Shown here in pieces: positions 1-64,000 of a stretch of DNA of 64,000 nucleotides (its first letter is position 1; every line of letters starts with the position of its first letter). The DNA is from Alphaproteobacteria bacterium. GTDB lineage: Bacteria > Pseudomonadota > Alphaproteobacteria > TMED109. The DNA lies in NCBI GenBank assembly GCA_021296265.1, contig JAGWAT010000005.1, positions 1 to 64,000 on the forward strand, given 5' to 3'. The notes under the pieces were generated by a model. The model was not told the origin of the DNA. It searched no databases and was given only the letters and a program-made list of their open reading frames with translations. A program made the position numbers and the translations under genes.

Positions 1-444
1 ATTTTGGAACTTTGTTCATGGACGCCTCCCATGTCAATTGACCGCAGCGGCCTCTGGCTTCCTCCCTTCGATCGACTTCCTGCAGGCTGACTGGGGCGCC
101 CACCCGCGTAACATCAGGCAGTTCGACCGGCCGCTCGTCAATTGTTCTGAAGGCTCTCACACGGCCGCAGGCGGAGCTTTCGGACCCGGCCGCGATCATG
201 TGACCCGGAATCGCGATCAGCGGGGCCAGGCGCCGGCGCCGTCATTGCCCGCGTGACCGAACGGCCGCAAGGCGTCCGCCACGGCTCATCAAGCGGAACC
301 GCGCCCGAACACGCGTCGAAACTCCCACAGGCTCCGGAAACGTCCGCGACGATCGACGGCGTCGCGACCGCGGCATGCGACGGGCATCGGCCGGGTCCGG
401 GGCTCGGCACTAACATTGCGACTGGACCAGTCGATCGCAGCTGA
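1..444. other. Non-coding stretch at the window edge
   Basis: No recognisable gene lies here. The only open frames are short, arginine/proline-rich translations typical of GC-rich non-coding DNA. The first 40 bases are relatively AT-rich. It lies downstream of the minus-strand JAMM gene, so it may hold that gene's terminator, but I see no clear hairpin followed by a T run. Confidence 0.5.
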
Positions 445-870
445 TCAGGCCACCGTCAAGGGAAGTTCGCGAAAGTCGTCCTGCAGGGCCAGCCAGGCCC
501 GGATGATCCAGCGCGGGCCGCGCCCGGCGATCAGCCACACCAGCCCGGGTTCGTACAGGCACTCGCGATCTGTGGCCGATGGCGCCGCGGCGCCGGCGGG
601 GTGGGAGTGGTACAGGCCGACCATGGACTCGCCGCCGTCCCGCGTCTCGCGCTGCAGGCGGAGACGGATGGCGGGATCCACTTCGAACCGGCAAGTCGGG
701 TCGTCGGCAATGTTCGGACTCGGCACATAGGCGCTGAGCACGATCCGTCGCGATTCGTTGCGGCCAAGCAGCAGTCCGCAGGCCTCCTGCGGCGCCGCGG
801 CGCGGGCCGCCTGTCGCACCGCATCCAGTACCCCCGGCACGGCGACGACTTCGGGACCGGATTCAGGCAC
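445..870 (-). CDS. JAMM/MPN-domain metallopeptidase (Mov34/PAD-1 family)
   Basis: A 141-residue single-domain protein with the complete JAMM zinc site: Glu29 in PQEACGLLLG, then His88 and His90 in YHSHPAG, Ser98 and Asp101. This is the HxH-x7-S-x2-D arrangement of JAB1/MPN metallopeptidases. Family members cleave isopeptide or peptide bonds next to ubiquitin-like or sulfur-carrier proteins. The physiological substrate here is unknown because no ubiquitin-like, E1-like or cysteine-synthase gene is adjacent. Its first codons overlap the end of the small membrane-protein gene upstream, so the two are probably co-transcribed. Length is normal for bacterial stand-alone JAMM proteins. It is cytoplasmic, with no signal peptide. 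Confidence 0.85.
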   Translation of the reverse strand: MPESGPEVVAVPGVLDAVRQAARAAAPQEACGLLLGRNESRRIVLSAYVPSPNIADDPTCRFEVDPAIRLRLQRETRDGGESMVGLYHSHPAGAAAPSATDRECLYEPGLVWLIAGRGPRWIIRAWLALQDDFRELPLTVA

Positions 871-1039
871 GCCGGTCCGCCACGGGGAAAGCCGATGCGT
901 CAGTGCCCGAGCCCAGCTGAACGGCGAGGTCGATGAGGGCTACGATCAGTACGGTAGTACCGGTCAGGATGGCCGCCCCCATCACGATCACCGCGACCAG
1001 CAGGATGCGTGTGGTTCTGTCCTGAGGGAGATTCAGCAA
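863..1039 (-). CDS. Small single-helix membrane protein (DUF6476-like)
   Basis: A short protein dominated by one hydrophobic helix (RILLVAVIVMGAAILTG and following). Its size and position beside an rluA gene resemble the alphaproteobacterial DUF6476 family; this assignment rests on context and the helix and was not searched. I chose the TTG at 1039, which gives 58 residues, because it follows a G-rich ribosome-site-like stretch and does not run into rluA. An ATG at 1165 would add about 42 residues of arginine/proline-rich sequence antisense to rluA and looks spurious. The end overlaps the start of the JAMM gene by 8 bases. Function unknown. Confidence 0.55.
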   Translation of the reverse strand: MLNLPQDRTTRILLVAVIVMGAAILTGTTVLIVALIDLAVQLGSGTDASAFPVADRRA

Positions 1040-1041
1040 CC

Positions 1042-2070
1042 GTGCCCCCCACTGGCCCTTCGCGCGAAATTGACTGGATCGTACCGCAGGACACGCGACC
1101 GATGCGGATCGATCGACTGGTGGCTGCCGAGGTGGCGGCGCTGAGCCGGTCGCGGGCCAAGACACTGATCGAGGCGGGCGAGGTCAGCCTCGATGGGGTG
1201 GCCGTTAGCGACCCCGCGCACATCGTCCGACCCGGCGCCCGGATCGGGGTTCGGATTCCTCCCCCGCTCCCACCCGCACAGCCCGCCGCGGCCATCCCGC
1301 TCGACATCGCCTACGAGGATGAACACCTGATCGTGGTTAACAAGCAGCCGGGCCTCGTCGTGCATCCTGCACCCGGCCACCATGGAGACACCCTCGTGAA
1401 TGCCCTGCTCGCCCACTGCGGCGACAGCCTCTCCGGAATCGGCGGCGTGGCGCGCCCGGGGATCGTGCACCGGCTGGACCGGGACACGTCCGGTCTGATC
1501 ATCGCGGCCAAAACGGACGAATCGCATATTCGGCTGGCGGCGGCCATATCGGCCCGCGAAGTGAAGCGTGCGTACCTGGCGATCTGCTGGGACGTGCCTG
1601 TCCCCAGGATCGGTCGCATCGACCGCCCCATCGGCCGGCATCCCAGGCACCGAACGCGGATGGCGGTGGTTGCGCGGGGCGGGCGGGCGGCGGACACGCG
1701 CTATCGCACGCTGTTCGACGTGAACGGGGAAGTCAGCGTGCTGGAGTGCCAGCTCGGGACCGGGCGCACCCACCAGGTTCGCGTGCATCTGGCTTCGGTC
1801 CATTGTCCGCTGGTGGGAGACACGCTCTACGGCCGTGCGCGCACCGCATCCGCCAAGCTCCATGGATCGCTCCGGTCCAGTCTCGCCGCCTTCCCGCGCC
1901 AGGCGCTTCACGCGCGACACCTGGCGCTGACCCATCCGGTGACCGGGTCGCCACTCCGCCTCGAGGCCAAACCCCCGCCCGACCTGGAACAGCTCCTCGC
2001 GGACTTGCAGGCGGCCCGTCAGAATTCCCCGACAGCCCTTGATCAAACGGCGCACAAGCGTCATCTATAG
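1042..2070 (+). CDS. rluD: RluA-family 23S rRNA pseudouridine synthase
   Basis: Converts uridines in 23S rRNA to pseudouridine. An N-terminal S4-like RNA-binding region (RIDRLVAAEVAALSRSRAK) is followed by the catalytic domain. The catalytic Asp is in HRLDRDTSG, codon 1477-1479. The late motif GTGRTHQVRVH is also intact. Several starts are possible: GTG at 1009, GTG at 1042 and ATG at 1102. I prefer 1042, which follows GAGGGAG and keeps the residues usually found before the S4 segment. RluD versus RluC cannot be settled from sequence alone; the length of about 340 residues and neighbouring rpoH fit alphaproteobacterial RluD-type proteins. Confidence 0.85.
   Translation: MPPTGPSREIDWIVPQDTRPMRIDRLVAAEVAALSRSRAKTLIEAGEVSLDGVAVSDPAHIVRPGARIGVRIPPPLPPAQPAAAIPLDIAYEDEHLIVVNKQPGLVVHPAPGHHGDTLVNALLAHCGDSLSGIGGVARPGIVHRLDRDTSGLIIAAKTDESHIRLAAAISAREVKRAYLAICWDVPVPRIGRIDRPIGRHPRHRTRMAVVARGGRAADTRYRTLFDVNGEVSVLECQLGTGRTHQVRVHLASVHCPLVGDTLYGRARTASAKLHGSLRSSLAAFPRQALHARHLALTHPVTGSPLRLEAKPPPDLEQLLADLQAARQNSPTALDQTAHKRHL
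2039..2067 (+). promoter_or_regulatory. Possible rpoH promoter
   Basis: TTGATC at 2039-2044 and CATCTA at 2062-2067 are 17 bases apart, overlapping the last codons of the pseudouridine synthase gene and about 55 bases before the rpoH start. The match is weak. It does not closely fit the RpoH consensus, so autoregulation is not supported. Confidence 0.25.
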
Positions 2071-2123
2071 GAAGCAAGTTCCCTTCACACCGAACACCCT
2101 TCTGCTCGCCGGGCGGTCCATGC

Positions 2124-3053
2124 ATGGCCAACCTCGCACTGCCGGTCCTTACCCAAACCGGACTGGCACGCTACCTAAAGGAAATCAACCGGTTCCCGAT
2201 GCTGAGCCGGGAAGACGAATACATGGACGCCACGGCGTGGCGTCAGCATCAGGACATTGACGCGGCCCACCGGCTCGTGACCAGCCACCTGCGCCTCGCC
2301 GCGAAGATCGCGATGCGCTTCCGGGGCTACGGCCTGCCGGTCACGGACCTCATCCAGGAAGCGAACATCGGACTCATGGAAGCGGTCAAGCGGTTCGATC
2401 CGGAAAAGGGATTTCGTCTCTCTACGTACGCGATGTGGTGGATCCGCGCAGCCGTCACCGAATACGTCCTGCACTCCTGGTCACTCGTGAAGATCGGCAC
2501 GACGGCCGCCCAGAAGAAATTGTTCTTCGGGCTCCGCCGGATGAAGAATGACCTCCAGCTCATCGACAGCGGCGACCTCGCGCCCGAGCAGGTCCAGGAG
2601 ATTGCCCGCCGCATGGACGTCCCCGAGCGCGAGGTCGTGTCCATGAACCGGCGTCTGGCCGGCGCCGACCAGTCGCTGAACGCCCCTGTCGGCGACACCG
2701 AAGACGGCTCGGAATGGCTGGACTGGGTTGAGAGCGAGGAAGAGGATATCGAGGAGGCGTTGGCCGAATCCGAGGAACTGGCGCAACGACGGGCCCTCTT
2801 GGGCCGGGCCCTTGCCGAATTGAATGACCGCGAGCGCCGGATTTTCACCGAGCGCAGGCTGCGCGAGCCGCCGCGCACGCTCGAGTCACTGAGCGATGAA
2901 TTCGGCGTCAGCCGCGAACGAATCCGTCAGATCGAGGTCCGTGCATTTCAGAAGGTGCAGGCCTCCATGCGTGACGCCGTGGCTCGGAGCGAGCAGGTAC
3001 CGATGGCGCTGAAGGCGCTGCCGCCCTCGGATCAGGTCATCGACGCCAGCTGA
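2124..3053 (+). CDS. rpoH: RNA polymerase heat-shock sigma factor RpoH (sigma-32)
   Basis: A 309-residue group 3/4 sigma factor that directs transcription of heat-shock genes. Region 2 is clear (DLIQEANIGLMEAVKRFDP, then STYAMWWIRAAV). The RpoH box QKKLFFGLR lies around residues 130-140 and is diagnostic for sigma-32 over sigma-70. Region 4 carries the helix-turn-helix VSRERIRQIEVRAFQK near the C terminus. An acidic run (ESEEEDIEE) sits between regions 3 and 4. The position directly after an RluA-family gene is typical for alphaproteobacteria. Many of these bacteria have two rpoH genes; I cannot tell which this is. Confidence 0.95.
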   Translation: MANLALPVLTQTGLARYLKEINRFPMLSREDEYMDATAWRQHQDIDAAHRLVTSHLRLAAKIAMRFRGYGLPVTDLIQEANIGLMEAVKRFDPEKGFRLSTYAMWWIRAAVTEYVLHSWSLVKIGTTAAQKKLFFGLRRMKNDLQLIDSGDLAPEQVQEIARRMDVPEREVVSMNRRLAGADQSLNAPVGDTEDGSEWLDWVESEEEDIEEALAESEELAQRRALLGRALAELNDRERRIFTERRLREPPRTLESLSDEFGVSRERIRQIEVRAFQKVQASMRDAVARSEQVPMALKALPPSDQVIDAS

Positions 3054-3387
3054 CATACGGCGCGCCTTCCATCCTCGGGACCCCGTTCCGCCGAGGCACG
3101 ACGGCCGAGGACCACTCCGGTCATCTGGTCCCGGGAATCTTCAGGAGAGGAGGCGGGAGGGGATTCACCGGACTTCCCGCCACGCGACCGACGAAACCTC
3201 GCGGACGACCGCTTCGGCCGGGTATCGGTCCGTCCCGATACACCGCCGTCTGGCTGGCAGGACGGCCCCGAGCGATGTATAGCGGGAGCGTGCGGTGCCG
3301 GGGGCACAACGGAGGCCTGCGGAGGGGCGGTACACGCCGGCTCCCCTGGAGACCCTGCGCAGACCCAACGCGGACGGGAGAGGTTGC
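3054..3387. other. Intergenic region between rpoH and the peptide-binding protein gene
   Basis: 334 bases without a supportable gene. An in-frame upstream ATG at 3295 could extend the downstream protein, but the added residues are arginine/proline-rich and come before a good signal peptide. The region should contain the importer promoter; I see no clear -35/-10 pair. Confidence 0.5.
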
Positions 3388-4965
3388 GTGATACTACGAC
3401 GGATGGCTCTTGCTGCGGTCATGGTCGCCATGTTGGCGACCAGCGCAGTCGACGCAAAGACACTCCGATGGGCATTCCAGGGGGATGCCCAGGGCCTCGA
3501 CCCGTACGTACTGAACGAAACCTTCACACTGGGTTTCCTCGGCAACGTCTACGAGGGCTTGATCCGGCGTGACCCCAACCTGGAAATCGAACCGGCCCTG
3601 GCCGAACGCTGGGAAGCACTGGAACCAACGCGCTGGCGGTTCTACCTGCGGCAAGGCGTGAAGTTCCATAACGGGAACGACTTCAACGCGGATGATGTGG
3701 TGTTTTCGGCGAATCGGGTGCGGGCGGCGGGCTCAGACCTCAAGACCCGGATCGGGTCGGACGTCAAGGTGGTGAAGGTCGACGATTACACCGTGGACTT
3801 CATCTCCCCGGCGCCCAATCCGATCCTCCACTCCGAATGGGGCACCTGGTTCATCATGGACAAGGAGTGGACGGAAGCGCACAACGCGGTGCGGCCGGCG
3901 AGCGTCACCGCCGGCACGGAAAACTATGCGAACTTTCACTCCAATGGCACCGGTCCGTTCATGGTGGTGGAACGCGAAACCGATGTCAGGACGGTCCTGA
4001 AGCCGAACCGCGGCTGGTGGGACAAGCCGAAGCACAACCTGACCGAGGTGGTGATGACGCCCATCAACTCGGACGCAACCCGGGTGGCGGCACTGTTGTC
4101 TGGACAAGTCGACATGGCGTATCCCGTTCCCGTACAGGACATCGGACGCGTGCAGGCGAACGACGGAACGTCGGTCCTGATGGGCCCGGAGCTGAGAACG
4201 ATCTTTCTCGGATTCGACCAGGGCCGCGACGAGCTGCTGGAAGCCGATGTTCAGGAACAGAATCCGTTCAGGGATCAGCGGGTACGGGCCGCCCTGTACC
4301 GGGCGATCGACGTCGAGGCGATCCGGAGCAAGGTTATGCGGAATCTCGCGACCCCGTCCGCCCTGATGATCTCGCCCACGCTGTTCGCACGGTCAGGCGA
4401 GTTCGAGCGGCATGCCTACGATCCGGAGACAGCCAAGCAGCTGCTGGCAGACGCGGGGTACCCCGAGGGTTTCGAGGTGGGCATGGACTGCCCGAACAAC
4501 CGGTATGTGAATGACGAGCGCATCTGCATTGCCGTCAGCGCCATGCTTGCGAGGATCGGCATCAGGGTGAAACTGCTGACCCAGCCAAAGGCCCTCTTTT
4601 TCAAGAAAATCCTAGGGCCTGCCTACCAGACGAGCTTCTATCTGCTCGGCTGGACTCCCGGCAGCTTCGACAGTTGGAACGTGCTGTACAACCTGATCCA
4701 CTGTCAGGAAGCGGACGGCGCCGGTAAGTTCAACCTCGGCAACTACTGCAATCCCGCCGTCGACGCCCTGACTGCGAAGATCCTCGTAGAGACCGATGCC
4801 GCCGCGCGGGATGCCATGATCGCCGAGGCCTACCGCATGGTGCACGACGATTTCGCTTACATCCCCCTCCACCAGCAGGGTCTCGCCTGGGGAAAAAGCG
4901 ACCGCGTTGATCTGATGCAGCGCCCGGACAATCAGTTCATGCTGTACTACGTGAACATCCAGTGA
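3388..4965 (+). CDS. Dipeptide/oligopeptide ABC transporter periplasmic binding protein (SBP_bac_5)
   Basis: Binds peptides in the periplasm and delivers them to an inner-membrane ABC importer. The chosen GTG at 3388 follows the ribosome site GGGAGAGG and starts directly at a signal peptide (ILRRMALAAVMVAMLATSAVDA), leaving a mature protein of about 500 residues. Family hallmarks include ALAERWEALEPTRWRFYLRQ, VKFHNGNDFNADDVVFS and the late NQFMLYYVNIQ. The cognate permeases and ATPases lie 1.4 kb downstream on the same strand, separated by an opposite-strand hydrolase. Substrate could be dipeptides or another small ligand, since SBP_bac_5 proteins also carry nickel, heme or opines. Confidence 0.9.
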   Translation: MILRRMALAAVMVAMLATSAVDAKTLRWAFQGDAQGLDPYVLNETFTLGFLGNVYEGLIRRDPNLEIEPALAERWEALEPTRWRFYLRQGVKFHNGNDFNADDVVFSANRVRAAGSDLKTRIGSDVKVVKVDDYTVDFISPAPNPILHSEWGTWFIMDKEWTEAHNAVRPASVTAGTENYANFHSNGTGPFMVVERETDVRTVLKPNRGWWDKPKHNLTEVVMTPINSDATRVAALLSGQVDMAYPVPVQDIGRVQANDGTSVLMGPELRTIFLGFDQGRDELLEADVQEQNPFRDQRVRAALYRAIDVEAIRSKVMRNLATPSALMISPTLFARSGEFERHAYDPETAKQLLADAGYPEGFEVGMDCPNNRYVNDERICIAVSAMLARIGIRVKLLTQPKALFFKKILGPAYQTSFYLLGWTPGSFDSWNVLYNLIHCQEADGAGKFNLGNYCNPAVDALTAKILVETDAAARDAMIAEAYRMVHDDFAYIPLHQQGLAWGKSDRVDLMQRPDNQFMLYYVNIQ

Positions 4966-5058
4966 CGCCCCGGAGCGGGTCTGACCGGGGACCGCTGGCG
5001 CGGGTTCTCCCGGCGAAGAGCGGAGCCTTCGCGACCGCCTGGGAAGTGCGAACTGTCG

Positions 5059-5874
5059 TCAGGGTCCCGAGGCTTGCTGGCGGTCGAGGAAGCTCCGGGC
5101 TACGGCCGCGCACTGGGGGCCATGAGACAAGGGCAGGCCGTGCTTGGAATGTGCAAAAACTTGCAGTTCTGCCCGCGGCAGCCGACGCCGCATCTCGGCC
5201 ATGAGATCGAGTGCAATGAACGGGCTCGCCTCTGGTGCCAACAGCAATGTCGGCACATTGATGGCTTCAAGCTCTTGCATGAAGTCGGCCTGCAGCAGCA
5301 AGTCGGCCAGTGCCAGATTGACGTCCATTGAACTGGCCTCGTGGACACCTTTGAACCAGTCGTACACCTCGCGATCCAGCATGCCCGGATAGAAGCGCCA
5401 TTCCATCATCTGCTCAGCCCAGCCGCTGGCACCGTCACCGTCGGCAATCGCCTTCCAGCCATCGACGTTCCGGATCTGACCGCCACGCGCCGCCGCATTT
5501 GACAAGATCAGGGTATGCAGGCGCTCCTGCGCGCGGAGAGCAAGCGCCACGCCAATCGTGCCGCCCATCGACTCGCCGACAAAATGGAATTTTCTGGTTT
5601 CGGCGGCGTCCGCAACGGCCAGCACATCGTCCGTGAGGGATTCGAACGTGTACTTGAAGTCCTCGCCTGCAGCCGCCGAGCCGCCATAACCCCGGGTGTC
5701 AAACCGGACAATTCGATATCGGTCCGTCAATTCCGGGAGCCACCGGGACCAAAGATGTAGGTTGGCAGCGACCCCGTGATGAAACAGGATGGTCTCCGGC
5801 TCCGTGACCCATTGGGGAACTGCATCCAGCACCTGGAAATGCAGCCTGCCGGTAGGGGTTTCAGCGAACGGCAT
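5059..5874 (-). CDS. Alpha/beta-fold hydrolase
   Basis: A 271-residue alpha/beta hydrolase of the esterase/haloperoxidase-like type. HHG at residues 32-34 is the oxyanion-hole motif. The nucleophile elbow is GESMGG with Ser102, and the likely catalytic His is in HSKHGLPLSH near the C terminus. ATG at 5874 is chosen over TTG at 5895, which only adds seven residues. No signal peptide, so cytoplasmic. The natural ester or lactone substrate cannot be deduced. It is convergent with the peptide-binding protein gene and breaks up the ABC-importer gene set, which suggests insertion into, or rearrangement of, that locus. Confidence 0.85.
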   Translation of the reverse strand: MPFAETPTGRLHFQVLDAVPQWVTEPETILFHHGVAANLHLWSRWLPELTDRYRIVRFDTRGYGGSAAAGEDFKYTFESLTDDVLAVADAAETRKFHFVGESMGGTIGVALALRAQERLHTLILSNAAARGGQIRNVDGWKAIADGDGASGWAEQMMEWRFYPGMLDREVYDWFKGVHEASSMDVNLALADLLLQADFMQELEAINVPTLLLAPEASPFIALDLMAEMRRRLPRAELQVFAHSKHGLPLSHGPQCAAVARSFLDRQQASGP

Positions 5875-6404
5875 GGCTGACTTCACCCACCGCAACGGTT
5901 AACCGGCAGCAGATCGTTCTTGAACGGTCTGTAAGAAAGACGCGAACGTTTGCCAAGGCTTCTCCTCTTCTTTGAGATCGCGCCACCGGAATCGCCCGCT
6001 TCGGGATGCCCACTTGGCACGGTTGTCAGGAATACCGCCACCACGACTGCGCCGTAGCCTAGCGTCAGGTGGCCAGAGCCGCACAGCGTCCTGGGTCCAA
6101 GCGGGTTCGTCCCGTGGCGATGCGCGCCAGGCATCGGTCGCGGCGCCTGCCCTCGGGGCCAACGGCCTTCCCGGTCGCAGCGGGGATTGCTGCGGGTGCC
6201 GGTGCGTGCTGCTGCTGACCGCGCTGTCGGGCCGTGCCCGGATCGCGATGACTTCGAACAGGACGTTGGCGCCGACGGCGGCGGACGGGCATGTTTAGCC
6301 CCCGGCAGCGGTCGCGTTTTCCCGTGCCACCCGGAACGTCACGCCTGATAGTTGCCCAACTGGCCGGTCGGGCGACCGGCTCCAGCGAGACCAAAGCAAC
6401 GACG
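5875..6404. other. Intergenic region between hydrolase and permease genes
   Basis: About 530 bases with no supportable gene. It is the divergent control region for the hydrolase (minus) and the permease operon (plus). A short minus-strand frame ending near 5899 (...KEEEKPWQTFASFLQ...) looks less random than its surroundings and could be a relic, but I cannot assign it to a family. Confidence 0.4.
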
Positions 6405-7391
6405 ATGCTTGCTTTCATCCTGAAACGGTTGGCGCAATCACTTCTGGTGATGTTCTTCGTCGCGCTGATCGCGTTCTTGATGTTTCAATTCGTCGGCGAT
6501 CCCGTGCACCAGATGGTGGGCATTGAGACGACCCTGGAGGAGCGCGAGGAGCTCAGGGAAACCCTGGGTCTCAACGACCCGGTCCTGGTGCAATTCAGCC
6601 GTTTCGTGTCCGCCGCCGCCACCTTCGATTTTGGCATCTCCTACCAACACAAGAAGCCGGTCGCAGACATGATCCTGTCGCGCATGCCGGCGACTCTCGA
6701 ACTTTCCATCTTGTCAGCGCTGTTTGCACTGGCGTTCGGGGTCCCCATCGGGGCGTACACCGGCCTGCATCGCAACACGTGGCTCTCGCACGTGCTGATG
6801 ACGGTGTCCCTGATCGGTGTGTCGCTGCCGACCTTCCTGATCGGAATTCTGCTGATCTTCGTGTTTGCCGTGATCCTGGGCTGGCTTCCCTCGTTCGGGC
6901 GAGGCGACGTGGTCGATCTCGGCTGGTGGTCGACGGGACTGCTGACCATAACTGGGCTGAAGGCTCTGATCCTGCCGTCGATCACCCTCGGACTGTTCCA
7001 GATGACCCTCATCATGCGACTCGTACGTTCGGAGATGCTGGAAGTGCTGCGGACGGACTACATCAAGTTTGCCCGGGCCCGAGGCCTGCCTGACCGCGTG
7101 GTCCACTTCCGGCACGCGCTGAAGAATGCACTGGTCCCGGTCATCACCGTGACCGGGCTGCAACTGGGCTCGATCATCGCGTTCGCGATCATCACCGAAA
7201 CCGTGTTTCAGTGGCCCGGCATGGGTCTCCTGTTCCTCCAGTCCATCCAGACAGTCGACATACCGATCATGTCGGCCTACCTGATTCTGATCGCGTTTAT
7301 CGTCGTCGCCATCAACCTCGTGGTCGACATCCTCTACTACGTCATCGATCCGCGGCTGCGCTCCGCGCGCAACACCGAAGCCCGCCCGTGA
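6405..7391 (+). CDS. Dipeptide/oligopeptide ABC transporter permease (DppB type)
   Basis: A 328-residue inner-membrane permease with about six hydrophobic helices, starting with FILKRLAQSLLVMFFVALIA. The cytoplasmic EAA-like loop is recognisable as YIKFARARGLPDRVV followed by HALKNALVPVITV, which contacts the ATPase subunits. The N-terminal GDPVHQMVG and GLNDPVLVQFSRF segments are typical of DppB/OppB. ATG at 6405 is chosen because the 38 residues that a start at 6291 would add are not hydrophobic and are absent from the family. It is the first gene of a four-gene plus-strand run and sits 10 bases before the second permease. Confidence 0.92.
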   Translation: MLAFILKRLAQSLLVMFFVALIAFLMFQFVGDPVHQMVGIETTLEEREELRETLGLNDPVLVQFSRFVSAAATFDFGISYQHKKPVADMILSRMPATLELSILSALFALAFGVPIGAYTGLHRNTWLSHVLMTVSLIGVSLPTFLIGILLIFVFAVILGWLPSFGRGDVVDLGWWSTGLLTITGLKALILPSITLGLFQMTLIMRLVRSEMLEVLRTDYIKFARARGLPDRVVHFRHALKNALVPVITVTGLQLGSIIAFAIITETVFQWPGMGLLFLQSIQTVDIPIMSAYLILIAFIVVAINLVVDILYYVIDPRLRSARNTEARP

Positions 7392-7401
7392 GTCCGCGCG
7401 A

Positions 7402-8340
7402 ATGACCGCGCCCATGACCGACCCGCCGAGAAAGGCGCGCAGGCGCCTCCTCGACAGTGACCTGTGGTTCAGTTTCTCCCGCTCCCCGACAGTCGTCGCT
7501 GCCACCGCCGTCGCGGCGATCATGCTGCTCGGGGCGCTCCTCGCTCCCCTGATCGCCCCGCAGGACCCGTTTGACCTGTCCTCGCTGAGCATTCTCGATG
7601 CGCACGTGCCGCCGGCCTGGATGATCGGCCATGACCACAGCTTCCTGCTGGGCAGCGACGACCAAGGCCGCGACGTTCTGTCGGCGATCCTCTACGGATC
7701 TCGGATCTCGATCGGGGTGGGGTTCGCCTCGGTTGCCCTCGCACTCGTTCTCGGCGTAAGTCTCGGGCTTCTTGCCGGGTACGCAGGTGGTCGCCTCGAC
7801 GCATGGATCATGCGAACGGCAGAAATCCAATTGTCGTTCCCCACCATCCTCATCGCCCTGCTGCTCAACGGCGTGCTGCGCAGCGCCCTGCCGGCACACA
7901 TGCAGGATCAGCTGGCGGTTCCCGTCCTGATCCTCGCGATCGGCATCTCCGGATGGGTGCAGTACGCTCGCACCGTGCGCGGCACCACGCTCGTCGAGAA
8001 GAACAAGGAGTACGTCCAGGCAGCCCGACTGATCGGCATTCATCCAGTAATGATCATGCTGAAACACATCCTTCCGAATACGATGGGCCCGGTGCTGGTG
8101 ATCGCGACGATCCACCTGGCCGTTGCCATCATCACGGAAGCCACCCTTTCCTTCCTGGGTGTCGGCGTGCCGCCGACCGAACCCTCGCTTGGGACCCTGA
8201 TCCGGATCGGCAACGATTTCCTGTTCTCCGGCGAGTGGTGGATCACCATTTTTCCCGGGGCTGCGCTGGCGATTCTCGTGCTCGCGGTGAACCTTCTTGG
8301 CGACTGGCTGCGAGACGCCCTGAATCCGAAGCTGCGGTAG
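7402..8340 (+). CDS. Dipeptide/oligopeptide ABC transporter permease (DppC type)
   Basis: A 312-residue partner permease. It has an N-terminal helix (VVAATAVAAIMLLGALLAPL), the family motif LLGSDDQGRDVLSAILYGSR, and an EAA loop in YVQAARLIGIHPVMIMLKHI. The C-terminal half carries the conserved ATLSFLGVGVPP motif of DppC/OppC. It should form the transmembrane channel as a heterodimer with the upstream DppB-type protein. Only two bases separate its stop from the first ATPase gene, so translational coupling is likely. Confidence 0.92.
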   Translation: MTAPMTDPPRKARRRLLDSDLWFSFSRSPTVVAATAVAAIMLLGALLAPLIAPQDPFDLSSLSILDAHVPPAWMIGHDHSFLLGSDDQGRDVLSAILYGSRISIGVGFASVALALVLGVSLGLLAGYAGGRLDAWIMRTAEIQLSFPTILIALLLNGVLRSALPAHMQDQLAVPVLILAIGISGWVQYARTVRGTTLVEKNKEYVQAARLIGIHPVMIMLKHILPNTMGPVLVIATIHLAVAIITEATLSFLGVGVPPTEPSLGTLIRIGNDFLFSGEWWITIFPGAALAILVLAVNLLGDWLRDALNPKLR

Positions 8341-8342
8341 CC

Positions 8343-9320
8343 ATGGCACTGCTGAAAGTCGACCGCCTGCGGGTCGAATTCCCCACGCGTCACCGCACCC
8401 TCGTCGCCGTCGACGATGTTTCCCTGTCGATCGATGCGGGAGAGGTCCTCGGCGTAGTGGGCGAATCGGGCGCCGGCAAGTCGGTAACCGGAGCGGCCAT
8501 CATCGGGCTCATCGAACCGCCGGGGCGGATCGCGGGCGGGGAGATCTGTTTCGCGGGCCGGCGCATAGACTGTCTGCCAGATGACGCCAAGCGTCGCATC
8601 CGGGGGAGGGAAATCGGCTCGGTCTTCCAGGACCCGCTGACCAGCCTCAATCCGCTTTTCACCGTCGGCCAGCAGTTGGTCGAAACCATTCTCACACACT
8701 CCGACCGATCCGCCGCAGACGCCCGCCGGCATGCGCTTCGCCTCCTTGGCGACGTTGGCATTCCGGCACCTGCACAGCGGATCGACGCCTATCCGCACGA
8801 ATTCTCGGGCGGGATGCGCCAGCGCGTGGTGATTGCCCTGGCTATCTGCGCAACCCCCCGGCTCATCATCGCGGACGAGCCGACCACCGCCCTCGACGTC
8901 TCGATCCAGTCGCAAATCATCGCGCTGCTCAAACGGCTGTGCCGGGAACACGGCACGGCGATCATGCTCATCACCCACGACATGGGCGTGATTGCCGAGA
9001 CCGCGGATCGCGTGGCCGTGATGTATGCGGGGCGCATCGTCGAAGTCGGGCGCGTCCGCCAGATCCTGAGATCCCCCAATCATCCGTATACCCGGGGTCT
9101 GATGGAATCGATCCCGCGCCTCGATAGCGACAGCGCACGTTTGGCGCAGATCGACGGGACCATGCCGCGCCTGCACGAAATCCCGGTGGGGTGCGCCTTC
9201 CATCCCCGGTGTCCGGACGCGTCGGACCGGTGCCGCGAGAATCGTCCCGCCTTGCGGATGGTGGACGATCCGGCAGCGGTCGCCTGCCTGCTCTTCGACG
9301 ACGGGCGCGCAGATGGCTGA
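8343..9320 (+). CDS. Dipeptide/oligopeptide ABC transporter ATP-binding protein (DppD type)
   Basis: A 325-residue ATPase that powers the importer. It shows Walker A GESGAGKS, the ABC signature FSGGMRQR, Walker B LIIADEPTTALD and the switch His in LITHDMG. The C-terminal oligopeptide-transporter extension includes the Cys-containing VGCAFHPRCPDASDRC, a DppD/F-type element that can bind an iron-sulfur cluster in some homologues. ATG at 8343 begins the usual MALLKVDRLRVEF strand; longer upstream open sequence is the out-of-frame permease gene. The stop overlaps the next ATPase start by 8 bases. Confidence 0.92.
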   Translation: MALLKVDRLRVEFPTRHRTLVAVDDVSLSIDAGEVLGVVGESGAGKSVTGAAIIGLIEPPGRIAGGEICFAGRRIDCLPDDAKRRIRGREIGSVFQDPLTSLNPLFTVGQQLVETILTHSDRSAADARRHALRLLGDVGIPAPAQRIDAYPHEFSGGMRQRVVIALAICATPRLIIADEPTTALDVSIQSQIIALLKRLCREHGTAIMLITHDMGVIAETADRVAVMYAGRIVEVGRVRQILRSPNHPYTRGLMESIPRLDSDSARLAQIDGTMPRLHEIPVGCAFHPRCPDASDRCRENRPALRMVDDPAAVACLLFDDGRADG

Positions 9321-10347
9321 CACCACCGAAGCGCTCGTCGAAATCCGCGATCTGGCGAAAACCTTCGACGTCTCGAAACCCTGGCTGGCGCGCCTCCTGG
9401 AAGGGATTCCGGTGCAGGCCCTCAAGGCGGTCGACGGCGTGGCGTTCTCGATCCGGCGGGGAGAAACCTTCAGCCTGGTGGGTGAATCCGGCTGCGGGAA
9501 GTCCTCCGTGGCGCGCATGGTGGTCGGCCTCGACCGGCCCACCCGGGGGAGTGTCGTCTTTGACGGAACCAATCTGGCGGCCCTCCGGCGGCGGGCGGAC
9601 ATCGCCCCGCTCCGCCGCCGGATGCAGATGATCTTCCAGGATCCGTACGCGAGTTTGAATCCTCGCTGGCGGGTGACGGACGTCGTGGCGGAACCGCTCG
9701 ATGCATTCGGGCTGGTCGGCAGCAGGTCGGAACGGACGGAAAAGGTGGCGGATATGTTGCAGCAGGTGGGCCTATCCCCGGACGACGGCCGCAAATATCC
9801 GCACGAATTCTCAGGGGGGCAGCGCCAGCGCATTTCCATCGCCCGCGCGCTTGCGGCCAACCCCGACTTCGTGGTGTGCGATGAACCGACCTCGGCGCTG
9901 GATGTGTCCGTCCAGGCGCAGATCCTCAATCTCATGAAGGACCTGCAGCAACGGTTCGGCCTGACATACCTGTTCATCAGCCACGACCTTTCGGTCGTCA
10001 ATCACGTGTCATCGCGCATCGGGGTGATGTACCTCGGACGGTTGTGCGAAGTCGCCGCCGCAAGCGACCTGTTCCGCCACCCCCAGCATCCGTATTCACG
10101 CTTGCTGCTTGATACGATCCCGGATGTCGCCATGGCCGGACGCGCACGGGCGCCGGTGCCGGGCGAAGTCCCGGATCCGATCGATCCGCCGCCGGGCTGC
10201 GCCTTTCACCCGCGATGCCCGTTCGCCGGCGAACGATGCCTGCAGGAAAGGCCGGAACCGGCGCAATACGGACATAGCACGGTCGCTTGTCATGCCGTGG
10301 AGGAGCGGCGCATACCGCCGTTCAGCAGATCGAACCCCGGACGGTGA
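9313..10347 (+). CDS. Dipeptide/oligopeptide ABC transporter ATP-binding protein (DppF type)
   Basis: A 344-residue second ATPase. Walker A is GESGCGKSS, the signature is FSGGQRQR, Walker B is FVVCDEPTSALD and the switch region is FISHDLSVV. An insertion after the first strand (SKPWLARLLEGIPVQALKAV) is common in DppF/OppF. The C terminus has the GCAFHPRCPFAGERC Cys motif. It pairs with the DppD-type protein encoded immediately upstream, with 8 bases of overlap. It closes the operon; no obvious T-run terminator follows. Confidence 0.92.
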   Translation: MADTTEALVEIRDLAKTFDVSKPWLARLLEGIPVQALKAVDGVAFSIRRGETFSLVGESGCGKSSVARMVVGLDRPTRGSVVFDGTNLAALRRRADIAPLRRRMQMIFQDPYASLNPRWRVTDVVAEPLDAFGLVGSRSERTEKVADMLQQVGLSPDDGRKYPHEFSGGQRQRISIARALAANPDFVVCDEPTSALDVSVQAQILNLMKDLQQRFGLTYLFISHDLSVVNHVSSRIGVMYLGRLCEVAAASDLFRHPQHPYSRLLLDTIPDVAMAGRARAPVPGEVPDPIDPPPGCAFHPRCPFAGERCLQERPEPAQYGHSTVACHAVEERRIPPFSRSNPGR

Positions 10348-11308
10348 GGTCGCCCGTGAAGAGGCAGCGATCCCGGGGCGTATGCAGGGACCGGATCGAC
10401 GACTGCCGTGAAGACTGACGGCGTCGTTCAAGCAGCTGCTAGCGGATCAATCCAGGGAATTCTTGCTCGCGGTTGCGCGAACGACCCCTCTACGGTGCCG
10501 CCCGTGCGTTCGGACCGGACGGGGCTGGGCACTACAGCACTGAAGCGAGAGCGTGAGCAGGATGGTGGGGCCCGCTTGCACCGCAAACGGACTGTCCGCA
10601 CGCGTACTTCGGTCCGCTCCTGCAGCTGATCCGGCCCCCCGACAAGCCATCGCGTACCTGCGCTGGGCTTCTCTTGGTGGCCATTGTGTGGCTGGGCCGC
10701 CACCCGCATCATCGCCCCCGATCAGAATGCGGAACCGGTAGTCATGGGAAGATCAAATGTGGTGAAAAATATGGCAATAGGTTTAAGTACTCGGTCAGCA
10801 AATCCGTTGGAGCCTCGACGCAACAACTCTTCATCCCCCCGGAGCTTCATCTCACCGCGGTGCCGGAATGTCAAACGGGTCGCCATGGCCAAGACCAGCC
10901 GCGATGCTGCGAACATTGGGGTCGAACGCCAGTCACTCGAGCAATGTGGTCGATTGCGGATCGCAAGCGAGCCGTCGGAAACCGGTTCCGACTGCCAGTA
11001 CCAGAAGCATTTTTCGGTACGCACCGAGATGTTCGACCGGACATGCAGCCGACCATTTCCGCCCAGCGTCAAACTTTGACCTATCGGACCGCCCAGAGGG
11101 CCGACTCGCCTGCAACTTGTTCGTCCGGGCGCCCTCGGCGCGCCCCCGGCTTCGCCCGCGTACACGCTTGAGCACGACAGCAGCCCGCCGTTCGGGCCCC
11201 AGTAGCCAATAGTCGCACCGCTCGTCTCCCTTCCAGCCTTGCCCGATTGGATCCGGTTGACCCCGGAAACGGGGAGGTCGTTGCCTGTCCCGGAAAAACA
11301 GAATCACC
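10348..11308. other. Unassigned 961-base region
   Basis: The longest stretch in the window without a recognisable gene. Open frames of 100-165 codons occur on both strands, but their translations are low-complexity, rich in Arg, Ser and Pro, overlap each other and match no family I know. Bases about 10740-10830 are distinctly more AT-rich than the surroundings. The region may hold a decayed gene or a long upstream region for the haloperoxidase-like gene. Confidence 0.45.
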
Positions 11309-12701
11309 ATGCACCATTCAAGATGGCACTTCCTGGCTGCCGGAGCGGCAGCCGCATCCGTGGGTTCGCTCACTGCCTGCGTCGGCCCCCAGGTGGCCAC
11401 GTATGGGCACTCGTCGTCCTACGCCACCCAAGTTCTGAAACCGGAAAAGCGGAACACAATCTTCCACTGGGTGGACGTGGCACTCCAGCAGGTGCGCGAC
11501 CAACGGGTCCTGGTCCCTCGCGCCGCTTACAACTACGGCCTGGCCATGTCCGCAGGCTTCCTGGCGGCAAATGGGATCATCCAAGCCTACGAGGAGCCCT
11601 TTGGGGTCGGTCCTGGCCCCACCGCGCCGATCCCGAGGTCGCGTACGGCGTGGCTTTTTTGCTACTGCGGCGGCAGAGGCATTTCAGCAACCATTTCTCC
11701 TGGAGCGAATGGCCTTCCTCAATCGTTTTCCGGGAAGCGAGGCGAAATCCCTGGGAGTCCACTGGGGCCGGGCAGTCGGCCGCCACGTGATCAAGATGAG
11801 GGTCGACGACGGGTCCGAGCCCGGCGAGGTGAACTATTACCTAGACCGCTACCAAAAGCGCGCGGATGCACTCCGCTGGCTCCCAACCGGACCGTTCTAC
11901 GGTGCCCGGCCCGGCCCAGCGTTCGGCTCGTTCGACCGAGGTCTCTATCCGGGCCAAGGTCAGATCAAGCCCTGGACGATGACCAGTGGCTCGCAGTTTC
12001 GCCCTGCCAATTTCTACGACCCGGCAAGTCCCGAATTCGCCGAGACATTTGACGTGATTCGTTTGCTTGGAGGAATGGATAGCGATATTCGCACTGCTGA
12101 CGAGTCGGAGATCGCGCTGTTCTGGGAGGACGGTCCCTGGGGCGTCACTCCTCCCGGCCATTTCATCTGTATCGCGATGCAGATCCTGCAGGACCGCGAT
12201 CTCAGCTTCATCGAACTCGCGCGTGCGTTCGCCTTGCTCGGAATGACCCAGTGCGATGCCTCCATTTGCGCCTGGGACTGCAAGTACGACTACGACATCG
12301 TTCGCCCTGAAAGCGCCATCCGGGTGCGGGCCCCAGACTTCAAGAATCCCGACCCTCGCGTGGCGCAGGATTCAAGCTGGCACAGCTACATCCCGACGCC
12401 GGAGTTCCCGTTGTACACGTCGGGACACTCGACGTTTGGGGCTGCGGCTGCCGAGATGATCACGCTGCTGTATGGCCGTGATGACGTTGCGTTTTCCGGC
12501 CAGTCACCCGACCAGGTGCTGTGGCCGCGGTTGAACGGTGTCACACGGCACTGGACGAGCCTGTCCCATATGGCTGAAGAGAATGGGATGAGCCGGCTCT
12601 ACGGCGGCGTCCATTGGGAAATGGACCACACGGCCGCCATGAAAGCCGGTCGCGCGATTTCCCGTCAGGCCTTTCGGGTCACCTTCCCGGCCAAGGTCTA
12701 G
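11309..12701 (+). pseudogene. Vanadium-dependent haloperoxidase-like (PAP2-fold) lipoprotein, frameshifted twice
   Basis: The conserved vanadate-binding residues are present: Lys and Arg in CKYDYDIVRPESA, SGH in YTSGHSTF, and Arg/His in SRLYGGVHWEMD. Such enzymes oxidise halides with peroxide, and relatives act as acid phosphatases. The N terminus (HFLAAGAAAASVGSLTAC) looks like a lipoprotein signal. The reading frame changes twice. It leaves the first frame between about 11594 and 11620, runs briefly as RADPEVAYGVAF, then shifts again at a run of six T (11655-11660) into ATAAAEAFQQPF. One added base at each point restores a normal family sequence. Either a pseudogene or two homopolymer errors. 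The porin-like gene starts 4 bases later. Confidence 0.75.
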
Positions 12702-12705
12702 AACG

Positions 12706-13732
12706 ATGGCGTTCCGGTACCTGAACGGGCCTGTTTTCGGTCTTGGCGTTGCCCTGATTTTCCTTCCCGCGACATCCGGGATCGCCGCAGCCCAAGAACT
12801 TTCCCTCAACTACGAGAGCCTGTCGTCACTAGAGGAGCCGCTCGCAACCGAAATTGGTGACATCACCCTGGTGCTGACCGGTCTTCTCGACATCTCGATG
12901 TCCAATGGCTCGGAAGATAACGGTGCACCCGATGCCAGCTTGATTGGTAATGCCCAAGTGGCGGCCCTGGGCCAGCTGGCGGGTTTCGTTGACCTACTTC
13001 GGCCAGTATGCGACGGATGCTGCGATCGGGCTTCGTTCGGACGAACAATTCATCGATAACGGGGCGATCTCCGTTGGGAGCGCGTGGGGAACGCTACTGG
13101 TCGGCGATGTCTCCGGGATCGTTCGTGAGCAGACTCGACGGCGGCGCGGTGCCGGGAACGGTATCCTCGCATTCGACGATGTCCTGGGTCATCTCGATGA
13201 TCCTGGAGCCGGCTATCACGGCCGGTTCGGGCCGTGGGTGGTAAGCGCCGTGGTGGATCGGGACGGTAACCTCGATGTCGGGGCAACGTTCCAGAGGCCA
13301 GCCGGCAACCGGGACTACCGTATCGCCTTCGGAGCCACTGACGCGGTGTATCGCACGGCCGATGGCTCGGGACGATTCGATACCCGAGCGGTGGCGGCAG
13401 TCGCGGAGATGATCTACGGCAGCACCACCTATGACGCCGGCGTGAGCCTGGAACGCCTAACTTCGATCACCCGGAAAGCCGACCGCTGGTTCGTTTCCGC
13501 CGGCGCGCGCACAAAGGCCGGCGTGGTTGGAATATCCATCGGCGCACACTTCGGACGGATCGAGGGGCAGGATGAGTTCTCGGCCGCCTTGGGTCTTCAG
13601 TACGACATTGCCCGGGGCCTGTCTGCAAATCTGGGATTCAACCACGCGCGCGCCAACATCGTGATCGATGACGCAACGTTCATGGATATCGACGAAACCG
13701 AGGTCGTCGTTTCCATCAGGTACAGCTTCTAG
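12706..13732 (+). pseudogene. Outer-membrane porin-like beta-barrel protein, one frameshift
   Basis: The N terminus is a signal peptide (VFGLGVALIFLPATSGIAAA) followed by acidic, strand-like sequence. The rest alternates hydrophobic and polar residues and ends in the aromatic SIRYSF expected of an outer-membrane barrel recognised by the Bam machinery. The frame breaks near 12969-12971. Removing one G from the GGG run changes ...VAALGQ to ...VAALASWRVSLTYFGQY, joining the two halves into about 341 residues. It probably shares a transcript with the haloperoxidase-like gene 4 bases upstream. It resembles alphaproteobacterial general porins in layout, but its pore specificity is unknown. Confidence 0.7.
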
Positions 13733-13740
13733 CCGGGCTG

Positions 13741-13761
13741 CATCGGGCCACAGGCCCGATG
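13741..13761 (+). terminator. Strong hairpin after the porin-like gene
   Basis: CATCGGGCC (13741-13749), a three-base loop ACA, then GGCCCGATG (13753-13761): a perfect nine-base-pair stem eight bases after the stop codon. No T run follows, so it may be a Rho-dependent or mRNA-stabilising structure and not a classic intrinsic terminator. Confidence 0.6.
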
Positions 13762-13994
13762 AAATCCCGACCGACGTAAGCCGTTCCTACCGGGACGAGG
13801 ACAGCCAGACAAAGCCGCCACGGTGAGACCCACGCGGCAACACAAGAAGGCAGGCCGATCGAGGAGTCGGCGCGGGCGTGGTGGTGGGGCATCCGAGGGA
13901 CATCGGGAGGCTCCCTGACTGGTGCGGGACCCGGCGACTGGTACGCGCAGGCGCCCCGGCGAGCAAAGGAGCTGCCGCCGGGAACTCGAGCAGC

Positions 13995-14981
13995 CTACCC
14001 GCGGTTCACGGGAACATGCTGTCCGCTTCCCGGGGCCTCCTCCCAGTACGGGGTTGGAGTAAAGCGCTCTACCAAGAAGTCGACGAACGACCGGACCTTA
14101 TTGGAGAGGTGCCGGTTGGCGGGGTAGAGCGCGTGAATGGCCGTGTCGATAGCGGCGGGTGACGCCCGACAACCACCCAAGATCTGAATCAATCGGCCAC
14201 ACTGCACTTCGTGGCCCACCAACCAGGACGGCAGCAACGCGACACCGAGACCGCCCAGCGCCGCTGCATGGAGCGCTTCGGTGTTGTTGGTCCGCAGATT
14301 GCCCGCGACACGCACTTCCACGGGGCCGCCCGGCCCCTCGAGATTCCAGTTCACATTGCCTTGGTGACGGGTATAGACGAGACAATTGTGGGCCGTCAGG
14401 TCCAAGGGCTGCTTGGGCATCCCCGCCCGCGCGAGGTACGCGGGGCTGGCACACAGGATCCGGTGATTGGCAGCGAGCCGGCGCGCGATCAGGCTTGAAT
14501 CTTCAAGTTCGCCCACGCGTATGGCGACGTCCGCGCCAACCTCGAGAAGATCGACAAAGTTGTCGGTCAGGGTCAGTTCGATCCGTACCTCGGGAAAGCG
14601 AGAGAGAAACGCCGGGATGGCTGGTGCGATATGGCGGACGCCGAATGAGACGGGGGCATTGACGTGCAAGATCCCGCGTGGCGCCCGTTCAAGATCAGAA
14701 ACAGCAGTCGTTGCTTCGTCGAGTTCCGCCAGGATCCGCGAGATCCGTTCGAAGTAGAGGCGTCCAGCCTCGGTGAGGCTGAGATTCCGCGTGGTGCGCA
14801 GCAACAACTGCGCACCAACACTGTCTTCCAGGGAGGCGATCTGTCGTGACACCGACGAAGGGGCAATACCGAGACGGCGGCCCGCAGCGGAGAAACTTCC
14901 CATTTCGACCGTCGCGGTGAAGAGCCGGATAGCGTTCAGCGTCGGCATTGGCTTCATCTTTGCGTTATTCGCAATAATCAT
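13995..14981 (-). CDS. LysR-family transcriptional regulator
   Basis: The N-terminal winged helix-turn-helix (LNAIRLFTATVEMGSFSAAG, then LGIAPSSVSRQIASLE) is followed by a LysR substrate-binding domain (RGILHVNAPVSFGVRHIAPA, ADVAIRVGELEDSSLIARRL). Full length is 328 residues from ATG 14981; ATGs at 14957 and 14948 would give more typical LysR N termini. It belongs to the large CrgA/AaeR-like subgroup. It diverges from a small-protein gene starting at 15061, and the AT-rich space between contains a palindrome, so it probably regulates that gene and itself. The inducer is unknown. Confidence 0.9.
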   Translation of the reverse strand: MIIANNAKMKPMPTLNAIRLFTATVEMGSFSAAGRRLGIAPSSVSRQIASLEDSVGAQLLLRTTRNLSLTEAGRLYFERISRILAELDEATTAVSDLERAPRGILHVNAPVSFGVRHIAPAIPAFLSRFPEVRIELTLTDNFVDLLEVGADVAIRVGELEDSSLIARRLAANHRILCASPAYLARAGMPKQPLDLTAHNCLVYTRHQGNVNWNLEGPGGPVEVRVAGNLRTNNTEALHAAALGGLGVALLPSWLVGHEVQCGRLIQILGGCRASPAAIDTAIHALYPANRHLSNKVRSFVDFLVERFTPTPYWEEAPGSGQHVPVNRG

Positions 14982-14996
14982 GTGATCAATTTATGG

Positions 14997-15010
14997 ATTG
15001 TAATCACAAT
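14997..15010. promoter_or_regulatory. Palindromic candidate LysR operator
   Basis: ATTGT-AATC-ACAAT is a perfect 5-base inverted repeat with a 4-base spacer. It lies between the divergent LysR and small-protein starts, in an AT-rich patch unlike the surrounding GC-rich DNA. A second dyad, TTATT-CGC-AATAA, lies at 14965-14977, inside the first codons of the longest LysR frame. Position and symmetry suit a LysR-type binding site; binding itself is inferred. Confidence 0.45.
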
Positions 15011-15060
15011 ATGGGAAACTAGTTTCTTTCACAAGACAACCCGAACCCGGAGTGAAATCG

Positions 15061-15234
15061 ATGATCACTACACAACCCACCCCGTCACCGGCAGAGATCG
15101 ATCAGGCTGTCGCCCGCGCCCGACAACAGCGGAGCCAGGCCTTCGCGGACGCGTTTACGTGGCTCAAGGCCCTCGCCGCAACTGGCTTTGCAAAGTTGCG
15201 CCAGGAGCCCGTCCCTTGGGCCCGGGCGGCCTGA
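15061..15234 (+). CDS. Small protein of unknown function, divergent from the LysR gene
   Basis: 57 residues from ATG 15061, with GGAG eight bases upstream. The middle is a predicted amphipathic helix (EIDQAVARARQQRSQAFADAF) followed by a more hydrophobic segment (LKALAATGFAKL). This layout, a short basic/alanine-rich helix of about 50 residues, resembles several alphaproteobacterial small-protein families, but I cannot name one. The good ribosome site and the divergent regulator support it being real. It may be membrane-peripheral. The ORF ends before a region with no further genes on this strand. Confidence 0.55.
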   Translation: MITTQPTPSPAEIDQAVARARQQRSQAFADAFTWLKALAATGFAKLRQEPVPWARAA

Positions 15235-15398
15235 GCGGGTATCCCTGTCCGCCGTCGCCGTATCGTGCGGCGATGCCGGAGGGGGTGATGGTGACGCCGA
15301 CCCGCTGCACCCACCGTCCCAGGGCCAGCCGGAGCTGCTTCAATCGTCGGGTTCGGTCAGGGAGGGGGTGTCGCCGCGGCGTTTGGTCACGGGCCGCC

Positions 15399-15782
15399 TC
15401 AGAACATGCCGTTGGCATGGGCACTCGCCTCCGGCATTTCCTGCAGCACGTCCCAGTGCTCGACGATCTTTCCGGCTTCGTCGAGCCGGAAGATATCCAT
15501 GCCGGCATATTCGAGTCCGCCGGGCCAAATCTGGTGACAATGAAGGACGACGAGATCTCCTTCCGCGACCACCCGTTTCACCTCGACCCGTTTTCCCGGG
15601 TACTCGCGCGCCATGCGTTCGAAATAGTCGATGAAGCCGTCCTTGCCCGTGGCGACGTCCGGGTTGTGCTGAATGTAGTCGTCGCCGACGAAGCGCTCGA
15701 CCGCTTCCCGCGGCCGAGACCCGTTGAACATCAGTTCGTAGAAGGCGACGACGTTGGATTTGTTCTGGTCAGGATCGGTCAT
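15399..15782 (-). CDS. SnoaL-like / NTF2-fold protein
   Basis: 127 residues with the cone-shaped NTF2-like fold signature of the SnoaL polyketide-cyclase family: NVVAFYELMFN at the start, RFVGDDYIQHNPDVATGKDGF in the middle, and IFRLDEAGKIVEHWDVLQ near the end. Many bacterial members have no proven enzyme activity, while others are isomerases or cyclases. No polyketide genes are nearby. A short-chain dehydrogenase is encoded about 400 bases upstream on the same strand and could be functionally linked, but the gap argues against tight co-expression. Confidence 0.85.
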   Translation of the reverse strand: MTDPDQNKSNVVAFYELMFNGSRPREAVERFVGDDYIQHNPDVATGKDGFIDYFERMAREYPGKRVEVKRVVAEGDLVVLHCHQIWPGGLEYAGMDIFRLDEAGKIVEHWDVLQEMPEASAHANGMF

Positions 15783-16190
15783 GACGGTATTTCTGGAGGC
15801 TGGGGGCGGACCCTGCCCGCGTGTAATCGCCGGCAGCAGAGCGCGCCTGCAGCGCCGCCTACTCGACGGCGGCGAGTTGCTTGAAGGGCGAGCGGGCGTC
15901 GAGCACGTCCCGATGCACGCTCAGCTGGTCGCCTTCGGCGCAGAAACTATCCATCATGTCAGCCGCGTAGGAGAGAGCGGGCCCAGCGCCCATGGGCTTG
16001 TCCGGCCGAGAGCGCCTGTGGCCGTGCGATCGCCCCCGGCTCCTCGTCTGACGCAGGCGGTTCTCACCACCGGAGGAGCTCGGCACAAGTGAACCCGTAA
16101 CCGGAACAACGGTTACCTCTGGAATAGTCGCACGCCCCTCCGATGTTACTGACGCGGACGACGGTCCGCCTTGCAAGCGCAACGGGTGCC
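15783..16190. other. Intergenic region, no supportable gene
   Basis: 408 bases between the SnoaL-like gene and the end of the short-chain dehydrogenase gene. A minus-strand frame ending at 15859 has a plausible-looking tail (...MMDSFCAEGDQLSVHRDV...) but an arginine-rich, featureless front, so it could be a degraded relic. The region also holds the inverted repeat described at 16097-16116. Confidence 0.4.
16097..16116. repeat. Perfect 7-base inverted repeat
   Basis: GTAACCG, six-base spacer, CGGTTAC. It lies about 75 bases beyond the stop of the minus-strand dehydrogenase gene and 315 bases before the SnoaL-like start. It could be a hairpin that ends the dehydrogenase transcript or an operator for the SnoaL-like gene. 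There is no adjacent T run. Confidence 0.4.
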
Positions 16191-16982
16191 TCAAATGTAC
16201 GTGCGCACCACCCCCCCGTCGACACGCAGGGACGCGCCGTTGGTGGCCGATGAAGCCTTGCTGCACACGTAGCAGATCATGTTTGCGACTTCGTCAACGG
16301 TCGCGTATCGCCGCAGCAGTGACGACGTGCGCCGCAGGCGGAACGTATCGCCCTGCACATCCTCGATCGTGCGGTTCTCGTCCTTTGCGCGCTCCCCGAG
16401 GCGCTCCTCCTGGGTCTCGACCCAAGTCGGGCCGGGCAGGACGGAATTGACCGTCACGCCGGTTCCGGCCGTGGTCTCCGCGAGCCCGCGTCCGATGGCA
16501 AGCTGCGCCGCCTTGGTGAAGCCGTAGTGAATCATCTCGGGTGGGATGAACACGCCGGACTCGCTCGAGACAAACACGACGCGACCCCAATCCTTGCGCC
16601 GCATCGCGGGCAGATAGTGGCGCGCCATTCGGACGCCGCTCATCACGTTGATCTGGAAATAGTCGAGCCACATCGCGTCGTCGATCTCGTCAAACGGGCG
16701 CATCTCGTAGATGCCCATGTTGTTCACCAGGATGTCGGCTTCCGGCACCGCCGCGATTACGCGGGAGCAACCTCCCGCATCGCCCAGGTCACCGGCCACT
16801 CCCTCTCCTGCCGATCCCGCCGCTTCCTGGAAACGCTGCAGTCCCTTCGCCACCGAATCGTCGGTGCGCCCGTGCAGAACAACGCGAGCCCCCATCTGGG
16901 CGAGCCCAACCGCTGTGGCAAAGCCAATCCCCCGCGTGGAACCGGTGACGAGCGCCGTCCGCCCCTGAAGGTCAAGATCCAT
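16191..16982 (-). CDS. Short-chain dehydrogenase/reductase
   Basis: A 263-residue SDR enzyme. The nucleotide-binding motif GSTRGIGFA sits near residue 15, NNMGIY follows, and the catalytic Ser and Tyr-x3-Lys are in VFVSSESG and YGFTKAAQ. The ending GASLRVDGGVV is typical. It should reduce a carbonyl or oxidise an alcohol with NAD(P); the substrate is not predictable. ATG at 16982 is chosen because residues added by a start at 17060 precede the canonical first strand. The gene lies 117 bases downstream of purA on the same strand. Confidence 0.9.
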   Translation of the reverse strand: MDLDLQGRTALVTGSTRGIGFATAVGLAQMGARVVLHGRTDDSVAKGLQRFQEAAGSAGEGVAGDLGDAGGCSRVIAAVPEADILVNNMGIYEMRPFDEIDDAMWLDYFQINVMSGVRMARHYLPAMRRKDWGRVVFVSSESGVFIPPEMIHYGFTKAAQLAIGRGLAETTAGTGVTVNSVLPGPTWVETQEERLGERAKDENRTIEDVQGDTFRLRRTSSLLRRYATVDEVANMICYVCSKASSATNGASLRVDGGVVRTYI

Positions 16983-17099
16983 TGCTGCGTTCCTTCCGAA
17001 ATAGACGTTGTCCGCTGCCGGCACGAGCGAACCGACCGCGCCGGTGCACGGCCCGGGCATCCTGCCCGCGCACCGACCGGAACACGCTGGTTGCCGGGT

Positions 17100-18389
17100 T
17101 TACTCCGCGAAGGGATCACGGACCAGAATCGTGTCCTCTCGCTCGGGACTGGTTGACAGTAGTGAGACCGGCACCCCGATCAACTCTTCGATTCGTCGGA
17201 TGTACTTGACGGCCGTCGCGGGCAGATCCGCCCAGGAACGCGCTCCCTGCGTGCTGTCCGCCCAGCCCTCGAGTTCCTCGTACTCCGGCACAATGGACGC
17301 GCGCGCGGTCTCTCCCGGCGGGAAGTAGTCGAACGTGTCACTCGCTGCCCGGTACCGGACGCACACACGGAGCGTTTCCAATCCGTCGAGCACGTCGAGC
17401 TTGGTCAGTGCAATGCCGTCGATCCCGGCCACCCGCACTGCCTGGCGCACCATGACGGAATCGAACCAGCCGCAGCGGCGCTGCCGGCCGGTAACCGTTC
17501 CGAATTCGCGCCCCCGCTCTCCCAGGGTCCGGCCGATGTCATTTGCTTGCTCCGTCGGGAACGGGCCGGCTCCCACCCGGGTCGTGTACGCCTTCGTGAT
17601 GCCGAGTACGTACCCCACGCTCGCGGGACCGATCCCGGCACCACCGGCGGCCTGGCCCGGCACCGTGTGGGACGACGTGACGTAGGGATACGTGCCGTGA
17701 TGCACGTCCAGCATCACGCCTTGCGCACCTTCGAACAGGACCGTTTGACGATCCCTTCGAGCCTCGTCCAATAGCGCGGCGGTATTCGTGACGAACGGAC
17801 GCAATTCTTCCGCGACCTCAGCCAACGACTCCAGCAGCTCAGGGCCGTCGATCGGCGTCCGCCCAAGACCGCGCCGAAGCGTATTGTGGTAGTCGAGCGC
17901 CGTGTCGATTCGGTGCTGCAAGCCCGGCTGGTCGAACAGGTCGCACACCCTGACGGCGCGCCGCCCGACGCGATCCTCGTAGGCCGGGCCGATCCCGCGC
18001 CGGGTCGTGCCGATTGCGAACTCCGACGCGCGATCCTCCCGAAAGCGGTCAAGTTCCCAGTGATAGGGAAGAATAAGGCTGGCCCCTTCCGCCACGCGCA
18101 GCACGTCCGGCGCGATCTTCAGCCCCTGCGCCCGGACGGTTGCGATCTCGTCGCGAAGCGCCCACGGATTGATCACCACCCCATCCCCGATGATGGAAAG
18201 CTTTCCGCGTACGACACCCGAGGGCAGCAGGCTCAACTTGTAGGTCCTGCCGTCCACCACAAGCGTGTGGCCGGCATTGTGGCCACCCTGAAACCGCACG
18301 ACCACGTCGGCCCGGTGGGACAGCCAGTCGACAATCTTGCCCTTGCCTTCGTCGCCCCACTGCGCACCGACGACCGTGACGTTGGCCAT
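17100..18389 (-). CDS. purA: Adenylosuccinate synthetase
   Basis: Joins IMP and aspartate with GTP to make adenylosuccinate in AMP synthesis. The 429-residue protein begins with the family signature [18 protein letters not shown], and [11 protein letters not shown] follows. The motif [19 protein letters not shown] contains the GTP/IMP contact region, and [11 protein letters not shown] and [10 protein letters not shown] are also intact. Length is standard. Its ATG overlaps the hisZ stop by one base (TGATG), a common alphaproteobacterial arrangement implying translational coupling. Confidence 0.97.
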
Positions 18390-19534
18390 CAGCCGGGATC
18401 CGGTGCCAGCGGGACCGGCGTGCCGTCCCGCAGTACGTGGGTGCAACGGGCCCGCCGCGCCGTCTCCGAATCGCCCGATCCCAGCAGGTCCACGATGGCA
18501 ATCCAGCCATCACGCCGCAATGCGGCGGCAACCGCCGGATCCTCCGTCCGGGACACGAGGACCCGGCGTGCCGGCGCCGGGCCGGCTGCCACCCTGAGCA
18601 GGGAATCCGTGAAGAACGAGACCCCGAACGCGGTTTCGTCCGGGCTGATCCGGTACCGTCCGCCGAACGCGATTTCCCGGCGGGCGCCCGGCGCGAACAC
18701 CGCGAATCCAACTCCCGCGTAATAGCCGAATCCCCTGTTCTCCACCGGATCCAGGGTCAGCGCGATCTCCGGTACAAAGGAGCGGAGTCGCCCCAGCACA
18801 TCGAAGGTGCGCTCACGGACCGCGGCGGCCCGGTCCGGCAGGTCGATCGACCGAAGCCGCGTCTCCGCTTCCTCGACGGGTCCGGCGGCAGCGGCCAGTT
18901 CCGCCAGGATCCGCGGGCCATCTCCGGACAGGCTGCGGAGCGCTGAGACATTCTTGCGGCGAAGCGCATCCTCGAGTTCCGTCTGCAGTTCGGGCCCGAG
19001 CGCGGACGACTCCATCACCGCCGGTACCAGGTTCGGACACGTCAGGTCGATCGTGAAGTACTCGATGCCCAGCGTGCCAAGTGCCTCGATCGTCAGCAGG
19101 AGAATCTCGACGTCGGCGTCAGCTCCCGGGCAGCCGATCAACTCGGCGCCGATCTGCCGAACCTGGCGTTCGCCCCGATTGGCGCTGGCGTTGACCCGCA
19201 GCACGTCACCGGCGTAGCAGAGTCGCAGCGGCCGAACGGCCGCGGCCAGGCGCGTCGAGGCAATACGGGCGATCTGGGGCGTGATATCCGCCCGGACCCC
19301 CAGCATGCGCTGCGAATGGGGATCCATCAGTCGAAACGTAGACCCCGCGCCCGCTGCGCCAAGACCTGCGGTCAACGAATCCTCAAACTCGAGTAGCGGC
19401 GGGCGCACCGACTCGTAGCCGTGGCTGCGGAAGACGTCGACCACCGCGCGCGAGGCGGCTTCTTCCCGCTCTGCATCCGGCGGCAGTAGATCTGCCAGGC
19501 CCGCCGGCAACAGAACCTGATCGTTAGAGGTCAT
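18389..19534 (-). CDS. hisZ: ATP phosphoribosyltransferase regulatory subunit
   Basis: A 381-residue paralogue of histidyl-tRNA synthetase that acts with short-form HisG in the first step of histidine synthesis. Class II synthetase features remain: [20 protein letters not shown] near residue 80 and a gly-rich C-terminal GGRYR. It lacks the anticodon-binding C terminus and the true HisRS aminoacylation motifs, so it is HisZ and not hisS. hisG is not in the window. hisZ is followed directly by purA and preceded 50 bases away by serA, all on the minus strand. Confidence 0.9.
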
Positions 19535-19583
19535 CTCGCGTCAATCTAGCACGCGGCAGCATACGCCACCGGTCGCATTTTCC

Positions 19584-21139
19584 TCAGAAATGAAGGACCC
19601 GGACGCTCCGCACATGCGGCAATCTGGACAGTTCGTCGGTGAGTTCCGGCGAGACGGGCTGGTCCACCTCCACAAGCGCCAGGGCATCTTCTCCGGGCGC
19701 GCTGCGACCGAGATGGAAGGTGGCGATGTTGACGCCGTTGTCCCCCAGGGTGGTACCGAGCGCCCCGATGAAGCCCGGCTTGTCGGCGTTGGTGATGAAG
19801 AGCATGTTCGGTCCGAGCTGAGCCTCGATATCGATTCCCATGATGCCGATGATGCGCGGTTCGCGCCCCAACAGCGTCCCCGCGACGTCGCGGCGCTGCC
19901 GCTGCGTCTGCACGGTGAGCCGGATCTCGGTAGCGTAGTCGCCCGGTGATTCCCTGGTCGCCGTCGTAACCCGGATGTTGCGGCTCTCCGCGATCAAGGG
20001 AGCGTTGATCATGTTCACCGAATCGAGTTGCGGACTGAGCAGTCCAGCCAGGGACACAGACGTCAGGGCGCGGACGTTCAGCGTGCTCGCCTGGCCGCAG
20101 AACTCGATGTGGACGCTGCGAAATCCCGTGGCCGCCACCTGGCCCGCCAGCCGGCCGAGCTGGTCCGCGAGACGCATGTACGGAGCCAGCTTCTTCGCTT
20201 CCTCGGCGGTAACCGACGGGATGTTCAGCGCGTTGGCCACGGCACCCGTTCGCAGGTAGTCGGACATCTGCTCGGCCACCTGCACGGACACGTTCTCCTG
20301 GGCCTCCTCGGTGGACGCGCCGAGATGCGGCGTGGCCACCACCTGCTCAAGACCGAAGAGGGGATTCTCCCGGGCCGGCTCGTTCCGGAACACGTCCACC
20401 GCCGCCCCCGCAACCCGGCCGTCCGTGATCGCTGTCCGCAGGGCCTCCTCGTCCACCAGACCGCCACGTGCACAGTTGATGATCCGTACCCCCGGCCGGC
20501 AGCGGGCCAGCGCTGCCGCATTCATCATATTGCGGGTCGCATCGGTCAATGGCACGTGGAAACTGATGAAATCCGCCTGACCCAGCAGGTCGTCGTACTG
20601 CACTACCTCAACGCCGAGCTCGGTGGCCCGCTCCTCGGCGAGGAACGGGTCAGCAACGACCACACGCATGCCGAGTCCGATCGCCCGGTTGGCGACGATG
20701 GCGCCGATGTTGCCGCAGCCGACGAGGCCCAGGGTCTTGCGATAGAGCTCGACCCCGCTGAATCTGGACTTCTCCCACTGGCCCGCATGGGTCGAGGTAC
20801 TCGCGGCAGGAATGTTGCGCGCGAGCGACAGCATCAGCGCGATCGTGTGCTCCGCGGTGGTGATCGAGTTCCCGAACGGCGTGTTCATCACCACGACGCC
20901 TCGTCGGGTGGCGGCGGCCACGTCGATGTTGTCGACCCCGATACCGGCGCGGCCGATCACCCGCAGCTGCGGCGCCGCGTCGAGCACCGCCTCGGTAACG
21001 CGGGTCGACGAGCGCACCGCGAGACCCGCAAACTCGGGGATGCGAGCCCGGTCTCGGTCACGGCCTCGAGACCATGGGCCGCGAACACCTCCGCGGCCCG
21101 CGGGCTCAGGCGATCGGCAATCAGGACCCGGTCAGTCAC
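19584..21139 (-). CDS. serA: D-3-phosphoglycerate dehydrogenase, with one apparent frameshift
   Basis: Oxidises 3-phosphoglycerate in the first step of serine synthesis. The protein starts at GTG 21139, overlapping the serC stop by 4 bases (GTGA), with VLIADRLSPRAAEVFAAHGL. The frame breaks at four G on the plus strand (21036-21039). One extra base there would read ...ASPEFAGLAVRSSTRVT... and give about 518 residues. Downstream are NAD-binding VGCGNIGAIVANRA, catalytic Arg and Glu in RGGLVDEEAL and VFRNEPA, and His in ATPHLGAST. A long C-terminal intervening and ACT domain ends in HVRSVRVLHF. The break is probably a sequence error, as serA is normally required for serine synthesis. Confidence 0.9.
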
Positions 21140-22290
21140 CCTCCGCCACTCCGCTTGATCTCCGAGAACGCATAGTCCAGCCATGGAAACAGCCGCTCAA
21201 GATCAGCTGTCTCGACCGTGGCGCCTCCCCATACTCGCAGCCCTGCCGGCGCGTCGCGGTAGGATGCAACGTCGTACGCGACCCCCTGCGCTTCCAGCAA
21301 GCCCGCCAGGTCCTGCACACGTGCGCGCTGTTCGCCGGGCGCGAGTCCCGCGAACCATTGGTCGGTGATCCGGAAGCAGATCGACGTGGAGGAGCGGATC
21401 GCGGGACGCGCGGCAAGGAATTCCGCCCACCGGGAACCGGCAATCCAGCGGCTGGCCGCGTCCAGGTTCGCCTGACTCCTGGCCCGGGTCGCGAGCTCTC
21501 CGCCAATGCCGGCGATCCAGCGCAGCGAGTCGAGAGCGTCCTCGACGCAGAGCAACGAGGGCGTGTTGATGGTGCTGCCTCGGAACAGCGCCTCGTCGAT
21601 GCGCCCCCGCTTGACCATGCGAAAGATCTTCGGAAGCGGCCACGGCGGTCGATAGGATTCCAGGCGCTCGACGGCACGCGGCGACAGGATCAGCACGCCG
21701 TGCTGGGCTTCGCCGCCCATCGCCTTCTGCCAGGAGAATGTGGCGACGTCGAGCCGACTCCACGGCACGGGCATCGCCCACGCTGCCGATGTCGCGTCGC
21801 AGATCACGAGTCCACCGCCAGTCTCGATCCACCTGGCGTCGGGGACGCACACGCCGGACGTCGTCCCGTTCCAGGCAAACACGACGTCGCGGTCGAAGTC
21901 GACCTGGCCAAGCTCGGGAAGTTCCCCGTACGGCGCCTCCAGGACACGCGCATCCTCCAGTCGCAGCTGGGTCGTGACATCGCTGGCCCACCCCTTGCCG
22001 AAGCTCTCCCAAGCCAGCACATCGACCCCGCGCGGTCCCAGCAACGACCACAGCGCCATTTCCATCGCCCCCGTGTCGGAGGCGGGGACCAGTGCGATCC
22101 GGTAGTCCGCGGGCAGGGCGAGCAGCTCCCGGGTTCGGTCCAGCACCTCGCGGATCCGGTCCAACGCGGCCGGCGCGCGGTGCGACCGGCCGAGGCAGGC
22201 GTCGCGGAGCACGTCGGGCGTCCAGCCGGGCCGCTTGGCGCAGGGCCCCGACGAAAAACACGGGTTTTGCGGGCGCTCGGCAGGGATCAT
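21136..22290 (-). CDS. serC: Phosphoserine aminotransferase (alphaproteobacterial type)
   Basis: Transfers an amino group from glutamate to 3-phosphohydroxypyruvate, the step after SerA. The N-terminal PCFSSGPCAKRPGW is characteristic of the SerC subfamily found in alphaproteobacteria and methanogens. The PLP-binding Lys is in SWQKAMGGEAQ, preceded by CDATSAAWAMPV. ATG at 22290 gives 384 residues; a start at 22326 adds only 12 unconserved residues. serA follows with a GTGA overlap, so the two serine-pathway enzymes are translationally coupled. Serine phosphatase (serB) is not present here. Confidence 0.94.
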   Translation of the reverse strand: MIPAERPQNPCFSSGPCAKRPGWTPDVLRDACLGRSHRAPAALDRIREVLDRTRELLALPADYRIALVPASDTGAMEMALWSLLGPRGVDVLAWESFGKGWASDVTTQLRLEDARVLEAPYGELPELGQVDFDRDVVFAWNGTTSGVCVPDARWIETGGGLVICDATSAAWAMPVPWSRLDVATFSWQKAMGGEAQHGVLILSPRAVERLESYRPPWPLPKIFRMVKRGRIDEALFRGSTINTPSLLCVEDALDSLRWIAGIGGELATRARSQANLDAASRWIAGSRWAEFLAARPAIRSSTSICFRITDQWFAGLAPGEQRARVQDLAGLLEAQGVAYDVASYRDAPAGLRVWGGATVETADLERLFPWLDYAFSEIKRSGGG

Positions 22291-22497
22291 GAAGCTCGGT
22301 ACGCGGCAGGCGGAGTCCGGGGGCAACCGGCGGCCGGCCGCTTATAGCAGACCGGCCGGGCGGGCGGTGATCTGTCAGGCGAGATCACGCATGCACCCTA
22401 TGCACAAACCGCATGCCGGAGCGCGTGGCCGAACGGTCCCGGGGCCGGTTCGAGCCGTTCCCCGGCGGCAGCTGACCCGGTTCGCCGGATTCGACAC

Positions 22498-23685
22498 TCA
22501 GTCGGCCATATAGTTCCGCGTCAGCGGCAGCGCATCCACGTTCTTGGCCATCTGGATCTGGAACACGACCATCCCGCCGTGGCGGAAGGCCGCCTCGCTG
22601 CCCGATAGGTACAGCTCCCACATCCGCAGGAATCGCTCGTCGGCCATTTCGAGCACCCGGTCACGAGCTGCCAGCACCCGTTCCCGCCACTGGCGCAACG
22701 TGTATGCGTAGTGCAGCCGGAGCACCTCGACGTCGGTCACCTGCAAGCCGGTCCGTTCGATAACGGGCAGCACCTCCGAGAGGGCAGGAATATACCCGCC
22801 GGGAAAGATGTACCGGCGCATGAAAGGGTCCGTAATCCCCGGACCCGCGGTCCGGCCGATGGTGTGAAGCAGTGCGATGCCGTCGTCCACCAGGCAGCGC
22901 CTGATGGTCTCGAAGAACGCCCGGTAGTAGGAAAGCCCGACATGCTCGAACATTCCGACCGACACGATTCGGTCGAAGCGGCCAGCCTCGTCCCGATAGT
23001 CGCCGAGCTCAAACGATACCCGTCCGGACAGGCCACTGTCGGCCGCCCGCTGGCAGGCGATCTCGAACTGGCTCGGCGAGAGTGTGAGTCCCTTGACGGC
23101 AACTCCGTGCGCATTGGCAAGATGAAGCGCTAGGCCTCCCCAGCCGCTGCCAATATCCAGCACCTTCTGGTCAGCCTGCAGCCGGAGCTTGCCCGCGATG
23201 TGCCGCTTCTTCGCCTCCTGCGCCTCGTCGAGCGTCATGTCCTCCCGCAGGAAGTAGGCGCAGCTGTACTGCCGGTCAGAGTCGAGGAACACCTCGTAGA
23301 TCTCGCCCGGAATGTCGTAGTGGTGGGTGACGTTCCGCCGGGCCCGGAGCGCCGTATTGTGCTGCCAAAATCGCCGCAGCGGGAACGTGATCTTCCGGAT
23401 CAAGCTCGCCGGCCGCGTCGCTTCGGCAACGACCTGATTCGCGTACAGAAAATCGACCAGCGCGTGGAGCGGGGCATTCTCGACCGTCAACCGCCCCGCC
23501 ATGTACGCCTCCGCAAACGCCAGGGTGGGGTGAAACGGGAAGCGAATCAGGTCCGCCCAGCTGCTGCATCTGATGCGGAAGCCAGGCCCATCGCGGCCGA
23601 TCGCCACGATCTCGCGGCCGTTCGGCAAGACCACCTCGAGACGGCCGAACCGTACCAGTCGGCGGAGCACGCGTTCGGCAAGCAT
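22498..23685 (-). CDS. cfa: Cyclopropane-fatty-acyl-phospholipid synthase family methyltransferase
   Basis: A 395-residue S-adenosylmethionine-dependent enzyme that methylenates double bonds of membrane lipids. Features are the N-terminal lipid-binding domain (AFAEAYMAGRLTVEN), the linker NVTHHYDIPGEIYEVFLD, the SAM-binding motif VLDIGSGWGGLALHLA, and the conserved QYSCAYF, VGMFEHVG and YIFPGGYIP segments. Related enzymes make branched or hydroxylated lipids, so cyclopropane formation is likely but not certain. It lies 33 bases after rplI on the same strand. Confidence 0.92.
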   Translation of the reverse strand: MLAERVLRRLVRFGRLEVVLPNGREIVAIGRDGPGFRIRCSSWADLIRFPFHPTLAFAEAYMAGRLTVENAPLHALVDFLYANQVVAEATRPASLIRKITFPLRRFWQHNTALRARRNVTHHYDIPGEIYEVFLDSDRQYSCAYFLREDMTLDEAQEAKKRHIAGKLRLQADQKVLDIGSGWGGLALHLANAHGVAVKGLTLSPSQFEIACQRAADSGLSGRVSFELGDYRDEAGRFDRIVSVGMFEHVGLSYYRAFFETIRRCLVDDGIALLHTIGRTAGPGITDPFMRRYIFPGGYIPALSEVLPVIERTGLQVTDVEVLRLHYAYTLRQWRERVLAARDRVLEMADERFLRMWELYLSGSEAAFRHGGMVVFQIQMAKNVDALPLTRNYMAD

Positions 23686-23718
23686 GCCGTCTGTCCGACG
23701 GTGGCCGGCTAGCCTGAC

Positions 23719-24432
23719 TCAGGCGTCGTCGCCGGCACCCGGTTCGGGAGCGGCCTCGGGGTCCGGTGGCGCCGGCGCATGGCCGCCATCCAGAAGCTGG
23801 CCCACCCGGTCGGCGGCGGTCTCCGCCGCGTCCGGTTCGTCCGGGATCTCCTCGTACACTCGTGGACGGAACTGGGTCGGATCGCCGTATGAGTCGTCCA
23901 TCCCCGAGTCATCGCCGGCATCATCGGTCACCAGTGCCAGGACATCCTCGCCCCGCGCATAGCGGTCCGCCTGAAGGACCGCCTCCTCCTCGCTCCGGGC
24001 CACGTTGACCGTGATCGGGACCGAGATCTCCGGATGTGGCGCAATATCCACGATGTGGATGCCCAGCATCTTGATGGTGCCTTCGGAGCGCACCATGTAC
24101 CGGTCGATCTTGCCGGCCTGCCGGCTGACCTCCTCCGCGATGTCCCGTGCGTTGACGGAGCCATAGAGCACACCGCGTTCGCTCGCCTGGCGGATCACGA
24201 CGATCGTCAGGTCACGGAGCCCATCGGCCGTCGCCTCTGCGCTCTTTCGACGGGTGGCGTTGGCCGCCAGGATCTCTTCGCGTTGCTCCGCGAACCGCCG
24301 GACGTTCTCGGGGGTCGCACGCAGTACCTTGCCTTGCGGCAACAGGTAGTTCCGCGCATAGCCGGCCCGGACTTCCACGGTGTCACCGAGGTTGCCGAGG
24401 TTGCCGATTCTCTCGAGCAGTATGACCTGCAT
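23719..24432 (-). CDS. rplI: 50S ribosomal protein L9, with long acidic C-terminal tail
   Basis: Binds 23S rRNA at the base of the L1 stalk. The N-terminal domain is classic (MQVILLERIGNLGNLGDTVEVRAGYARNYL within the first 35 residues), joined by a long helix to the C-terminal domain (DIAEEVSRQAGKIDRYMV, ISVPITVNVA). At 237 residues it is much longer than the usual 150-200. The extra part, from about residue 168, is rich in Asp, Glu, Pro and Ala and is probably disordered. It lies in the conserved rpsF-rpsR-DUF2232-rplI cluster, 9 bases after the DUF2232 gene. Confidence 0.95.
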   Translation of the reverse strand: MQVILLERIGNLGNLGDTVEVRAGYARNYLLPQGKVLRATPENVRRFAEQREEILAANATRRKSAEATADGLRDLTIVVIRQASERGVLYGSVNARDIAEEVSRQAGKIDRYMVRSEGTIKMLGIHIVDIAPHPEISVPITVNVARSEEEAVLQADRYARGEDVLALVTDDAGDDSGMDDSYGDPTQFRPRVYEEIPDEPDAAETAADRVGQLLDGGHAPAPPDPEAAPEPGAGDDA

Positions 24433-24441
24433 GATTCACTC

Positions 24442-25374
24442 TCAAACCAGATGCGGCCGACGAAAACGACCGAATTGCTCGATGACTCCGAGCGCTGTGA
24501 CGAGGGCCCAGGCCAGTGGGGCAAACGGCCAGATCAAGGATCCGTAGCAGGCGAACAGCAGGAGCCTGCGGCCCGGCCATGAGCGGCTGACAGTATGGAT
24601 AACGGCCAGTCCCTGCAAGAGTAACGGGGTGCCGAAGAGCAATGCAAATGAGCCCGCCACCGAGGCGACGTTGCCTTGCAGCAGCGCCGCTGGAAGCAGC
24701 GTCATCAGGAACAGGCCCACGAGCCACACGGGCACCTCGAAGGCCCGGTACGGGGGCGTCGGGAAGCGGGCCATGCGGAACCGGCGAGCCGCCGTCTGCG
24801 CGAGCACGGCACAGATCACGAGTGAAAGCAGCCACCAGACCGTGACGAAGCCAGGAAAATAGCGGACGAACTCCTCAATGAACGCGGCGCGGGCATCAGC
24901 CGGAACGTCCGGGGCGGCGGCACCTAGCAGCTGGCCGAAGGCGGCGGCGACATCCTCGGTTAGACGGGACGGATCGAAACCGGCGCCGGCCAGAACGATC
25001 AGCAGCGCCAGGGCGGCGAGGGCGGTGAGTTCCGACACCAGGCGGCCGGCAAATGTCGGAGTGTCGGCGGTCTGCCGGGCGAACTGCAGCCGGAGATAAA
25101 TCAGGCCGACGGGCACGAGATGAATCCCCGTGTAGATCAACCCGCCGTGCAGCCCGGTGCCGGACCCGACGGCGACCCCAAGCGCTCCGGTCGCACAGGC
25201 GACGGCGAACGGGGCGGCTCCCAGGCTCATGCTCGCGAACAGGATCGGCAAGGACGTGAAATGCACGGGGAAGACGGCGGCGAATCCGCCGGACTCGGCA
25301 AGGGCACTTGCGAACAGGGCCGCGCTGAGCGCGCCCGCGGCCAGACCGAGCGCCAGGTGCTCCGGTTTGCCCAA
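24442..25374 (-). CDS. DUF2232 integral membrane protein
   Basis: A 310-residue inner-membrane protein with about eight hydrophobic helices, for example LGLAAGALSAALFASALA, LALLIVLAGAGF, VTVWWLLSLVICAVLA and VWLVGLFLMTLLPAALL. Composition and the position between rpsR and rplI identify it with the alphaproteobacterial DUF2232 (YybS-like) family. The family's biochemical role is unknown; a transporter-like or ECF-related function has been suggested only by topology. Genes on both sides are within 25 bases, so it belongs to the ribosomal-protein operon. Confidence 0.88.
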   Translation of the reverse strand: MGKPEHLALGLAAGALSAALFASALAESGGFAAVFPVHFTSLPILFASMSLGAAPFAVACATGALGVAVGSGTGLHGGLIYTGIHLVPVGLIYLRLQFARQTADTPTFAGRLVSELTALAALALLIVLAGAGFDPSRLTEDVAAAFGQLLGAAAPDVPADARAAFIEEFVRYFPGFVTVWWLLSLVICAVLAQTAARRFRMARFPTPPYRAFEVPVWLVGLFLMTLLPAALLQGNVASVAGSFALLFGTPLLLQGLAVIHTVSRSWPGRRLLLFACYGSLIWPFAPLAWALVTALGVIEQFGRFRRPHLV

Positions 25375-25396
25375 GCGGCTCAGAAGCCAACGATCC

Positions 25397-25663
25397 TTAA
25401 CGAATCACGAACGGGAGCAGCGCCAGGATGCGGGCCCGCTTGATCGCGCGGGCCAGCTGCCGCTGTTTCGGCGCGGAGACGGCGCTGATCCGGCTCGGCA
25501 CGATCTTCCCGCGCTCGGACAGGAAACGCTGCAGCGTCTTCACGTCCTTGTAATCGATCTCGACGGCGTTGGGGCCCGAAAACGGGCAACTCTTGCGGCG
25601 CCGGGAAAACGTCCGGCGGGGGCCGCCGGACGGCCGTGTCGAAGTCGTCTGATCGTCGCTCAT
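25397..25663 (-). CDS. rpsR: 30S ribosomal protein S18
   Basis: An 88-residue primary S18 that binds 16S rRNA with S6 on the platform. The conserved core is present: [35 protein letters not shown] and [19 protein letters not shown]. The single Cys in RRKSCPFSG does not form a zinc site. Its ATG overlaps the rpsF stop by 4 bases (ATGA), matching the stoichiometric S6:S18 complex. Confidence 0.97.
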
Positions 25664-26211
25664 TCGTCCTCTCCTGTCGCCGCGTCGTCGGTCCCAGCTT
25701 CATTCCCGCTGTCCCCGGGCGCGGACTCGGCGGCATCGGCATCCGGTGCGCGTTCGGCCTCTGCGGGCGCGCTGGCCTCCCCGCCCGCATCCGATACGGG
25801 CGCTGCGCCGCCCCCCTCGGCTGCGTCCGCAGGCGGGCGATCGACCTCGCGGCGCGCGCTTCCCTGATCGCGACGCTCCTCGCGCTCGGCCCGGGCCTTC
25901 ATGATGATCGACGGCCCGTCGGGCAACTGGTCGAGGCGCATGGTCAGGTACCGGACCACATTCTCATCGATGCGGAGCTGGCGCTCGAACTCCTGGATCG
26001 CGGAGCCCGGACCGTCGACGTGAAACATGAGGTAGTGGCCCTTGCGGTTCTTCCGAACCCGGTACGCGAGCCGCCGCAGCCCCCAGTATTCGCGCCGGAC
26101 AACGCTCGCGCCTTCCTTGCTCAGAATTTCTTCGTAGTGTTCACCGAGCCGCTCGGCGTCGCCGCCACCGATTTCCTGCCGAGCAATCAGTACCGATTCG
26201 TAATAGGGCAT
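25660..26211 (-). CDS. rpsF: 30S ribosomal protein S6, with acidic C-terminal extension
   Basis: Forms a complex with S18 on the small subunit. The N-terminal 110 residues are standard S6 ([52 protein letters not shown]). A further 70 or so residues are rich in Glu, Ala, Asp and Gly and probably disordered, making 183 residues where most S6 proteins have 95-150. ATG at 26211 is chosen because upstream in-frame sequence is antisense to the SprT-like gene. It is the first gene of the cluster, so its promoter should lie in 26212-26389. Confidence 0.95.
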
Positions 26212-26389
26212 ATGCCGACCACCGGGCACGCCCCCCGCCCGCAGGAGCGGAGTCGAAAACGTGTCCACCGCCACCCGCGGGGGCGACGCCCGACCATAGA
26301 CAGGCCGGCGGCGGGTGGCAAACTCGGGAGCGCCCCGCCGCACGGGGCTGGCGGCCGGACCCCGGCCGCTGGGGCCTCCGGCTACTGCC

Positions 26390-27157
26390 TCAGCCCATTG
26401 CGAAGTCGAATTCGCCCTGCGCCGGGATCGCGCTGCCCGGGACCACCGGACCCGGTTCCGCCACCGCGGGCGCGGCGACTCCCTTGGTCGCCAGTCCCCG
26501 GTCACGGGAAATCGCTTGTTCACGCTCCGGTCTGCCGTCCCACGCACGCCACGCGATCGGACCGCCGCAGCGTCGACAAACCGCGCGGCGCCGACGTCGA
26601 TGCGCTGACCGCGTAAAGCAGCCCGCCGCACAAGCCGCGATCCAGCGCGGCGGACTGAACTGCAGGGTATGGCAACGCTCCCCCGAGCAACCGATGGCCC
26701 GTGCCTTGGCGCGCCAGACCGCGTCATGATGGTGGTGCGGCCCCACCAATGCATGGGCGATTTCATGCAGGATCGTGTCGTCGAGCTCCGGCCGGGTCGC
26801 CGACCGCACATAGAGCCTGGACAGCAGGACGCATTTCTTCGTGAAATTGCAGGCACCTGCCCGGGAACGTGACTCGTCGAGCCGCGCGACCCACCCGGCC
26901 GCGCCAAGGCCATGCAGCTGCAGGAGCTCCCGGCAACGCCCGAGGGCACGATCCTCGACGGCAGAGTGGTCCTTCGCCGGACCGCGTGGATGGAGGCGCC
27001 CGTAGGGCACCCTGTACTGCTTGCCAAGCTCGCAGCGGACGGTGGCGCAGGCCCGTCCAAGCGACACGACGCGCCCGGCAATCTGGTTGTTCCTGTGCGA
27101 AAAACTTATGGGATCGCCCGGCGAAATCCGGGCCTTCAAAGCATCAATCGTATCCAT
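26390..27157 (-). CDS. SprT-like zinc metalloprotein
   Basis: About 255 residues with the SprT/Spartan-type metal site LHEIAHALVGPHHHHDAVW, i.e. HExxH plus a third His. A C-terminal zinc-ribbon-like CRRCGGPIAWR follows, with further Cys in CAAGC. The front contains a small SH3-like segment (AGRVVSLGRACATVRCELG). Homologues are presumed metallopeptidases; eukaryotic Spartan cleaves DNA-protein crosslinks, but bacterial roles are unproven. ATG at 27157 gives a natural start (DTIDALKARISPGD). It is divergent from fabD and followed by rpsF on the same strand after 178 bases. Confidence 0.8.
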   Translation of the reverse strand: MDTIDALKARISPGDPISFSHRNNQIAGRVVSLGRACATVRCELGKQYRVPYGRLHPRGPAKDHSAVEDRALGRCRELLQLHGLGAAGWVARLDESRSRAGACNFTKKCVLLSRLYVRSATRPELDDTILHEIAHALVGPHHHHDAVWRAKARAIGCSGERCHTLQFSPPRWIAACAAGCFTRSAHRRRRRAVCRRCGGPIAWRAWDGRPEREQAISRDRGLATKGVAAPAVAEPGPVVPGSAIPAQGEFDFAMG

Positions 27158-27486
27158 TGCGTGCGGAACGCACCTTTCGTAACTACACCGTGATCTTAGA
27201 CCGAAACCTGACCCTTCCACCGCCTGTATCTACCAGTATCCACCCGTATCTGACGGACTGTCACCCGTCGTATCGCGACTACCTGAGCGTCTCTCTACTG
27301 CCGATGATCGGACCCTTCGATTTGGGCCGACTGTACATCTGCTGCAGTCGCATGCAACGGCCCGGCCGGCCCGGCCTAGAACCGCTCCGCGACGACGGAC
27401 GGGCGTGACTCCGCCGGGGCACAGCGCGCCTCGTCCCTCTGTATCCTCCCGGCCCTACCCGGTCCGCCAGAGTTCCAGTCTGAGCG
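27158..27486. promoter_or_regulatory. Divergent control region with phased GTATC repeats
   Basis: 329 bases between the SprT-like gene and fabD. Three GTATC copies begin exactly 10 bases apart (27226, 27236, 27246) as GTATCTACCA, GTATCCACCC and GTATCTGACG. Further copies occur at 27270 (GTATCGCGAC) and 27441 (GTATCCTCCC). The helical-turn spacing suggests a protein binding one face of the DNA. No clear -35/-10 pair stands out. Confidence 0.4.
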
Positions 27487-28434
27487 ATGTCGACAGCGCG
27501 CGCATTCGTTTTTCCCGGCCAGGGGTCACAGGCTCCCGGCATGGGCCGGGCCGTGCGCGACGCCTTTCCGGCCGCGGCCGAGACCTGGGAAGAGGTCGAC
27601 GACGCGCTGTCGCTCGCGCTATCTCGGCTCGCCTTCGAGGGGCCCGACGCCGACCTCACCCGCACTGAATTTGCGCAGCCTGCCTTGCTCACCCATTCCC
27701 TAGCGCTGCTCCGCGTGATGGAGCGCGAGGGCGGCGTGACGATCGCCCGCGCAGCCCAGTACGCGGCCGGCCATTCGCTGGGGGAGTACACGGCGCTGAC
27801 CGCCGCAGGCTCCTTCTCGCTCCCCGACGCCGTGCGTCTGGTCCGGCGGCGCGGACAGGCCATGCAGGCAGCGGTCCCGGTAGGCGAGGGTGCCATGGCG
27901 GCGCTCATCGGCGCCGACCTGGAGGCGGCCGATGCGCTCGTCGCCGCCGCTGCCGCAGGCGACGTGCTCGCGATCGGCAACGACAATGCGCCTGGTCAGG
28001 TCGTGGTGTCGGGTACCGCCGCCGCCGTCGACCGCGCGGCGGCGCTGGCTCCCGAGCACGGCTTCCGGCGCGTCATCCGCCTGACAGTCAGCGCTCCCTT
28101 CCACTGCGCGCTGATGGAGCCCGCCGCCCGCGAGATAGAGGAGGCGCTCGCCGGGCTGACGATCCGACCGCCGACCATGTCGGTCATCGCGAACGTCAAC
28201 GCCGATGCGATGGGGGCGCCGGCCATGATCCGGGATCTCCTGGTGGCGCAGGTCACCGGGCGCGTGCGATGGCGAGAGTCGATGGAGCGGCTGCGCCAGG
28301 ACGGAGTAGAGGCGCTGGTCGAAGTCGGTCCGGGAAAGGTGCTCTCCGGGTTGGCCCGACGAATCGACCGCGGTTTCGAGACAATGAACGTGGCCGAGCC
28401 GGAAGACCTGGAAGCCCTGATGCGCGCCCTATGA
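27487..28434 (+). CDS. fabD: Malonyl-CoA:ACP transacylase
   Basis: Loads malonyl groups onto acyl carrier protein for fatty-acid synthesis. The 315-residue protein opens with FVFPGQGSQAPGMG. The nucleophile Ser is in AGHSLGEYTAL around residue 95, and the catalytic His is in SAPFHCALM. EVGPGKVLSGLARRI near the end is also typical. It is the first gene of the plus-strand fab cluster and sits 19 bases before fabG. Confidence 0.96.
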   Translation: MSTARAFVFPGQGSQAPGMGRAVRDAFPAAAETWEEVDDALSLALSRLAFEGPDADLTRTEFAQPALLTHSLALLRVMEREGGVTIARAAQYAAGHSLGEYTALTAAGSFSLPDAVRLVRRRGQAMQAAVPVGEGAMAALIGADLEAADALVAAAAAGDVLAIGNDNAPGQVVVSGTAAAVDRAAALAPEHGFRRVIRLTVSAPFHCALMEPAAREIEEALAGLTIRPPTMSVIANVNADAMGAPAMIRDLLVAQVTGRVRWRESMERLRQDGVEALVEVGPGKVLSGLARRIDRGFETMNVAEPEDLEALMRAL

Positions 28435-28453
28435 CAAAGCGGAGGAATCGGTG

Positions 28454-29185
28454 ATGTTCGATCTGCAGAACCGGATGGCGCTGGTGACCGGGGCCTCCGG
28501 CGGCATCGGCGCCGCCATTGCTCAGGCACTCCATCGGGCCGGTGCGGCGGTGGCGCTGACGGGCACCCGCGAAGCCGCCCTGCATCAGCTCGCCGCCAAA
28601 CTCGAGGACCGCGCCCACTGCGTCGTGGCGGATCTCGCGGGCGGCGGTGACGCCGCCGCACTGGTGCAGCAGGCGGAGTCCGCGCTCGGCCCGATCGACA
28701 TCCTCGTGAACAATGCCGGCATCACCCGGGACGGGCTGGCCCTCCGGATGAAGGACGCCGACTGGCAGGCTGTGCTCGACGTGAACCTGACGGCGGCCTT
28801 TCGGCTGGCTCGGGCCGTGCTCCGCGGCATGATGCGCCGCCGCTCCGGCCGCATCATCAACATCTCCTCGGTATCTGGACTTCTGGGCAATCCGGGCCAG
28901 GCCAACTACGCCGCGGCGAAGGCAGGCCTGATCGGGATGTCGAAGGCGCTCGCCCTCGAGGTCGCAACGCGCGGCATCACCGTGAACTGCCTCGCGCCGG
29001 GATTCATCGAAACCGCCATGACCGATGCCCTGCCGGAGGCCGTTCGTGACGATGCCTTGGCGCGCGTGCCCATGGGGCGTTTTGGAACGCCGCAAGACAT
29101 TGGCGCCGCGGCGGTCTACCTCGCCTCGGACGAAGCCAGCTATGTGACCGGGCAAACCCTGACAGTCGCCGGGGGCTTGGGATGA
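28454..29185 (+). CDS. fabG: 3-oxoacyl-ACP reductase
   Basis: NADPH-dependent reductase of the fatty-acid elongation cycle. The SDR motifs are GASGGIGAAIA, NNAGITRD, the catalytic Ser in ISSVSGLLGNPGQANYAAAK, and Tyr and Lys in the same segment. The C-terminal SYVTGQTLTVAGG is typical of FabG. ATG at 28454 lies eight bases after GGAGG; GTG at 28451 is also possible. Position between fabD and acpP supports FabG over other SDR enzymes. Confidence 0.95.
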   Translation: MFDLQNRMALVTGASGGIGAAIAQALHRAGAAVALTGTREAALHQLAAKLEDRAHCVVADLAGGGDAAALVQQAESALGPIDILVNNAGITRDGLALRMKDADWQAVLDVNLTAAFRLARAVLRGMMRRRSGRIINISSVSGLLGNPGQANYAAAKAGLIGMSKALALEVATRGITVNCLAPGFIETAMTDALPEAVRDDALARVPMGRFGTPQDIGAAAVYLASDEASYVTGQTLTVAGGLG

Positions 29186-29309
29186 GGCCGGGTGCCGCCG
29201 GGCCGGAGGAAGCCACGCTGTTTCCCATGGTGCCCCCGGACCGGCGATGCCCGCGGGGTTGGCCACCGCTCACGGAGGGCCTTCAGTTCGCCCGGTTCGA
29301 CCCCAGTGC

Positions 29310-29337
29310 TTGCATCCCGACGGAAGTATGGTAACGA
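29310..29337 (+). promoter_or_regulatory. Possible acpP promoter
   Basis: TTGCAT at 29310-29315 and TAACGA at 29332-29337, 16 bases apart, lie in the 248-base fabG-acpP gap about 96 bases before acpP. A separate acpP promoter makes sense because far more acyl carrier protein is needed than enzyme. The -10 match is poor. Confidence 0.3.
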
Positions 29338-29433
29338 GGCGATGCTGGGCACCGACTCAGTGGGCTGGCGTCTGCGCGCCGGCCGCGCTATGTCCTCCTG
29401 TTCCCACCTCAACCTACCGGACGGATTCTTGCC

Positions 29434-29670
29434 ATGAGCGATATCGCGCAGCGTGTTAAAGACATCGTCGTTGAAAATCTCGGCGTCGAATTGGATCAAG
29501 TCACCGAGAACGCGAGTTTTGTCGATGACCTTGGTGCTGACAGCCTCGACACGGTCGAGCTGGTCATGGCATTCGAGGAAAAATTCGGCTGCGAAATTCC
29601 TGACGATGCTGCAGAGAAGATCTTGACCGTCCAGGACGCCATCCAGTACATCGAACAACAGGTGAACTGA
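29434..29670 (+). CDS. acpP: Acyl carrier protein
   Basis: 78 residues, the normal ACP size, with the 4'-phosphopantetheine attachment site Ser37 in [10 protein letters not shown]. The protein is acidic and helical ([30 protein letters not shown]), carrying growing acyl chains between Fab enzymes. It lies between fabG and fabF as in most bacteria, with fabF starting 21 bases later. Confidence 0.97.
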
Positions 29671-29691
29671 CCGCTTTCGCGGGACACCTGC

Positions 29692-30960
29692 ATGAAGCGA
29701 GTCGCCGTCACCGGGATCGGCCTGGTCACGCCGCTGGCCGTTGGAACCGAAGCCAATTGGGGGCGGCTGCTGGCGGGCGAGTCTGGGCTCCGGCCCATGA
29801 CCGGTTTCGATACCGATGATCTTCCGTGCCGCGTGGCCGGACAGGTACCGGGACCCGAAGCCAGCGACGGCCTCGACATCGATGCTCTGATGCCGACCCG
29901 GGACCGGAGGCGTCTCGACCAGTTCATCATCTACGCCATCGCGGCGGCCGACGAAGCGATCCGCGATTCCGGCTGGGCACCAAGTGAAGAAGCGACCGAG
30001 GCGCGCAATCGGACCGGGGTCATGATCGGGTCCGGGATTGGCGGTCTCCAGTCGATCTATGAAGCTTCGGTGGTGCTCGAGCAAAAGGGACCACGCCGGA
30101 TCACGCCGTTCTTCATCCCGTCGAGCCTCATCAACCTCGCATCAGGTCAGGTCTCCATTCGCCACGGGTTTCGCGGCCCGAACCATTCGGTGGTGACGGC
30201 CTGTGCGACCGGCATGCACGCGATCGGCGACGCCGCACGGATGGTCCGCGCCGGTATGGCAGACGTCATGGTGGCCGGCGGAGCGGAAGCTTCGGTTTGC
30301 CGACTAGGCATCGCCGGCTTTGCTGCCATGCGGGCACTTTCGACCCACTTCAACGATTCGCCGCAGCGCGCCTCGCGCCCGTGGGACGAAGACCGTGACG
30401 GGTTTGTGATGGGGGAAGGCGCCGGCATTGTGGTCCTTGAGGAGTTCGAACACGCGCAGGCACGCGGCGCACGCGTCTACGGTGAAATCAAGGGTTACGG
30501 CATGTCCGGAGACGCCCACCACATTTCGGCACCGGCACCCGATGGGGACGGTGGCTACCGCAGCATGCAAGCAGCGCTCGAGGATGCCGACATGTCACCT
30601 GCGGACATCGATTACCTGAACGCGCACGGCACCTCGACTCCCTTGGGCGACGAAATCGAGCTCGGCGCCATCCGGCGGCTGTTTGGCAACTATGCGGCCG
30701 ACATGTCCATCAGCTCGACGAAATCCTCCATCGGGCATCTCCTGGGCGCGGCCGGGGCCGTGGAAACCATTTACGCCCTGCTCGCGGTCGTGCACGACGC
30801 TGTGCCGCCAACTCTCAATCTCGATCGCCCCTGCGCCGGATCCGAGGGGCTGGACCTCGTACCGCATGCGGCAAAGCGCCGGACGGTGCGGGCCGCACTG
30901 TCCAATTCATTCGGGTTCGGCGGAACGAACGCATCCCTCATCGTCGGCCCCGCAGACTGA
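29692..30960 (+). CDS. fabF: 3-oxoacyl-ACP synthase II
   Basis: A 422-residue condensing enzyme that extends acyl-ACP with malonyl-ACP. The Cys-His-His triad is visible: Cys in VVTACATGMHAIG, His in LNAHGTSTPLGD and His in SSIGHLLGAAG. The end SNSFGFGGTNASLI is the usual FabF glycine-rich loop. Placement after acpP supports FabF and not FabB. mltG starts four bases after its stop. Confidence 0.97.
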   Translation: MKRVAVTGIGLVTPLAVGTEANWGRLLAGESGLRPMTGFDTDDLPCRVAGQVPGPEASDGLDIDALMPTRDRRRLDQFIIYAIAAADEAIRDSGWAPSEEATEARNRTGVMIGSGIGGLQSIYEASVVLEQKGPRRITPFFIPSSLINLASGQVSIRHGFRGPNHSVVTACATGMHAIGDAARMVRAGMADVMVAGGAEASVCRLGIAGFAAMRALSTHFNDSPQRASRPWDEDRDGFVMGEGAGIVVLEEFEHAQARGARVYGEIKGYGMSGDAHHISAPAPDGDGGYRSMQAALEDADMSPADIDYLNAHGTSTPLGDEIELGAIRRLFGNYAADMSISSTKSSIGHLLGAAGAVETIYALLAVVHDAVPPTLNLDRPCAGSEGLDLVPHAAKRRTVRAALSNSFGFGGTNASLIVGPAD

Positions 30961-30964
30961 TCCC

Positions 30965-31942
30965 ATGCCGGGCCGGGGGCTCGCCGCCGCCGTCCTGCTG
31001 GCCCCGGCCCTGGCGGCGGCACTGCTGTACGCAGCGTTTCGAATCGACGGGCCGCATCCGGATACGCGGACCGTGATCGTGCCGCCGGGCACCTCGCTGG
31101 GGGGCATCGCGTCGCGCCTCCAAGCTGCCGGCGTGGTTCGTTCGGCGCTGCTGTTCGAGGCCGGTCTGCGCTTGAGAGGGATTGGCCACCGCCTGCAAGC
31201 GGGCGAGTACGCGTATCGCGCCCGCGCATCGATGTGGCAGGTTGCCCAGGCCATGGTGCGCGGGGAATCCGTGCTTCATCGCATCACCCTGGTCGAAGGC
31301 ACCACCGTCCGCCAGGCGATGGCCGTTCTGGAACAATCCGACTTGCTGACCGGCCCGCTTGCGACGATGCCGCCGGAAGGCTCCCTGTTCCCCGATACCT
31401 ACTTCTTCCGGCGCGGTTCCCCTCGCGCCGCACTCGTGCGCCGCGCTCAGTCCAGGATGACGGAGATTCTCGCGGAAGCGTGGGCGCAGCGCAGTCCCGA
31501 CCTCCCGTACCACACGCCGGAGGAAGCGCTCGTGCTGGCCTCGATGATCGAGGCCGAAACCGCCCAGGAGTCCGAGCGGCCCCGGATCGCAGCCGTGTTC
31601 GTCAATCGGCTCCGTCGCGGCATGCGCCTGCAGTCGGATCCTACCGTGTTGTACGGAATGGACCCCGGCTCTCCACGCTCGCTCTCCAAGACCGACCTGA
31701 AACGTCGGCATCGCTGGAACACCTACCGGATCCGGGGACTTCCGCCGACCCCGATCGGCAACCCGGGCCTCGCCTCGATCGACGCCGCTGTGCACCCGGC
31801 GGCAACCGACGATCTCTATTTCGTCGCAGACGGCACCGGCGGCCACGCCTTCGCGACCACCCTGCGGGAACACAACCGGAACGTCGCTCGCTGGAAGACT
31901 CTTCGTCAACGCAACGAAGAGGCTTCCAGAGCGGCCGAGTAG
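30965..31942 (+). CDS. mltG: Endolytic murein transglycosylase
   Basis: Cuts nascent glycan strands at the inner membrane and sets their length. An N-terminal membrane anchor (LAAAVLLAPALAAALLYAAF) precedes a LysM-like region and the YceG catalytic domain. The catalytic Glu is in ASMIEAETAQESERP, followed by VFVNRLRRGMRLQSDPTVLYG and the conserved TYRIRGLPPTPIGNPG. Length of 325 is normal. It follows fabF by 4 bases, the usual alphaproteobacterial order, though the yicC gene that commonly comes next is missing. Confidence 0.94.
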   Translation: MPGRGLAAAVLLAPALAAALLYAAFRIDGPHPDTRTVIVPPGTSLGGIASRLQAAGVVRSALLFEAGLRLRGIGHRLQAGEYAYRARASMWQVAQAMVRGESVLHRITLVEGTTVRQAMAVLEQSDLLTGPLATMPPEGSLFPDTYFFRRGSPRAALVRRAQSRMTEILAEAWAQRSPDLPYHTPEEALVLASMIEAETAQESERPRIAAVFVNRLRRGMRLQSDPTVLYGMDPGSPRSLSKTDLKRRHRWNTYRIRGLPPTPIGNPGLASIDAAVHPAATDDLYFVADGTGGHAFATTLREHNRNVARWKTLRQRNEEASRAAE

Positions 31943-32033
31943 TTCGTTTGCCTGCCATCGCCGAGAGGCCGGCACCGCGTGAACGCCATTCGAGGCAGCC
32001 GGCATCGACCGGAGCGCCGCGCCGGCACCGGCC

Positions 32034-32558
32034 ATGTTGAACCGGCTACTCCGCCTGCCGCTGCGAACGCTCGCCTGCGCGCTGCTGTTCGCGGCCGGCG
32101 GCCGGGCCGACGCGCACGCCGACGGCCCCGAACCGGATCAGCCGGCGCCGCGTCCCGCCATTGCGGAGACGATGGAGAACGCGCGCCTCCTCGTCTCGAT
32201 CGGCCATTTCGACGAGGCGCTTTCCTTGTTGCGAACCCACCGGAAAGCCGGCGCGGCCGACACCGAGCTCCTGTTCGTGCTTGGCTTGGCCTCCGCCGGC
32301 AAGGTTCAACACGGGCCGGTAGTGGAACCCGAGCGGCAGGCGCTGCTCGACGAGGCAGTCGCCGCCTTTCGCAAGGTCCTGGCAGCGCGTCCGGAATACG
32401 TGCGGGCCCGGATCGAGCTTGCAACCGTCTTTTTTCTGATGGAGGACGACCGACTGGCAAGGAAACATTTTGAACAGGCACTGGCGGACGAACTGCCGAG
32501 TTGGGTGGCTGAGCACATCCGTCTGTTTCTCGCCAAGATGGACGCTCGCAAACGCTAG
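32034..32558 (+). CDS. Secreted TPR protein resembling the N-terminal half of a SLAM-type protein
   Basis: 174 residues with a signal peptide (LLRLPLRTLACALLFAAGG) and two or three TPR-like helical repeats (ENARLLVSIGHFDEALSLL, LDEAVAAFRKVLAARPEYV, RARIELATVFFLMEDDRLA, RKHFEQALADELP). This matches the periplasmic TPR region of surface lipoprotein assembly modifiers, where HFEQAL...IRLFLAKMDARKR normally leads into a 14-strand outer-membrane barrel (DUF560). Here a stop follows at once, and no barrel sequence is found in any frame of the next 530 bases. It could be a truncated gene, or a short TPR protein in its own right. The SLAM relationship is from memory and was not searched. Confidence 0.7.
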   Translation: MLNRLLRLPLRTLACALLFAAGGRADAHADGPEPDQPAPRPAIAETMENARLLVSIGHFDEALSLLRTHRKAGAADTELLFVLGLASAGKVQHGPVVEPERQALLDEAVAAFRKVLAARPEYVRARIELATVFFLMEDDRLARKHFEQALADELPSWVAEHIRLFLAKMDARKR

Positions 32559-33092
32559 ACGACGGGGCATGGAGACCGCGAGGCCGCACTGATGAAGACC
32601 AGTCGACCTGCACACCTTCCGCAAACCGGGATTCCCAATGCCACGGAGTCCTGACGACACCACGGCCCCCCAGAGCACCCGCTCACCAATCCGTTGAACT
32701 GAACGGCACGAGCCGGGCCGACCGCGCAGACCGTTCCCGGTGCACGTGCACGAACGGCGAGAGCCGAGCCCGGGACGGCGGCACCCGTGTGGGGCAACCT
32801 CCGAGGCGCCACGTGCGAGCATGTCCGGTGATCCTGGCCCGGGTCTTGGCATCGCCCGTTAGCACGGGAACCAGGCGTTCCGAGGCGGACCAGTCGCGCC
32901 GGACGGCAATACGCATCAGGCGCAGCCGCGCCACCGCCACCGCCTCGGACGAGGGCGAGGGGTTGACTTGAATCACTCCGGAGGAGTCGTGCAGCGTGAT
33001 CGCCCACAGCGTCGAGAACCGGGCTGCCGCCTATACTACGGCCATGCCCCTGAAACGAACGTGACTCGCTGCCGGTCACACGATTCCGAGTC
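32559..33092. other. Intergenic region between the TPR gene and gmk
   Basis: 534 bases without a supportable gene. Open frames on both strands translate to arginine/alanine-rich sequence without recognisable motifs. It is where the barrel half of a SLAM gene and yicC would be expected. TATACT at 33032 resembles a -10 element for gmk, but no good -35 is at 16-18 bases. Confidence 0.45.
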
Positions 33093-33761
33093 ATGACCGC
33101 AACTGGAACGACTGCAGCCTCGCCGTCCAACGCTCGGCTGGATTCGACACGCGACGGCCTCGTGCTGGTGCTCTCGGCGGCGTCGGGTTCTGGCAAGACG
33201 ACGGTTCTTCGTCGGCTACTTGAAACCGAGCCGCGGCTGGAAATGTCGATCTCCGTGACGACGCGGAAACCGCGCGCGATGGAACGGCGCGGAGACCACT
33301 ATCGCTTCGTGAGCGTGACCGAGTTCGAGCGCCTCATGAAGGCCGGTGAATTACTGGAACATGCCGAGGTGTTCGGAAGTCGGTACGGTACGCCGCGGGG
33401 GCCGGTCGAGGCCCGGCTCGCGCGCGGACTGGACGTGGTCGCGGACCTCGACTGGCAGGGCGCCGCAAGCTTGCGGACGGCATTGGGTAGCCGGTGTGTC
33501 TCGGTCTTCATGCTGCCGCCCTCGATGTCCGAACTGGAGCGAAGAATTCGTACGCGCGGCCAGGATTCGGAAACCACGATCAACCGCCGGCTTGCCAAGG
33601 CCGAGGAAGAAATCTCCCACTGGCGCGAGTTCGACTACGTGATCGTGAACCACGACCTGGATGCCTGCGTCGAGGAAATCCGGTCCATCGTCCGGGTCGA
33701 GCAGATTCGCCGGCGGGCTGACAGCATCAGGCACTTCATCGAGACGATGCTCCGCACCTAA
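33093..33761 (+). CDS. gmk: Guanylate kinase
   Basis: Phosphorylates GMP to GDP. The P-loop ASGSGKT is at residues 30-36, followed by the GMP-binding VTTRKPRAMERRGDHYRFV and YGTPRGPVEARLARG. The lid/Arg region appears as RIRTRGQDSETTINRRLAKAE and FDYVIVNHDL. A 20-residue N-terminal extension precedes the family start, so translation may begin later than ATG 33093. Its 3' end overlaps the end of the opposite-strand ksgA gene by 26 bases. Confidence 0.95.
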   Translation: MTATGTTAASPSNARLDSTRDGLVLVLSAASGSGKTTVLRRLLETEPRLEMSISVTTRKPRAMERRGDHYRFVSVTEFERLMKAGELLEHAEVFGSRYGTPRGPVEARLARGLDVVADLDWQGAASLRTALGSRCVSVFMLPPSMSELERRIRTRGQDSETTINRRLAKAEEEISHWREFDYVIVNHDLDACVEEIRSIVRVEQIRRRADSIRHFIETMLRT

Positions 33762-34608
33762 CAGCGCGCTGCCCCAACGCGCCGGCTAGCCGGGCGAAGT
33801 CGGCAACGGAAAGGTTCTCGGCGCGACGATCCGCCTGGATCCCGACCTGCGACAGCAGGGCCTCCGAATTGCCGAGTCCGGCCAGCGACGAGCGCAGCAT
33901 CTTTCGCCGCTGCCCGAAGGCGAGCCGCGCGACGGTCCGGAAGTCCTCCACCGCACACCCCTCGGTTTCCGCCGCCGGTCGGGGCGTGATCGCAACGACG
34001 GCGGAATGTACCTGCGGCGGCGGCACGAATACGCTCGGCGGGACCGGAAACAGGATCCGCGCCCGCGCCGCCCATTGCACGAGCACCGAGAGTCGGCCGT
34101 ACGCCGGCGTGTTCGGAGCAGCCGTGATGCGCTGCGCCACCTCGCGCTGGAACATCAGCGTCAATCCCGTTAGCCCGGCGCCGGCAGGAAGCCAATCCAC
34201 CAGGAGCCGCGACGCGATACCGTACGGAAGGTTGGCGACCACCCGCACCGGGGGCTCGCCGAGATCTTCCAGCCGGCGGCGGCGAGCGTCCGCCTGGATC
34301 ACTGACAACCGTCCCTGGGCCGCGGCGACCAGATCTTGCAGGGCGACCACGCAGCGTGCGTCACGTTCGACCGCGACTACCCGCCGAGCTCCGGCGAGCA
34401 GCAGTGCCCGTGTCAAGGCACCGGGCCCAGGTCCGATCTCGACCACGGTTCCGGTCGAAAGGTCTCCGGCCGCCCGCGCTATGCGAGCGGCCACGTTTAG
34501 GTCGAACAGGAAATGCTGGCCAAACGACTTGCGGGGGGCAATGCCGGCGGTGGCCACCACGTCACGGATCGGTGGCAGGGCCGCGATGGCGGCATCGGTG
34601 CTGGCCAC
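33736..34608 (-). CDS. rsmA: 16S rRNA (adenine-1518/1519 N6,N6) dimethyltransferase
   Basis: KsgA/RsmA dimethylates two adjacent adenosines near the 3' end of 16S rRNA. The 290-residue protein shows KSFGQHFLFDLN, the SAM-binding motif VEIGPGPGALTRALL and the catalytic NLPYGIAS. FGQRRKMLRSSLAGL near the C terminus is also typical. It lies three bases after surA on the minus strand. In most alphaproteobacteria pdxA sits between these genes; here it is absent. Its 3' end overlaps gmk convergently. Confidence 0.95.
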   Translation of the reverse strand: MASTDAAIAALPPIRDVVATAGIAPRKSFGQHFLFDLNVAARIARAAGDLSTGTVVEIGPGPGALTRALLLAGARRVVAVERDARCVVALQDLVAAAQGRLSVIQADARRRRLEDLGEPPVRVVANLPYGIASRLLVDWLPAGAGLTGLTLMFQREVAQRITAAPNTPAYGRLSVLVQWAARARILFPVPPSVFVPPPQVHSAVVAITPRPAAETEGCAVEDFRTVARLAFGQRRKMLRSSLAGLGNSEALLSQVGIQADRRAENLSVADFARLAGALGQRAVRCGASSR

Positions 34609-34611
34609 GGG

Positions 34612-35553
34612 TCAGAGGCGGCGGTCGATCAGGGCGCTTGCACGCAGTTGCCGAATCAGCGTGCGATCGGTCGTCAGGGCATTGCGCCGAAAGACAAGCT
34701 CGTCAGCCTGCCGGCGAAGCGCAGCCTCGTTGTCGGGCACGGTCACCGCCCGGCGATCGAGCAACTGGATCAGGTAAACCGCCCCGGCTGTCTCCACCGG
34801 AGCCGACACCTCACCCGTCTCGAGCTGCGCCAGCGCTTCCGCCAGGGTCGGATCGACGGCGTCACCACGCACCCAGTCGCCACCCGGCGAGTCCGGGAGG
34901 CCCCGCGAGTGCCGAAGCGCCAGCAGCCGGAAATCTGCCCCCGCTGCCAGCTGGCCGCGGAGCCGGTCCGCCTCCACCCGGGCAGCCGCCCGGTCGCGGT
35001 TCCCGTCGGCCAGGAGAACGATCCGGCGAATCCGGAACTCGGGCTGCCCTTCGGCAGCCCGAATGCTGGCCATCTCCTCATCGACCTCGTCCGGTGCCAC
35101 GACGACCTGACGACGGATGATTTGACCCCAGCGCAGATCCGCATCGATCTTGGTCCAAACGGTGACCTCCGAGATGCTCTGCTGGCGCAGGGATTGCGTG
35201 AACGACTCAGGATCCATGCCGAACGTTCCCGCAAAGCGGGCGTACGCCGCTTCAGCTTCGTTACCCCGAATCTCGACAGCAAGGCGTTCGGCGGCCTGCA
35301 CCTTGAGGCGCTCGTCGATCAAGCTCTCCAGTACTTCCTGCACCATCCGCTCCTGCTCTCCCTCGCTGTCCGGGGCACCCAGCGTGGCGACCGTGAGCCG
35401 GACCCGGGCCGCCAGGTCGTGGACTGAAATCGGTTCGTCGTTGACCACTGCCACGACGCGGGTGAGTTCATACTCCTGCGCCCAGAGCTGACTTGCCGAA
35501 GGGGCCAGCATGACGGTGCCAAGCACCAACAAACGCAATGGGATGGTCCGCAT
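34612..35553 (-). CDS. surA: SurA-like periplasmic peptidyl-prolyl isomerase/chaperone
   Basis: Helps fold outer-membrane proteins in the periplasm. ATG 35553 begins a signal peptide (TIPLRLLVLGTVMLAPSASQLWA), followed by the N-terminal chaperone domain (VVAVVNDEPISVHDLAARVRL, LESLIDERLKVQAAERL). A parvulin domain follows (EFRIRRIVLLADG, FRLLALRHSRG, GGDWVRGDAVDPTLAEAL). At 313 residues it has only one parvulin domain, whereas E. coli SurA (about 430) has two. It lies between lptD and ksgA, the usual location, so the assignment is well supported. Confidence 0.9.
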   Translation of the reverse strand: MRTIPLRLLVLGTVMLAPSASQLWAQEYELTRVVAVVNDEPISVHDLAARVRLTVATLGAPDSEGEQERMVQEVLESLIDERLKVQAAERLAVEIRGNEAEAAYARFAGTFGMDPESFTQSLRQQSISEVTVWTKIDADLRWGQIIRRQVVVAPDEVDEEMASIRAAEGQPEFRIRRIVLLADGNRDRAAARVEADRLRGQLAAGADFRLLALRHSRGLPDSPGGDWVRGDAVDPTLAEALAQLETGEVSAPVETAGAVYLIQLLDRRAVTVPDNEAALRRQADELVFRRNALTTDRTLIRQLRASALIDRRL

Positions 35554-35604
35554 GCGGCGCGGGTGAAGTGACGTTGAGGCCGCAGTAATTCGGGGCATGG
35601 ACGT

Positions 35605-37731
35605 TCAGAATCCGAGCAGGGTGACCTTCAGGCCCACCGACGACGAAGGTGGAATATCCGACGCACGGGTGGGCTCCCTCAGAAAGTTCAACGACAGATC
35701 CAGGCACTCGTTCCGGAAGGATAGGACGAGCCCGGCCTTCAGCGTCGAGGAATACGCGGCACGGCCCAGATCACGCAGATGATAACCCGATACCCGCCAT
35801 TCGGGCGTGACCTGCCAGGCAACCTCGGTTCCCAGCTGTTCGGAACTCGCCGTGGACAACGATGTTGGGTCGTCATGCAGCCGGACGTACGTGAACCCGG
35901 TCTCCACCGGGCCCAGGCGCACCTCCGCCCCCACCTGATCGTGCCGCACTCCGGTGACCGCCGGCGACCGTCGGAAATTCCAGTACGCGGCGCCGATGCC
36001 CTTGATCCGCACGGTGACATCGCCGACGAGATCGGAGAATCGGTCCGCAAGGCCGCTACGCTGGTCGAAGTCACGCTCATCGGTCAAGCGCAGCACGCGG
36101 CCGATGGTGCCGCGCGCGAAGACGCCTCCCTGTCCCTGGTACGTGCCTCGTACACCCATGTTGAGGCGGACGCCGCCCTCAATCCGGTCCAGGCCGGGAA
36201 ACCGGTTCGCCTCAAACAAGCTGGCATGGCTGAGCTCCACATCAACAGAATCCGTGTTCGGAATCGGGTCACGGTTCAGCCCTTCCGGAGTGGCCAGCGC
36301 CTGCACCACGGGCTCCACCACCATCAGGCCCTCCGCAAACCGGCGCATCAAGGGAAACCGCCAGCCGAGTTCGGCCGCGGGGGCGACTCGAACGAACCGG
36401 TGCTCGGGGGTGGCGATATCGCTTTCTCCGGCCCGAACGTCGAAGGCATCCGCCCGGAGACGCAGCACCGCGTCGAGAACGTAGCCCGAGTTGCGGGGAA
36501 AGCTGCGCTCCCAGCGGGTCTCCAGCGACAGCCGGCGGTTCCGCCGGCCGTCATCCTGCGCCAGCACCATGGCATCACCAGTGGCGATAACGCGGCCACC
36601 GAACAACGTGGGTCCGCCACTCCAGTGCACGCGGGCGCGCGGGAAGATGGTCGGTACCCGATCGTCCTGGGACAGCACCGAAAGGTTCTGGAACCCGTAC
36701 ACTTCAAAGTCCGCGTCAAGCCGGTCGCCCCGCTTGCGCAGGTACCCGTACTGGGACAACACATTGATTCCTCGTCCAAGCCCGTACCGCGCAAGGTACG
36801 ACGCGTCGCTCGCACGCGACGCGTCCCAGCCCACCGACCAGCCGTCAGCCAAGCCGATGGCCCCTCTGGCGAACAGGTGACCGCGCAATTCCCGCGTAGG
36901 GGTGCCATCGGCCCGGGCCCGGCTCCCATGGGTCACGGACGCCTCGACACGGTAATCCGAGCTGATCCCGGCCCGGCGCCATACGCCGCCCAGAAGCGGT
37001 CCCTCCTGCGTGGCATAGCCGGTGCGCAGCAGCAGATCCTGGGACGGGCCGAGCGGGAGGAAGTACGGCATTTCCACGACTAGTCCCAGGGCGCGATCGC
37101 TCCGGACTGCAGGGAGCAGAAAGCCGCGGGCCCGCTCGACCGTGGAATCCTTGAAACGGGCCCACGGCAGATAGATGACCGGAACGCCGAACGCTTCCAG
37201 CAGGACGTCTCGGTAGGTGATGCTCTGCTGCTCGGCTTCATGCGTCGCCGTGCCCGCCCGTACCTGCCACGGCGGCGGGTCACTGGCGTCCGGGCACGAT
37301 TCGCAGCGCGTGTACGTGACGTCCCTGAAGTCCGTCCGATCACCGCGGGCCCGCCGCGCCGACCCGGCGGCGAGCACTCCCCCGGCCGCAAACTGCGAAC
37401 GCAGCGCCTCGAATGCCCCGGCCCGCAGGTCCTCGGTCAATTCGACGCGTTCCACCGAATGGACCGTCCCGTCGGCATCAGTGAGCGTGACCTGACCCTC
37501 GGCGAAGATCCGGCCTACCGCATACCGGTAGACGATTCGATCGGCCGTCAGTGTGCGATCGCCCGAACGGAGTCGGACGTTTCCGACCGCCTCGACAACC
37601 GAGTCCTCCTCCCGGGCGGTGAACTGATCAGCGACGATTTCCGATTCGGCGGCCCCGGCGGTACCGGGTTGGCAAAGCGCGATCAGCACCATGAAAACGG
37701 GCAGGAGAACACGGTACACCGGCATCCTCAT
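35605..37731 (-). CDS. lptD: LPS-assembly protein LptD
   Basis: Inserts lipopolysaccharide into the outer leaflet of the outer membrane. A signal peptide (VLLPVFMVLIALCQPGTAGA) is followed by an OstA/LptA-like jellyroll (VGNVRLRSGDRTLTADRIVY). The barrel begins with DVLLEAFGVPVIYLPWARF and VERARGFLLPAVRSD and ends SVGLKVTLLGF with a terminal Phe. Two Cys near residue 145 (RCESC) and one near the C terminus (FRNECLDL) could form the disulfides needed for maturation. At 708 residues it is typical of alphaproteobacteria. Its ATG overlaps the lptG stop by 4 bases. Confidence 0.95.
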   Translation of the reverse strand: MRMPVYRVLLPVFMVLIALCQPGTAGAAESEIVADQFTAREEDSVVEAVGNVRLRSGDRTLTADRIVYRYAVGRIFAEGQVTLTDADGTVHSVERVELTEDLRAGAFEALRSQFAAGGVLAAGSARRARGDRTDFRDVTYTRCESCPDASDPPPWQVRAGTATHEAEQQSITYRDVLLEAFGVPVIYLPWARFKDSTVERARGFLLPAVRSDRALGLVVEMPYFLPLGPSQDLLLRTGYATQEGPLLGGVWRRAGISSDYRVEASVTHGSRARADGTPTRELRGHLFARGAIGLADGWSVGWDASRASDASYLARYGLGRGINVLSQYGYLRKRGDRLDADFEVYGFQNLSVLSQDDRVPTIFPRARVHWSGGPTLFGGRVIATGDAMVLAQDDGRRNRRLSLETRWERSFPRNSGYVLDAVLRLRADAFDVRAGESDIATPEHRFVRVAPAAELGWRFPLMRRFAEGLMVVEPVVQALATPEGLNRDPIPNTDSVDVELSHASLFEANRFPGLDRIEGGVRLNMGVRGTYQGQGGVFARGTIGRVLRLTDERDFDQRSGLADRFSDLVGDVTVRIKGIGAAYWNFRRSPAVTGVRHDQVGAEVRLGPVETGFTYVRLHDDPTSLSTASSEQLGTEVAWQVTPEWRVSGYHLRDLGRAAYSSTLKAGLVLSFRNECLDLSLNFLREPTRASDIPPSSSVGLKVTLLGF

Positions 37732-38822
37732 CCGTCCTCATGGTGCAGCATGGCAGCCACCCCGAATGCCGCCGGAAGCAGCGCCGGAAGCCAAGCCGCG
37801 AGTGCCACCGGAATGTCCGTGGTTTCCCCGTAACTGCGGCAGAAATCACGCACCGCGTAGAACAGCACCAGGCAGAGCAGCGTGCCCGTGTACCGGAGCC
37901 ACGGCGCCGAACGACCCAGGCTGGGAACCATGAAGGCCGCCCCAAGCAACATCATGCTGACGAGCGTGACGGGCAGGGACAGCAGGGTGTGAAACTGCAT
38001 ATGGTGGACCCGGGTGGAGAAGCCGAACTGTTCCAGCACGGCGACGTACTGCGGCAGTCTCCACAACGGAATCATCCCGGCCGGCGTAAAGCCCTCGTTG
38101 ATCGCGTCGCGATCCAGCGTGCTCGCCACCGCATAGGCCGCGACGCGCTCGACCTCGCGTTCCCGGTTCACGACCACACCGTCATCCAGCTGCCAGTCGC
38201 CCGCGTCATCCAGCAGCGCCGTGTCGGCATTGATCCATTCGTCGAGGTCACCGCTCCGTCCGAACCGGAAGACCACGACGTCGGTCAACTGCATGGTGGC
38301 GGGATCTATCGTCCGGGCATGGACAATCGTGTCACCCGCCGCATCGGACTGGCGGATCCAGAAGCCGGAACCCAGCAACGTCAGGCGGCCAGTGTCGCGA
38401 CCGAAATGGCGGGCTTCCAGATTGTCAAGGTGCGCCTGCGTGGCTGCGCTGATTGGGTTCCCGACGACGAGCCAGCCGACGCCGATGACGGCGGCGATGG
38501 CGGTCCCGGGCATGACCAGGTGCATCCACGAGATCCCCGTGGCACGGACGGCCACCAGCTCACCGTGCCGGCCCAGGTGACGATAGGAAAGCATCGCGCC
38601 AATCAGCGCGATGGCGGGCAGGAAGTGCTCGATCAGGACGGGGTACTGCAGCAGCGCCAGCTCGCCCACCAGACCGAGATCGCCGATGCCGCGGGTGACG
38701 GCCCGTCGCCAGGATTCGACGAAATTCCCGGCCAGAACCAGCGCCGATATCACCGTGAACCCCAGGGCGATGCCGGCGGCGTTCCGACCGGCCAGGTAGG
38801 CCCAGATGCGGATCGACGTCAT
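37728..38822 (-). CDS. lptG: LPS export ABC transporter permease LptG
   Basis: Inner-membrane permease of the LptB2FGC complex that extracts lipopolysaccharide. The 364-residue protein has N-terminal helices (GIALGFTVISALVLAGNFV), the LptF/G motif YRHLGRHGELVAVRATGISW, a periplasmic jellyroll and C-terminal helices (LLSLPVTLVSMMLLGAAFM). ATG 38822 overlaps the lptF stop by 4 bases, and its own stop overlaps lptD. The three genes therefore look translationally coupled. Confidence 0.94.
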   Translation of the reverse strand: MTSIRIWAYLAGRNAAGIALGFTVISALVLAGNFVESWRRAVTRGIGDLGLVGELALLQYPVLIEHFLPAIALIGAMLSYRHLGRHGELVAVRATGISWMHLVMPGTAIAAVIGVGWLVVGNPISAATQAHLDNLEARHFGRDTGRLTLLGSGFWIRQSDAAGDTIVHARTIDPATMQLTDVVVFRFGRSGDLDEWINADTALLDDAGDWQLDDGVVVNREREVERVAAYAVASTLDRDAINEGFTPAGMIPLWRLPQYVAVLEQFGFSTRVHHMQFHTLLSLPVTLVSMMLLGAAFMVPSLGRSAPWLRYTGTLLCLVLFYAVRDFCRSYGETTDIPVALAAWLPALLPAAFGVAAMLHHEDG

Positions 38823-39937
38823 GCGCCGCCCCTCGAGAACAGCAGCGACCGGCGGCGGACATCGTGCAGGTGCGCCGCGGCAAGCATCAGCGCAATCGCC
38901 GTGATCAGCGCGCCGTACGAAATGGGAACCAGGACCGGAAACGATGCGTAGGCCCAGGGCGTGGCGACAAAGAGGACCTCGAGCACCACGGCCGCGATGC
39001 TCGCGGAGAGCAGCGGACGCAGCGGATGTTCCCGAAACCGATGCTTGAGGAGGAATGGCGTGACGCCCGCGAGCGCCATCAACAGCAGAAAGAACGGCGC
39101 CTGCAGTCGGCGCTGAGCCTCGGCACCGAACTGCCTCCGGACAGACGGCGAGGTGTCCGGCGGCGGATCGAGAAGTTCCCACAACGTGCGTTCGGCGGCC
39201 GAACGCTTCCGGCGCGGGCCGGCCGAGCGATCTTCCGCCGCAACCTCAAAGACGTATCGGTCGAAACTCAGGGAATGAATCCGATCGCGGTCCGGGCCCA
39301 TCTCGTACCGGCTGCCGTCGTACACCACGAACCGCGGCAGACCGCCGCTGAATTCGCTCTGTCCCTCCCGCGCCACGATCGAAACCGAGCGCGCCGGGTC
39401 CCGGCCGTCGTGAATGAGAAGTCCCCGAAGGGTTCCGTCGGACTCCCGCTCGCGCACGAACACGGTGACCCCCTGGACCGGCGAGAGGAACGCTGCCTCC
39501 TGCGGCAGCAAATTGGCATAGCTGCTCCGGATTTCCTGAATCTGCTCGCGGTAGCGGTGATACCCCGCCGGCGCCAGCCAGGTCTCCAGTACCAGCGCCG
39601 CGACCCCTGCGAGCGCGGCAAACGCAAGTGCCGGCATCATGAGCTGCAGGTTGCTGCGGCCGGTCGCCTGTAACGCGACGAGCTCCGAATCCAGACTGAG
39701 CCTACCGTACGCGCTGGCCGTGGCGAGAAAGACCAGAAACGGCAGCGCGAACGCCAGGTCCCGCGGCGCATAGGCGATGAGCAGTCCGACGAAGGCTTCC
39801 AGCGACAGCCCTTTCGACAGCACCACGTCGATCAGGCGCAGCGACGGAATCACGATGATCAGGCTGATCAGTGCAAGCAGGACAAACGCGTAGGGAGCGG
39901 CGAGCTGGCGGGCGATGTAGAGGGACATCCTGTACAT
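38819..39937 (-). CDS. lptF: LPS export ABC transporter permease LptF
   Basis: Partner of LptG. The start YRMSLYIARQLAAPYAFVLL is typical of LptF (ATG at 39937; 39928 is an alternative). The conserved segment YGRLSLDSELVALQATGRSN lies near residue 75, and the periplasmic jellyroll spans the middle. The C-terminal part (AQRRLQAPFFLLLMALAGV, then a membrane helix) is intact. The 372 residues are normal. It is the first gene of lptF-lptG-lptD-surA-ksgA; the promoter should lie in the gap upstream that it shares with the polyamine-binding protein gene. Confidence 0.93.
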   Translation of the reverse strand: MYRMSLYIARQLAAPYAFVLLALISLIIVIPSLRLIDVVLSKGLSLEAFVGLLIAYAPRDLAFALPFLVFLATASAYGRLSLDSELVALQATGRSNLQLMMPALAFAALAGVAALVLETWLAPAGYHRYREQIQEIRSSYANLLPQEAAFLSPVQGVTVFVRERESDGTLRGLLIHDGRDPARSVSIVAREGQSEFSGGLPRFVVYDGSRYEMGPDRDRIHSLSFDRYVFEVAAEDRSAGPRRKRSAAERTLWELLDPPPDTSPSVRRQFGAEAQRRLQAPFFLLLMALAGVTPFLLKHRFREHPLRPLLSASIAAVVLEVLFVATPWAYASFPVLVPISYGALITAIALMLAAAHLHDVRRRSLLFSRGGA

Positions 39938-40286
39938 GACGGGCCGGAGTCCTGGCTCGAAGGCGAGTGCTGATATGTACCATGATGACGGGCTCCGGTG
40001 TCCGCTCCGTCCCCGCGTGTCGGGCCCATCGACCGAGAAGCGCCCGCCGCCGATCCGCCCGCGAGAGCACCCCCGGACGCGCTGCGCGGTGCGGACTGCC
40101 GTGCCGTCATCCGACGGGCCGGAGATGTGCGCCGGGGACCTGGGCTTCCGGCCGGACCGTGGCGCCAACCCCGGCGTGGTTGCTTTGACAGGCCGCTCCG
40201 TTCACTACTAAATCCGTTGCGCCACTCAGCCCACGCGCGCATGCAGAACCCAGCCACGCGAGGCAGCCATCAAACCGCCCTCTCTC
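39938..40286. other. Divergent intergenic region between lptF and the polyamine-binding protein gene
   Basis: 349 bases with no supportable gene. It contains a good plus-strand promoter candidate at 40185-40213. The lptF promoter must also be here, but I see no convincing minus-strand match. The sequence around 40195-40240 is mildly tRNA-like on first sight, but I could not fold it into a cloverleaf. Confidence 0.45.
40185..40213 (+). promoter_or_regulatory. Candidate sigma-70 promoter for the polyamine-binding protein gene
   Basis: A perfect TTGACA -35 (40185-40190), a 17-base spacer and CTAAAT as -10 (40208-40213), ending 73 bases before the start codon. This is one of the best promoter matches seen in the window. 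Confidence 0.55.
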
Positions 40287-41357
40287 TTGACCCACGTGGC
40301 CGTGCTTCTGACGGCAGCCACCGCTTCCGCGGAGACAGCGGTCGTCAGCGTCTACAACTGGTCGGACTACATCGCTCCGGACACGCTCGCGGAATTCGAG
40401 GCCGAGACTGGCATTCGGGTCGTGTACGACATCTTCGATTCCAACTACACCCTCGAAGCCAGGTTGCTGGAGGGGAACAGCGGCTACGACGTCGTCGTGC
40501 CAAGCGGCGTATTTCTCGCCCGCCAAGGCCAGGCCGACCTGTTCCGGCCGCTCGACAAGCACCGGCTGCCCAATCTCCACCACATGCACGCAGAACTAAT
40601 GCGGCAGGTCCGGCAGTGGGATCCGGAGAATCGCTACGGTGTGCCGTACCTGTGGGGTACCACCGGCCTCGCCTACAACGCCCGATTGATCGCCGAGCGC
40701 GACGCGTCCGCCCCCACCAGCTCCTGGCGGATGCTGTTTGACCCGCAAGCGGTCTCCAAGTTCGCCGACTGCGGGGTCTACGTCCTGGATGAACCGGACG
40801 AGGTCATTCCGGCCGTCCTGAAGTTCATCGGCGAGGATCCCGACAGTCACGACCCGGACGTGATCGCGAAGGTCGAGCCCGTACTCGCGGCCATCAGGCC
40901 CTACGTCCGGCGTTTCCACAACTCCGAGCAAATTGATGCGCTGGCGAGCGGCGACATTTGCCTGGCCATGGGGTGGTCGGGCGACATGCTGCAGGCCCGC
41001 GACCGCAGCCGGGCAGCCGGGAACGACGGCGAGATCCGCTACGTCATCCCGGAGGAAGGCGCGCTCATGTGGTTCGACATGATGGCCATTCCGGTCGATG
41101 CGCCCCACCCGGAGAACGCACACCGCCTGATCGACTATCTCATGCGTCCGGACGTGATCGCGCGGATCTCCAACCACGTTTTCTACGCCAACGCCAATGC
41201 CGCGGCGCAGCCGCACCTCGATCCCGAACTCAGCAGGGATCCGGGTGTCCACCCACCCGCCGCTGTGCGGGCGAGTCTCTACGTCACCAGTCCCTACCCG
41301 CCGACGGTGCGGGAGTTCGTCAGCGGATTGTGGGCCCGCGTCCGAGGTGCCCGTTAG
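40287..41357 (+). CDS. Spermidine/putrescine-type periplasmic binding protein (PotD/PotF family)
   Basis: Closely follows PotF-type sequences: VSVYNWSDYIAPDTLAEFEA, GYDVVVPSGVFLARQ, YGVPYLWGTTGLAYNA, LASGDICLAMGWSGD and EGALMWFDMMAIP. The last two segments hold residues that bind polyamines in PotF. It is probably a periplasmic polyamine receptor. The chosen TTG at 40287 gives only a short signal peptide (THVAVLLTAATASA); there is no in-frame ATG or GTG upstream, so the true start is uncertain. No polyamine permease or ATPase gene is adjacent, making this an orphan binding protein. Confidence 0.9.
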   Translation: MTHVAVLLTAATASAETAVVSVYNWSDYIAPDTLAEFEAETGIRVVYDIFDSNYTLEARLLEGNSGYDVVVPSGVFLARQGQADLFRPLDKHRLPNLHHMHAELMRQVRQWDPENRYGVPYLWGTTGLAYNARLIAERDASAPTSSWRMLFDPQAVSKFADCGVYVLDEPDEVIPAVLKFIGEDPDSHDPDVIAKVEPVLAAIRPYVRRFHNSEQIDALASGDICLAMGWSGDMLQARDRSRAAGNDGEIRYVIPEEGALMWFDMMAIPVDAPHPENAHRLIDYLMRPDVIARISNHVFYANANAAAQPHLDPELSRDPGVHPPAAVRASLYVTSPYPPTVREFVSGLWARVRGAR

Positions 41358-41567
41358 ACGCGTCCGCGTCCGCCGTTACCTGTTCCGGACTTCCCGCGCA
41401 CCGGTTCCCAGCCTCGCGCCCTGGCGCGACGGCGGCACGCGGATCAAGCCGGGCCGGAAAGCCATTTCCGACGGCCTCCCCGTGACGTAGGTACCGCCAT
41501 GACGCACCGGCTGCGCACGGCACCCGCGCCGCCGCCGGCCGACCCGACCCACGCGGGCGCATGATGA

Positions 41568-43019
41568 TCACGTCCCGGCGGGACCTGGCGAAGGCACTGC
41601 CGAGTTGCACTGGGCGGCCAGCCGCGTGATGTGATTCCAGACCTCGATCACGTGCCGCTCCTGCGTTCCCGGCGCCCCGATCGCTAGTCGCAGGGCAAAC
41701 CGGCCCTGGACCTCGCACGGACTCAGGTACGCCAGTCCGCCTTCGTTCACGCGGGCCAGCAGTTCGCGGTTCACCTGATCGAGCGCATCGGCGTTCGGCG
41801 CGTCGTCCGGCCAGTACCGGAACGTGACGAGGGACAGCGAACGCGGTGCGGCCAGGACGAAGCCGGGCGTATTCCGAATCCGTGCCTCCAAGTCCTGGGC
41901 CAGGCCGACATGCCGTCGAACATGCGCCTGCAGTCCCGCCACCCCGTAGTGCCTGATCACGAACCAGAGCTTCAGCGCGCGAAATCGCCGGCCCAACGGA
42001 ACGCTCCGGTTCCGATAGTCGACGACCCGATCGCCGGCCGCCGTCCGGAGGTACGCCGGCGACACGGTAAGCGCCCGTTCGACTTCTTCCATGTCCCGGA
42101 CGAAATGGGCGGAACAGTCGAAGTTCGTGAGCAGCCACTTGTGCGGATTGAACACAAAGCTGTCCACCTCGCTGATCCCGGCCAGCATGTCCCGGAACTC
42201 CTCGCAGACGAGGGCACTGCCGGCCCACGCCGCATCCACATGCAAGTACAGGCCTTCCCGACGGGCAATCTCTGCAATGTCAGCCAGCGGGTCGATTCCG
42301 CCAACTGCCGTCGTCCCCAACGTCGCTACCACGCACGCCGGGAGCAGACCCGCGTCCCGGTCGCGCCGAACCGCATCGGCGAGAACCTCGGGCCGGAGTG
42401 CGAACTTTGAATCGGTAGGGATTTTTCGCAGGTTCTCCAGGCCCAGTCCCGCCACCATCATCCCCTTGTCGATCGAGGAATGCGTTTCGGCCGACGCGTA
42501 GACGGTGAGCGCCCGGTTCGCTGCGAGGCCGCGCGCGCCTGCCGCGCCGGCCGTGGCCCGCTCGCACGCAGCGAGCAGGGCCACCAGGGTGGCGCTTGAC
42601 GCCGAGTCCTGGATCACGCCTTCGAAGCCCTCGGGGAGGCCCACCATCTGTCGGAGCCACGCGAGGACCCGGGTCTCGAGTTCGGTTCCCGCAGGCGAGG
42701 TCTCCCAAGCCATGCAGTTGACTCCGAGAATCGCTGTCAGCATCTCCGCCAGCACGGAAGGCGGGCTGGCATTCGCCGGGAAATAGGCGAAGAACCGGGG
42801 ATGCTGCCAATGCGTGACGCCGGGGAGGATGTCGCGCTCGAAAGCGGCAAAGATGTCCGCGATGGCCTCCCCATCCACCGGCGGCTCCGCGGCCAGCAGT
42901 CGCGAAATGTCTCCCGGCTGAACTTGGGCGCGGACCGGACGCTGTTCGATGTTTGCGAGGTAGTCCGCCATCCAGTCGACAAGTGCGTGCGCATGCGCGC
43001 GGAAGGTCTTCGAATCCAC
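41568..43019 (-). CDS. PLP-dependent aromatic-L-amino-acid decarboxylase (group II)
   Basis: A 483-residue fold-type I decarboxylase of the DOPA/tryptophan decarboxylase group. Features are WQHPRFFAYFPANASPPSVLAE, MAWETSPAGTELE, the pyridine-stacking His in ASAETHSSIDKG, Asp in LHVDAAWAGSALVC, and the PLP-binding Lys in FNPHKWLLTNFDC. HPRFFAYFPANA is a hallmark of aromatic decarboxylases, so the product is probably tyramine, tryptamine, phenylethylamine or dopamine, although glutamate-type activity cannot be excluded. It is divergent from coxS and convergent with the polyamine-binding protein gene. ATG at 43019 fits the family start. Confidence 0.92.
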   Translation of the reverse strand: MDSKTFRAHAHALVDWMADYLANIEQRPVRAQVQPGDISRLLAAEPPVDGEAIADIFAAFERDILPGVTHWQHPRFFAYFPANASPPSVLAEMLTAILGVNCMAWETSPAGTELETRVLAWLRQMVGLPEGFEGVIQDSASSATLVALLAACERATAGAAGARGLAANRALTVYASAETHSSIDKGMMVAGLGLENLRKIPTDSKFALRPEVLADAVRRDRDAGLLPACVVATLGTTAVGGIDPLADIAEIARREGLYLHVDAAWAGSALVCEEFRDMLAGISEVDSFVFNPHKWLLTNFDCSAHFVRDMEEVERALTVSPAYLRTAAGDRVVDYRNRSVPLGRRFRALKLWFVIRHYGVAGLQAHVRRHVGLAQDLEARIRNTPGFVLAAPRSLSLVTFRYWPDDAPNADALDQVNRELLARVNEGGLAYLSPCEVQGRFALRLAIGAPGTQERHVIEVWNHITRLAAQCNSAVPSPGPAGT

Positions 43020-43273
43020 GATCAGTTCTCCTCACGGACCCGTCCAGCGGCCAAGAGATGTCGCCCCCCTAACCACCGGGGAACTATCCCGATCCTGCCA
43101 CGACCCGGGCACGATTGCGTTCGGGGCAATGGCTCCCACCGGACCGGAAATCGCCGGATGACGGGTGCCGGGACCCCGTCACCCGGCGATTGACCCATCG
43201 GCCGTTTCACTTCATGTTGAGGGTTCGGGCTCCGCACCAACGGCGCCCACCCAGCCCGGTCCGGAGGAAACCC

Positions 43274-43759
43274 GTGGCAACCGACCCGTCCGCTTCCATT
43301 GCCTTGCGCGTAAACGGCAAGGATGTTGAAGGCCGTGCGGAAGCACGAACGCTGCTCGTGGACTTCTTGCGGGACACGCTCCGCCTCACGGGCACGCACA
43401 TCGGCTGCGATACCAGCCAGTGCGGGGCATGCGTAGTGCACCTCGACGGTGTTGCCGTGAAGTCCTGCACCGTACTGGCGGTCCAAGCGGCCGGCCGGGA
43501 GGTCCGCACCATCGAGGGGCTGGCCGACGCCGACGGGTCGCTCCACCCCATGCAAGAGGCATTTCGTCAACACCATGGGCTGCAATGCGGGTTCTGCACG
43601 CCCGGCATGGTGATGACGGCCATCGAACTCGCGCAGTCGGCGGAGCCGTTGACCCCGGAACATGTACGCGAAGGCCTTGAAGGCAACATCTGCCGGTGTA
43701 CCGGCTATCACAACATCGTGCAGGCGGTGCTGGCCGGCGCCGCCGCCATGCGCCAGTAG
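43274..43759 (+). CDS. coxS: CO dehydrogenase-like small subunit, 2x[2Fe-2S] protein
   Basis: Electron-transfer subunit of a xanthine-oxidase-family molybdenum hydroxylase. Both iron-sulfur motifs are present: the plant-type cluster [15 protein letters not shown] with its later Cys (KSCTVLAV), and the helical-domain cluster CGFCTPGM with [13 protein letters not shown] at 43274 lies seven bases after GGAGG, giving 161 residues, a standard size. coxM starts 11 bases later. The presence of coxD, coxE and coxG homologues supports CODH-type, but without the large subunit the substrate is not proven to be CO. Confidence 0.93.
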
Positions 43760-43770
43760 GGGGCCGCCCC

Positions 43771-44562
43771 GTGTATCGATTCACGTACCACCAACCCGCC
43801 GACCTGGACGAAGCGGTCCAGATCGCCTCGTCGTCGGAGGACGGCAGCTATCTCGCCGGCGGCATGACCCTGCTCCCGACGATGAAGTTTCGCCTCGCCA
43901 GCCCCAGCGACCTGATCGACCTCGGCGCCATTGAGGCGCTTCGCGGCATTGCCGTTGAAGGCGGACGCCTTCGGATCGGCGCTGCCTCCACGCATGCCGA
44001 GGTGGCGGCATCGGCGCTGGTGACGGAGCGCCTGCCAGCGCTGACCGGGCTCGCCGGCCGCATTGGTGACCCGGCGGTCCGGAATCGCGGAACGATCGGT
44101 GGGTCCATCGCGAATGCAGACCCTGCCGCCGACTATCCGGCAGCATTGCTGGCGCTTGATGCGGAGGTGGTCACCAACCGCCGCACGATCGCCGCGGCAA
44201 ATTTCTTCACGGGCTTTTTCTCGACCGCGCTTGATCCCGGCGAGCTGGTCACTGCCGTTCGGTTCGCGGTACCGGCCCAGGCCGCATACCAAAAGGCCCC
44301 CAACCCGGCATCGCGGTTTGCACTGGTCGGCGTGTTCGTCGCTCGCCACGCCGACGGGGCGCGGGTTGCCGTCACCGGCGCCGGGCAGTTCGCGACCCGC
44401 TATCCGGCGTTCGAGACCGCTCTTGATACCTCCTTTACGCCGGCGGCGGTGGCCGGTGTGACGGTCGATGAGGCTGGCCTCATGACCGACCTGCACGCGA
44501 GTGCCGCGTACCGCGCTCACCTCATCAGCGTCATGGCGAAGCGGGCCGTCGCTGCCTGCTAG
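43771..44562 (+). CDS. coxM: CO dehydrogenase-like medium subunit, FAD-binding
   Basis: The 263-residue flavoprotein subunit that passes electrons from the iron-sulfur clusters to the quinone pool or another acceptor. FAD-contact motifs AGGMTLLPTMKFRLASP and GTIGGSIANADPAADYPA are intact, and the C-terminal CO_deh_flav_C region begins around SRFALVGVFVARH. GTG at 43771 gives the expected YRFTYHQPADLDEAV opening. It is slightly shorter than the usual 285-290 residues. In typical clusters coxM and coxS flank coxL; here the next gene is coxD, 12 bases on. Confidence 0.93.
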   Translation: MYRFTYHQPADLDEAVQIASSSEDGSYLAGGMTLLPTMKFRLASPSDLIDLGAIEALRGIAVEGGRLRIGAASTHAEVAASALVTERLPALTGLAGRIGDPAVRNRGTIGGSIANADPAADYPAALLALDAEVVTNRRTIAAANFFTGFFSTALDPGELVTAVRFAVPAQAAYQKAPNPASRFALVGVFVARHADGARVAVTGAGQFATRYPAFETALDTSFTPAAVAGVTVDEAGLMTDLHASAAYRAHLISVMAKRAVAAC

Positions 44563-44574
44563 GGCGGGGGCACC

Positions 44575-45471
44575 GTGACCATGCCGCGTGCCGCGCCGGA
44601 CTCGGTCGACGCGACGCTCGAGTTGCTGGAAGCCGGCGCGTACGTGGCCGACCGACCCTTGGCCACCGTCGTTTTCCTGACCTTGCAGATGGAACGGCCC
44701 CTGCTGCTCGAGGGGGAGACCGGGGTCGGCAAGACGGAAATCGCCAACGTGCTGGCGAAGAGTCTCGGTCGGAAACTCGTGCGTCTCTCCTGTCACGACG
44801 GGCTGGATCTCGCGAGCGCCGTCTACGAATGGAACTACCCGGCGCAGATGCTGGCCCTCCAGTCGGTGCGGGAGCACGACGATCCGCCCGACCTGTACAC
44901 CGAACCATTTTTGATCCGCCGCCCCCTCCTGGAAGCCCTGGCTAGCCACGAAGGCGCCCCGCCGGTGCTGCTCATCGACGAGGTCGATCGGGCCGACGCC
45001 CCGTTTGAGGCGCTCCTGCTGGAGTTGCTCTCGGAGTTCCGGGTCACGATCCCGGAATTCGGTACGATCGCCGCAGCCAGCCCGCCACCCGTGGTCCTCA
45101 CCTCCAACCGCACGCGGGAGATTCACGACGCTCTCAAGCGGCGCTGCCTCTACCATTGGGTGGGCTACCCGGACGCCGCCCGCGAGTTCGAGATTCTGCG
45201 GGTTCGTCAGCCCGACGCACCGGCGGCCCTGGCACAGGAGGTGGTCGCCTTTGTCCGGGAGCTGCGCTCGGCAGACCTGTTCAAACCTCCGGGCACGGCC
45301 GAAACACTGGACTGGGCGCACGCGTTGATCGCGCTGGACTGCGCCCGACTGGAAGACGACACCATCGACCGAACGCTGGGCGTGCTCCTCAAGTACCAGG
45401 ACGACATCGACCAGATCCGGGGGTCCGAGGCAGCGCGCCTCCTGTCCGAGGCGCATCGGAAAGCAGCCTGA
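44575..45471 (+). CDS. coxD: MoxR-family AAA+ ATPase CoxD
   Basis: A 298-residue AAA+ ATPase. Walker A GETGVGKT is at residues 47-54, Walker B is LLIDEVDRAD and the sensor-1 segment is VVLTSNRTREI; TAETLDWAHALIALD is a conserved C-terminal CoxD feature. In Oligotropha CoxD is needed to build the copper-sulfur-molybdenum site of CO dehydrogenase, acting with the VWA protein CoxE. GTG at 44575 or ATG at 44581 could start it. coxE begins two bases after its stop. Confidence 0.92.
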   Translation: MTMPRAAPDSVDATLELLEAGAYVADRPLATVVFLTLQMERPLLLEGETGVGKTEIANVLAKSLGRKLVRLSCHDGLDLASAVYEWNYPAQMLALQSVREHDDPPDLYTEPFLIRRPLLEALASHEGAPPVLLIDEVDRADAPFEALLLELLSEFRVTIPEFGTIAAASPPPVVLTSNRTREIHDALKRRCLYHWVGYPDAAREFEILRVRQPDAPAALAQEVVAFVRELRSADLFKPPGTAETLDWAHALIALDCARLEDDTIDRTLGVLLKYQDDIDQIRGSEAARLLSEAHRKAA

Positions 45472-45473
45472 GC

Positions 45474-46652
45474 ATGGCCGGCCCCGACCCCGCAAGCGGG
45501 CGTCGAGGCGGACACATTGCAGCGAATCTGCTCGCATTCATCCGCGTTCTTCGACGCGCCGGCATGACGCTCGGACCGGCTGACGGCATCGCTGCGGCGA
45601 CCGCCCTTCGGGCCGTCGGCCTCCGCCGGCGCGACGACGTGTACTGGGGGCTGCGCACCACCCTCGTGCGGCGTTCGGCGGACGTCGATGTCTTCGACGA
45701 CGCGTTTCGAGCGCTGTGGCAGGGAATCACCCTGGAGCCGGTCGGTCAGTCGAAGCCCTTCGGCAAGCGACGTCGCCCCGCCCCAGCGCAGCGGCGGATC
45801 GCGGAAGCCCTCGGCACCCTGCCCCCGGTCCGCAGCGGTGAGGAGAAGACTCCCACGGGCAGTGCTCTGGGCGCATCCCGCCTGGAGCAACTCGGTTCCA
45901 TCGACATCGCGGACATGAGCGTCGACGAAATGCAGGCTGCGCAGAGCGCGGTCCAGAAGCTGGTCCGGCCACTGGGGGCGATCCCCACGCGGCGCTACCG
46001 CGCCGCCCCGTCAGGCAGGGACGGAATCGACTTCCGCGGCACCCTCCGGCTGGCGGCACGGACCGGCGGCATCCCGCTGCGCCTGCAGCTTCGCCAGCGG
46101 CGAACCCGGCCGATCACCGTGGTCGTGCTGTGTGACATCTCGGGCTCGATGGCAGCCTATACCCGAATGCTGCTGCATTTCATGCACGCTCTGGGCCAGA
46201 CCCGCCGCCGGGTGTTCTGCTTCGTCTTCGGCACGCGCCTCACGGACGTCACCCGGGCCCTTCGGGTGGGAGACCCCGACCGGGCCGTGCAGCGGGCGGT
46301 GAAGCAGGTCCATGACTGGTCCGGCGGCACCCGGATCGGCGCAGCATTGCGGTCGTTCAACCGGCACTGGTCCCGCCGTATTCTCACGGACGGCGGCGTG
46401 GTCGTACTGGTAACCGACGGCCTGGAACGCGATCCCGGCGTGGACGTGGGGGCTGAAACCGCCCGCCTGCGACGCTCGTGCCGCCGGCTCGTCTGGCTCA
46501 ATCCCCTCTTGCGCTACGCCGGCTTCCAGCCACGCGCCGGCGGCATGGCCGCGATCGCGCCGCACGTTGACGAGACCCGGACAGTCCATACTCTCGACAG
46601 TCTGCGCGCCCTGGCGGACTCCCTGGCTGACGCGCCAACCCGCCAGGCATGA
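45474..46652 (+). CDS. coxE: VWA-domain protein CoxE
   Basis: A 392-residue partner of the MoxR ATPase. The N-terminal region (ANLLAFIRVLRRAGMTLGPAD) is the usual CoxE start. A C-terminal von Willebrand A domain has the MIDAS motif DISGS beginning at Asp221, with the Thr and Asp of later MIDAS motifs in SGGTRIG and VLVTDGLERD. MoxR-VWA pairs act in metal-centre assembly or activation. Its stop overlaps the next gene's start by 4 bases (ATGA). Confidence 0.92.
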   Translation: MAGPDPASGRRGGHIAANLLAFIRVLRRAGMTLGPADGIAAATALRAVGLRRRDDVYWGLRTTLVRRSADVDVFDDAFRALWQGITLEPVGQSKPFGKRRRPAPAQRRIAEALGTLPPVRSGEEKTPTGSALGASRLEQLGSIDIADMSVDEMQAAQSAVQKLVRPLGAIPTRRYRAAPSGRDGIDFRGTLRLAARTGGIPLRLQLRQRRTRPITVVVLCDISGSMAAYTRMLLHFMHALGQTRRRVFCFVFGTRLTDVTRALRVGDPDRAVQRAVKQVHDWSGGTRIGAALRSFNRHWSRRILTDGGVVVLVTDGLERDPGVDVGAETARLRRSCRRLVWLNPLLRYAGFQPRAGGMAAIAPHVDETRTVHTLDSLRALADSLADAPTRQA

Positions 46653-47044
46653 GAGCAACGAGAACTGCCATGACGGATTCCGCCCCGCACATCCAGGCAC
46701 CTGCCGATACTCAAGTAGCTCCGGCAGACGAGGTACTCGCCCAGGCGCGCCGTTGGCGCGAAACCGGCCAGGCCGTCGCGTTGGCCACGGTGGTTGCCAC
46801 ATGGGGATCCAGCCCTCGCCAGCCGGGCAGCCAGCTCGCTGTCAACGCCGACCTCGACATCGTCGGTTCGGTATCCGGCGGATGCATTGAAGGCGCCGTG
46901 ATCGGCGAGGCCCAGGCGGCCATGACCGATGGCAAGGCCCGCCTGCTGGAGTTCGGCGTGACGAACGAACGGGCCTGGGAAGTCGGACTCGCGTGTGGCG
47001 GCCGGATTCAGGTGCTCGTCGAACGGGTCGGCGAATCCCCGTGA
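46649..47044 (+). CDS. XdhC/CoxI-family protein, N-terminal domain type
   Basis: 131 residues covering only the N-terminal XdhC_CoxI domain: GQAVALATVVATWGSSPRQPG, VSGGCIEGAVIGEA and GLACGGRIQVLVE. XdhC proteins bind molybdenum cofactor and insert its sulfurated form into xanthine-oxidase-family enzymes. The Cys residues in SGGCIEG and LACGG are the conserved ones. Start may be 46649 (ATGA overlap with coxE) or ATG 46670. The C-terminal half is encoded separately by the next gene, with GTGA overlap, so the two probably form a heteromeric XdhC. Confidence 0.88.
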   Translation: MRATRTAMTDSAPHIQAPADTQVAPADEVLAQARRWRETGQAVALATVVATWGSSPRQPGSQLAVNADLDIVGSVSGGCIEGAVIGEAQAAMTDGKARLLEFGVTNERAWEVGLACGGRIQVLVERVGESP

Positions 47045-47739
47045 AGGACGCCACGCTCGCGCAAGTTCTCGAGGCCCGCGCCGGCCGCACGCCGCTCGCC
47101 GTGGTCACGCGGGTGAGCGACGGCACCCAGGGAGTGGTGACGCCTGACACCGCGGATGCTCTCCTCCCACCCGAAGCCGTGGCGGATGCGACGCGACGCC
47201 TTGCGGCCGACGAGAGCGGAACGGTGGTTGCCGGCGGGGAAACATGGTTCGTACATGCCCACACCCCGCCGTATCGAATGGTCGTGGTTGGCGCCGTGCA
47301 CATTGCCCAGCCGTTGGTCAAAATGGGCGTGCTGGCCGGTTTTGACACGATCGTGATCGACCCACGAAGCGCATTCGCTACCGCCGAGCGGTTTCCCGGC
47401 GTCCGGGTCGTCGACCTGTGGCCCGACGAGGCGATGTCCGCACTCGGTCCGGACTCCCGCACGGCCGTGATCACGCTCACCCACGACCCGAAGCTGGATG
47501 ATGCCGCCCTCAGTGTCGCCTTGCGGAGTCCCGCTTTCTTTATTGGTTCTCTCGGCAGCACGCGAACCCACGCGGCCCGGTGCAAGCGCCTCCGCCGAGA
47601 GGGTTTCTCCGATTCCGAGATTGCCCGCATCCACGGGCCGGTCGGGCTGGCGATCGGCGCGCGCGCGCCAGCCGAGATTGCCGCCGCCATCCTCGCGCAG
47701 GTGGTCAGCGTGCGCCGGGGCGGCTCGGTCACGGGTTGA
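47041..47739 (+). CDS. XdhC-family protein, C-terminal Rossmann domain type
   Basis: 232 residues corresponding to the XdhC C-terminal Rossmann-like domain: MVVVGAVHIAQPLVKMGVLAGF, IDPRSAFATAERFP, VITLTHDPKLDD and FFIGSLGSTRTHAARCKRL, ending with PVGLAIGARAPAEIAAAILAQ. Together with the upstream protein it should mature the molybdenum enzyme. GTG at 47041 overlaps the previous stop (GTGA). A split XdhC is common in alphaproteobacterial cox-type clusters. Confidence 0.88.
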   Translation: MKDATLAQVLEARAGRTPLAVVTRVSDGTQGVVTPDTADALLPPEAVADATRRLAADESGTVVAGGETWFVHAHTPPYRMVVVGAVHIAQPLVKMGVLAGFDTIVIDPRSAFATAERFPGVRVVDLWPDEAMSALGPDSRTAVITLTHDPKLDDAALSVALRSPAFFIGSLGSTRTHAARCKRLRREGFSDSEIARIHGPVGLAIGARAPAEIAAAILAQVVSVRRGGSVTG

Positions 47740-47741
47740 CG

Positions 47742-49325
47742 GTGGATTTCGGCCAGCAGCCAGCCGCGCACTGCGAAGGCGCCATCCTCGCCCATTCACT
47801 GCGGGTGGCCGGCACGCGGTTTCGCAAGGGCCGCGTACTGAGCGCCGCCGACATCGACTCCTTGCACCAAGCAGGCATCAAGCAGGTGATCGTGGCCCGT
47901 CCCGGGCCGGACGACGTGGACGAGGACACGGCGGCCTCTGCACTCGCGAGGACCTCGGCCGGCCCCGGGACTCAAACGCGAAAACCGTTCGGCGGGCGAG
48001 TCAATGTCGTTGCCACGGCGGACGGCCTCGTGCAGGTCGACGCCAACGCCATGGAGCGCTGCAACCGGGTGTCGGAAGCCATCACGATCGCGACTGTGCC
48101 TGACGGCGCGCGCGTCCGCGGCGGCGATCTCATCGCGACGATCAAGATCATCCCGTTCGCCGTACCGCGGTCCGACCTCACAGCGGCCAGCGCAGCCGCC
48201 CGGAACCTGCTGTCGATAGCACCATTCCGTCCCCTCCGCGTCGGGCACGTGCTGACGCTTCTCTCCGACACCACTCCCAAGCTCCTCGAACTCTCGCGCG
48301 CTGGTGTCGGCAACCGCATCACCGAACTGGGCGGCACGGTTGTCGAGGAACAAACCGTCCCGCACGAAGAGGCACAGCTGGCCGAAGCCCTGGCGGAGTC
48401 GCTGCGCGGTGAGCCCGACCTCGTCCTGGTGAGCGGGGCGTCAGCGATCGTCGATCGTCGGGACGTGATTCCAGCGGCCATCGAGCTCGCGGGCGGACAG
48501 GTCGATCACTTCGGCATGCCGGTCGACCCCGGCAACCTGCTTCTGCTGGGCACGTTGCGGTCGACCCGCGTCGTCGGTCTGCCCGGCTGCGCAAGGGCGC
48601 CTGCCCGCAACGGCCTCGACATGGTGCTGGAACGATTTGCGGCTGACCTCGACGTGGACTCGGCCACGGTCATCGCCATGGGGTCGGGTGGACTGCTGAA
48701 GAAATCGGCCTCCCGCCGACGTTCCAGCCGAGCTCCGAGGATCGCCGCAGTCGTGTTGGCGGCTGGCCGGTCGCAGCGCATGCGCGGCGGCAACAAACTC
48801 CTGGAATCCCTCGACGGCCAACCGCTGGTTGCGCGGGCGGCACGGGCCGCCATCGCTTCGGAGGCCGACCCGGTGATCGTCGTGACGGGCCATCAACAAG
48901 AGAAGGTAGCAGCGGCACTGGAAGGGCTGAACGTCACCCTCGCCCACAACAGCGACTTTCGAGATGGGCTGTCAGCCAGCGTCCACGCCGGACTGGCGGC
49001 GGTTCCCCCCGGACACGACGGGGCCGTCCTGATGCTGGCCGACATGCCGGACGTGGATGCCGAACTCGTCGACCGCCTGATGGCCGCGTTTGATCCGGTC
49101 GAGGGGCGCGCCATCGTCGTCGCCACCCATAGCGGAACCCGCGGTAATCCGGTCCTGTTTGCTCGCCGGTATTTTCCGGACATTCTGCGGGTGACCGGTG
49201 ACACCGGCGCCCGCCATGTAGTGGACACCAACGACGAGGCGGTCTGCGAGATCGACTGCGGCACGGACGCGCCTCTGGTTGACCTCGACACGCCGGAGGC
49301 TCTGGCCGAACGACGTCGGCAGTAG
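47742..49325 (+). CDS. Fused molybdopterin-binding domain / MobA-like nucleotidyltransferase
   Basis: 527 residues in two parts. Residues about 1-320 resemble the MoeA/CinA-type molybdopterin-binding domain (IKQVIVARPGPDDVDEDTAA, ELGGTVVEEQTVPHEEAQLA, LVLVSGASAIVDRRDVIPAA, PVDPGNLLLLG). Residues about 335-527 are a MobA/MocA-type transferase with LAAGRSQRMRGGNKLL and MLADMPDVD. MocA adds CMP to molybdopterin for xanthine-oxidase-family enzymes, so this fusion could carry both cofactor-binding and cytidylylation steps. The start is GTG 47742, or TTG 47736 overlapping the previous stop. Similar fusions are known in alphaproteobacteria. Confidence 0.85.
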   Translation: MDFGQQPAAHCEGAILAHSLRVAGTRFRKGRVLSAADIDSLHQAGIKQVIVARPGPDDVDEDTAASALARTSAGPGTQTRKPFGGRVNVVATADGLVQVDANAMERCNRVSEAITIATVPDGARVRGGDLIATIKIIPFAVPRSDLTAASAAARNLLSIAPFRPLRVGHVLTLLSDTTPKLLELSRAGVGNRITELGGTVVEEQTVPHEEAQLAEALAESLRGEPDLVLVSGASAIVDRRDVIPAAIELAGGQVDHFGMPVDPGNLLLLGTLRSTRVVGLPGCARAPARNGLDMVLERFAADLDVDSATVIAMGSGGLLKKSASRRRSSRAPRIAAVVLAAGRSQRMRGGNKLLESLDGQPLVARAARAAIASEADPVIVVTGHQQEKVAAALEGLNVTLAHNSDFRDGLSASVHAGLAAVPPGHDGAVLMLADMPDVDAELVDRLMAAFDPVEGRAIVVATHSGTRGNPVLFARRYFPDILRVTGDTGARHVVDTNDEAVCEIDCGTDAPLVDLDTPEALAERRRQ

Positions 49326-49350
49326 GTTCAGGTCCGGCCGGCGGTCCCGA

Positions 49351-49944
49351 TCAACTGAGCGATACCAGCGCCACCAATGCCGCCAACAGCCCCAGGCCCA
49401 CAACTAGGAGGGTTTGCCAATTCCGGTCCGGGACACGGGCTCGAGGTTCATCGGGCTCGGCGGTCGAAGCGGGTGCAGTCGGCGCCGCCTCAGGTGCCGC
49501 CTCCGCCCCAACCATGTCCGCAAATGAATTGAAGAACGCCGTGGAGTACTGATCCATCGCGCCACCGATCAGCCTGGAGCCCAATTGCGCCAGACGACCG
49601 CCGACACCGACATCCACCGTGTAGCTCAGTACGGTGCCCCCGTCGTCGCCTTCGGCCAGCGTTACGCGCGCGGTACCCTTTGCAAACCCCGCCGCTCCGC
49701 CCTTTCCTTCGCCGACGATGACGTAGCCCTCGGGGGGCTGGATATCCGACAACTTGACGGTTCCGGAGAACGCTGCGGACACCGGGCCCACGCGCGCACG
49801 TATGCGGGCCTCGAACGCGTCAGGACCTGCCCGGGCCAGGTGCTCGCACCCGGGAATGCACTGCCTGAGGACGTCCGGATCGTTCAGGGCATCCCAGACC
49901 CGGGGCCGTGGCGCCGGGATCTGGAACTGCCCGCTGAAATCGAT
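49351..49944 (-). CDS. coxG: CoxG-like SRPBCC-fold protein, apparent ATC start
   Basis: Residues: IPAPRPRVWDALNDPDVLRQ, CIPGCEHLAR, ARVGPVSAAFSGTVKLSDI, the CoxG/SRPBCC signature, then a Pro/Ala linker and a C-terminal membrane helix (LLVVGLGLLAALVALVSLS). CoxG anchors CO dehydrogenase to the membrane in Oligotropha. The conserved N terminus (DFSGQF) begins after an ATC codon at 49944 with AGGAG at proper spacing, and there is no ATG, GTG or TTG between it and the upstream in-frame stop. The first standard start, GTG 49791, would delete the family's first 50 residues. Either a rare ATC start or an ATG-to-ATC change. Confidence 0.82.
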   Translation of the reverse strand: MDFSGQFQIPAPRPRVWDALNDPDVLRQCIPGCEHLARAGPDAFEARIRARVGPVSAAFSGTVKLSDIQPPEGYVIVGEGKGGAAGFAKGTARVTLAEGDDGGTVLSYTVDVGVGGRLAQLGSRLIGGAMDQYSTAFFNSFADMVGAEAAPEAAPTAPASTAEPDEPRARVPDRNWQTLLVVGLGLLAALVALVSLS

Positions 49945-49972
49945 GGTCTGAGGCTCCTAACAATCCGGCCAA

Positions 49973-50359
49973 CTAGCCGCCGAACTGCTTGAGATATGCC
50001 ATGACATCCGCGCGATCATCAGGTTTCTTCAGGCCAGGGAAAATCATCTTGGAGCGGGCAACAACCTGCTTCGGATTGGTAATCCATATGTCCATCAACT
50101 CGTCGGTCCAGGTCTTGCCTTCCTCGCCGAGCGCTTTCAGGCCCTTGGAGTATTTGTAGTCCGGCCGATTGGTCCCCAGTACCGTGTTGAACACGCCCCA
50201 GAGGTTCGGACCAACCCGGTCCTTGCCCCCCTCTTCGACGGTGTGACACGCCTTGCACTTCTGGAAGACCTTCTCTCCTTTCGCGGCATCGCCTGCCGAG
50301 GCCACGCCAGAAATGGCCAAGGCACCAAGAATGGCCGCGATCGTGAGAACTCGAAGCAT
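49973..50359 (-). CDS. Soluble c-type cytochrome (class I)
   Basis: A 128-residue periplasmic electron carrier. The signal peptide ([20 protein letters not shown]) is followed by the heme-binding CKACH at residues 35-39 and the axial Met105 in [27 protein letters not shown] and [13 protein letters not shown] are typical of cytochrome c2/c550. ATG 50359 is chosen at the signal peptide; the long upstream open frame is non-coding. It has its own promoter candidate upstream, and coxG begins 28 bases after its stop on the same strand, so the two may be co-transcribed. Confidence 0.93.
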
Positions 50360-50682
50360 GGGTGAAAACCCTCCATCAAATGATCGAACAGAAAGCGTGG
50401 GAAGTTCGGGGCACCGCCGGCGAACTGCCGGGAGGATAGTTTTCGAATGCGGCAACGACAACACTGCATCCGAGGCACCCGGAAGCCGTCGTGCCGGGGG
50501 TCCGAGGGCCACCGAGTGCCCCCGCCGCGACGCCGCGGCTGCCGGCCGGTTCCTGGACAGGGCCACGACGGCCTGCCCTCGGACCCAGCTGCACGGTCGC
50601 GCCGGTCTCTTTACCCCGGTGCGGAGCATGGGTAGATTTTTTGTTGCGCAGGTCGATGACGGCGGGCGCGGGTACACCGGGG
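50360..50682. other. Divergent intergenic region between the cytochrome c gene and prs
   Basis: 323 bases holding the cytochrome promoter candidate (50433-50461) and presumably the prs promoter. Open frames here translate to arginine/proline-rich sequence and look non-coding. Confidence 0.5.
50433..50461 (-). promoter_or_regulatory. Candidate promoter of the cytochrome c gene
   Basis: Read on the minus strand, TTGTCG (-35, 50461-50456), a 17-base spacer and TATCCT (-10, 50438-50433), located 74 bases upstream of the cytochrome start. Both boxes and spacing fit a sigma-70 promoter. Confidence 0.5.
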
Positions 50683-51627
50683 ATGCCGCGGCCCATGCGC
50701 CTACTCGCAGGAAACAGCAACGAGCAGTTCGCGCAGGCGGTTGCGGATGAGTTGGGCCTGAGGCTCACGGCGGCCGATGTGCGCCGCTTTTCCGACGGCG
50801 AGGTGTTCGTCGAGGTGCGTGAAAACGTTCGGGGGCAGGACGTGTTCGTCCTGCAGTCCACGTCTCCGCCGGCCAACGACCACATCATGGAGTTGCTGGT
50901 CTGCATCGACGCCCTGAGACGCGCGTCCGCGGCCAGCGTCACCGCGGTCATTCCCTATTTCGGCTATGCCCGCCAAGACAGGAAGGCGGCTCCCCGCGCG
51001 CCGATCTCGGCCAAACTGGTTGCGAACCTCATTACCACGGCCGGTGCCAGCCGGGTGCTGACCATCGACCTGCACGCAAACCAGATCCAGGGATTCTTCG
51101 ACATACCGGTCGATAACCTGTACGCGGCACCGGTCATCGCCGCCGACATCCGCAGCCGGTTCGACAACGAGTCCTACGTGCTGGTATCCCCCGACGTCGG
51201 CGGCGTCGCGCGGGCGCGGTATCTCGCCGCCCGGGTGGACAGCAGCCTTGCCATCGTCGACAAGCGGCGCGAACGCGAGAACGTGTCGGAAGTCGTCAAC
51301 ATCATCGGAGAGGTTCGCGACCGGGTCTGCATCATTGTGGATGACATCGTGGATACCGCCGGGACCCTGTGCAACGCCGCGCAGGCGTTGACGTCTGCCG
51401 GTGCCAGTCGCGTTGCCTGCTACGCCACGCATGGAGTACTGTCGGGCCCGGCCGTGCAGAGGATCGATGCTTCCTCGTTGGACATGCTGCTGGTCACCGA
51501 CAGCATTGCTGTCCGTGACGAGGTTGCAAAATCGGGGAAAATCCAGACACTCTCCGTCGTCCCGCTGGTCGCCGAGGCGATTCGGCGGATTAGCGATCAT
51601 CGCTCGGTTTCCAACCTCTTCGACTGA
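50683..51627 (+). CDS. prs: Ribose-phosphate pyrophosphokinase
   Basis: Makes PRPP from ribose-5-phosphate and ATP for nucleotide, histidine and tryptophan synthesis. The class I enzyme shows [36 protein letters not shown], the flexible-loop Arg in [39 protein letters not shown] and the PRPP-binding [15 protein letters not shown]. The start is ATG 50683 or 50695 (MRLLAGN); the latter gives the more usual N terminus. 314 residues is normal. rplY follows after 32 bases, the common prs-rplY-pth-ychF order. Confidence 0.96.
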
Positions 51628-51659
51628 GGCGGGGGCACCGTTCGCCCCGGGACAGATTT

Positions 51660-52325
51660 ATGCAAGACACGTCGACCATCAAAGCCGAGGTGCGCACACC
51701 TCGCGGCAAGGGCGGAGCACGGGCCCTGCGCCGACAGGGCCGGCTGCCCGCCATCATCTACGGCAGGGACTTCGAGCCTCTGGCCATCGATATTGATCTC
51801 GATTTCAGCCGCCGCGAAATCCGCCGACCGGGTTTCCGGACTCGGTTGTACGACATTGATCTCAACCGGGACTCCACGATCCGGGTGCTGCCGCACGCTG
51901 TCGCATTTCATCCGGTCACCGATGATCCGATCCATCTGGATTTTCTCCGCGTCGGTCCTGACACACGGGTCACCGTGGAGGTGCCGGTAGCATTCCTCAA
52001 CCAAGAAGTCTCCCCCGGCCTCAAGCGCGGCGGCGTGCTCAACATTGTCCGACGCACCATCAACGTTAACTGCCCGGCCGGCCTGATCCCCGAGGCGATC
52101 GAGTTCGACGTATCAGAGCTTGAAATCGGCGACAGCCTTCACATCAGCCATACCCAGCTGGATCCCGCCGTGAAGCCTACGATCGGTGACCGGGACTTCA
52201 CGGTTGCCAGCATCGTGGCACCTTCCGCCCTGGTTTCTGCCGCCACCGCCGAGGAGGAGGAAGACGAGGAAGCGGAGGAGCCCGAGACCACGGACGAGCC
52301 GGAAGACACGCCGACCGAAGAGTAA
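51660..52325 (+). CDS. rplY: 50S ribosomal protein L25 (CTC type)
   Basis: Binds 5S rRNA. The 221-residue long form has the N-terminal 5S-binding domain (GGARALRRQGRLPAIIYG, DIDLNRDSTIRVLPHAVAFH, DDPIHLDFLRV) and the C-terminal TL5/CTC domain (GLKRGGVLNIVRRTINVNCP). The last 25 residues are strongly acidic (EEEEDEEAEEPETT and beyond). It lies between prs and pth as in most proteobacteria. Confidence 0.96.
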   Translation: MQDTSTIKAEVRTPRGKGGARALRRQGRLPAIIYGRDFEPLAIDIDLDFSRREIRRPGFRTRLYDIDLNRDSTIRVLPHAVAFHPVTDDPIHLDFLRVGPDTRVTVEVPVAFLNQEVSPGLKRGGVLNIVRRTINVNCPAGLIPEAIEFDVSELEIGDSLHISHTQLDPAVKPTIGDRDFTVASIVAPSALVSAATAEEEEDEEAEEPETTDEPEDTPTEE

Positions 52326-52349
52326 CCGCCCGGTCGCGAGGCCGATCTC

Positions 52350-52940
52350 GTGGACCAGCTTTTCGTCGGGCTCGGCAACCCGGGCACGAAGTACGCTCGC
52401 CAGCGACACAATGCCGGATTCATGGCGGTCGGATCAATTGCCGCGGAGCACGGTTTCGGCCGGACGGGGCGGCGGTTCCGCGGCGCCGTTCGCTCCGGTC
52501 GGATCGAAGGCACGGCCATCCTGGCACTGTGCCCGCTTACCTGGATGAATCGGTCGGGCGAATCAGTGAACTTGGCCTGCCGTTACTACAAAGTGCCTGC
52601 AGCGCAAGTGACGGTGTTCTACGACGACCTCGATCTCGCCGCCGGGAAGGTGCGGGTTCGACGGGGAGGCGGCAGCGGTGGTCACCGGGGCATCGACAGC
52701 ATCGATCGCTGTCTCGGGCGCGACTATCGTCGGGTACGGATCGGGATTGGCCGACCGACCGGAGGAGAAGTGGCCGAACGGTACGTCCTCAGGGATTTCA
52801 GCCGCTCCGAACTGGAGTGGCTGCAACCGCTGCTGGCCGCGATGGCAGCTGCAGCGCCGCTGCTGGTGGCCGGCGAGGACGATCGCTTCATGAATCGGAT
52901 CGTGCTGGAGGCGCCGGCACCCGCAGCCACGGAGCCCTAG
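52350..52940 (+). CDS. pth: Peptidyl-tRNA hydrolase
   Basis: Releases peptides from peptidyl-tRNA that has dropped off ribosomes. The 196-residue protein has FVGLGNPGTKYARQRHNAGF with the catalytic His, then LCPLTWMNRSGESV, FYDDLDLAAGKVRVRRGG and GGHRGIDSIDRCLG. The GTG at 52350 fits the conserved start, 24 bases after rplY. ychF starts 10 bases after its stop. Confidence 0.96.
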   Translation: MDQLFVGLGNPGTKYARQRHNAGFMAVGSIAAEHGFGRTGRRFRGAVRSGRIEGTAILALCPLTWMNRSGESVNLACRYYKVPAAQVTVFYDDLDLAAGKVRVRRGGGSGGHRGIDSIDRCLGRDYRRVRIGIGRPTGGEVAERYVLRDFSRSELEWLQPLLAAMAAAAPLLVAGEDDRFMNRIVLEAPAPAATEP

Positions 52941-52950
52941 AGGAAAGGTC

Positions 52951-54048
52951 ATGGGATTCCGGTGCGGCATCGTGGGTTTGCCCAACGTCGGGAAGTCAAC
53001 GCTGTTCAACGCGTTGAGCGGTGCTTCGGCCGCGGAGGCCGCGAACTATCCCTTCTGCACGATCGAGCCCAATGTTGGCCGCGTCCCCGTTCCGGACTCG
53101 CGGATCGATCGGCTGGCCGAGCTATCTGGATCCGCGGACCGAACCCCCGCCATGATCGACTTCGTCGACATCGCGGGCCTCGTGAAGGGAGCGAGCCGCG
53201 GGGAGGGACTTGGCAACCGTTTTCTTGCAAGCATCCGGGAGGTCGACGCAATCGTCCACGTCCTGCGCTGCTTCGATGACGATCGCATCACGCACGTCGC
53301 GGGATCGCCGGACCCGGCGGGAGACGCCGAGATCGTGGAGACCGAACTCTTGTTAGCCGATCTCGGGGCGCTGGAGCGGGCCCGAGATCGCTTGGTCAAA
53401 ACGGCTCGAAGCGGCGATCGAAGCAGCCGTCAGCAACTCCAGATGGTGGAACACGGCATCGAGCATCTGGGAAGCGGCCAGCCGGTACGAGAACTCGCCA
53501 GCGGGAAGGACGGCGCACCGTTTCGGGAACTCGGCTTGCTGACAGCCAAGCCGGTGATGTTCGTTGCCAACGTCGGCGACACCGACATCCACCTCGGCAA
53601 CGCCTTGACGCAGTCGGCCGCCGCACATGCCGCAGCGCGCGGGGCAGAACTGGTGCTGGTGTCAGCGCAACTTGAAGCTGAACTGGCCGAACTTGAAGGC
53701 GAAGCCGACCGCGAGGCGTTCCTTGCCAGCATGGGCCTGGCAGAGTCGGGACTCGTCCGGGTGTCGCGCGCGGGCTACGCGATACTCGGCCTGATCACCT
53801 TCTTCACTGCCAACCCGAAGGAGGCACGCGCCTGGACGGTCAAGGCGGGCACCACGGCCGTTTCTGCGGCGGGCGTCATCCACAGCGACTTCGCGCGCGG
53901 TTTCATCGCCGCGGAAACTGCAAGCTTCGAGACCTTTGTGGAGGCGGGGGGCGAGCAGGCAGCACGCGCCTCAGGACGTCTTCGGAGCGAAGGCCGCGAC
54001 TACGTGGTACGCGATGGCGATGTGGTGCTATTCCGCTTCAATGTCTAA
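52951..54048 (+). CDS. ychF: Redox-regulated ATPase/GTPase YchF
   Basis: An Obg-family P-loop protein with universal distribution that binds ribosomes and prefers ATP. The G1 motif is GLPNVGKST, followed by NYPFCTIEPNVG, VDIAGLVKGASRGEGLGN and the altered G4 region, then the C-terminal TGS domain (WTVKAGTTAVSAAGVIHSDF, VVRDGDVVLFRFNV). 365 residues is standard. It ends the plus-strand prs operon and converges with the SRAP gene. Confidence 0.96.
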   Translation: MGFRCGIVGLPNVGKSTLFNALSGASAAEAANYPFCTIEPNVGRVPVPDSRIDRLAELSGSADRTPAMIDFVDIAGLVKGASRGEGLGNRFLASIREVDAIVHVLRCFDDDRITHVAGSPDPAGDAEIVETELLLADLGALERARDRLVKTARSGDRSSRQQLQMVEHGIEHLGSGQPVRELASGKDGAPFRELGLLTAKPVMFVANVGDTDIHLGNALTQSAAAHAAARGAELVLVSAQLEAELAELEGEADREAFLASMGLAESGLVRVSRAGYAILGLITFFTANPKEARAWTVKAGTTAVSAAGVIHSDFARGFIAAETASFETFVEAGGEQAARASGRLRSEGRDYVVRDGDVVLFRFNV

Positions 54049-54049
54049 C

Positions 54050-54088
54050 CGGCGCCATTTGCACATGTGCGCTTCCATGCAAGCGCCG
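54050..54088. terminator. Inverted repeat in the convergent ychF/SRAP gap
   Basis: CGGCGC (54050-54055) and GCGCCG (54083-54088) bracket a loop that contains the palindrome GCACATGTGC (54061-54070). It lies just after the ychF stop and is followed by TCTT. Possibly a transcription end shared by both converging genes; pairing is imperfect. Confidence 0.35.
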
Positions 54089-54112
54089 TCTTGCCACGTA
54101 GAGGTGCCCCGG

Positions 54113-54742
54113 CTAGGCGACGGGGGCCAGTTCTTCAGCCTGTAACTCGGCTTCCTGCACCGGTCGAAGCAGTTCCTGCAGATCTTCCCTGGGTGAGTCG
54201 GGGTTTAACCAAGCGTCAAAATCAGCGCGACCGATGATGGCCGGCATGCGATCGTGAACACGACCCACGAGGCCATTGGCCGCCGTCGTCACGACCAGGC
54301 AACCCGTCGCCGGGCCCTCCCCATTGGCCGAGCGCAGGGGCTGATAAATTCCGGCAAACGCCAGATAGCCGTCGTCAGAGGCCCGGAATTTCCAAACGAT
54401 CTGCGGGCCTTCTTCCGGCATGCCCCATTCGTAGAACGCATCTGCCGCGATCAAACACCGACGGCGCTGGAAGGATTCCTTGAAAGAGGGGTTCCGGGCA
54501 ACGTTCTCGGCGCGGGCACTCGCCACCAGGCCCGAGGAATCAGGACGTTCCGACGGAATTCCCCAATACAGCACCGCGGCGCGGATCTGCCCCTCGGCAC
54601 TCCGGCCACCAGCAAGGACCTCCGTCCCCGGAGCGATTTCCGCATTCGGTTCCGGGACCGACCCGTTCGGGTCACCAAACAGGTTCCGCCGGGCACCGGC
54701 GGGATCGGTCAAGCTGTATCGGCCGCGCATAGGGTTAGACAT
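54113..54742 (-). CDS. SRAP-domain protein (YedK/HMCES family) lacking the catalytic Cys2
   Basis: SRAP proteins crosslink to abasic sites in single-stranded DNA through the Cys directly after the initiator Met. Here the start reads MSNPMRGRYSLTD: the normal MCGRYSL is replaced by MRGRYSL with four extra residues in front. Other family features remain: RCLIAADAFYEWGM with the Glu, and GRVHDRMPAIIG with the His. The usual Asn-Ala-Arg segment reads ASARAENV, so that Asn also appears changed. ATG 54742 has GGAG eight bases upstream. At 209 residues the fold looks complete, but crosslinking chemistry should be lost or altered. Confidence 0.85.
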   Translation of the reverse strand: MSNPMRGRYSLTDPAGARRNLFGDPNGSVPEPNAEIAPGTEVLAGGRSAEGQIRAAVLYWGIPSERPDSSGLVASARAENVARNPSFKESFQRRRCLIAADAFYEWGMPEEGPQIVWKFRASDDGYLAFAGIYQPLRSANGEGPATGCLVVTTAANGLVGRVHDRMPAIIGRADFDAWLNPDSPREDLQELLRPVQEAELQAEELAPVA

Positions 54743-54945
54743 AATTGAACTCCGTGGATGGGTCAACGAATTCGGTGCCGCCCGCGACGCCGCACCACGG
54801 CCGGACAGCGGATTGCCATTCGGTGCGGTCTAGCGATACCGGCCGCCTAGCCGTCCGGTGCCCCCAGATATCTTTGTACGCCTGTTTTCCGCCGAACATA
54901 CCTCAGTCGAGAATTCGGCCCACATCGGCCGCTCGGCCGCCTACA

Positions 54946-56637
54946 TCAGATCGGCGCCGCCAGATTCCACCTCGTCGCCCATGGGAAGACCCGCGGCGAT
55001 GCCAGCGCGGTTCCGCCATCTATCGCGAAGCCGGCATAACCTGATTCGGTTTCCGCATTGCATCGGTCGAGGTACGCCGGAAACCCGCCGAGGTATGGCA
55101 TGAACACCCGCGGGCGTCCCGGAATGTTCGCGCCGACGTACCAGGAACTGCACGTCGACCGCAAGGACTCGCTCGCGACCTCGTTGACGTGGCCAATCCA
55201 GGCGTCCTCGGAGGCCGCCAAGGGTTCAATCATGCGGGCTCCAGCGTCATCCAGTCGAGTGAAACAGTGCGCAATCCAGTCGACGTGCTGCTCGATCGCC
55301 GGCATCATGTTGGCCAGCACCGAGGGGCTCCCCGGACCCGTGACGGTAAAGAGGTTCGGGAATCCGGCAGACATCAGGCCCAGGTAGGTCCGCGGGCCTG
55401 ACCGCCACTTGCCCTTCAGCGTCAAACCCTTCCGACCAGCGATATGGATGCGGTCAAGCGATCCCGTCATCGCCGCGAACCCGGTGGCACACACGATGAC
55501 GTCGAAGTCATAGCGCTGGTCCGCCACGACCAAACCAGTCTCGGTGAAGTACTGAATCGGCGTTTCGGATACGTCGACCAGGTTCACGTGCGGCAAGTTG
55601 AAGGTTTCGTAGTAGCCGCTATCCACGCACAGGCGCTTGCAGCCAAATACATTGTCGGGGCACAGCAGCTGCGCAACCTCGGGATCCTTGACGACCGATC
55701 GGATCTTGCCGCGCACGAATTCCGCGATGCTGTCGTTCGATTGCTGGTTGAGCAACAGGTCCGAAAACGCGCCGAGAAACCCAAGCCCGCCGCGACGCCA
55801 GTAGTCCTCGTAGTGCAGTTCCCGCTCGGGAGGTGACAACTCCAGCGCCGAGCGCTTGTCGTACTGGAACAGGAACGCCGGCATGCGGGTGCGCGCCAAA
55901 GCACGGAAATCGGCGTAGTTCGCCTTGATTCCGCGCTCATAGTCCGGAGTCATGGGCACGTTGCGCGCGGGTACCGCGTAGTTCGGGGTACGCTGAAACA
56001 CCACCACTTCCTCGGCATCCCGGGCGACGATCGGGATGGACTGAATGGCGGACGAGCCGGTCCCGATGATCCCGACCCGGAGACCCGTGAAATCGAAGCC
56101 CTCATGCGGCCATCTGCCGGTGTGCAGAATCGGCACCTGGCAGTCCTGCATCCCCACGAATGCCGGAAGATTCGCGGCAGAAAGGCAGCCCACAGCCGAC
56201 ACGAGGTAACGTCCTGTCACCCGGTCACCGCGATCGGTCTCCACGACCCACCGGCCGGCGCGCTCGTCGAAGCTCGCTGTCGTGACACGAGTCTGGAACC
56301 GGATATCGCTGCGCAGATTGAAGCGGTCGGCAACGTGTCGGGCGTATTCGAGGATTTCCGGCTGCGACGCGTACTTCTCTGACCAACTCCACTCCTGTTC
56401 CAGACCCTCGGAAAAGGAGTACGAGTACTGCATGCTCTCGATGTCGCAGCGCGCACCCGGGTAGCGATTCCAATACCACGTGCCGCCGACATCGTCGGCA
56501 ATCTCATAGGCGCGGGCCGACATGCCAATGCTCCGCAGGCGGTGCAACATGTACATCCCGCCAAACCCGCTGCCGATGACAATCACGTCAAATGCGGAGC
56601 CGGTTTCCGGTCGACGGTTACCCTCCCGGTGATTCAT
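54946..56637 (-). CDS. Flavin-containing Baeyer-Villiger-type monooxygenase
   Basis: A 563-residue FAD/NADPH enzyme. The FAD-binding GSGFGG is at residues 22-27, followed by DDVGGTWYWNRYPGARCDIE, a hallmark of cyclohexanone/phenylacetone monooxygenases. The NADPH-binding GTGSSAIQSI follows the motif HTGRWPHEGFDFTG, which matches the Baeyer-Villiger fingerprint FxGxxxHxxxW(P/D). It should insert oxygen next to a ketone to form an ester or lactone; the substrate is unknown. Its ATG overlaps the dapE stop by 4 bases, so it is co-transcribed with dapE and opdB, an unusual grouping. Confidence 0.92.
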   Translation of the reverse strand: MNHREGNRRPETGSAFDVIVIGSGFGGMYMLHRLRSIGMSARAYEIADDVGGTWYWNRYPGARCDIESMQYSYSFSEGLEQEWSWSEKYASQPEILEYARHVADRFNLRSDIRFQTRVTTASFDERAGRWVVETDRGDRVTGRYLVSAVGCLSAANLPAFVGMQDCQVPILHTGRWPHEGFDFTGLRVGIIGTGSSAIQSIPIVARDAEEVVVFQRTPNYAVPARNVPMTPDYERGIKANYADFRALARTRMPAFLFQYDKRSALELSPPERELHYEDYWRRGGLGFLGAFSDLLLNQQSNDSIAEFVRGKIRSVVKDPEVAQLLCPDNVFGCKRLCVDSGYYETFNLPHVNLVDVSETPIQYFTETGLVVADQRYDFDVIVCATGFAAMTGSLDRIHIAGRKGLTLKGKWRSGPRTYLGLMSAGFPNLFTVTGPGSPSVLANMMPAIEQHVDWIAHCFTRLDDAGARMIEPLAASEDAWIGHVNEVASESLRSTCSSWYVGANIPGRPRVFMPYLGGFPAYLDRCNAETESGYAGFAIDGGTALASPRVFPWATRWNLAAPI

Positions 56638-57857
56638 CGGGCCTTCCCTGCCCGGCCATCAACGGAACCCTCGGACTCGAAGTACAGCGTCAGAATCCGC
56701 TCGTATACGTCCACAAGCGTCAGTAGGTCCTCCACCAGGATCTGCTCGTTGGCCTGGTGCATCGTCTTCCCGACCCCGCCAAACTCCACGACCGGACAGA
56801 CAGTCTGAATAAATCGCGCATCGGACGTCCCGCCGCTCGTCGATGCCGCCGGCTGCCGTCCCGTGACGGCCTTCACCGCGGCGGCAACCACATCCGTCAG
56901 GCGGCCCGGACGGGTCAGAAACGCCGGTCCGCTCCAGTCCAAGTCGAGCTTGTAGCTTCCGGCGGCCACCCGATCAAGGCACGCTCGCAACCAGGCCTCC
57001 AACGACGCAGGCGTGTGTGCCGGACAGTACCGCACATTAAAGCTCGCTCTGGCACAGTTCGGTATCACATTCGTGACGCGGTTCCCCACATCCACCGACG
57101 TGAGCTCCAAGTTGGAGGGCTGGAAATGGTCGACCCCGTCGTCCGGCGCCTCGGACAAGAGCGAGGTGAGAAGTGCAACGAGCCTGGGAATCGGGTTATC
57201 GGCGAGTTCCGGATAAGCCACGTGCCCTTGCGTGCCGTACACGGTCAAGGTGCCGTTTACGCTTCCCCGGCGACCGATCTTCATCATGTCCCCGAGGCGC
57301 TCTGGATTGGTCGGCTCGCCCACGAGACAGACGTCGATGTGCTCATCGTGCCGCTTCATCCAGTCAAGAACCTGGACTGTGCCATTGCGTGCATCTTTTT
57401 CTTCGTCACCCGTGATCAACAGGCTGACCGAGCCATACGGTCGCCCGCTGCCCAGAAACCTCGAGCAGGCGGCAACGAACGCAGCAATGCTTCCCTTCAT
57501 GTCCGACGCGCCCCGACCGTACAGGACTCCGTCCTCGGTGATCCCGCCAAACGGATCCTTGTCCCACGTGTCCATGGCACCCGGCGGCACAACATCCGTA
57601 TGACCAGCGAAGCAGAAATTCGGGCGGCCCGCCCCAATTCGGGCATACAGATTCTCGACCTGCGCGTCGGGCCCCTCCGTACCGGGCTGCCCGAAAGCGA
57701 GGCGCCGGCACGTGAAACCGAGGCGTCCCAAAGCCAGCTCCAGAACTCCCAGCGCACCGGCATCGGCCGGCGTCACGCTGGGGCAGCGAATCAGGGTCCG
57801 GGCGAGTTCCAGCGGATCGACCGAACGGTGTGGTTCGCTCGTAACGGCGGAACTCAT
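56634..57857 (-). CDS. dapE: Succinyl-diaminopimelate desuccinylase (M20 family)
   Basis: Removes succinate in lysine/diaminopimelate synthesis. Two-metal site residues are visible: His in FAGHTDVVPPG, Asp in GRGASDMKGSIAAF, the catalytic Glu pair in TGDEEKDARNGT, and His in VEFGGVGKTMHQANE near the end. ELTSVDVGNRVTNVIPNCA and STSGGTSDARFI are typical of DapE rather than ArgE. ATG 57857 gives 407 residues; longer open frames upstream are antisense or out of frame. It is coupled by ATGA overlaps to opdB upstream and the monooxygenase downstream. Confidence 0.92.
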   Translation of the reverse strand: MSSAVTSEPHRSVDPLELARTLIRCPSVTPADAGALGVLELALGRLGFTCRRLAFGQPGTEGPDAQVENLYARIGAGRPNFCFAGHTDVVPPGAMDTWDKDPFGGITEDGVLYGRGASDMKGSIAAFVAACSRFLGSGRPYGSVSLLITGDEEKDARNGTVQVLDWMKRHDEHIDVCLVGEPTNPERLGDMMKIGRRGSVNGTLTVYGTQGHVAYPELADNPIPRLVALLTSLLSEAPDDGVDHFQPSNLELTSVDVGNRVTNVIPNCARASFNVRYCPAHTPASLEAWLRACLDRVAAGSYKLDLDWSGPAFLTRPGRLTDVVAAAVKAVTGRQPAASTSGGTSDARFIQTVCPVVEFGGVGKTMHQANEQILVEDLLTLVDVYERILTLYFESEGSVDGRAGKAR

Positions 57858-59878
57858 GGGCCTGCCGTCATCAGGGCGAACGCGTAGACGAGTGCGACCT
57901 CGTCGAGACGAGCAAAGCGGCCGGCTGCCCCCCCGTGGCCAGCCTCGAGATTGGTCCACAGGAGCACCGGGTCCGCTGAGGTTGTGTGTTCGCGGAGCCT
58001 TGCGATCCACTTGGCCGGTTCCCAGTAGCCGACGCGTGGATCTGTCAGGCCCGCGGTCGCAAGTACGGCCGGATAGCGACGTTTGGATACGTTGGAATAG
58101 GGACAGTACGACCCGATACGAGCGCGTGCCGCCGCGTCGCGAATCGGATCGCCCCACTCCGCCCATTCCGGCGGAGTCAGCGGGAGTGTGGCGTCCAGCA
58201 TGGTGTTGAGCACGTCGACGAAGGGTACCTCGGCGACCACACCGCCGAAGAGCTCAGTGTCCCGGTTGAGCGACGCCCCGACGAGCAAGCCTCCCGCGCT
58301 CCCGCCATGCGCAATGATCCTGCCGCGACTCGTGTATCCCGCCGCCACCAGCCCCCGGCCCGCGGAGACGAAATCGGAGAAGCTGTTCTCCTTGTGCTCG
58401 AGCTTGCCATCCAGATACCATCCGTAACCCAGTTCCGTGCCGCCGCGAACATGCGCGATCGCGTATACGAAACCACGGTCCAGCAAACTGAATCGGGTGT
58501 GGACAAACGACGCTGGCGTGGCGTGCCCGTAAGCCCCGTAGCCGTAGAGGAGAAGCGGCGTGTGGCCGTCGAGGGCCAGGTCCCTTCGATGCACCAGGGA
58601 TACCGGGACTTCCGTGCCATCCTCACTGTGCACCGTGAGCCGCCTAGCGACGTATTGCTCGGCGTCGTGCCCGCCCGGGATCTGCTGCTCCTTGCGGAGC
58701 ACCGCCGTCCGATCGCGCATATCGAAATCGAACGTTCTGCTGGGCGTCGTCAGGGAACTGTACACGTAGCGGACCACGTGTTTCTCGTATTCCATCCCTG
58801 ACACCAGCTGAAGACTGAAGGTTTCTTCGCCGCCGGCATCGATCGCATACTCATCGCCATCACGGAGACTACGCACCACGATCCTGGGCAACCCGGCCAC
58901 GCGTTCGAGCCGAACCAGCCAGCCGGCGAATACCTGTACGTCCAGTATGTAGACTCCGGCACGGTGCGGCACGATCTGGCACGGCTCTGTGCGGTCGCCG
59001 TGCACGGGAACCCCGACGATCTTGAAATCCTCTGCTTCATCGGCGTTGGTGAGAAGGATCAGCTGTTCGCCGTGGTCGGAAACCGTGTAGCGCACTCCCT
59101 CTCGCCGAGCCCAGACCCGGAAAGGTTCGGAGTCAGGCCGGGCAGCATCGATCAGATACGTCTCGGATGCCTCGGCGTGCTCATGACAGTCAATGCGAAC
59201 GAAGCGACCGCTCTCCGTTCGGCTGACGGCGAGAAACACCTGCGGCGATGGGCTGGTGAATACGGCCACGTCCGACTCGGGCGGGTCTCCTAGGCGGTGC
59301 AGGCGCACCTGCCACGGTCGATGCTGATCATCCAGGACCGTGTAGTACAGCTGCCGGGAATCAAGCGACCAGACAAGATCCCCCTGGGTCTCCTGTAGCC
59401 GGTCAGGGAGCTCCGCTCGGTCCGGAAGCTCGAGAAACCGCACTTCGTACTTTTCCGATCCCTTTCGATCGGCGGCGTAGGCGAGGATTGCATGATCGGG
59501 CGAATGGCGCGATCCGCCAATCCGGAAGAACTTTGCCTGGGCTGCTTCCTGGTTGCCGTCGAGCAAGATTTCCTCGCTCGCCTTGTCTGCACGGACCCGA
59601 CAGAGAATGGGATATTCGCCTCCCTCTTCGAATCGCCGGTAATAGGCGTACTGCCCGTCCGGCACCGGAACGTCAGCGTCCTCATCCGGCACCCGCGCGC
59701 GCAGCTCGCGCGCCAATTCATCCTGCAATCCGGCGACTGGGCGAAGTACGCTCTCAGTGCGCCGGTTCTCCTGCTCCAGGTGCGAATGAATGGCGGGTTC
59801 CAAGGTGCCCGGATCGCGCAGCACGGACGGCCAATCTGCGCAGCGAAGCCAAGCGTGCGGGTCAGCCGTTGCGGTCAC
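57854..59878 (-). CDS. Oligopeptidase B (S9A serine peptidase)
   Basis: A 674-residue prolyl-oligopeptidase-family enzyme cleaving short peptides after basic residues. An N-terminal seven-bladed propeller covers about residues 70-400 (VWSLDSRQLYYTVLDDQHRP, RTFDFDMRDRTAVLRKEQ). The catalytic alpha/beta domain has Ser527 in AHGGSAGGLLVG, Asp in TAGLTDPRVGYWEPAKW and His in NLEAGHGGAAGR. HVRGGTELGYGWYLDGKLEHKEN, cited here only as a family landmark, supports type B. There is no signal peptide. The 4-base overlap with dapE makes it the first gene of a three-gene operon. Confidence 0.92.
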   Translation of the reverse strand: MTATADPHAWLRCADWPSVLRDPGTLEPAIHSHLEQENRRTESVLRPVAGLQDELARELRARVPDEDADVPVPDGQYAYYRRFEEGGEYPILCRVRADKASEEILLDGNQEAAQAKFFRIGGSRHSPDHAILAYAADRKGSEKYEVRFLELPDRAELPDRLQETQGDLVWSLDSRQLYYTVLDDQHRPWQVRLHRLGDPPESDVAVFTSPSPQVFLAVSRTESGRFVRIDCHEHAEASETYLIDAARPDSEPFRVWARREGVRYTVSDHGEQLILLTNADEAEDFKIVGVPVHGDRTEPCQIVPHRAGVYILDVQVFAGWLVRLERVAGLPRIVVRSLRDGDEYAIDAGGEETFSLQLVSGMEYEKHVVRYVYSSLTTPSRTFDFDMRDRTAVLRKEQQIPGGHDAEQYVARRLTVHSEDGTEVPVSLVHRRDLALDGHTPLLLYGYGAYGHATPASFVHTRFSLLDRGFVYAIAHVRGGTELGYGWYLDGKLEHKENSFSDFVSAGRGLVAAGYTSRGRIIAHGGSAGGLLVGASLNRDTELFGGVVAEVPFVDVLNTMLDATLPLTPPEWAEWGDPIRDAAARARIGSYCPYSNVSKRRYPAVLATAGLTDPRVGYWEPAKWIARLREHTTSADPVLLWTNLEAGHGGAAGRFARLDEVALVYAFALMTAGP

Positions 59879-59969
59879 TACACCCCCCGTTCGGGCAGCC
59901 GTCTTCCATCGCGAGTGGATCGGTGCGCGTTGCTTTGCCGTCGCCGCCAGCGAAACACGGCTGCCGGCG

Positions 59970-60317
59970 TCAAAGGATTTCGAGAACCGACTCCGGCGGA
60001 CGTCCTACTCTAGCGCGCCCACCGTGGAGCACGATCGGGCGCTGGATCAAAATCGGATCCGCGATCATGGCCTCAATCAGGGCCCGGTCGTCGAGACCCG
60101 GGTCGGCAAGATTGCGTTCCCGATAGACAGCTTCGCGCTTGCGCATGAGTTCGCGCGGCCCCAGCCCGAGACGGCGCAGAATTTCCACGAGCGTGAGGGC
60201 ATCAGGCGGATTCTCCAAGTATTCAACGATTTCCGGATCAATCCCGCGCTCGCGGAGCAGGGCGAGCGTCGCGCGTGACTTGCTACACTTGGGGTTGTGG
60301 TAGATCACCGTGTCCAT
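59970..60317 (-). CDS. arsC: Arsenate reductase, glutaredoxin-coupled ArsC type
   Basis: 115 residues closely matching the E. coli ArsC family: HNPKCSKSRATLALL with the nucleophile Cys11, EYLENPPDALTLVEILRRLG, and ILIQRPIVLHGGRARVGRP supplying the conserved Arg residues. It should reduce arsenate to arsenite with glutaredoxin. No arsR, arsB or acr3 gene is adjacent, so a YffB-like redox role is possible, but the HNPKCSKSR motif favours ArsC. The gene is divergent from pgi and 91 bases from opdB. Confidence 0.88.
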   Translation of the reverse strand: MDTVIYHNPKCSKSRATLALLRERGIDPEIVEYLENPPDALTLVEILRRLGLGPRELMRKREAVYRERNLADPGLDDRALIEAMIADPILIQRPIVLHGGRARVGRPPESVLEIL

Positions 60318-60464
60318 CCTCGTCGCTCCGCAACTCGTTTGAGGGTGATTGCCGCGGTCTTGTATCACTCCCAGCGTCCGCGGGAAATGGCCCGGGCCGT
60401 GCCAAACCGAGGTGCCGGCCTCGGGCGACTGACCGCATAGGCCGGTCGCCAGGCGGACTGACCT

Positions 60465-61823
60465 GTGAGCGATACTGCCCTCACAAGCCCTGTCCATTCC
60501 AACGGACCGCATTCGGGCCGATGCAACGCGCCCGATGCCTTCGGGATCAGCTGCGACACATCGGCTTGGCTTGAGCCCGAGGGCGGGCGGGCAACCCGTG
60601 GACAAGCCGCACGGACCGCGCTTACCCGACTGGAAGAACGCTACCGGGACGGGGCGCTGCCCTTTCTGACAGTCCTGCGCAGCGGCCCTCCCGCCCGCGA
60701 CTATCTCGACGTCGGGCGGCGGTTTTCCCGCGACGCCGGGCTTGTCGTGCACTGCGGCGGTGGATCCCTGTACGCCGGCAGGGCGTTTGTCGCCGCTGCT
60801 GCCGCGGAGAATTCCCATCCGGCGGCGACCCGGCCCCCGGTCGTGTTCGCCGAGAGCATCGACCCGAACGCGTGCGCCCAGCTGCGACGAACGCTCGACC
60901 AGGTTGGCCAGAAACACGTCTACTTGATGATCGTCAGCAAGTTCGGCCAAACGACCGAGACGCTCGCCCTGTTTGCAATGCTTCTTGAGTGGTACAGCCA
61001 GACGCTGGAACCCGAAGTCGTCCGCGAGCGGGCTGTCTGCCTGACTGAAGCTGGGCCATCCCCGCTCCGGGCCCTCGCCCAGGCCCGCGGTATCCCCATC
61101 CTGGAAGTACCTGCCGACGTGGGGGGGCAGGTTCGCGGCGTTCACGGTATCCGGGCTCCTGTCGGCCGCCATTGGTGCAAACGGGTCGGGGCCGCACGGA
61201 CCCGATGTCCTGGCAGGCGGCAGAGCCGTCCTGGCGCACGTGTTTCCCGTGAAGGTCTCAGTCCCACGGCACAATCCGCGGCCGCCATGGCGGCGTTCCA
61301 CGAGCGCCACGGAACCGGCTCGCTGGTCAAGCTGGCATACACCAGCGCGATGGAGCCGCTGCAAACCTGGTACGGGCAGCCGGTGTCGGAAAGCCTGGGG
61401 AAGGGCCGCCGGGGCTTCTCCCCTGTCACCGTGCGCGGCACCGACGACGAACACAGCCAGCTGCAGCAATGGCTGGACGGACCACCCGGGCAAATGATCA
61501 CGTTGCTACGTTCGGGAACCGCCTGCGACGTCCAGCTACCCGCTGATCTCCCGGGCTATCCCAGCTGGTTCCTCCGCCGTCTGGGCTCCCTCTGGCACGC
61601 CCATGCGGATGCCACCTGCGGGAGCCTTGCCACGGCCGGGCGGCCGGTCCGCACCTTCACATTCGCGCGCCGGAGCCAAGCGGCCTACGGTGCCCTGATG
61701 GCCCACCTCATGCTGGAAACCGAACTGGTCGCCGACCTGCTTGGTATCAATCCCTTCGGCCAACCCACCGTGGAGGACACAAGGGAGCGCATCGTCCAGA
61801 TCCTGACCAAGGTGGCGCACTGA
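60465..61823 (+). CDS. pgi: Glucose-6-phosphate isomerase, with two compensating apparent frameshifts
   Basis: Interconverts glucose-6- and fructose-6-phosphate. Family features: GGGSLYAGRAFV, ESIDPNACAQL, MIVSKFGQTTETLA, TWYGQPVSESLGKGRRGF and GTDDEHSQLQQWLDGP, with the catalytic-loop His. From 61128 to about 61250 the main frame gives arginine-rich nonsense (QVRGVHGIRAPVG), while the +1 frame gives the expected GRFAAFTVSGLLSAAIGANG and GPDVLAGGRAVLAHVFP. One G too many in a run of seven (61121-61127) and one base missing near 61238-61260 explain this. GTG at 60465 is the start. The stop overlaps the mutL ATG by one base. Confidence 0.88.
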   Translation: MSDTALTSPVHSNGPHSGRCNAPDAFGISCDTSAWLEPEGGRATRGQAARTALTRLEERYRDGALPFLTVLRSGPPARDYLDVGRRFSRDAGLVVHCGGGSLYAGRAFVAAAAAENSHPAATRPPVVFAESIDPNACAQLRRTLDQVGQKHVYLMIVSKFGQTTETLALFAMLLEWYSQTLEPEVVRERAVCLTEAGPSPLRALAQARGIPILEVPADVGGQVRGVHGIRAPVGRHWCKRVGAARTRCPGRRQSRPGARVSREGLSPTAQSAAAMAAFHERHGTGSLVKLAYTSAMEPLQTWYGQPVSESLGKGRRGFSPVTVRGTDDEHSQLQQWLDGPPGQMITLLRSGTACDVQLPADLPGYPSWFLRRLGSLWHAHADATCGSLATAGRPVRTFTFARRSQAAYGALMAHLMLETELVADLLGINPFGQPTVEDTRERIVQILTKVAH

Positions 61824-63649
61824 TGCCGATCCGCCGCCTGCCGGAAGGAACGGTCAATCGGATTGCCGCCGGTGAAGTCGTCGAACGCCCGGCCTCAGTC
61901 GTCAAGGAACTGGTCGAAAACGCGCTCGATGCGGGCGCACAGTCGATTTCCGTCAGCATTGCGAGCGGCGGCAAGACGCAGATATCCGTCGCGGATGACG
62001 GTCACGGAATGCATACCGGCGACCTGGCCTTGGCCGTCGAGCGACACGCCACCTCCAAGCTCCCCGATGACGACCTATTCGCCATCAAGACGCTGGGTTT
62101 TCGCGGTGAAGCCCTTCCCTCGATCGGCTCGGTCAGCAGGCTGACCGTGACCTCGCGGGCCGACGGCGCCCAAGAGGCCTTCGAAATCACGGTAGATGCC
62201 GGAACGGCCGGCCCGGTGACGCCCGCCGCCTGCCCGCAGGGCACGCGCGTCACGGTTTCCGACCTCTTCCGGGCCACCCCGGCGCGGCTGAAGTTCCTCA
62301 AGTCCGATCGGGCCGAGTCGATGGCCGTGACCCAGATGATCCGGGAGCTGGCGATGGCGCACCCTCGAACCGCCTTCAGGCTGCAGGTCGATGGCCACAC
62401 CCGACTGGATCTGCGCGCGCCGGCAGCGCCCGACGGGGCCCGGGACAAACGGCTGCGCGCGGTCATGGGCGATGCGTTCGCAGACAATGCCGTTGCCGTC
62501 GATTACGAGCGCGGCACGACCCGGGTATCCGGCCTGGCGTCGCTTCCGACGGTCAACCGGGCGAACACCCGTGCCCAGTACCTGTTCGTGAATGGCAGGG
62601 TGGTGCGGGACCGCGTTCTCTACGGCGCGCTCCGAGGCGCCTATCAGGGGCTGATCGCGCACGATCGCCAGCCGATGGTCGCGCTCTACATCGACGTCGC
62701 CATGCGGGATGTCGACATCAACGTCCACCCGGCCAAGACAGAGGTCAGATTCCGTGATCCGCAGACCGTACGGAGCGTGATCGTGGCAGGGGTCCGGGCG
62801 GCGCTTCGGGCGGAAGGGCCCCGACCCGCCACCACGCTGGCGGATCAAACCGTCAGGCGCGCACAGCCCGCACCGTGGCTCCATTTTGACCGGACACCCG
62901 GCCCCCCTCCGCCCGGGCACCGCCCACCGACGGCGTCACCGGGGCCGGATACCAGGATCACACCGCGGCCCGCACCCGCATGGCCCGCAGCAGGCCTTCC
63001 AGACCAACCGGCACCCGGCGCCGGACACGCCCGAGCCCGGACCACGCCGGCGGCGGCGACCGGAACCGAGCCTCCCTTGGGTTACGCCCGGGCCCAGTTG
63101 CACCGCACCTTCATCGTGTCTGAGACACCCGACGGGCTGATCCTGGTCGACCAGCACGCTGCGCACGAGCGGATCGTTCTTGAGAGCATCAAGGCCGCAC
63201 TCGACCGGGGTGAACCGCAGAGCCAGATCCTGCTGACGCCCGAGATCGTGCGCCTGGAGCCGGCAGCCGTTGAAGTCCTGAGCCGCCGGTCCGAGGAACT
63301 CCGCTCGTTCGGCCTCGTCATCGAGGCAAGTGGAGACGCGGCGGTTGCCGTGCACGAGACTCCGGCAATTCTTGGGCACGTGGCGGTCGCCGACCTCCTG
63401 CAGGACCTAGCCGACGAGTTGCTCGAGCACAGTACGGCATACGCTCTGCGCGACCGGATCGAGCACGTGTGCTCGACAATGGCTTGTCACGGTTCCGTGC
63501 GGGCAGGTCGCATCCTCAGCATCGAGGAGATGGATGCACTCCTGCGCGACATGGAAAGGACCCCGAACTCGGGGCAATGCAATCACGGCCGGCCGACATT
63601 GGTGGAGTTGAAAAGGGCAGACCTCGAGCGCCTGTTCGGGCGGCGCTGA
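61823..63649 (+). CDS. mutL: DNA mismatch repair protein MutL
   Basis: Links MutS mismatch recognition to strand excision. The GHKL ATPase has NRIAAGEVVERPASVVKELV, DDGHGMH, FRGEALPSI and GTRVTVSDLF. A Pro/Ala-rich linker spans about residues 335-420. The C-terminal domain has the endonuclease motif DQHA-x2-E-x4-E starting at residue 443, plus ACHGSVRAG and QCNHGRPT, as in bacteria without MutH that nick DNA with MutL itself. The 608 residues are normal. Its ATG overlaps the pgi stop (TGATG), and it converges with folD, 10 bases apart. Confidence 0.95.
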   Translation: MPIRRLPEGTVNRIAAGEVVERPASVVKELVENALDAGAQSISVSIASGGKTQISVADDGHGMHTGDLALAVERHATSKLPDDDLFAIKTLGFRGEALPSIGSVSRLTVTSRADGAQEAFEITVDAGTAGPVTPAACPQGTRVTVSDLFRATPARLKFLKSDRAESMAVTQMIRELAMAHPRTAFRLQVDGHTRLDLRAPAAPDGARDKRLRAVMGDAFADNAVAVDYERGTTRVSGLASLPTVNRANTRAQYLFVNGRVVRDRVLYGALRGAYQGLIAHDRQPMVALYIDVAMRDVDINVHPAKTEVRFRDPQTVRSVIVAGVRAALRAEGPRPATTLADQTVRRAQPAPWLHFDRTPGPPPPGHRPPTASPGPDTRITPRPAPAWPAAGLPDQPAPGAGHARARTTPAAATGTEPPLGYARAQLHRTFIVSETPDGLILVDQHAAHERIVLESIKAALDRGEPQSQILLTPEIVRLEPAAVEVLSRRSEELRSFGLVIEASGDAAVAVHETPAILGHVAVADLLQDLADELLEHSTAYALRDRIEHVCSTMACHGSVRAGRILSIEEMDALLRDMERTPNSGQCNHGRPTLVELKRADLERLFGRR

Positions 63650-63659
63650 CGGCCCGGCT

Positions 63660-64000
63660 TCAGCCCGACCCTGACGCGCCCGTCCGCCGTCGGCGATAGA
63701 GCTCCACGGTATTGTGCAGGAGATAGGCGACGGTCATCGGTCCGACCCCCCCGGGCACCGGGGTGATGGCGCCCGCTATTTCCCTCGCCTCGTCAAAGGC
63801 CACGTCGCCGACCAGCCGGCTGGCGCCTTCGCGCTCGACCCGGTTGATTCCGACGTCGATCACGGTAGCCCCGGGCCGAACCCACCCTCCGCGCACCATT
63901 TCCGGCCGACCGACCGCAGCCACGAGGACATCTGCCTGCTGACAGACTTCCGGCAGGTTCCGGGTTTGGGAATGTGCCAGCGTCACCGTGCAGTTCTCGG
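63660..64000 (-). CDS. folD: Bifunctional methylenetetrahydrofolate dehydrogenase/cyclohydrolase, C-terminal part
   Basis: The window edge cuts this gene; only the last 113 or so codons are visible. They include the NADP-domain segments [46 protein letters not shown] and the family signature [17 protein letters not shown]. FolD supplies 10-formyl-tetrahydrofolate for purine synthesis. The N-terminal catalytic part lies beyond the right-hand edge. Confidence 0.93.

Follow-up and report, generated by a model that had tools for sequence, protein, structure and literature searches.

A SRAP-family protein without the cross-linking cysteine in one clade of an alphaproteobacterial genus

The SRAP gene, its start and its neighbourhood

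The window analyzed is the whole stretch of 64,000 nucleotides at positions 1 to 64,000 of contig JAGWAT010000005.1 (assembly GCA_021296265.1), from an Alphaproteobacteria bacterium. It holds a SRAP-family ORF whose product begins MSNPMRGRYS (given as MSNPMRGRYSLTD... and MSNPMRGRYSLTDPAG...), and the features of this gene are collected in Table 1. The Pfam family PF02586 (SRAP) was matched over residues 5–204 with 141 bits, against a curated cut-off of 27.1, and the sole NCBIfam match was PRK09951, with a score far under its cut-off. An AlphaFold2 model (77 sequences) reached a pLDDT of 90.9 and a pTM of 0.89, with values below 50 at residues 1–3 only. When compared by Foldseek and VIA-align, the model gave Z values of 20.6–24.4 with all 15 of the listed SRAP entries, the next unrelated structure scoring about 2. 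The PDB relatives include Escherichia coli YedK and human HMCES (Z of about 22 for both), and residue 6 of the model was aligned structurally with residue 2 of the YedK and HMCES chains.

Table 1. Features of the SRAP gene, in window positions
Feature	Position	Strand	Remark
SRAP-family ORF, 209 aa, Cys2-less	54113..54742	(-)	PF02586, E 3.7e-41
Shine-Dalgarno-like GGAG	54750..54753	(-)	7 nt before the first ATG; kept in 7/7 species
First ATG	54740..54742	(-)	Likely start (MSNP extension)
Second ATG	54728..54730	(-)	Normal SRAP start position; Shine-Dalgarno at the usual spacing absent
Codon 6, CGC (Arg)	54725..54727	(-)	Catalytic Cys2 position; TGT in sisters
Arg66	54545..54547	(-)	Near-invariant Trp expected; change genus-wide
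Codon 75, AGT (Ser)	54518..54520	(-)	Near-invariant Asn75 position; AAC in sisters
Glu105	54428..54430	(-)	Kept, in FYEW
His163 (= YedK His160)	54254..54256	(-)	Kept, in VHDRMPA

The locus was compared across seven genomes of the genus (the window genome and G001–G006), the named relatives being MAGs labelled Alphaproteobacteria or Rhodospirillales, and the SRAP gene was found at the same place in all of them. On one side, rplY, pth and ychF face the SRAP gene, and on the other lie a monooxygenase-like and a dapE-like gene. From reading of their translations, we take the SRAP neighbors to be ychF, which is convergent, and two genes that resemble a flavin monooxygenase and dapE. SOS-associated SRAPs adjoin umuCD, imuAB-dnaE2, dinB, lexA or ku genes (PMC3765255). 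None of these was found among the neighbors of the SRAP gene, nor was any DNA-repair gene adjacent to it. The exact alphaproteobacterial LexA-type box, GTTC-N7-GTTC, was likewise absent upstream of and near the gene, and its count in the window was only slightly above chance. Each of the seven genomes also has one or more additional SRAP matches of a Cys2-bearing type. The second SRAP of the window genome (L002, G000:C9:1-2265), of the MCNLYS type, has Cys2 but a broken frame, and intact copies of this type occur in related genomes.

The 30 nt ahead of the first ATG contain only five variable columns among the seven species, and between the two ATGs only one change, Pro to Ala in G004, alters the protein. 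Together with the conserved GGAG, this makes the first ATG the likely start in both clades described below. Nothing resembling a Shine-Dalgarno sequence was found at normal spacing upstream of the second ATG in the seven species, so the start at 54730 that the first-pass annotation had named as part of a possible refutation was not supported. Removal of Met by MetAP is poor when Arg follows (30% at most; PMC12930335), and a second-ATG start would thus rarely expose residue 6. A longer protein from an upstream TTG was rejected because several changes there would be non-synonymous. As an observation in its own right, the stretch 54743-54787 (TTCGTTGACCCATC..GGAGTTCAATT) ahead of the start is conserved across the genus above the rest of the intergenic region and is possibly a regulatory element.

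Catalytic residues in two clades

In the founding analysis of the SRAP family, by Iyer et al. in 2013, Cys2 was described as absolutely conserved, with the conserved Asn hydrogen-bonding its backbone (PMC3765255). In the sequence alignment, the Cys2 column held Cys in 69 of 70 other SRAPs and Pro in one, and the window protein has Arg6 at this position. The Asn of the NARxE motif corresponds to Ser75 (VASARAE), the Ala being the neighboring residue 74. The catalytic Glu105 is present in its FYEW context, the equivalent of the catalytic His160 is His163, and R8, R77, E105, W106, H163 and R165 are all unchanged. The first-pass annotation, which had proposed the replacement of Cys2 by Arg and the change of the conserved Asn to Ser or Ala, with the Glu of FYEW and the His of VHDRMPA remaining, was thus borne out by sequence, with the Cys2 replacement also seen in the structural alignment, and with the Asn change settled as Ser.

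The orthologs fall into two clades. Clade A (the window, G001 and G006) has proteins 97% identical to each other, with MSNPMRGRYS and VASARAE, CGC at codon 6 and AGT at codon 75 throughout. Clade B (G002–G005) shares the locus and synteny and is 82–83% identical to clade A, but retains the Cys and Asn75, with MSN(P/A)MCGRYS, VVNARAE, TGT and AAC throughout. In a quick tree, clade A had a support of 95 and A plus B of 100, and the branch of the SRAP group of the genus was long (2.02, support 100). Since the family-level relatives with a readable N-terminus also have Cys2, the Cys was lost in clade A, most simply once. The protein begins MSN in every one of the seven species, the sisters having MSNP, or MSNA in one, and a start at the first ATG would likely put the Cys of the sisters at position 6 as well. 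The displaced N-terminus had also been noted from the sequence, and MSNP does precede the Arg; as a part of the Cys loss, however, the displacement did not hold, because the Cys-bearing sisters share the extension, which is thus probably older than the loss.

When the genus orthologs were compared with the 70 other SRAPs, C2R and N75S were found to be the only losses confined to clade A at columns conserved to at least 95%. Clade A alone is without C6 (equivalent to Cys2, 99% conserved) and N75 (99%), and given the hydrogen bond between the Asn and the Cys2 backbone, this joint loss took both members of a contacting pair. N35 (99% conserved), P64, W66, K84, P116 and W136 are lost in both clades, and the C-terminal VN tail typical of most cross-linking SRAPs is missing in all seven orthologs. 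The conservation of the near-invariant Trp and Asn35 suggests a structural role for them in SRAPs, and the genus-wide loss of Trp (W66 to R), Asn35, Pro64, Pro116 and the VN tail may have changed or even abolished DNA binding.

Within clade A, the SRAP gene showed a dN of 0.017, a dS of about 0.295 and an omega of 0.058–0.059, with an omega of 0.036–0.092 in clade B. For ychF in clade A, dN was 0.032–0.042 and dS 0.23–0.27, so that the dN of the Cys-less SRAP is about half that of its neighbor. Constraint on the Cys-less gene is thus similar to that on its Cys-bearing sisters and exceeds that on ychF. Such strong purifying selection on the Cys-less form (dN/dS of about 0.058) marks a working gene and not a pseudogene, and the fixation of C2R and N75S in three distinct species (dS of about 0.3) rules out a sequencing error. 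CGC, and not the TGC that an error at codon 6 would have hidden, is common to the three species.

Proposed function and alternatives

Known SRAP function rests on the covalent chemistry of Cys2. The thiazolidine cross-link is not formed by SRAPs without the Cys2 thiol; YedK C2A, or YedK with a blocked N-terminus, makes no cross-link and strand cleavage results, with strong dependence on E105 and weaker dependence on H160 (PMC9436759). The AP lyase activity of YedK C2A proceeds via a Schiff base, made in YedK by the position-2 amine, and N75A alone had only a modest effect, at an internal site (PMC9436759). With Cys2 and Asn75 gone and the four-residue MSNP extension in place, the window protein lacks the free Cys2-type amine and thiol needed for a thiazolidine. 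By analogy with YedK, stable thiazolidine capture of abasic sites has almost certainly been lost, and the sequence, the structure and the comparisons among species all lend strong support to the absence of covalent capture suggested in the first-pass annotation.

The window protein resembles YedK and HMCES in domain, fold and the equivalents of Glu105, His160, Arg4 and Arg77, and differs from them in the absence of Cys2, Asn75, the near-invariant Trp and the VN tail and in the added MSNP extension. With the YedK C2A mutant (PDB 8d2m) it shares the lack of Cys2 and the kept Glu/His pair, but it has an Arg that hinders Met removal, an extension that displaces the amine, and Asn75 is also lost. 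There is about an even chance, in our judgment, that it is a functional SRAP paralog which no longer captures abasic sites covalently. It has neither the nucleophilic thiol (Cys2 to Arg) nor the Asn that positions it (Asn75 to Ser). It still has the SRAP fold, two conserved Arg residues (R8 and R77) and Glu105 and His163, the pair for ring opening. According to this proposal, the protein would bind abasic single-stranded DNA reversibly and the Glu/His pair would open the ring, ending in release, hand-over or slow beta-elimination and not in a protective cross-link. For the window protein we infer the absence of cross-linking, and likewise that it binds DNA, opens the ring and cuts the strand. 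Counted in favor of the proposal were the confinement of C2R and N75S to one clade, the omega of 0.058–0.059, the unchanged E105, H163, R8 and R77 and the confident fold, and counted against it were the genus-wide residue losses, the displaced position-2 amine and the absence of a LexA-type box and of an adjacent DNA-repair gene. Non-covalent binding and lyase activity, both raised at first reading, are plausible from the YedK analogy, but the 'reversal' chemistry raised with them found no specific support.

A true abasic-site lyase would arise if the first ATG were used and Met removal left an N-terminal Ser (SNPMRGRY) whose amine reaches the site, makes a Schiff base and cuts the strand. MetAP follows a side-chain size rule (PMC12930335). 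Met-Ser should be among the efficiently cleaved pairs, the first ATG with its conserved Shine-Dalgarno sequence and the MSN of all seven species fit this reading, and both C2A and C2S forms of YedK make Schiff bases, C2A being a lyase (PMC9436759). This reading nevertheless seems unlikely, as the amine would lie four residues past the normal one, in the part of the model (residues 1–3) with pLDDT below 50, and Asn75, the anchor of residue 2, is lost. A repurposed, non-catalytic protein, such as a module binding other proteins or other ligands and keeping Glu and His for structural reasons, is about equally improbable. Several near-invariant SRAP residues and the C-terminal tail were lost genus-wide on a long branch, and the Cys2-bearing SRAPs of all seven genomes mean that paralogs could do the covalent capture, although the copy in the window genome is frame-broken. 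Against repurposing, none of the seven species has changed E105, H163, R8 or R77, despite a dS between clades of about 1.

Much less credible than either is that the gene is decaying or misassembled, as two lost key residues and the broken frame of the second SRAP copy (L002) might suggest. Both changes occur in three species with an intact frame, a dN/dS of 0.06 and a dN below that of ychF, and a sequencing error or pseudogene was rejected on the dN/dS and the three-species sharing. Equally hard to credit is a cross-link that persists via another cysteine, such as Cys96, or via chemistry of Arg6. Cys96 is conserved in most SRAPs, the window protein included, but a thiazolidine requires the 1,2-aminothiol that an N-terminal Cys provides, and the cross-link does not form in SRAPs whose Cys2 thiol is missing (PMC9436759). 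Returning to the reversible-binding proposal, this small bacterial group keeps a Cys-less SRAP that probably recognizes damaged DNA without locking on. The Cys-less SRAP and its Cys-bearing orthologs at this locus (about 83% identity), which share the MSN(P/A) start and the losses of the Trp and tail, form a clean natural pair for the study of SRAP roles beyond cross-linking.

Replacement of Cys2 in other SRAPs

A search of open-licence papers found no report of natural SRAPs lacking Cys2. In a phylum survey based on a 200-genome sample, for which a part of the matches of those genomes was taken, residue 2 of the 76 readable SRAPs was Cys in 70, Thr in three, Pro in two and Ser in one. Among SRAPs from viral contigs, Cys was found in all 77 with a readable position 2 (78 rows less one reference row; three more matches were unreadable). 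Arg at Cys2 with an N-terminal extension was seen only in clade A among the phylum sample, the viral contigs and the family relatives. Thr or Ser at Cys2 with His at Asn75 occurred as a group in one non-alphaproteobacterial family. Its members L188, L190, L192 and L193 start MTSRYALF or MSGRYALF, carry His at Asn75 and lack the His160 region, and their close sisters L182, L185 and L187 keep MCGRYALF. The SRAP-like L189, L191 and L194 have no recognizable N-terminal Cys motif, and Glu105 is changed to Val, Leu or Ile.

Within one alphaproteobacterial family, 17 of 149 genomes were found to carry a conserved C2P subfamily (L222–L239; e.g., L222:1501-2109 +), with an M/V-P-G-R-x-F/Y-L start and Asn75, Glu105 and His160 kept. 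An in-frame stop a few codons upstream in many members means that Pro must be residue 2, and a model (pLDDT 92.8, Z of about 22 to YedK) aligned residue 2 with Cys2. Pro, Thr and Ser at position 2 are small and permit Met removal; Arg does not. Met removal would leave Pro at the N-terminus, as in Fpg with its catalytic Pro1 (PMC5422863), so this subfamily may be a natural abasic lyase. This 'MPGRxFLT' subfamily shares with the window protein the lack of Cys2, the VN tail and the Trp, but differs in a Pro2 that permits Met removal, a kept Asn75, no extension and a separate branch of the tree. We raise only tentatively, as less probable than the reading proposed for the window protein, that natural SRAPs have repeatedly abandoned suicide cross-linking through Cys2 replacement and become non-covalent readers of abasic sites or true abasic lyases. 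If so, clade A would be the extreme case, having lost nucleophile and anchor alike and keeping under selection only the Glu/His pair for ring opening. A lone Cys2-to-Pro SRAP (MPGRFAII) was also found in Methylocapsa sp. S129 (L056:6007-6732 +), and it lay among ordinary Cys2 SRAPs in the quick tree, apart from the C2P subfamily.
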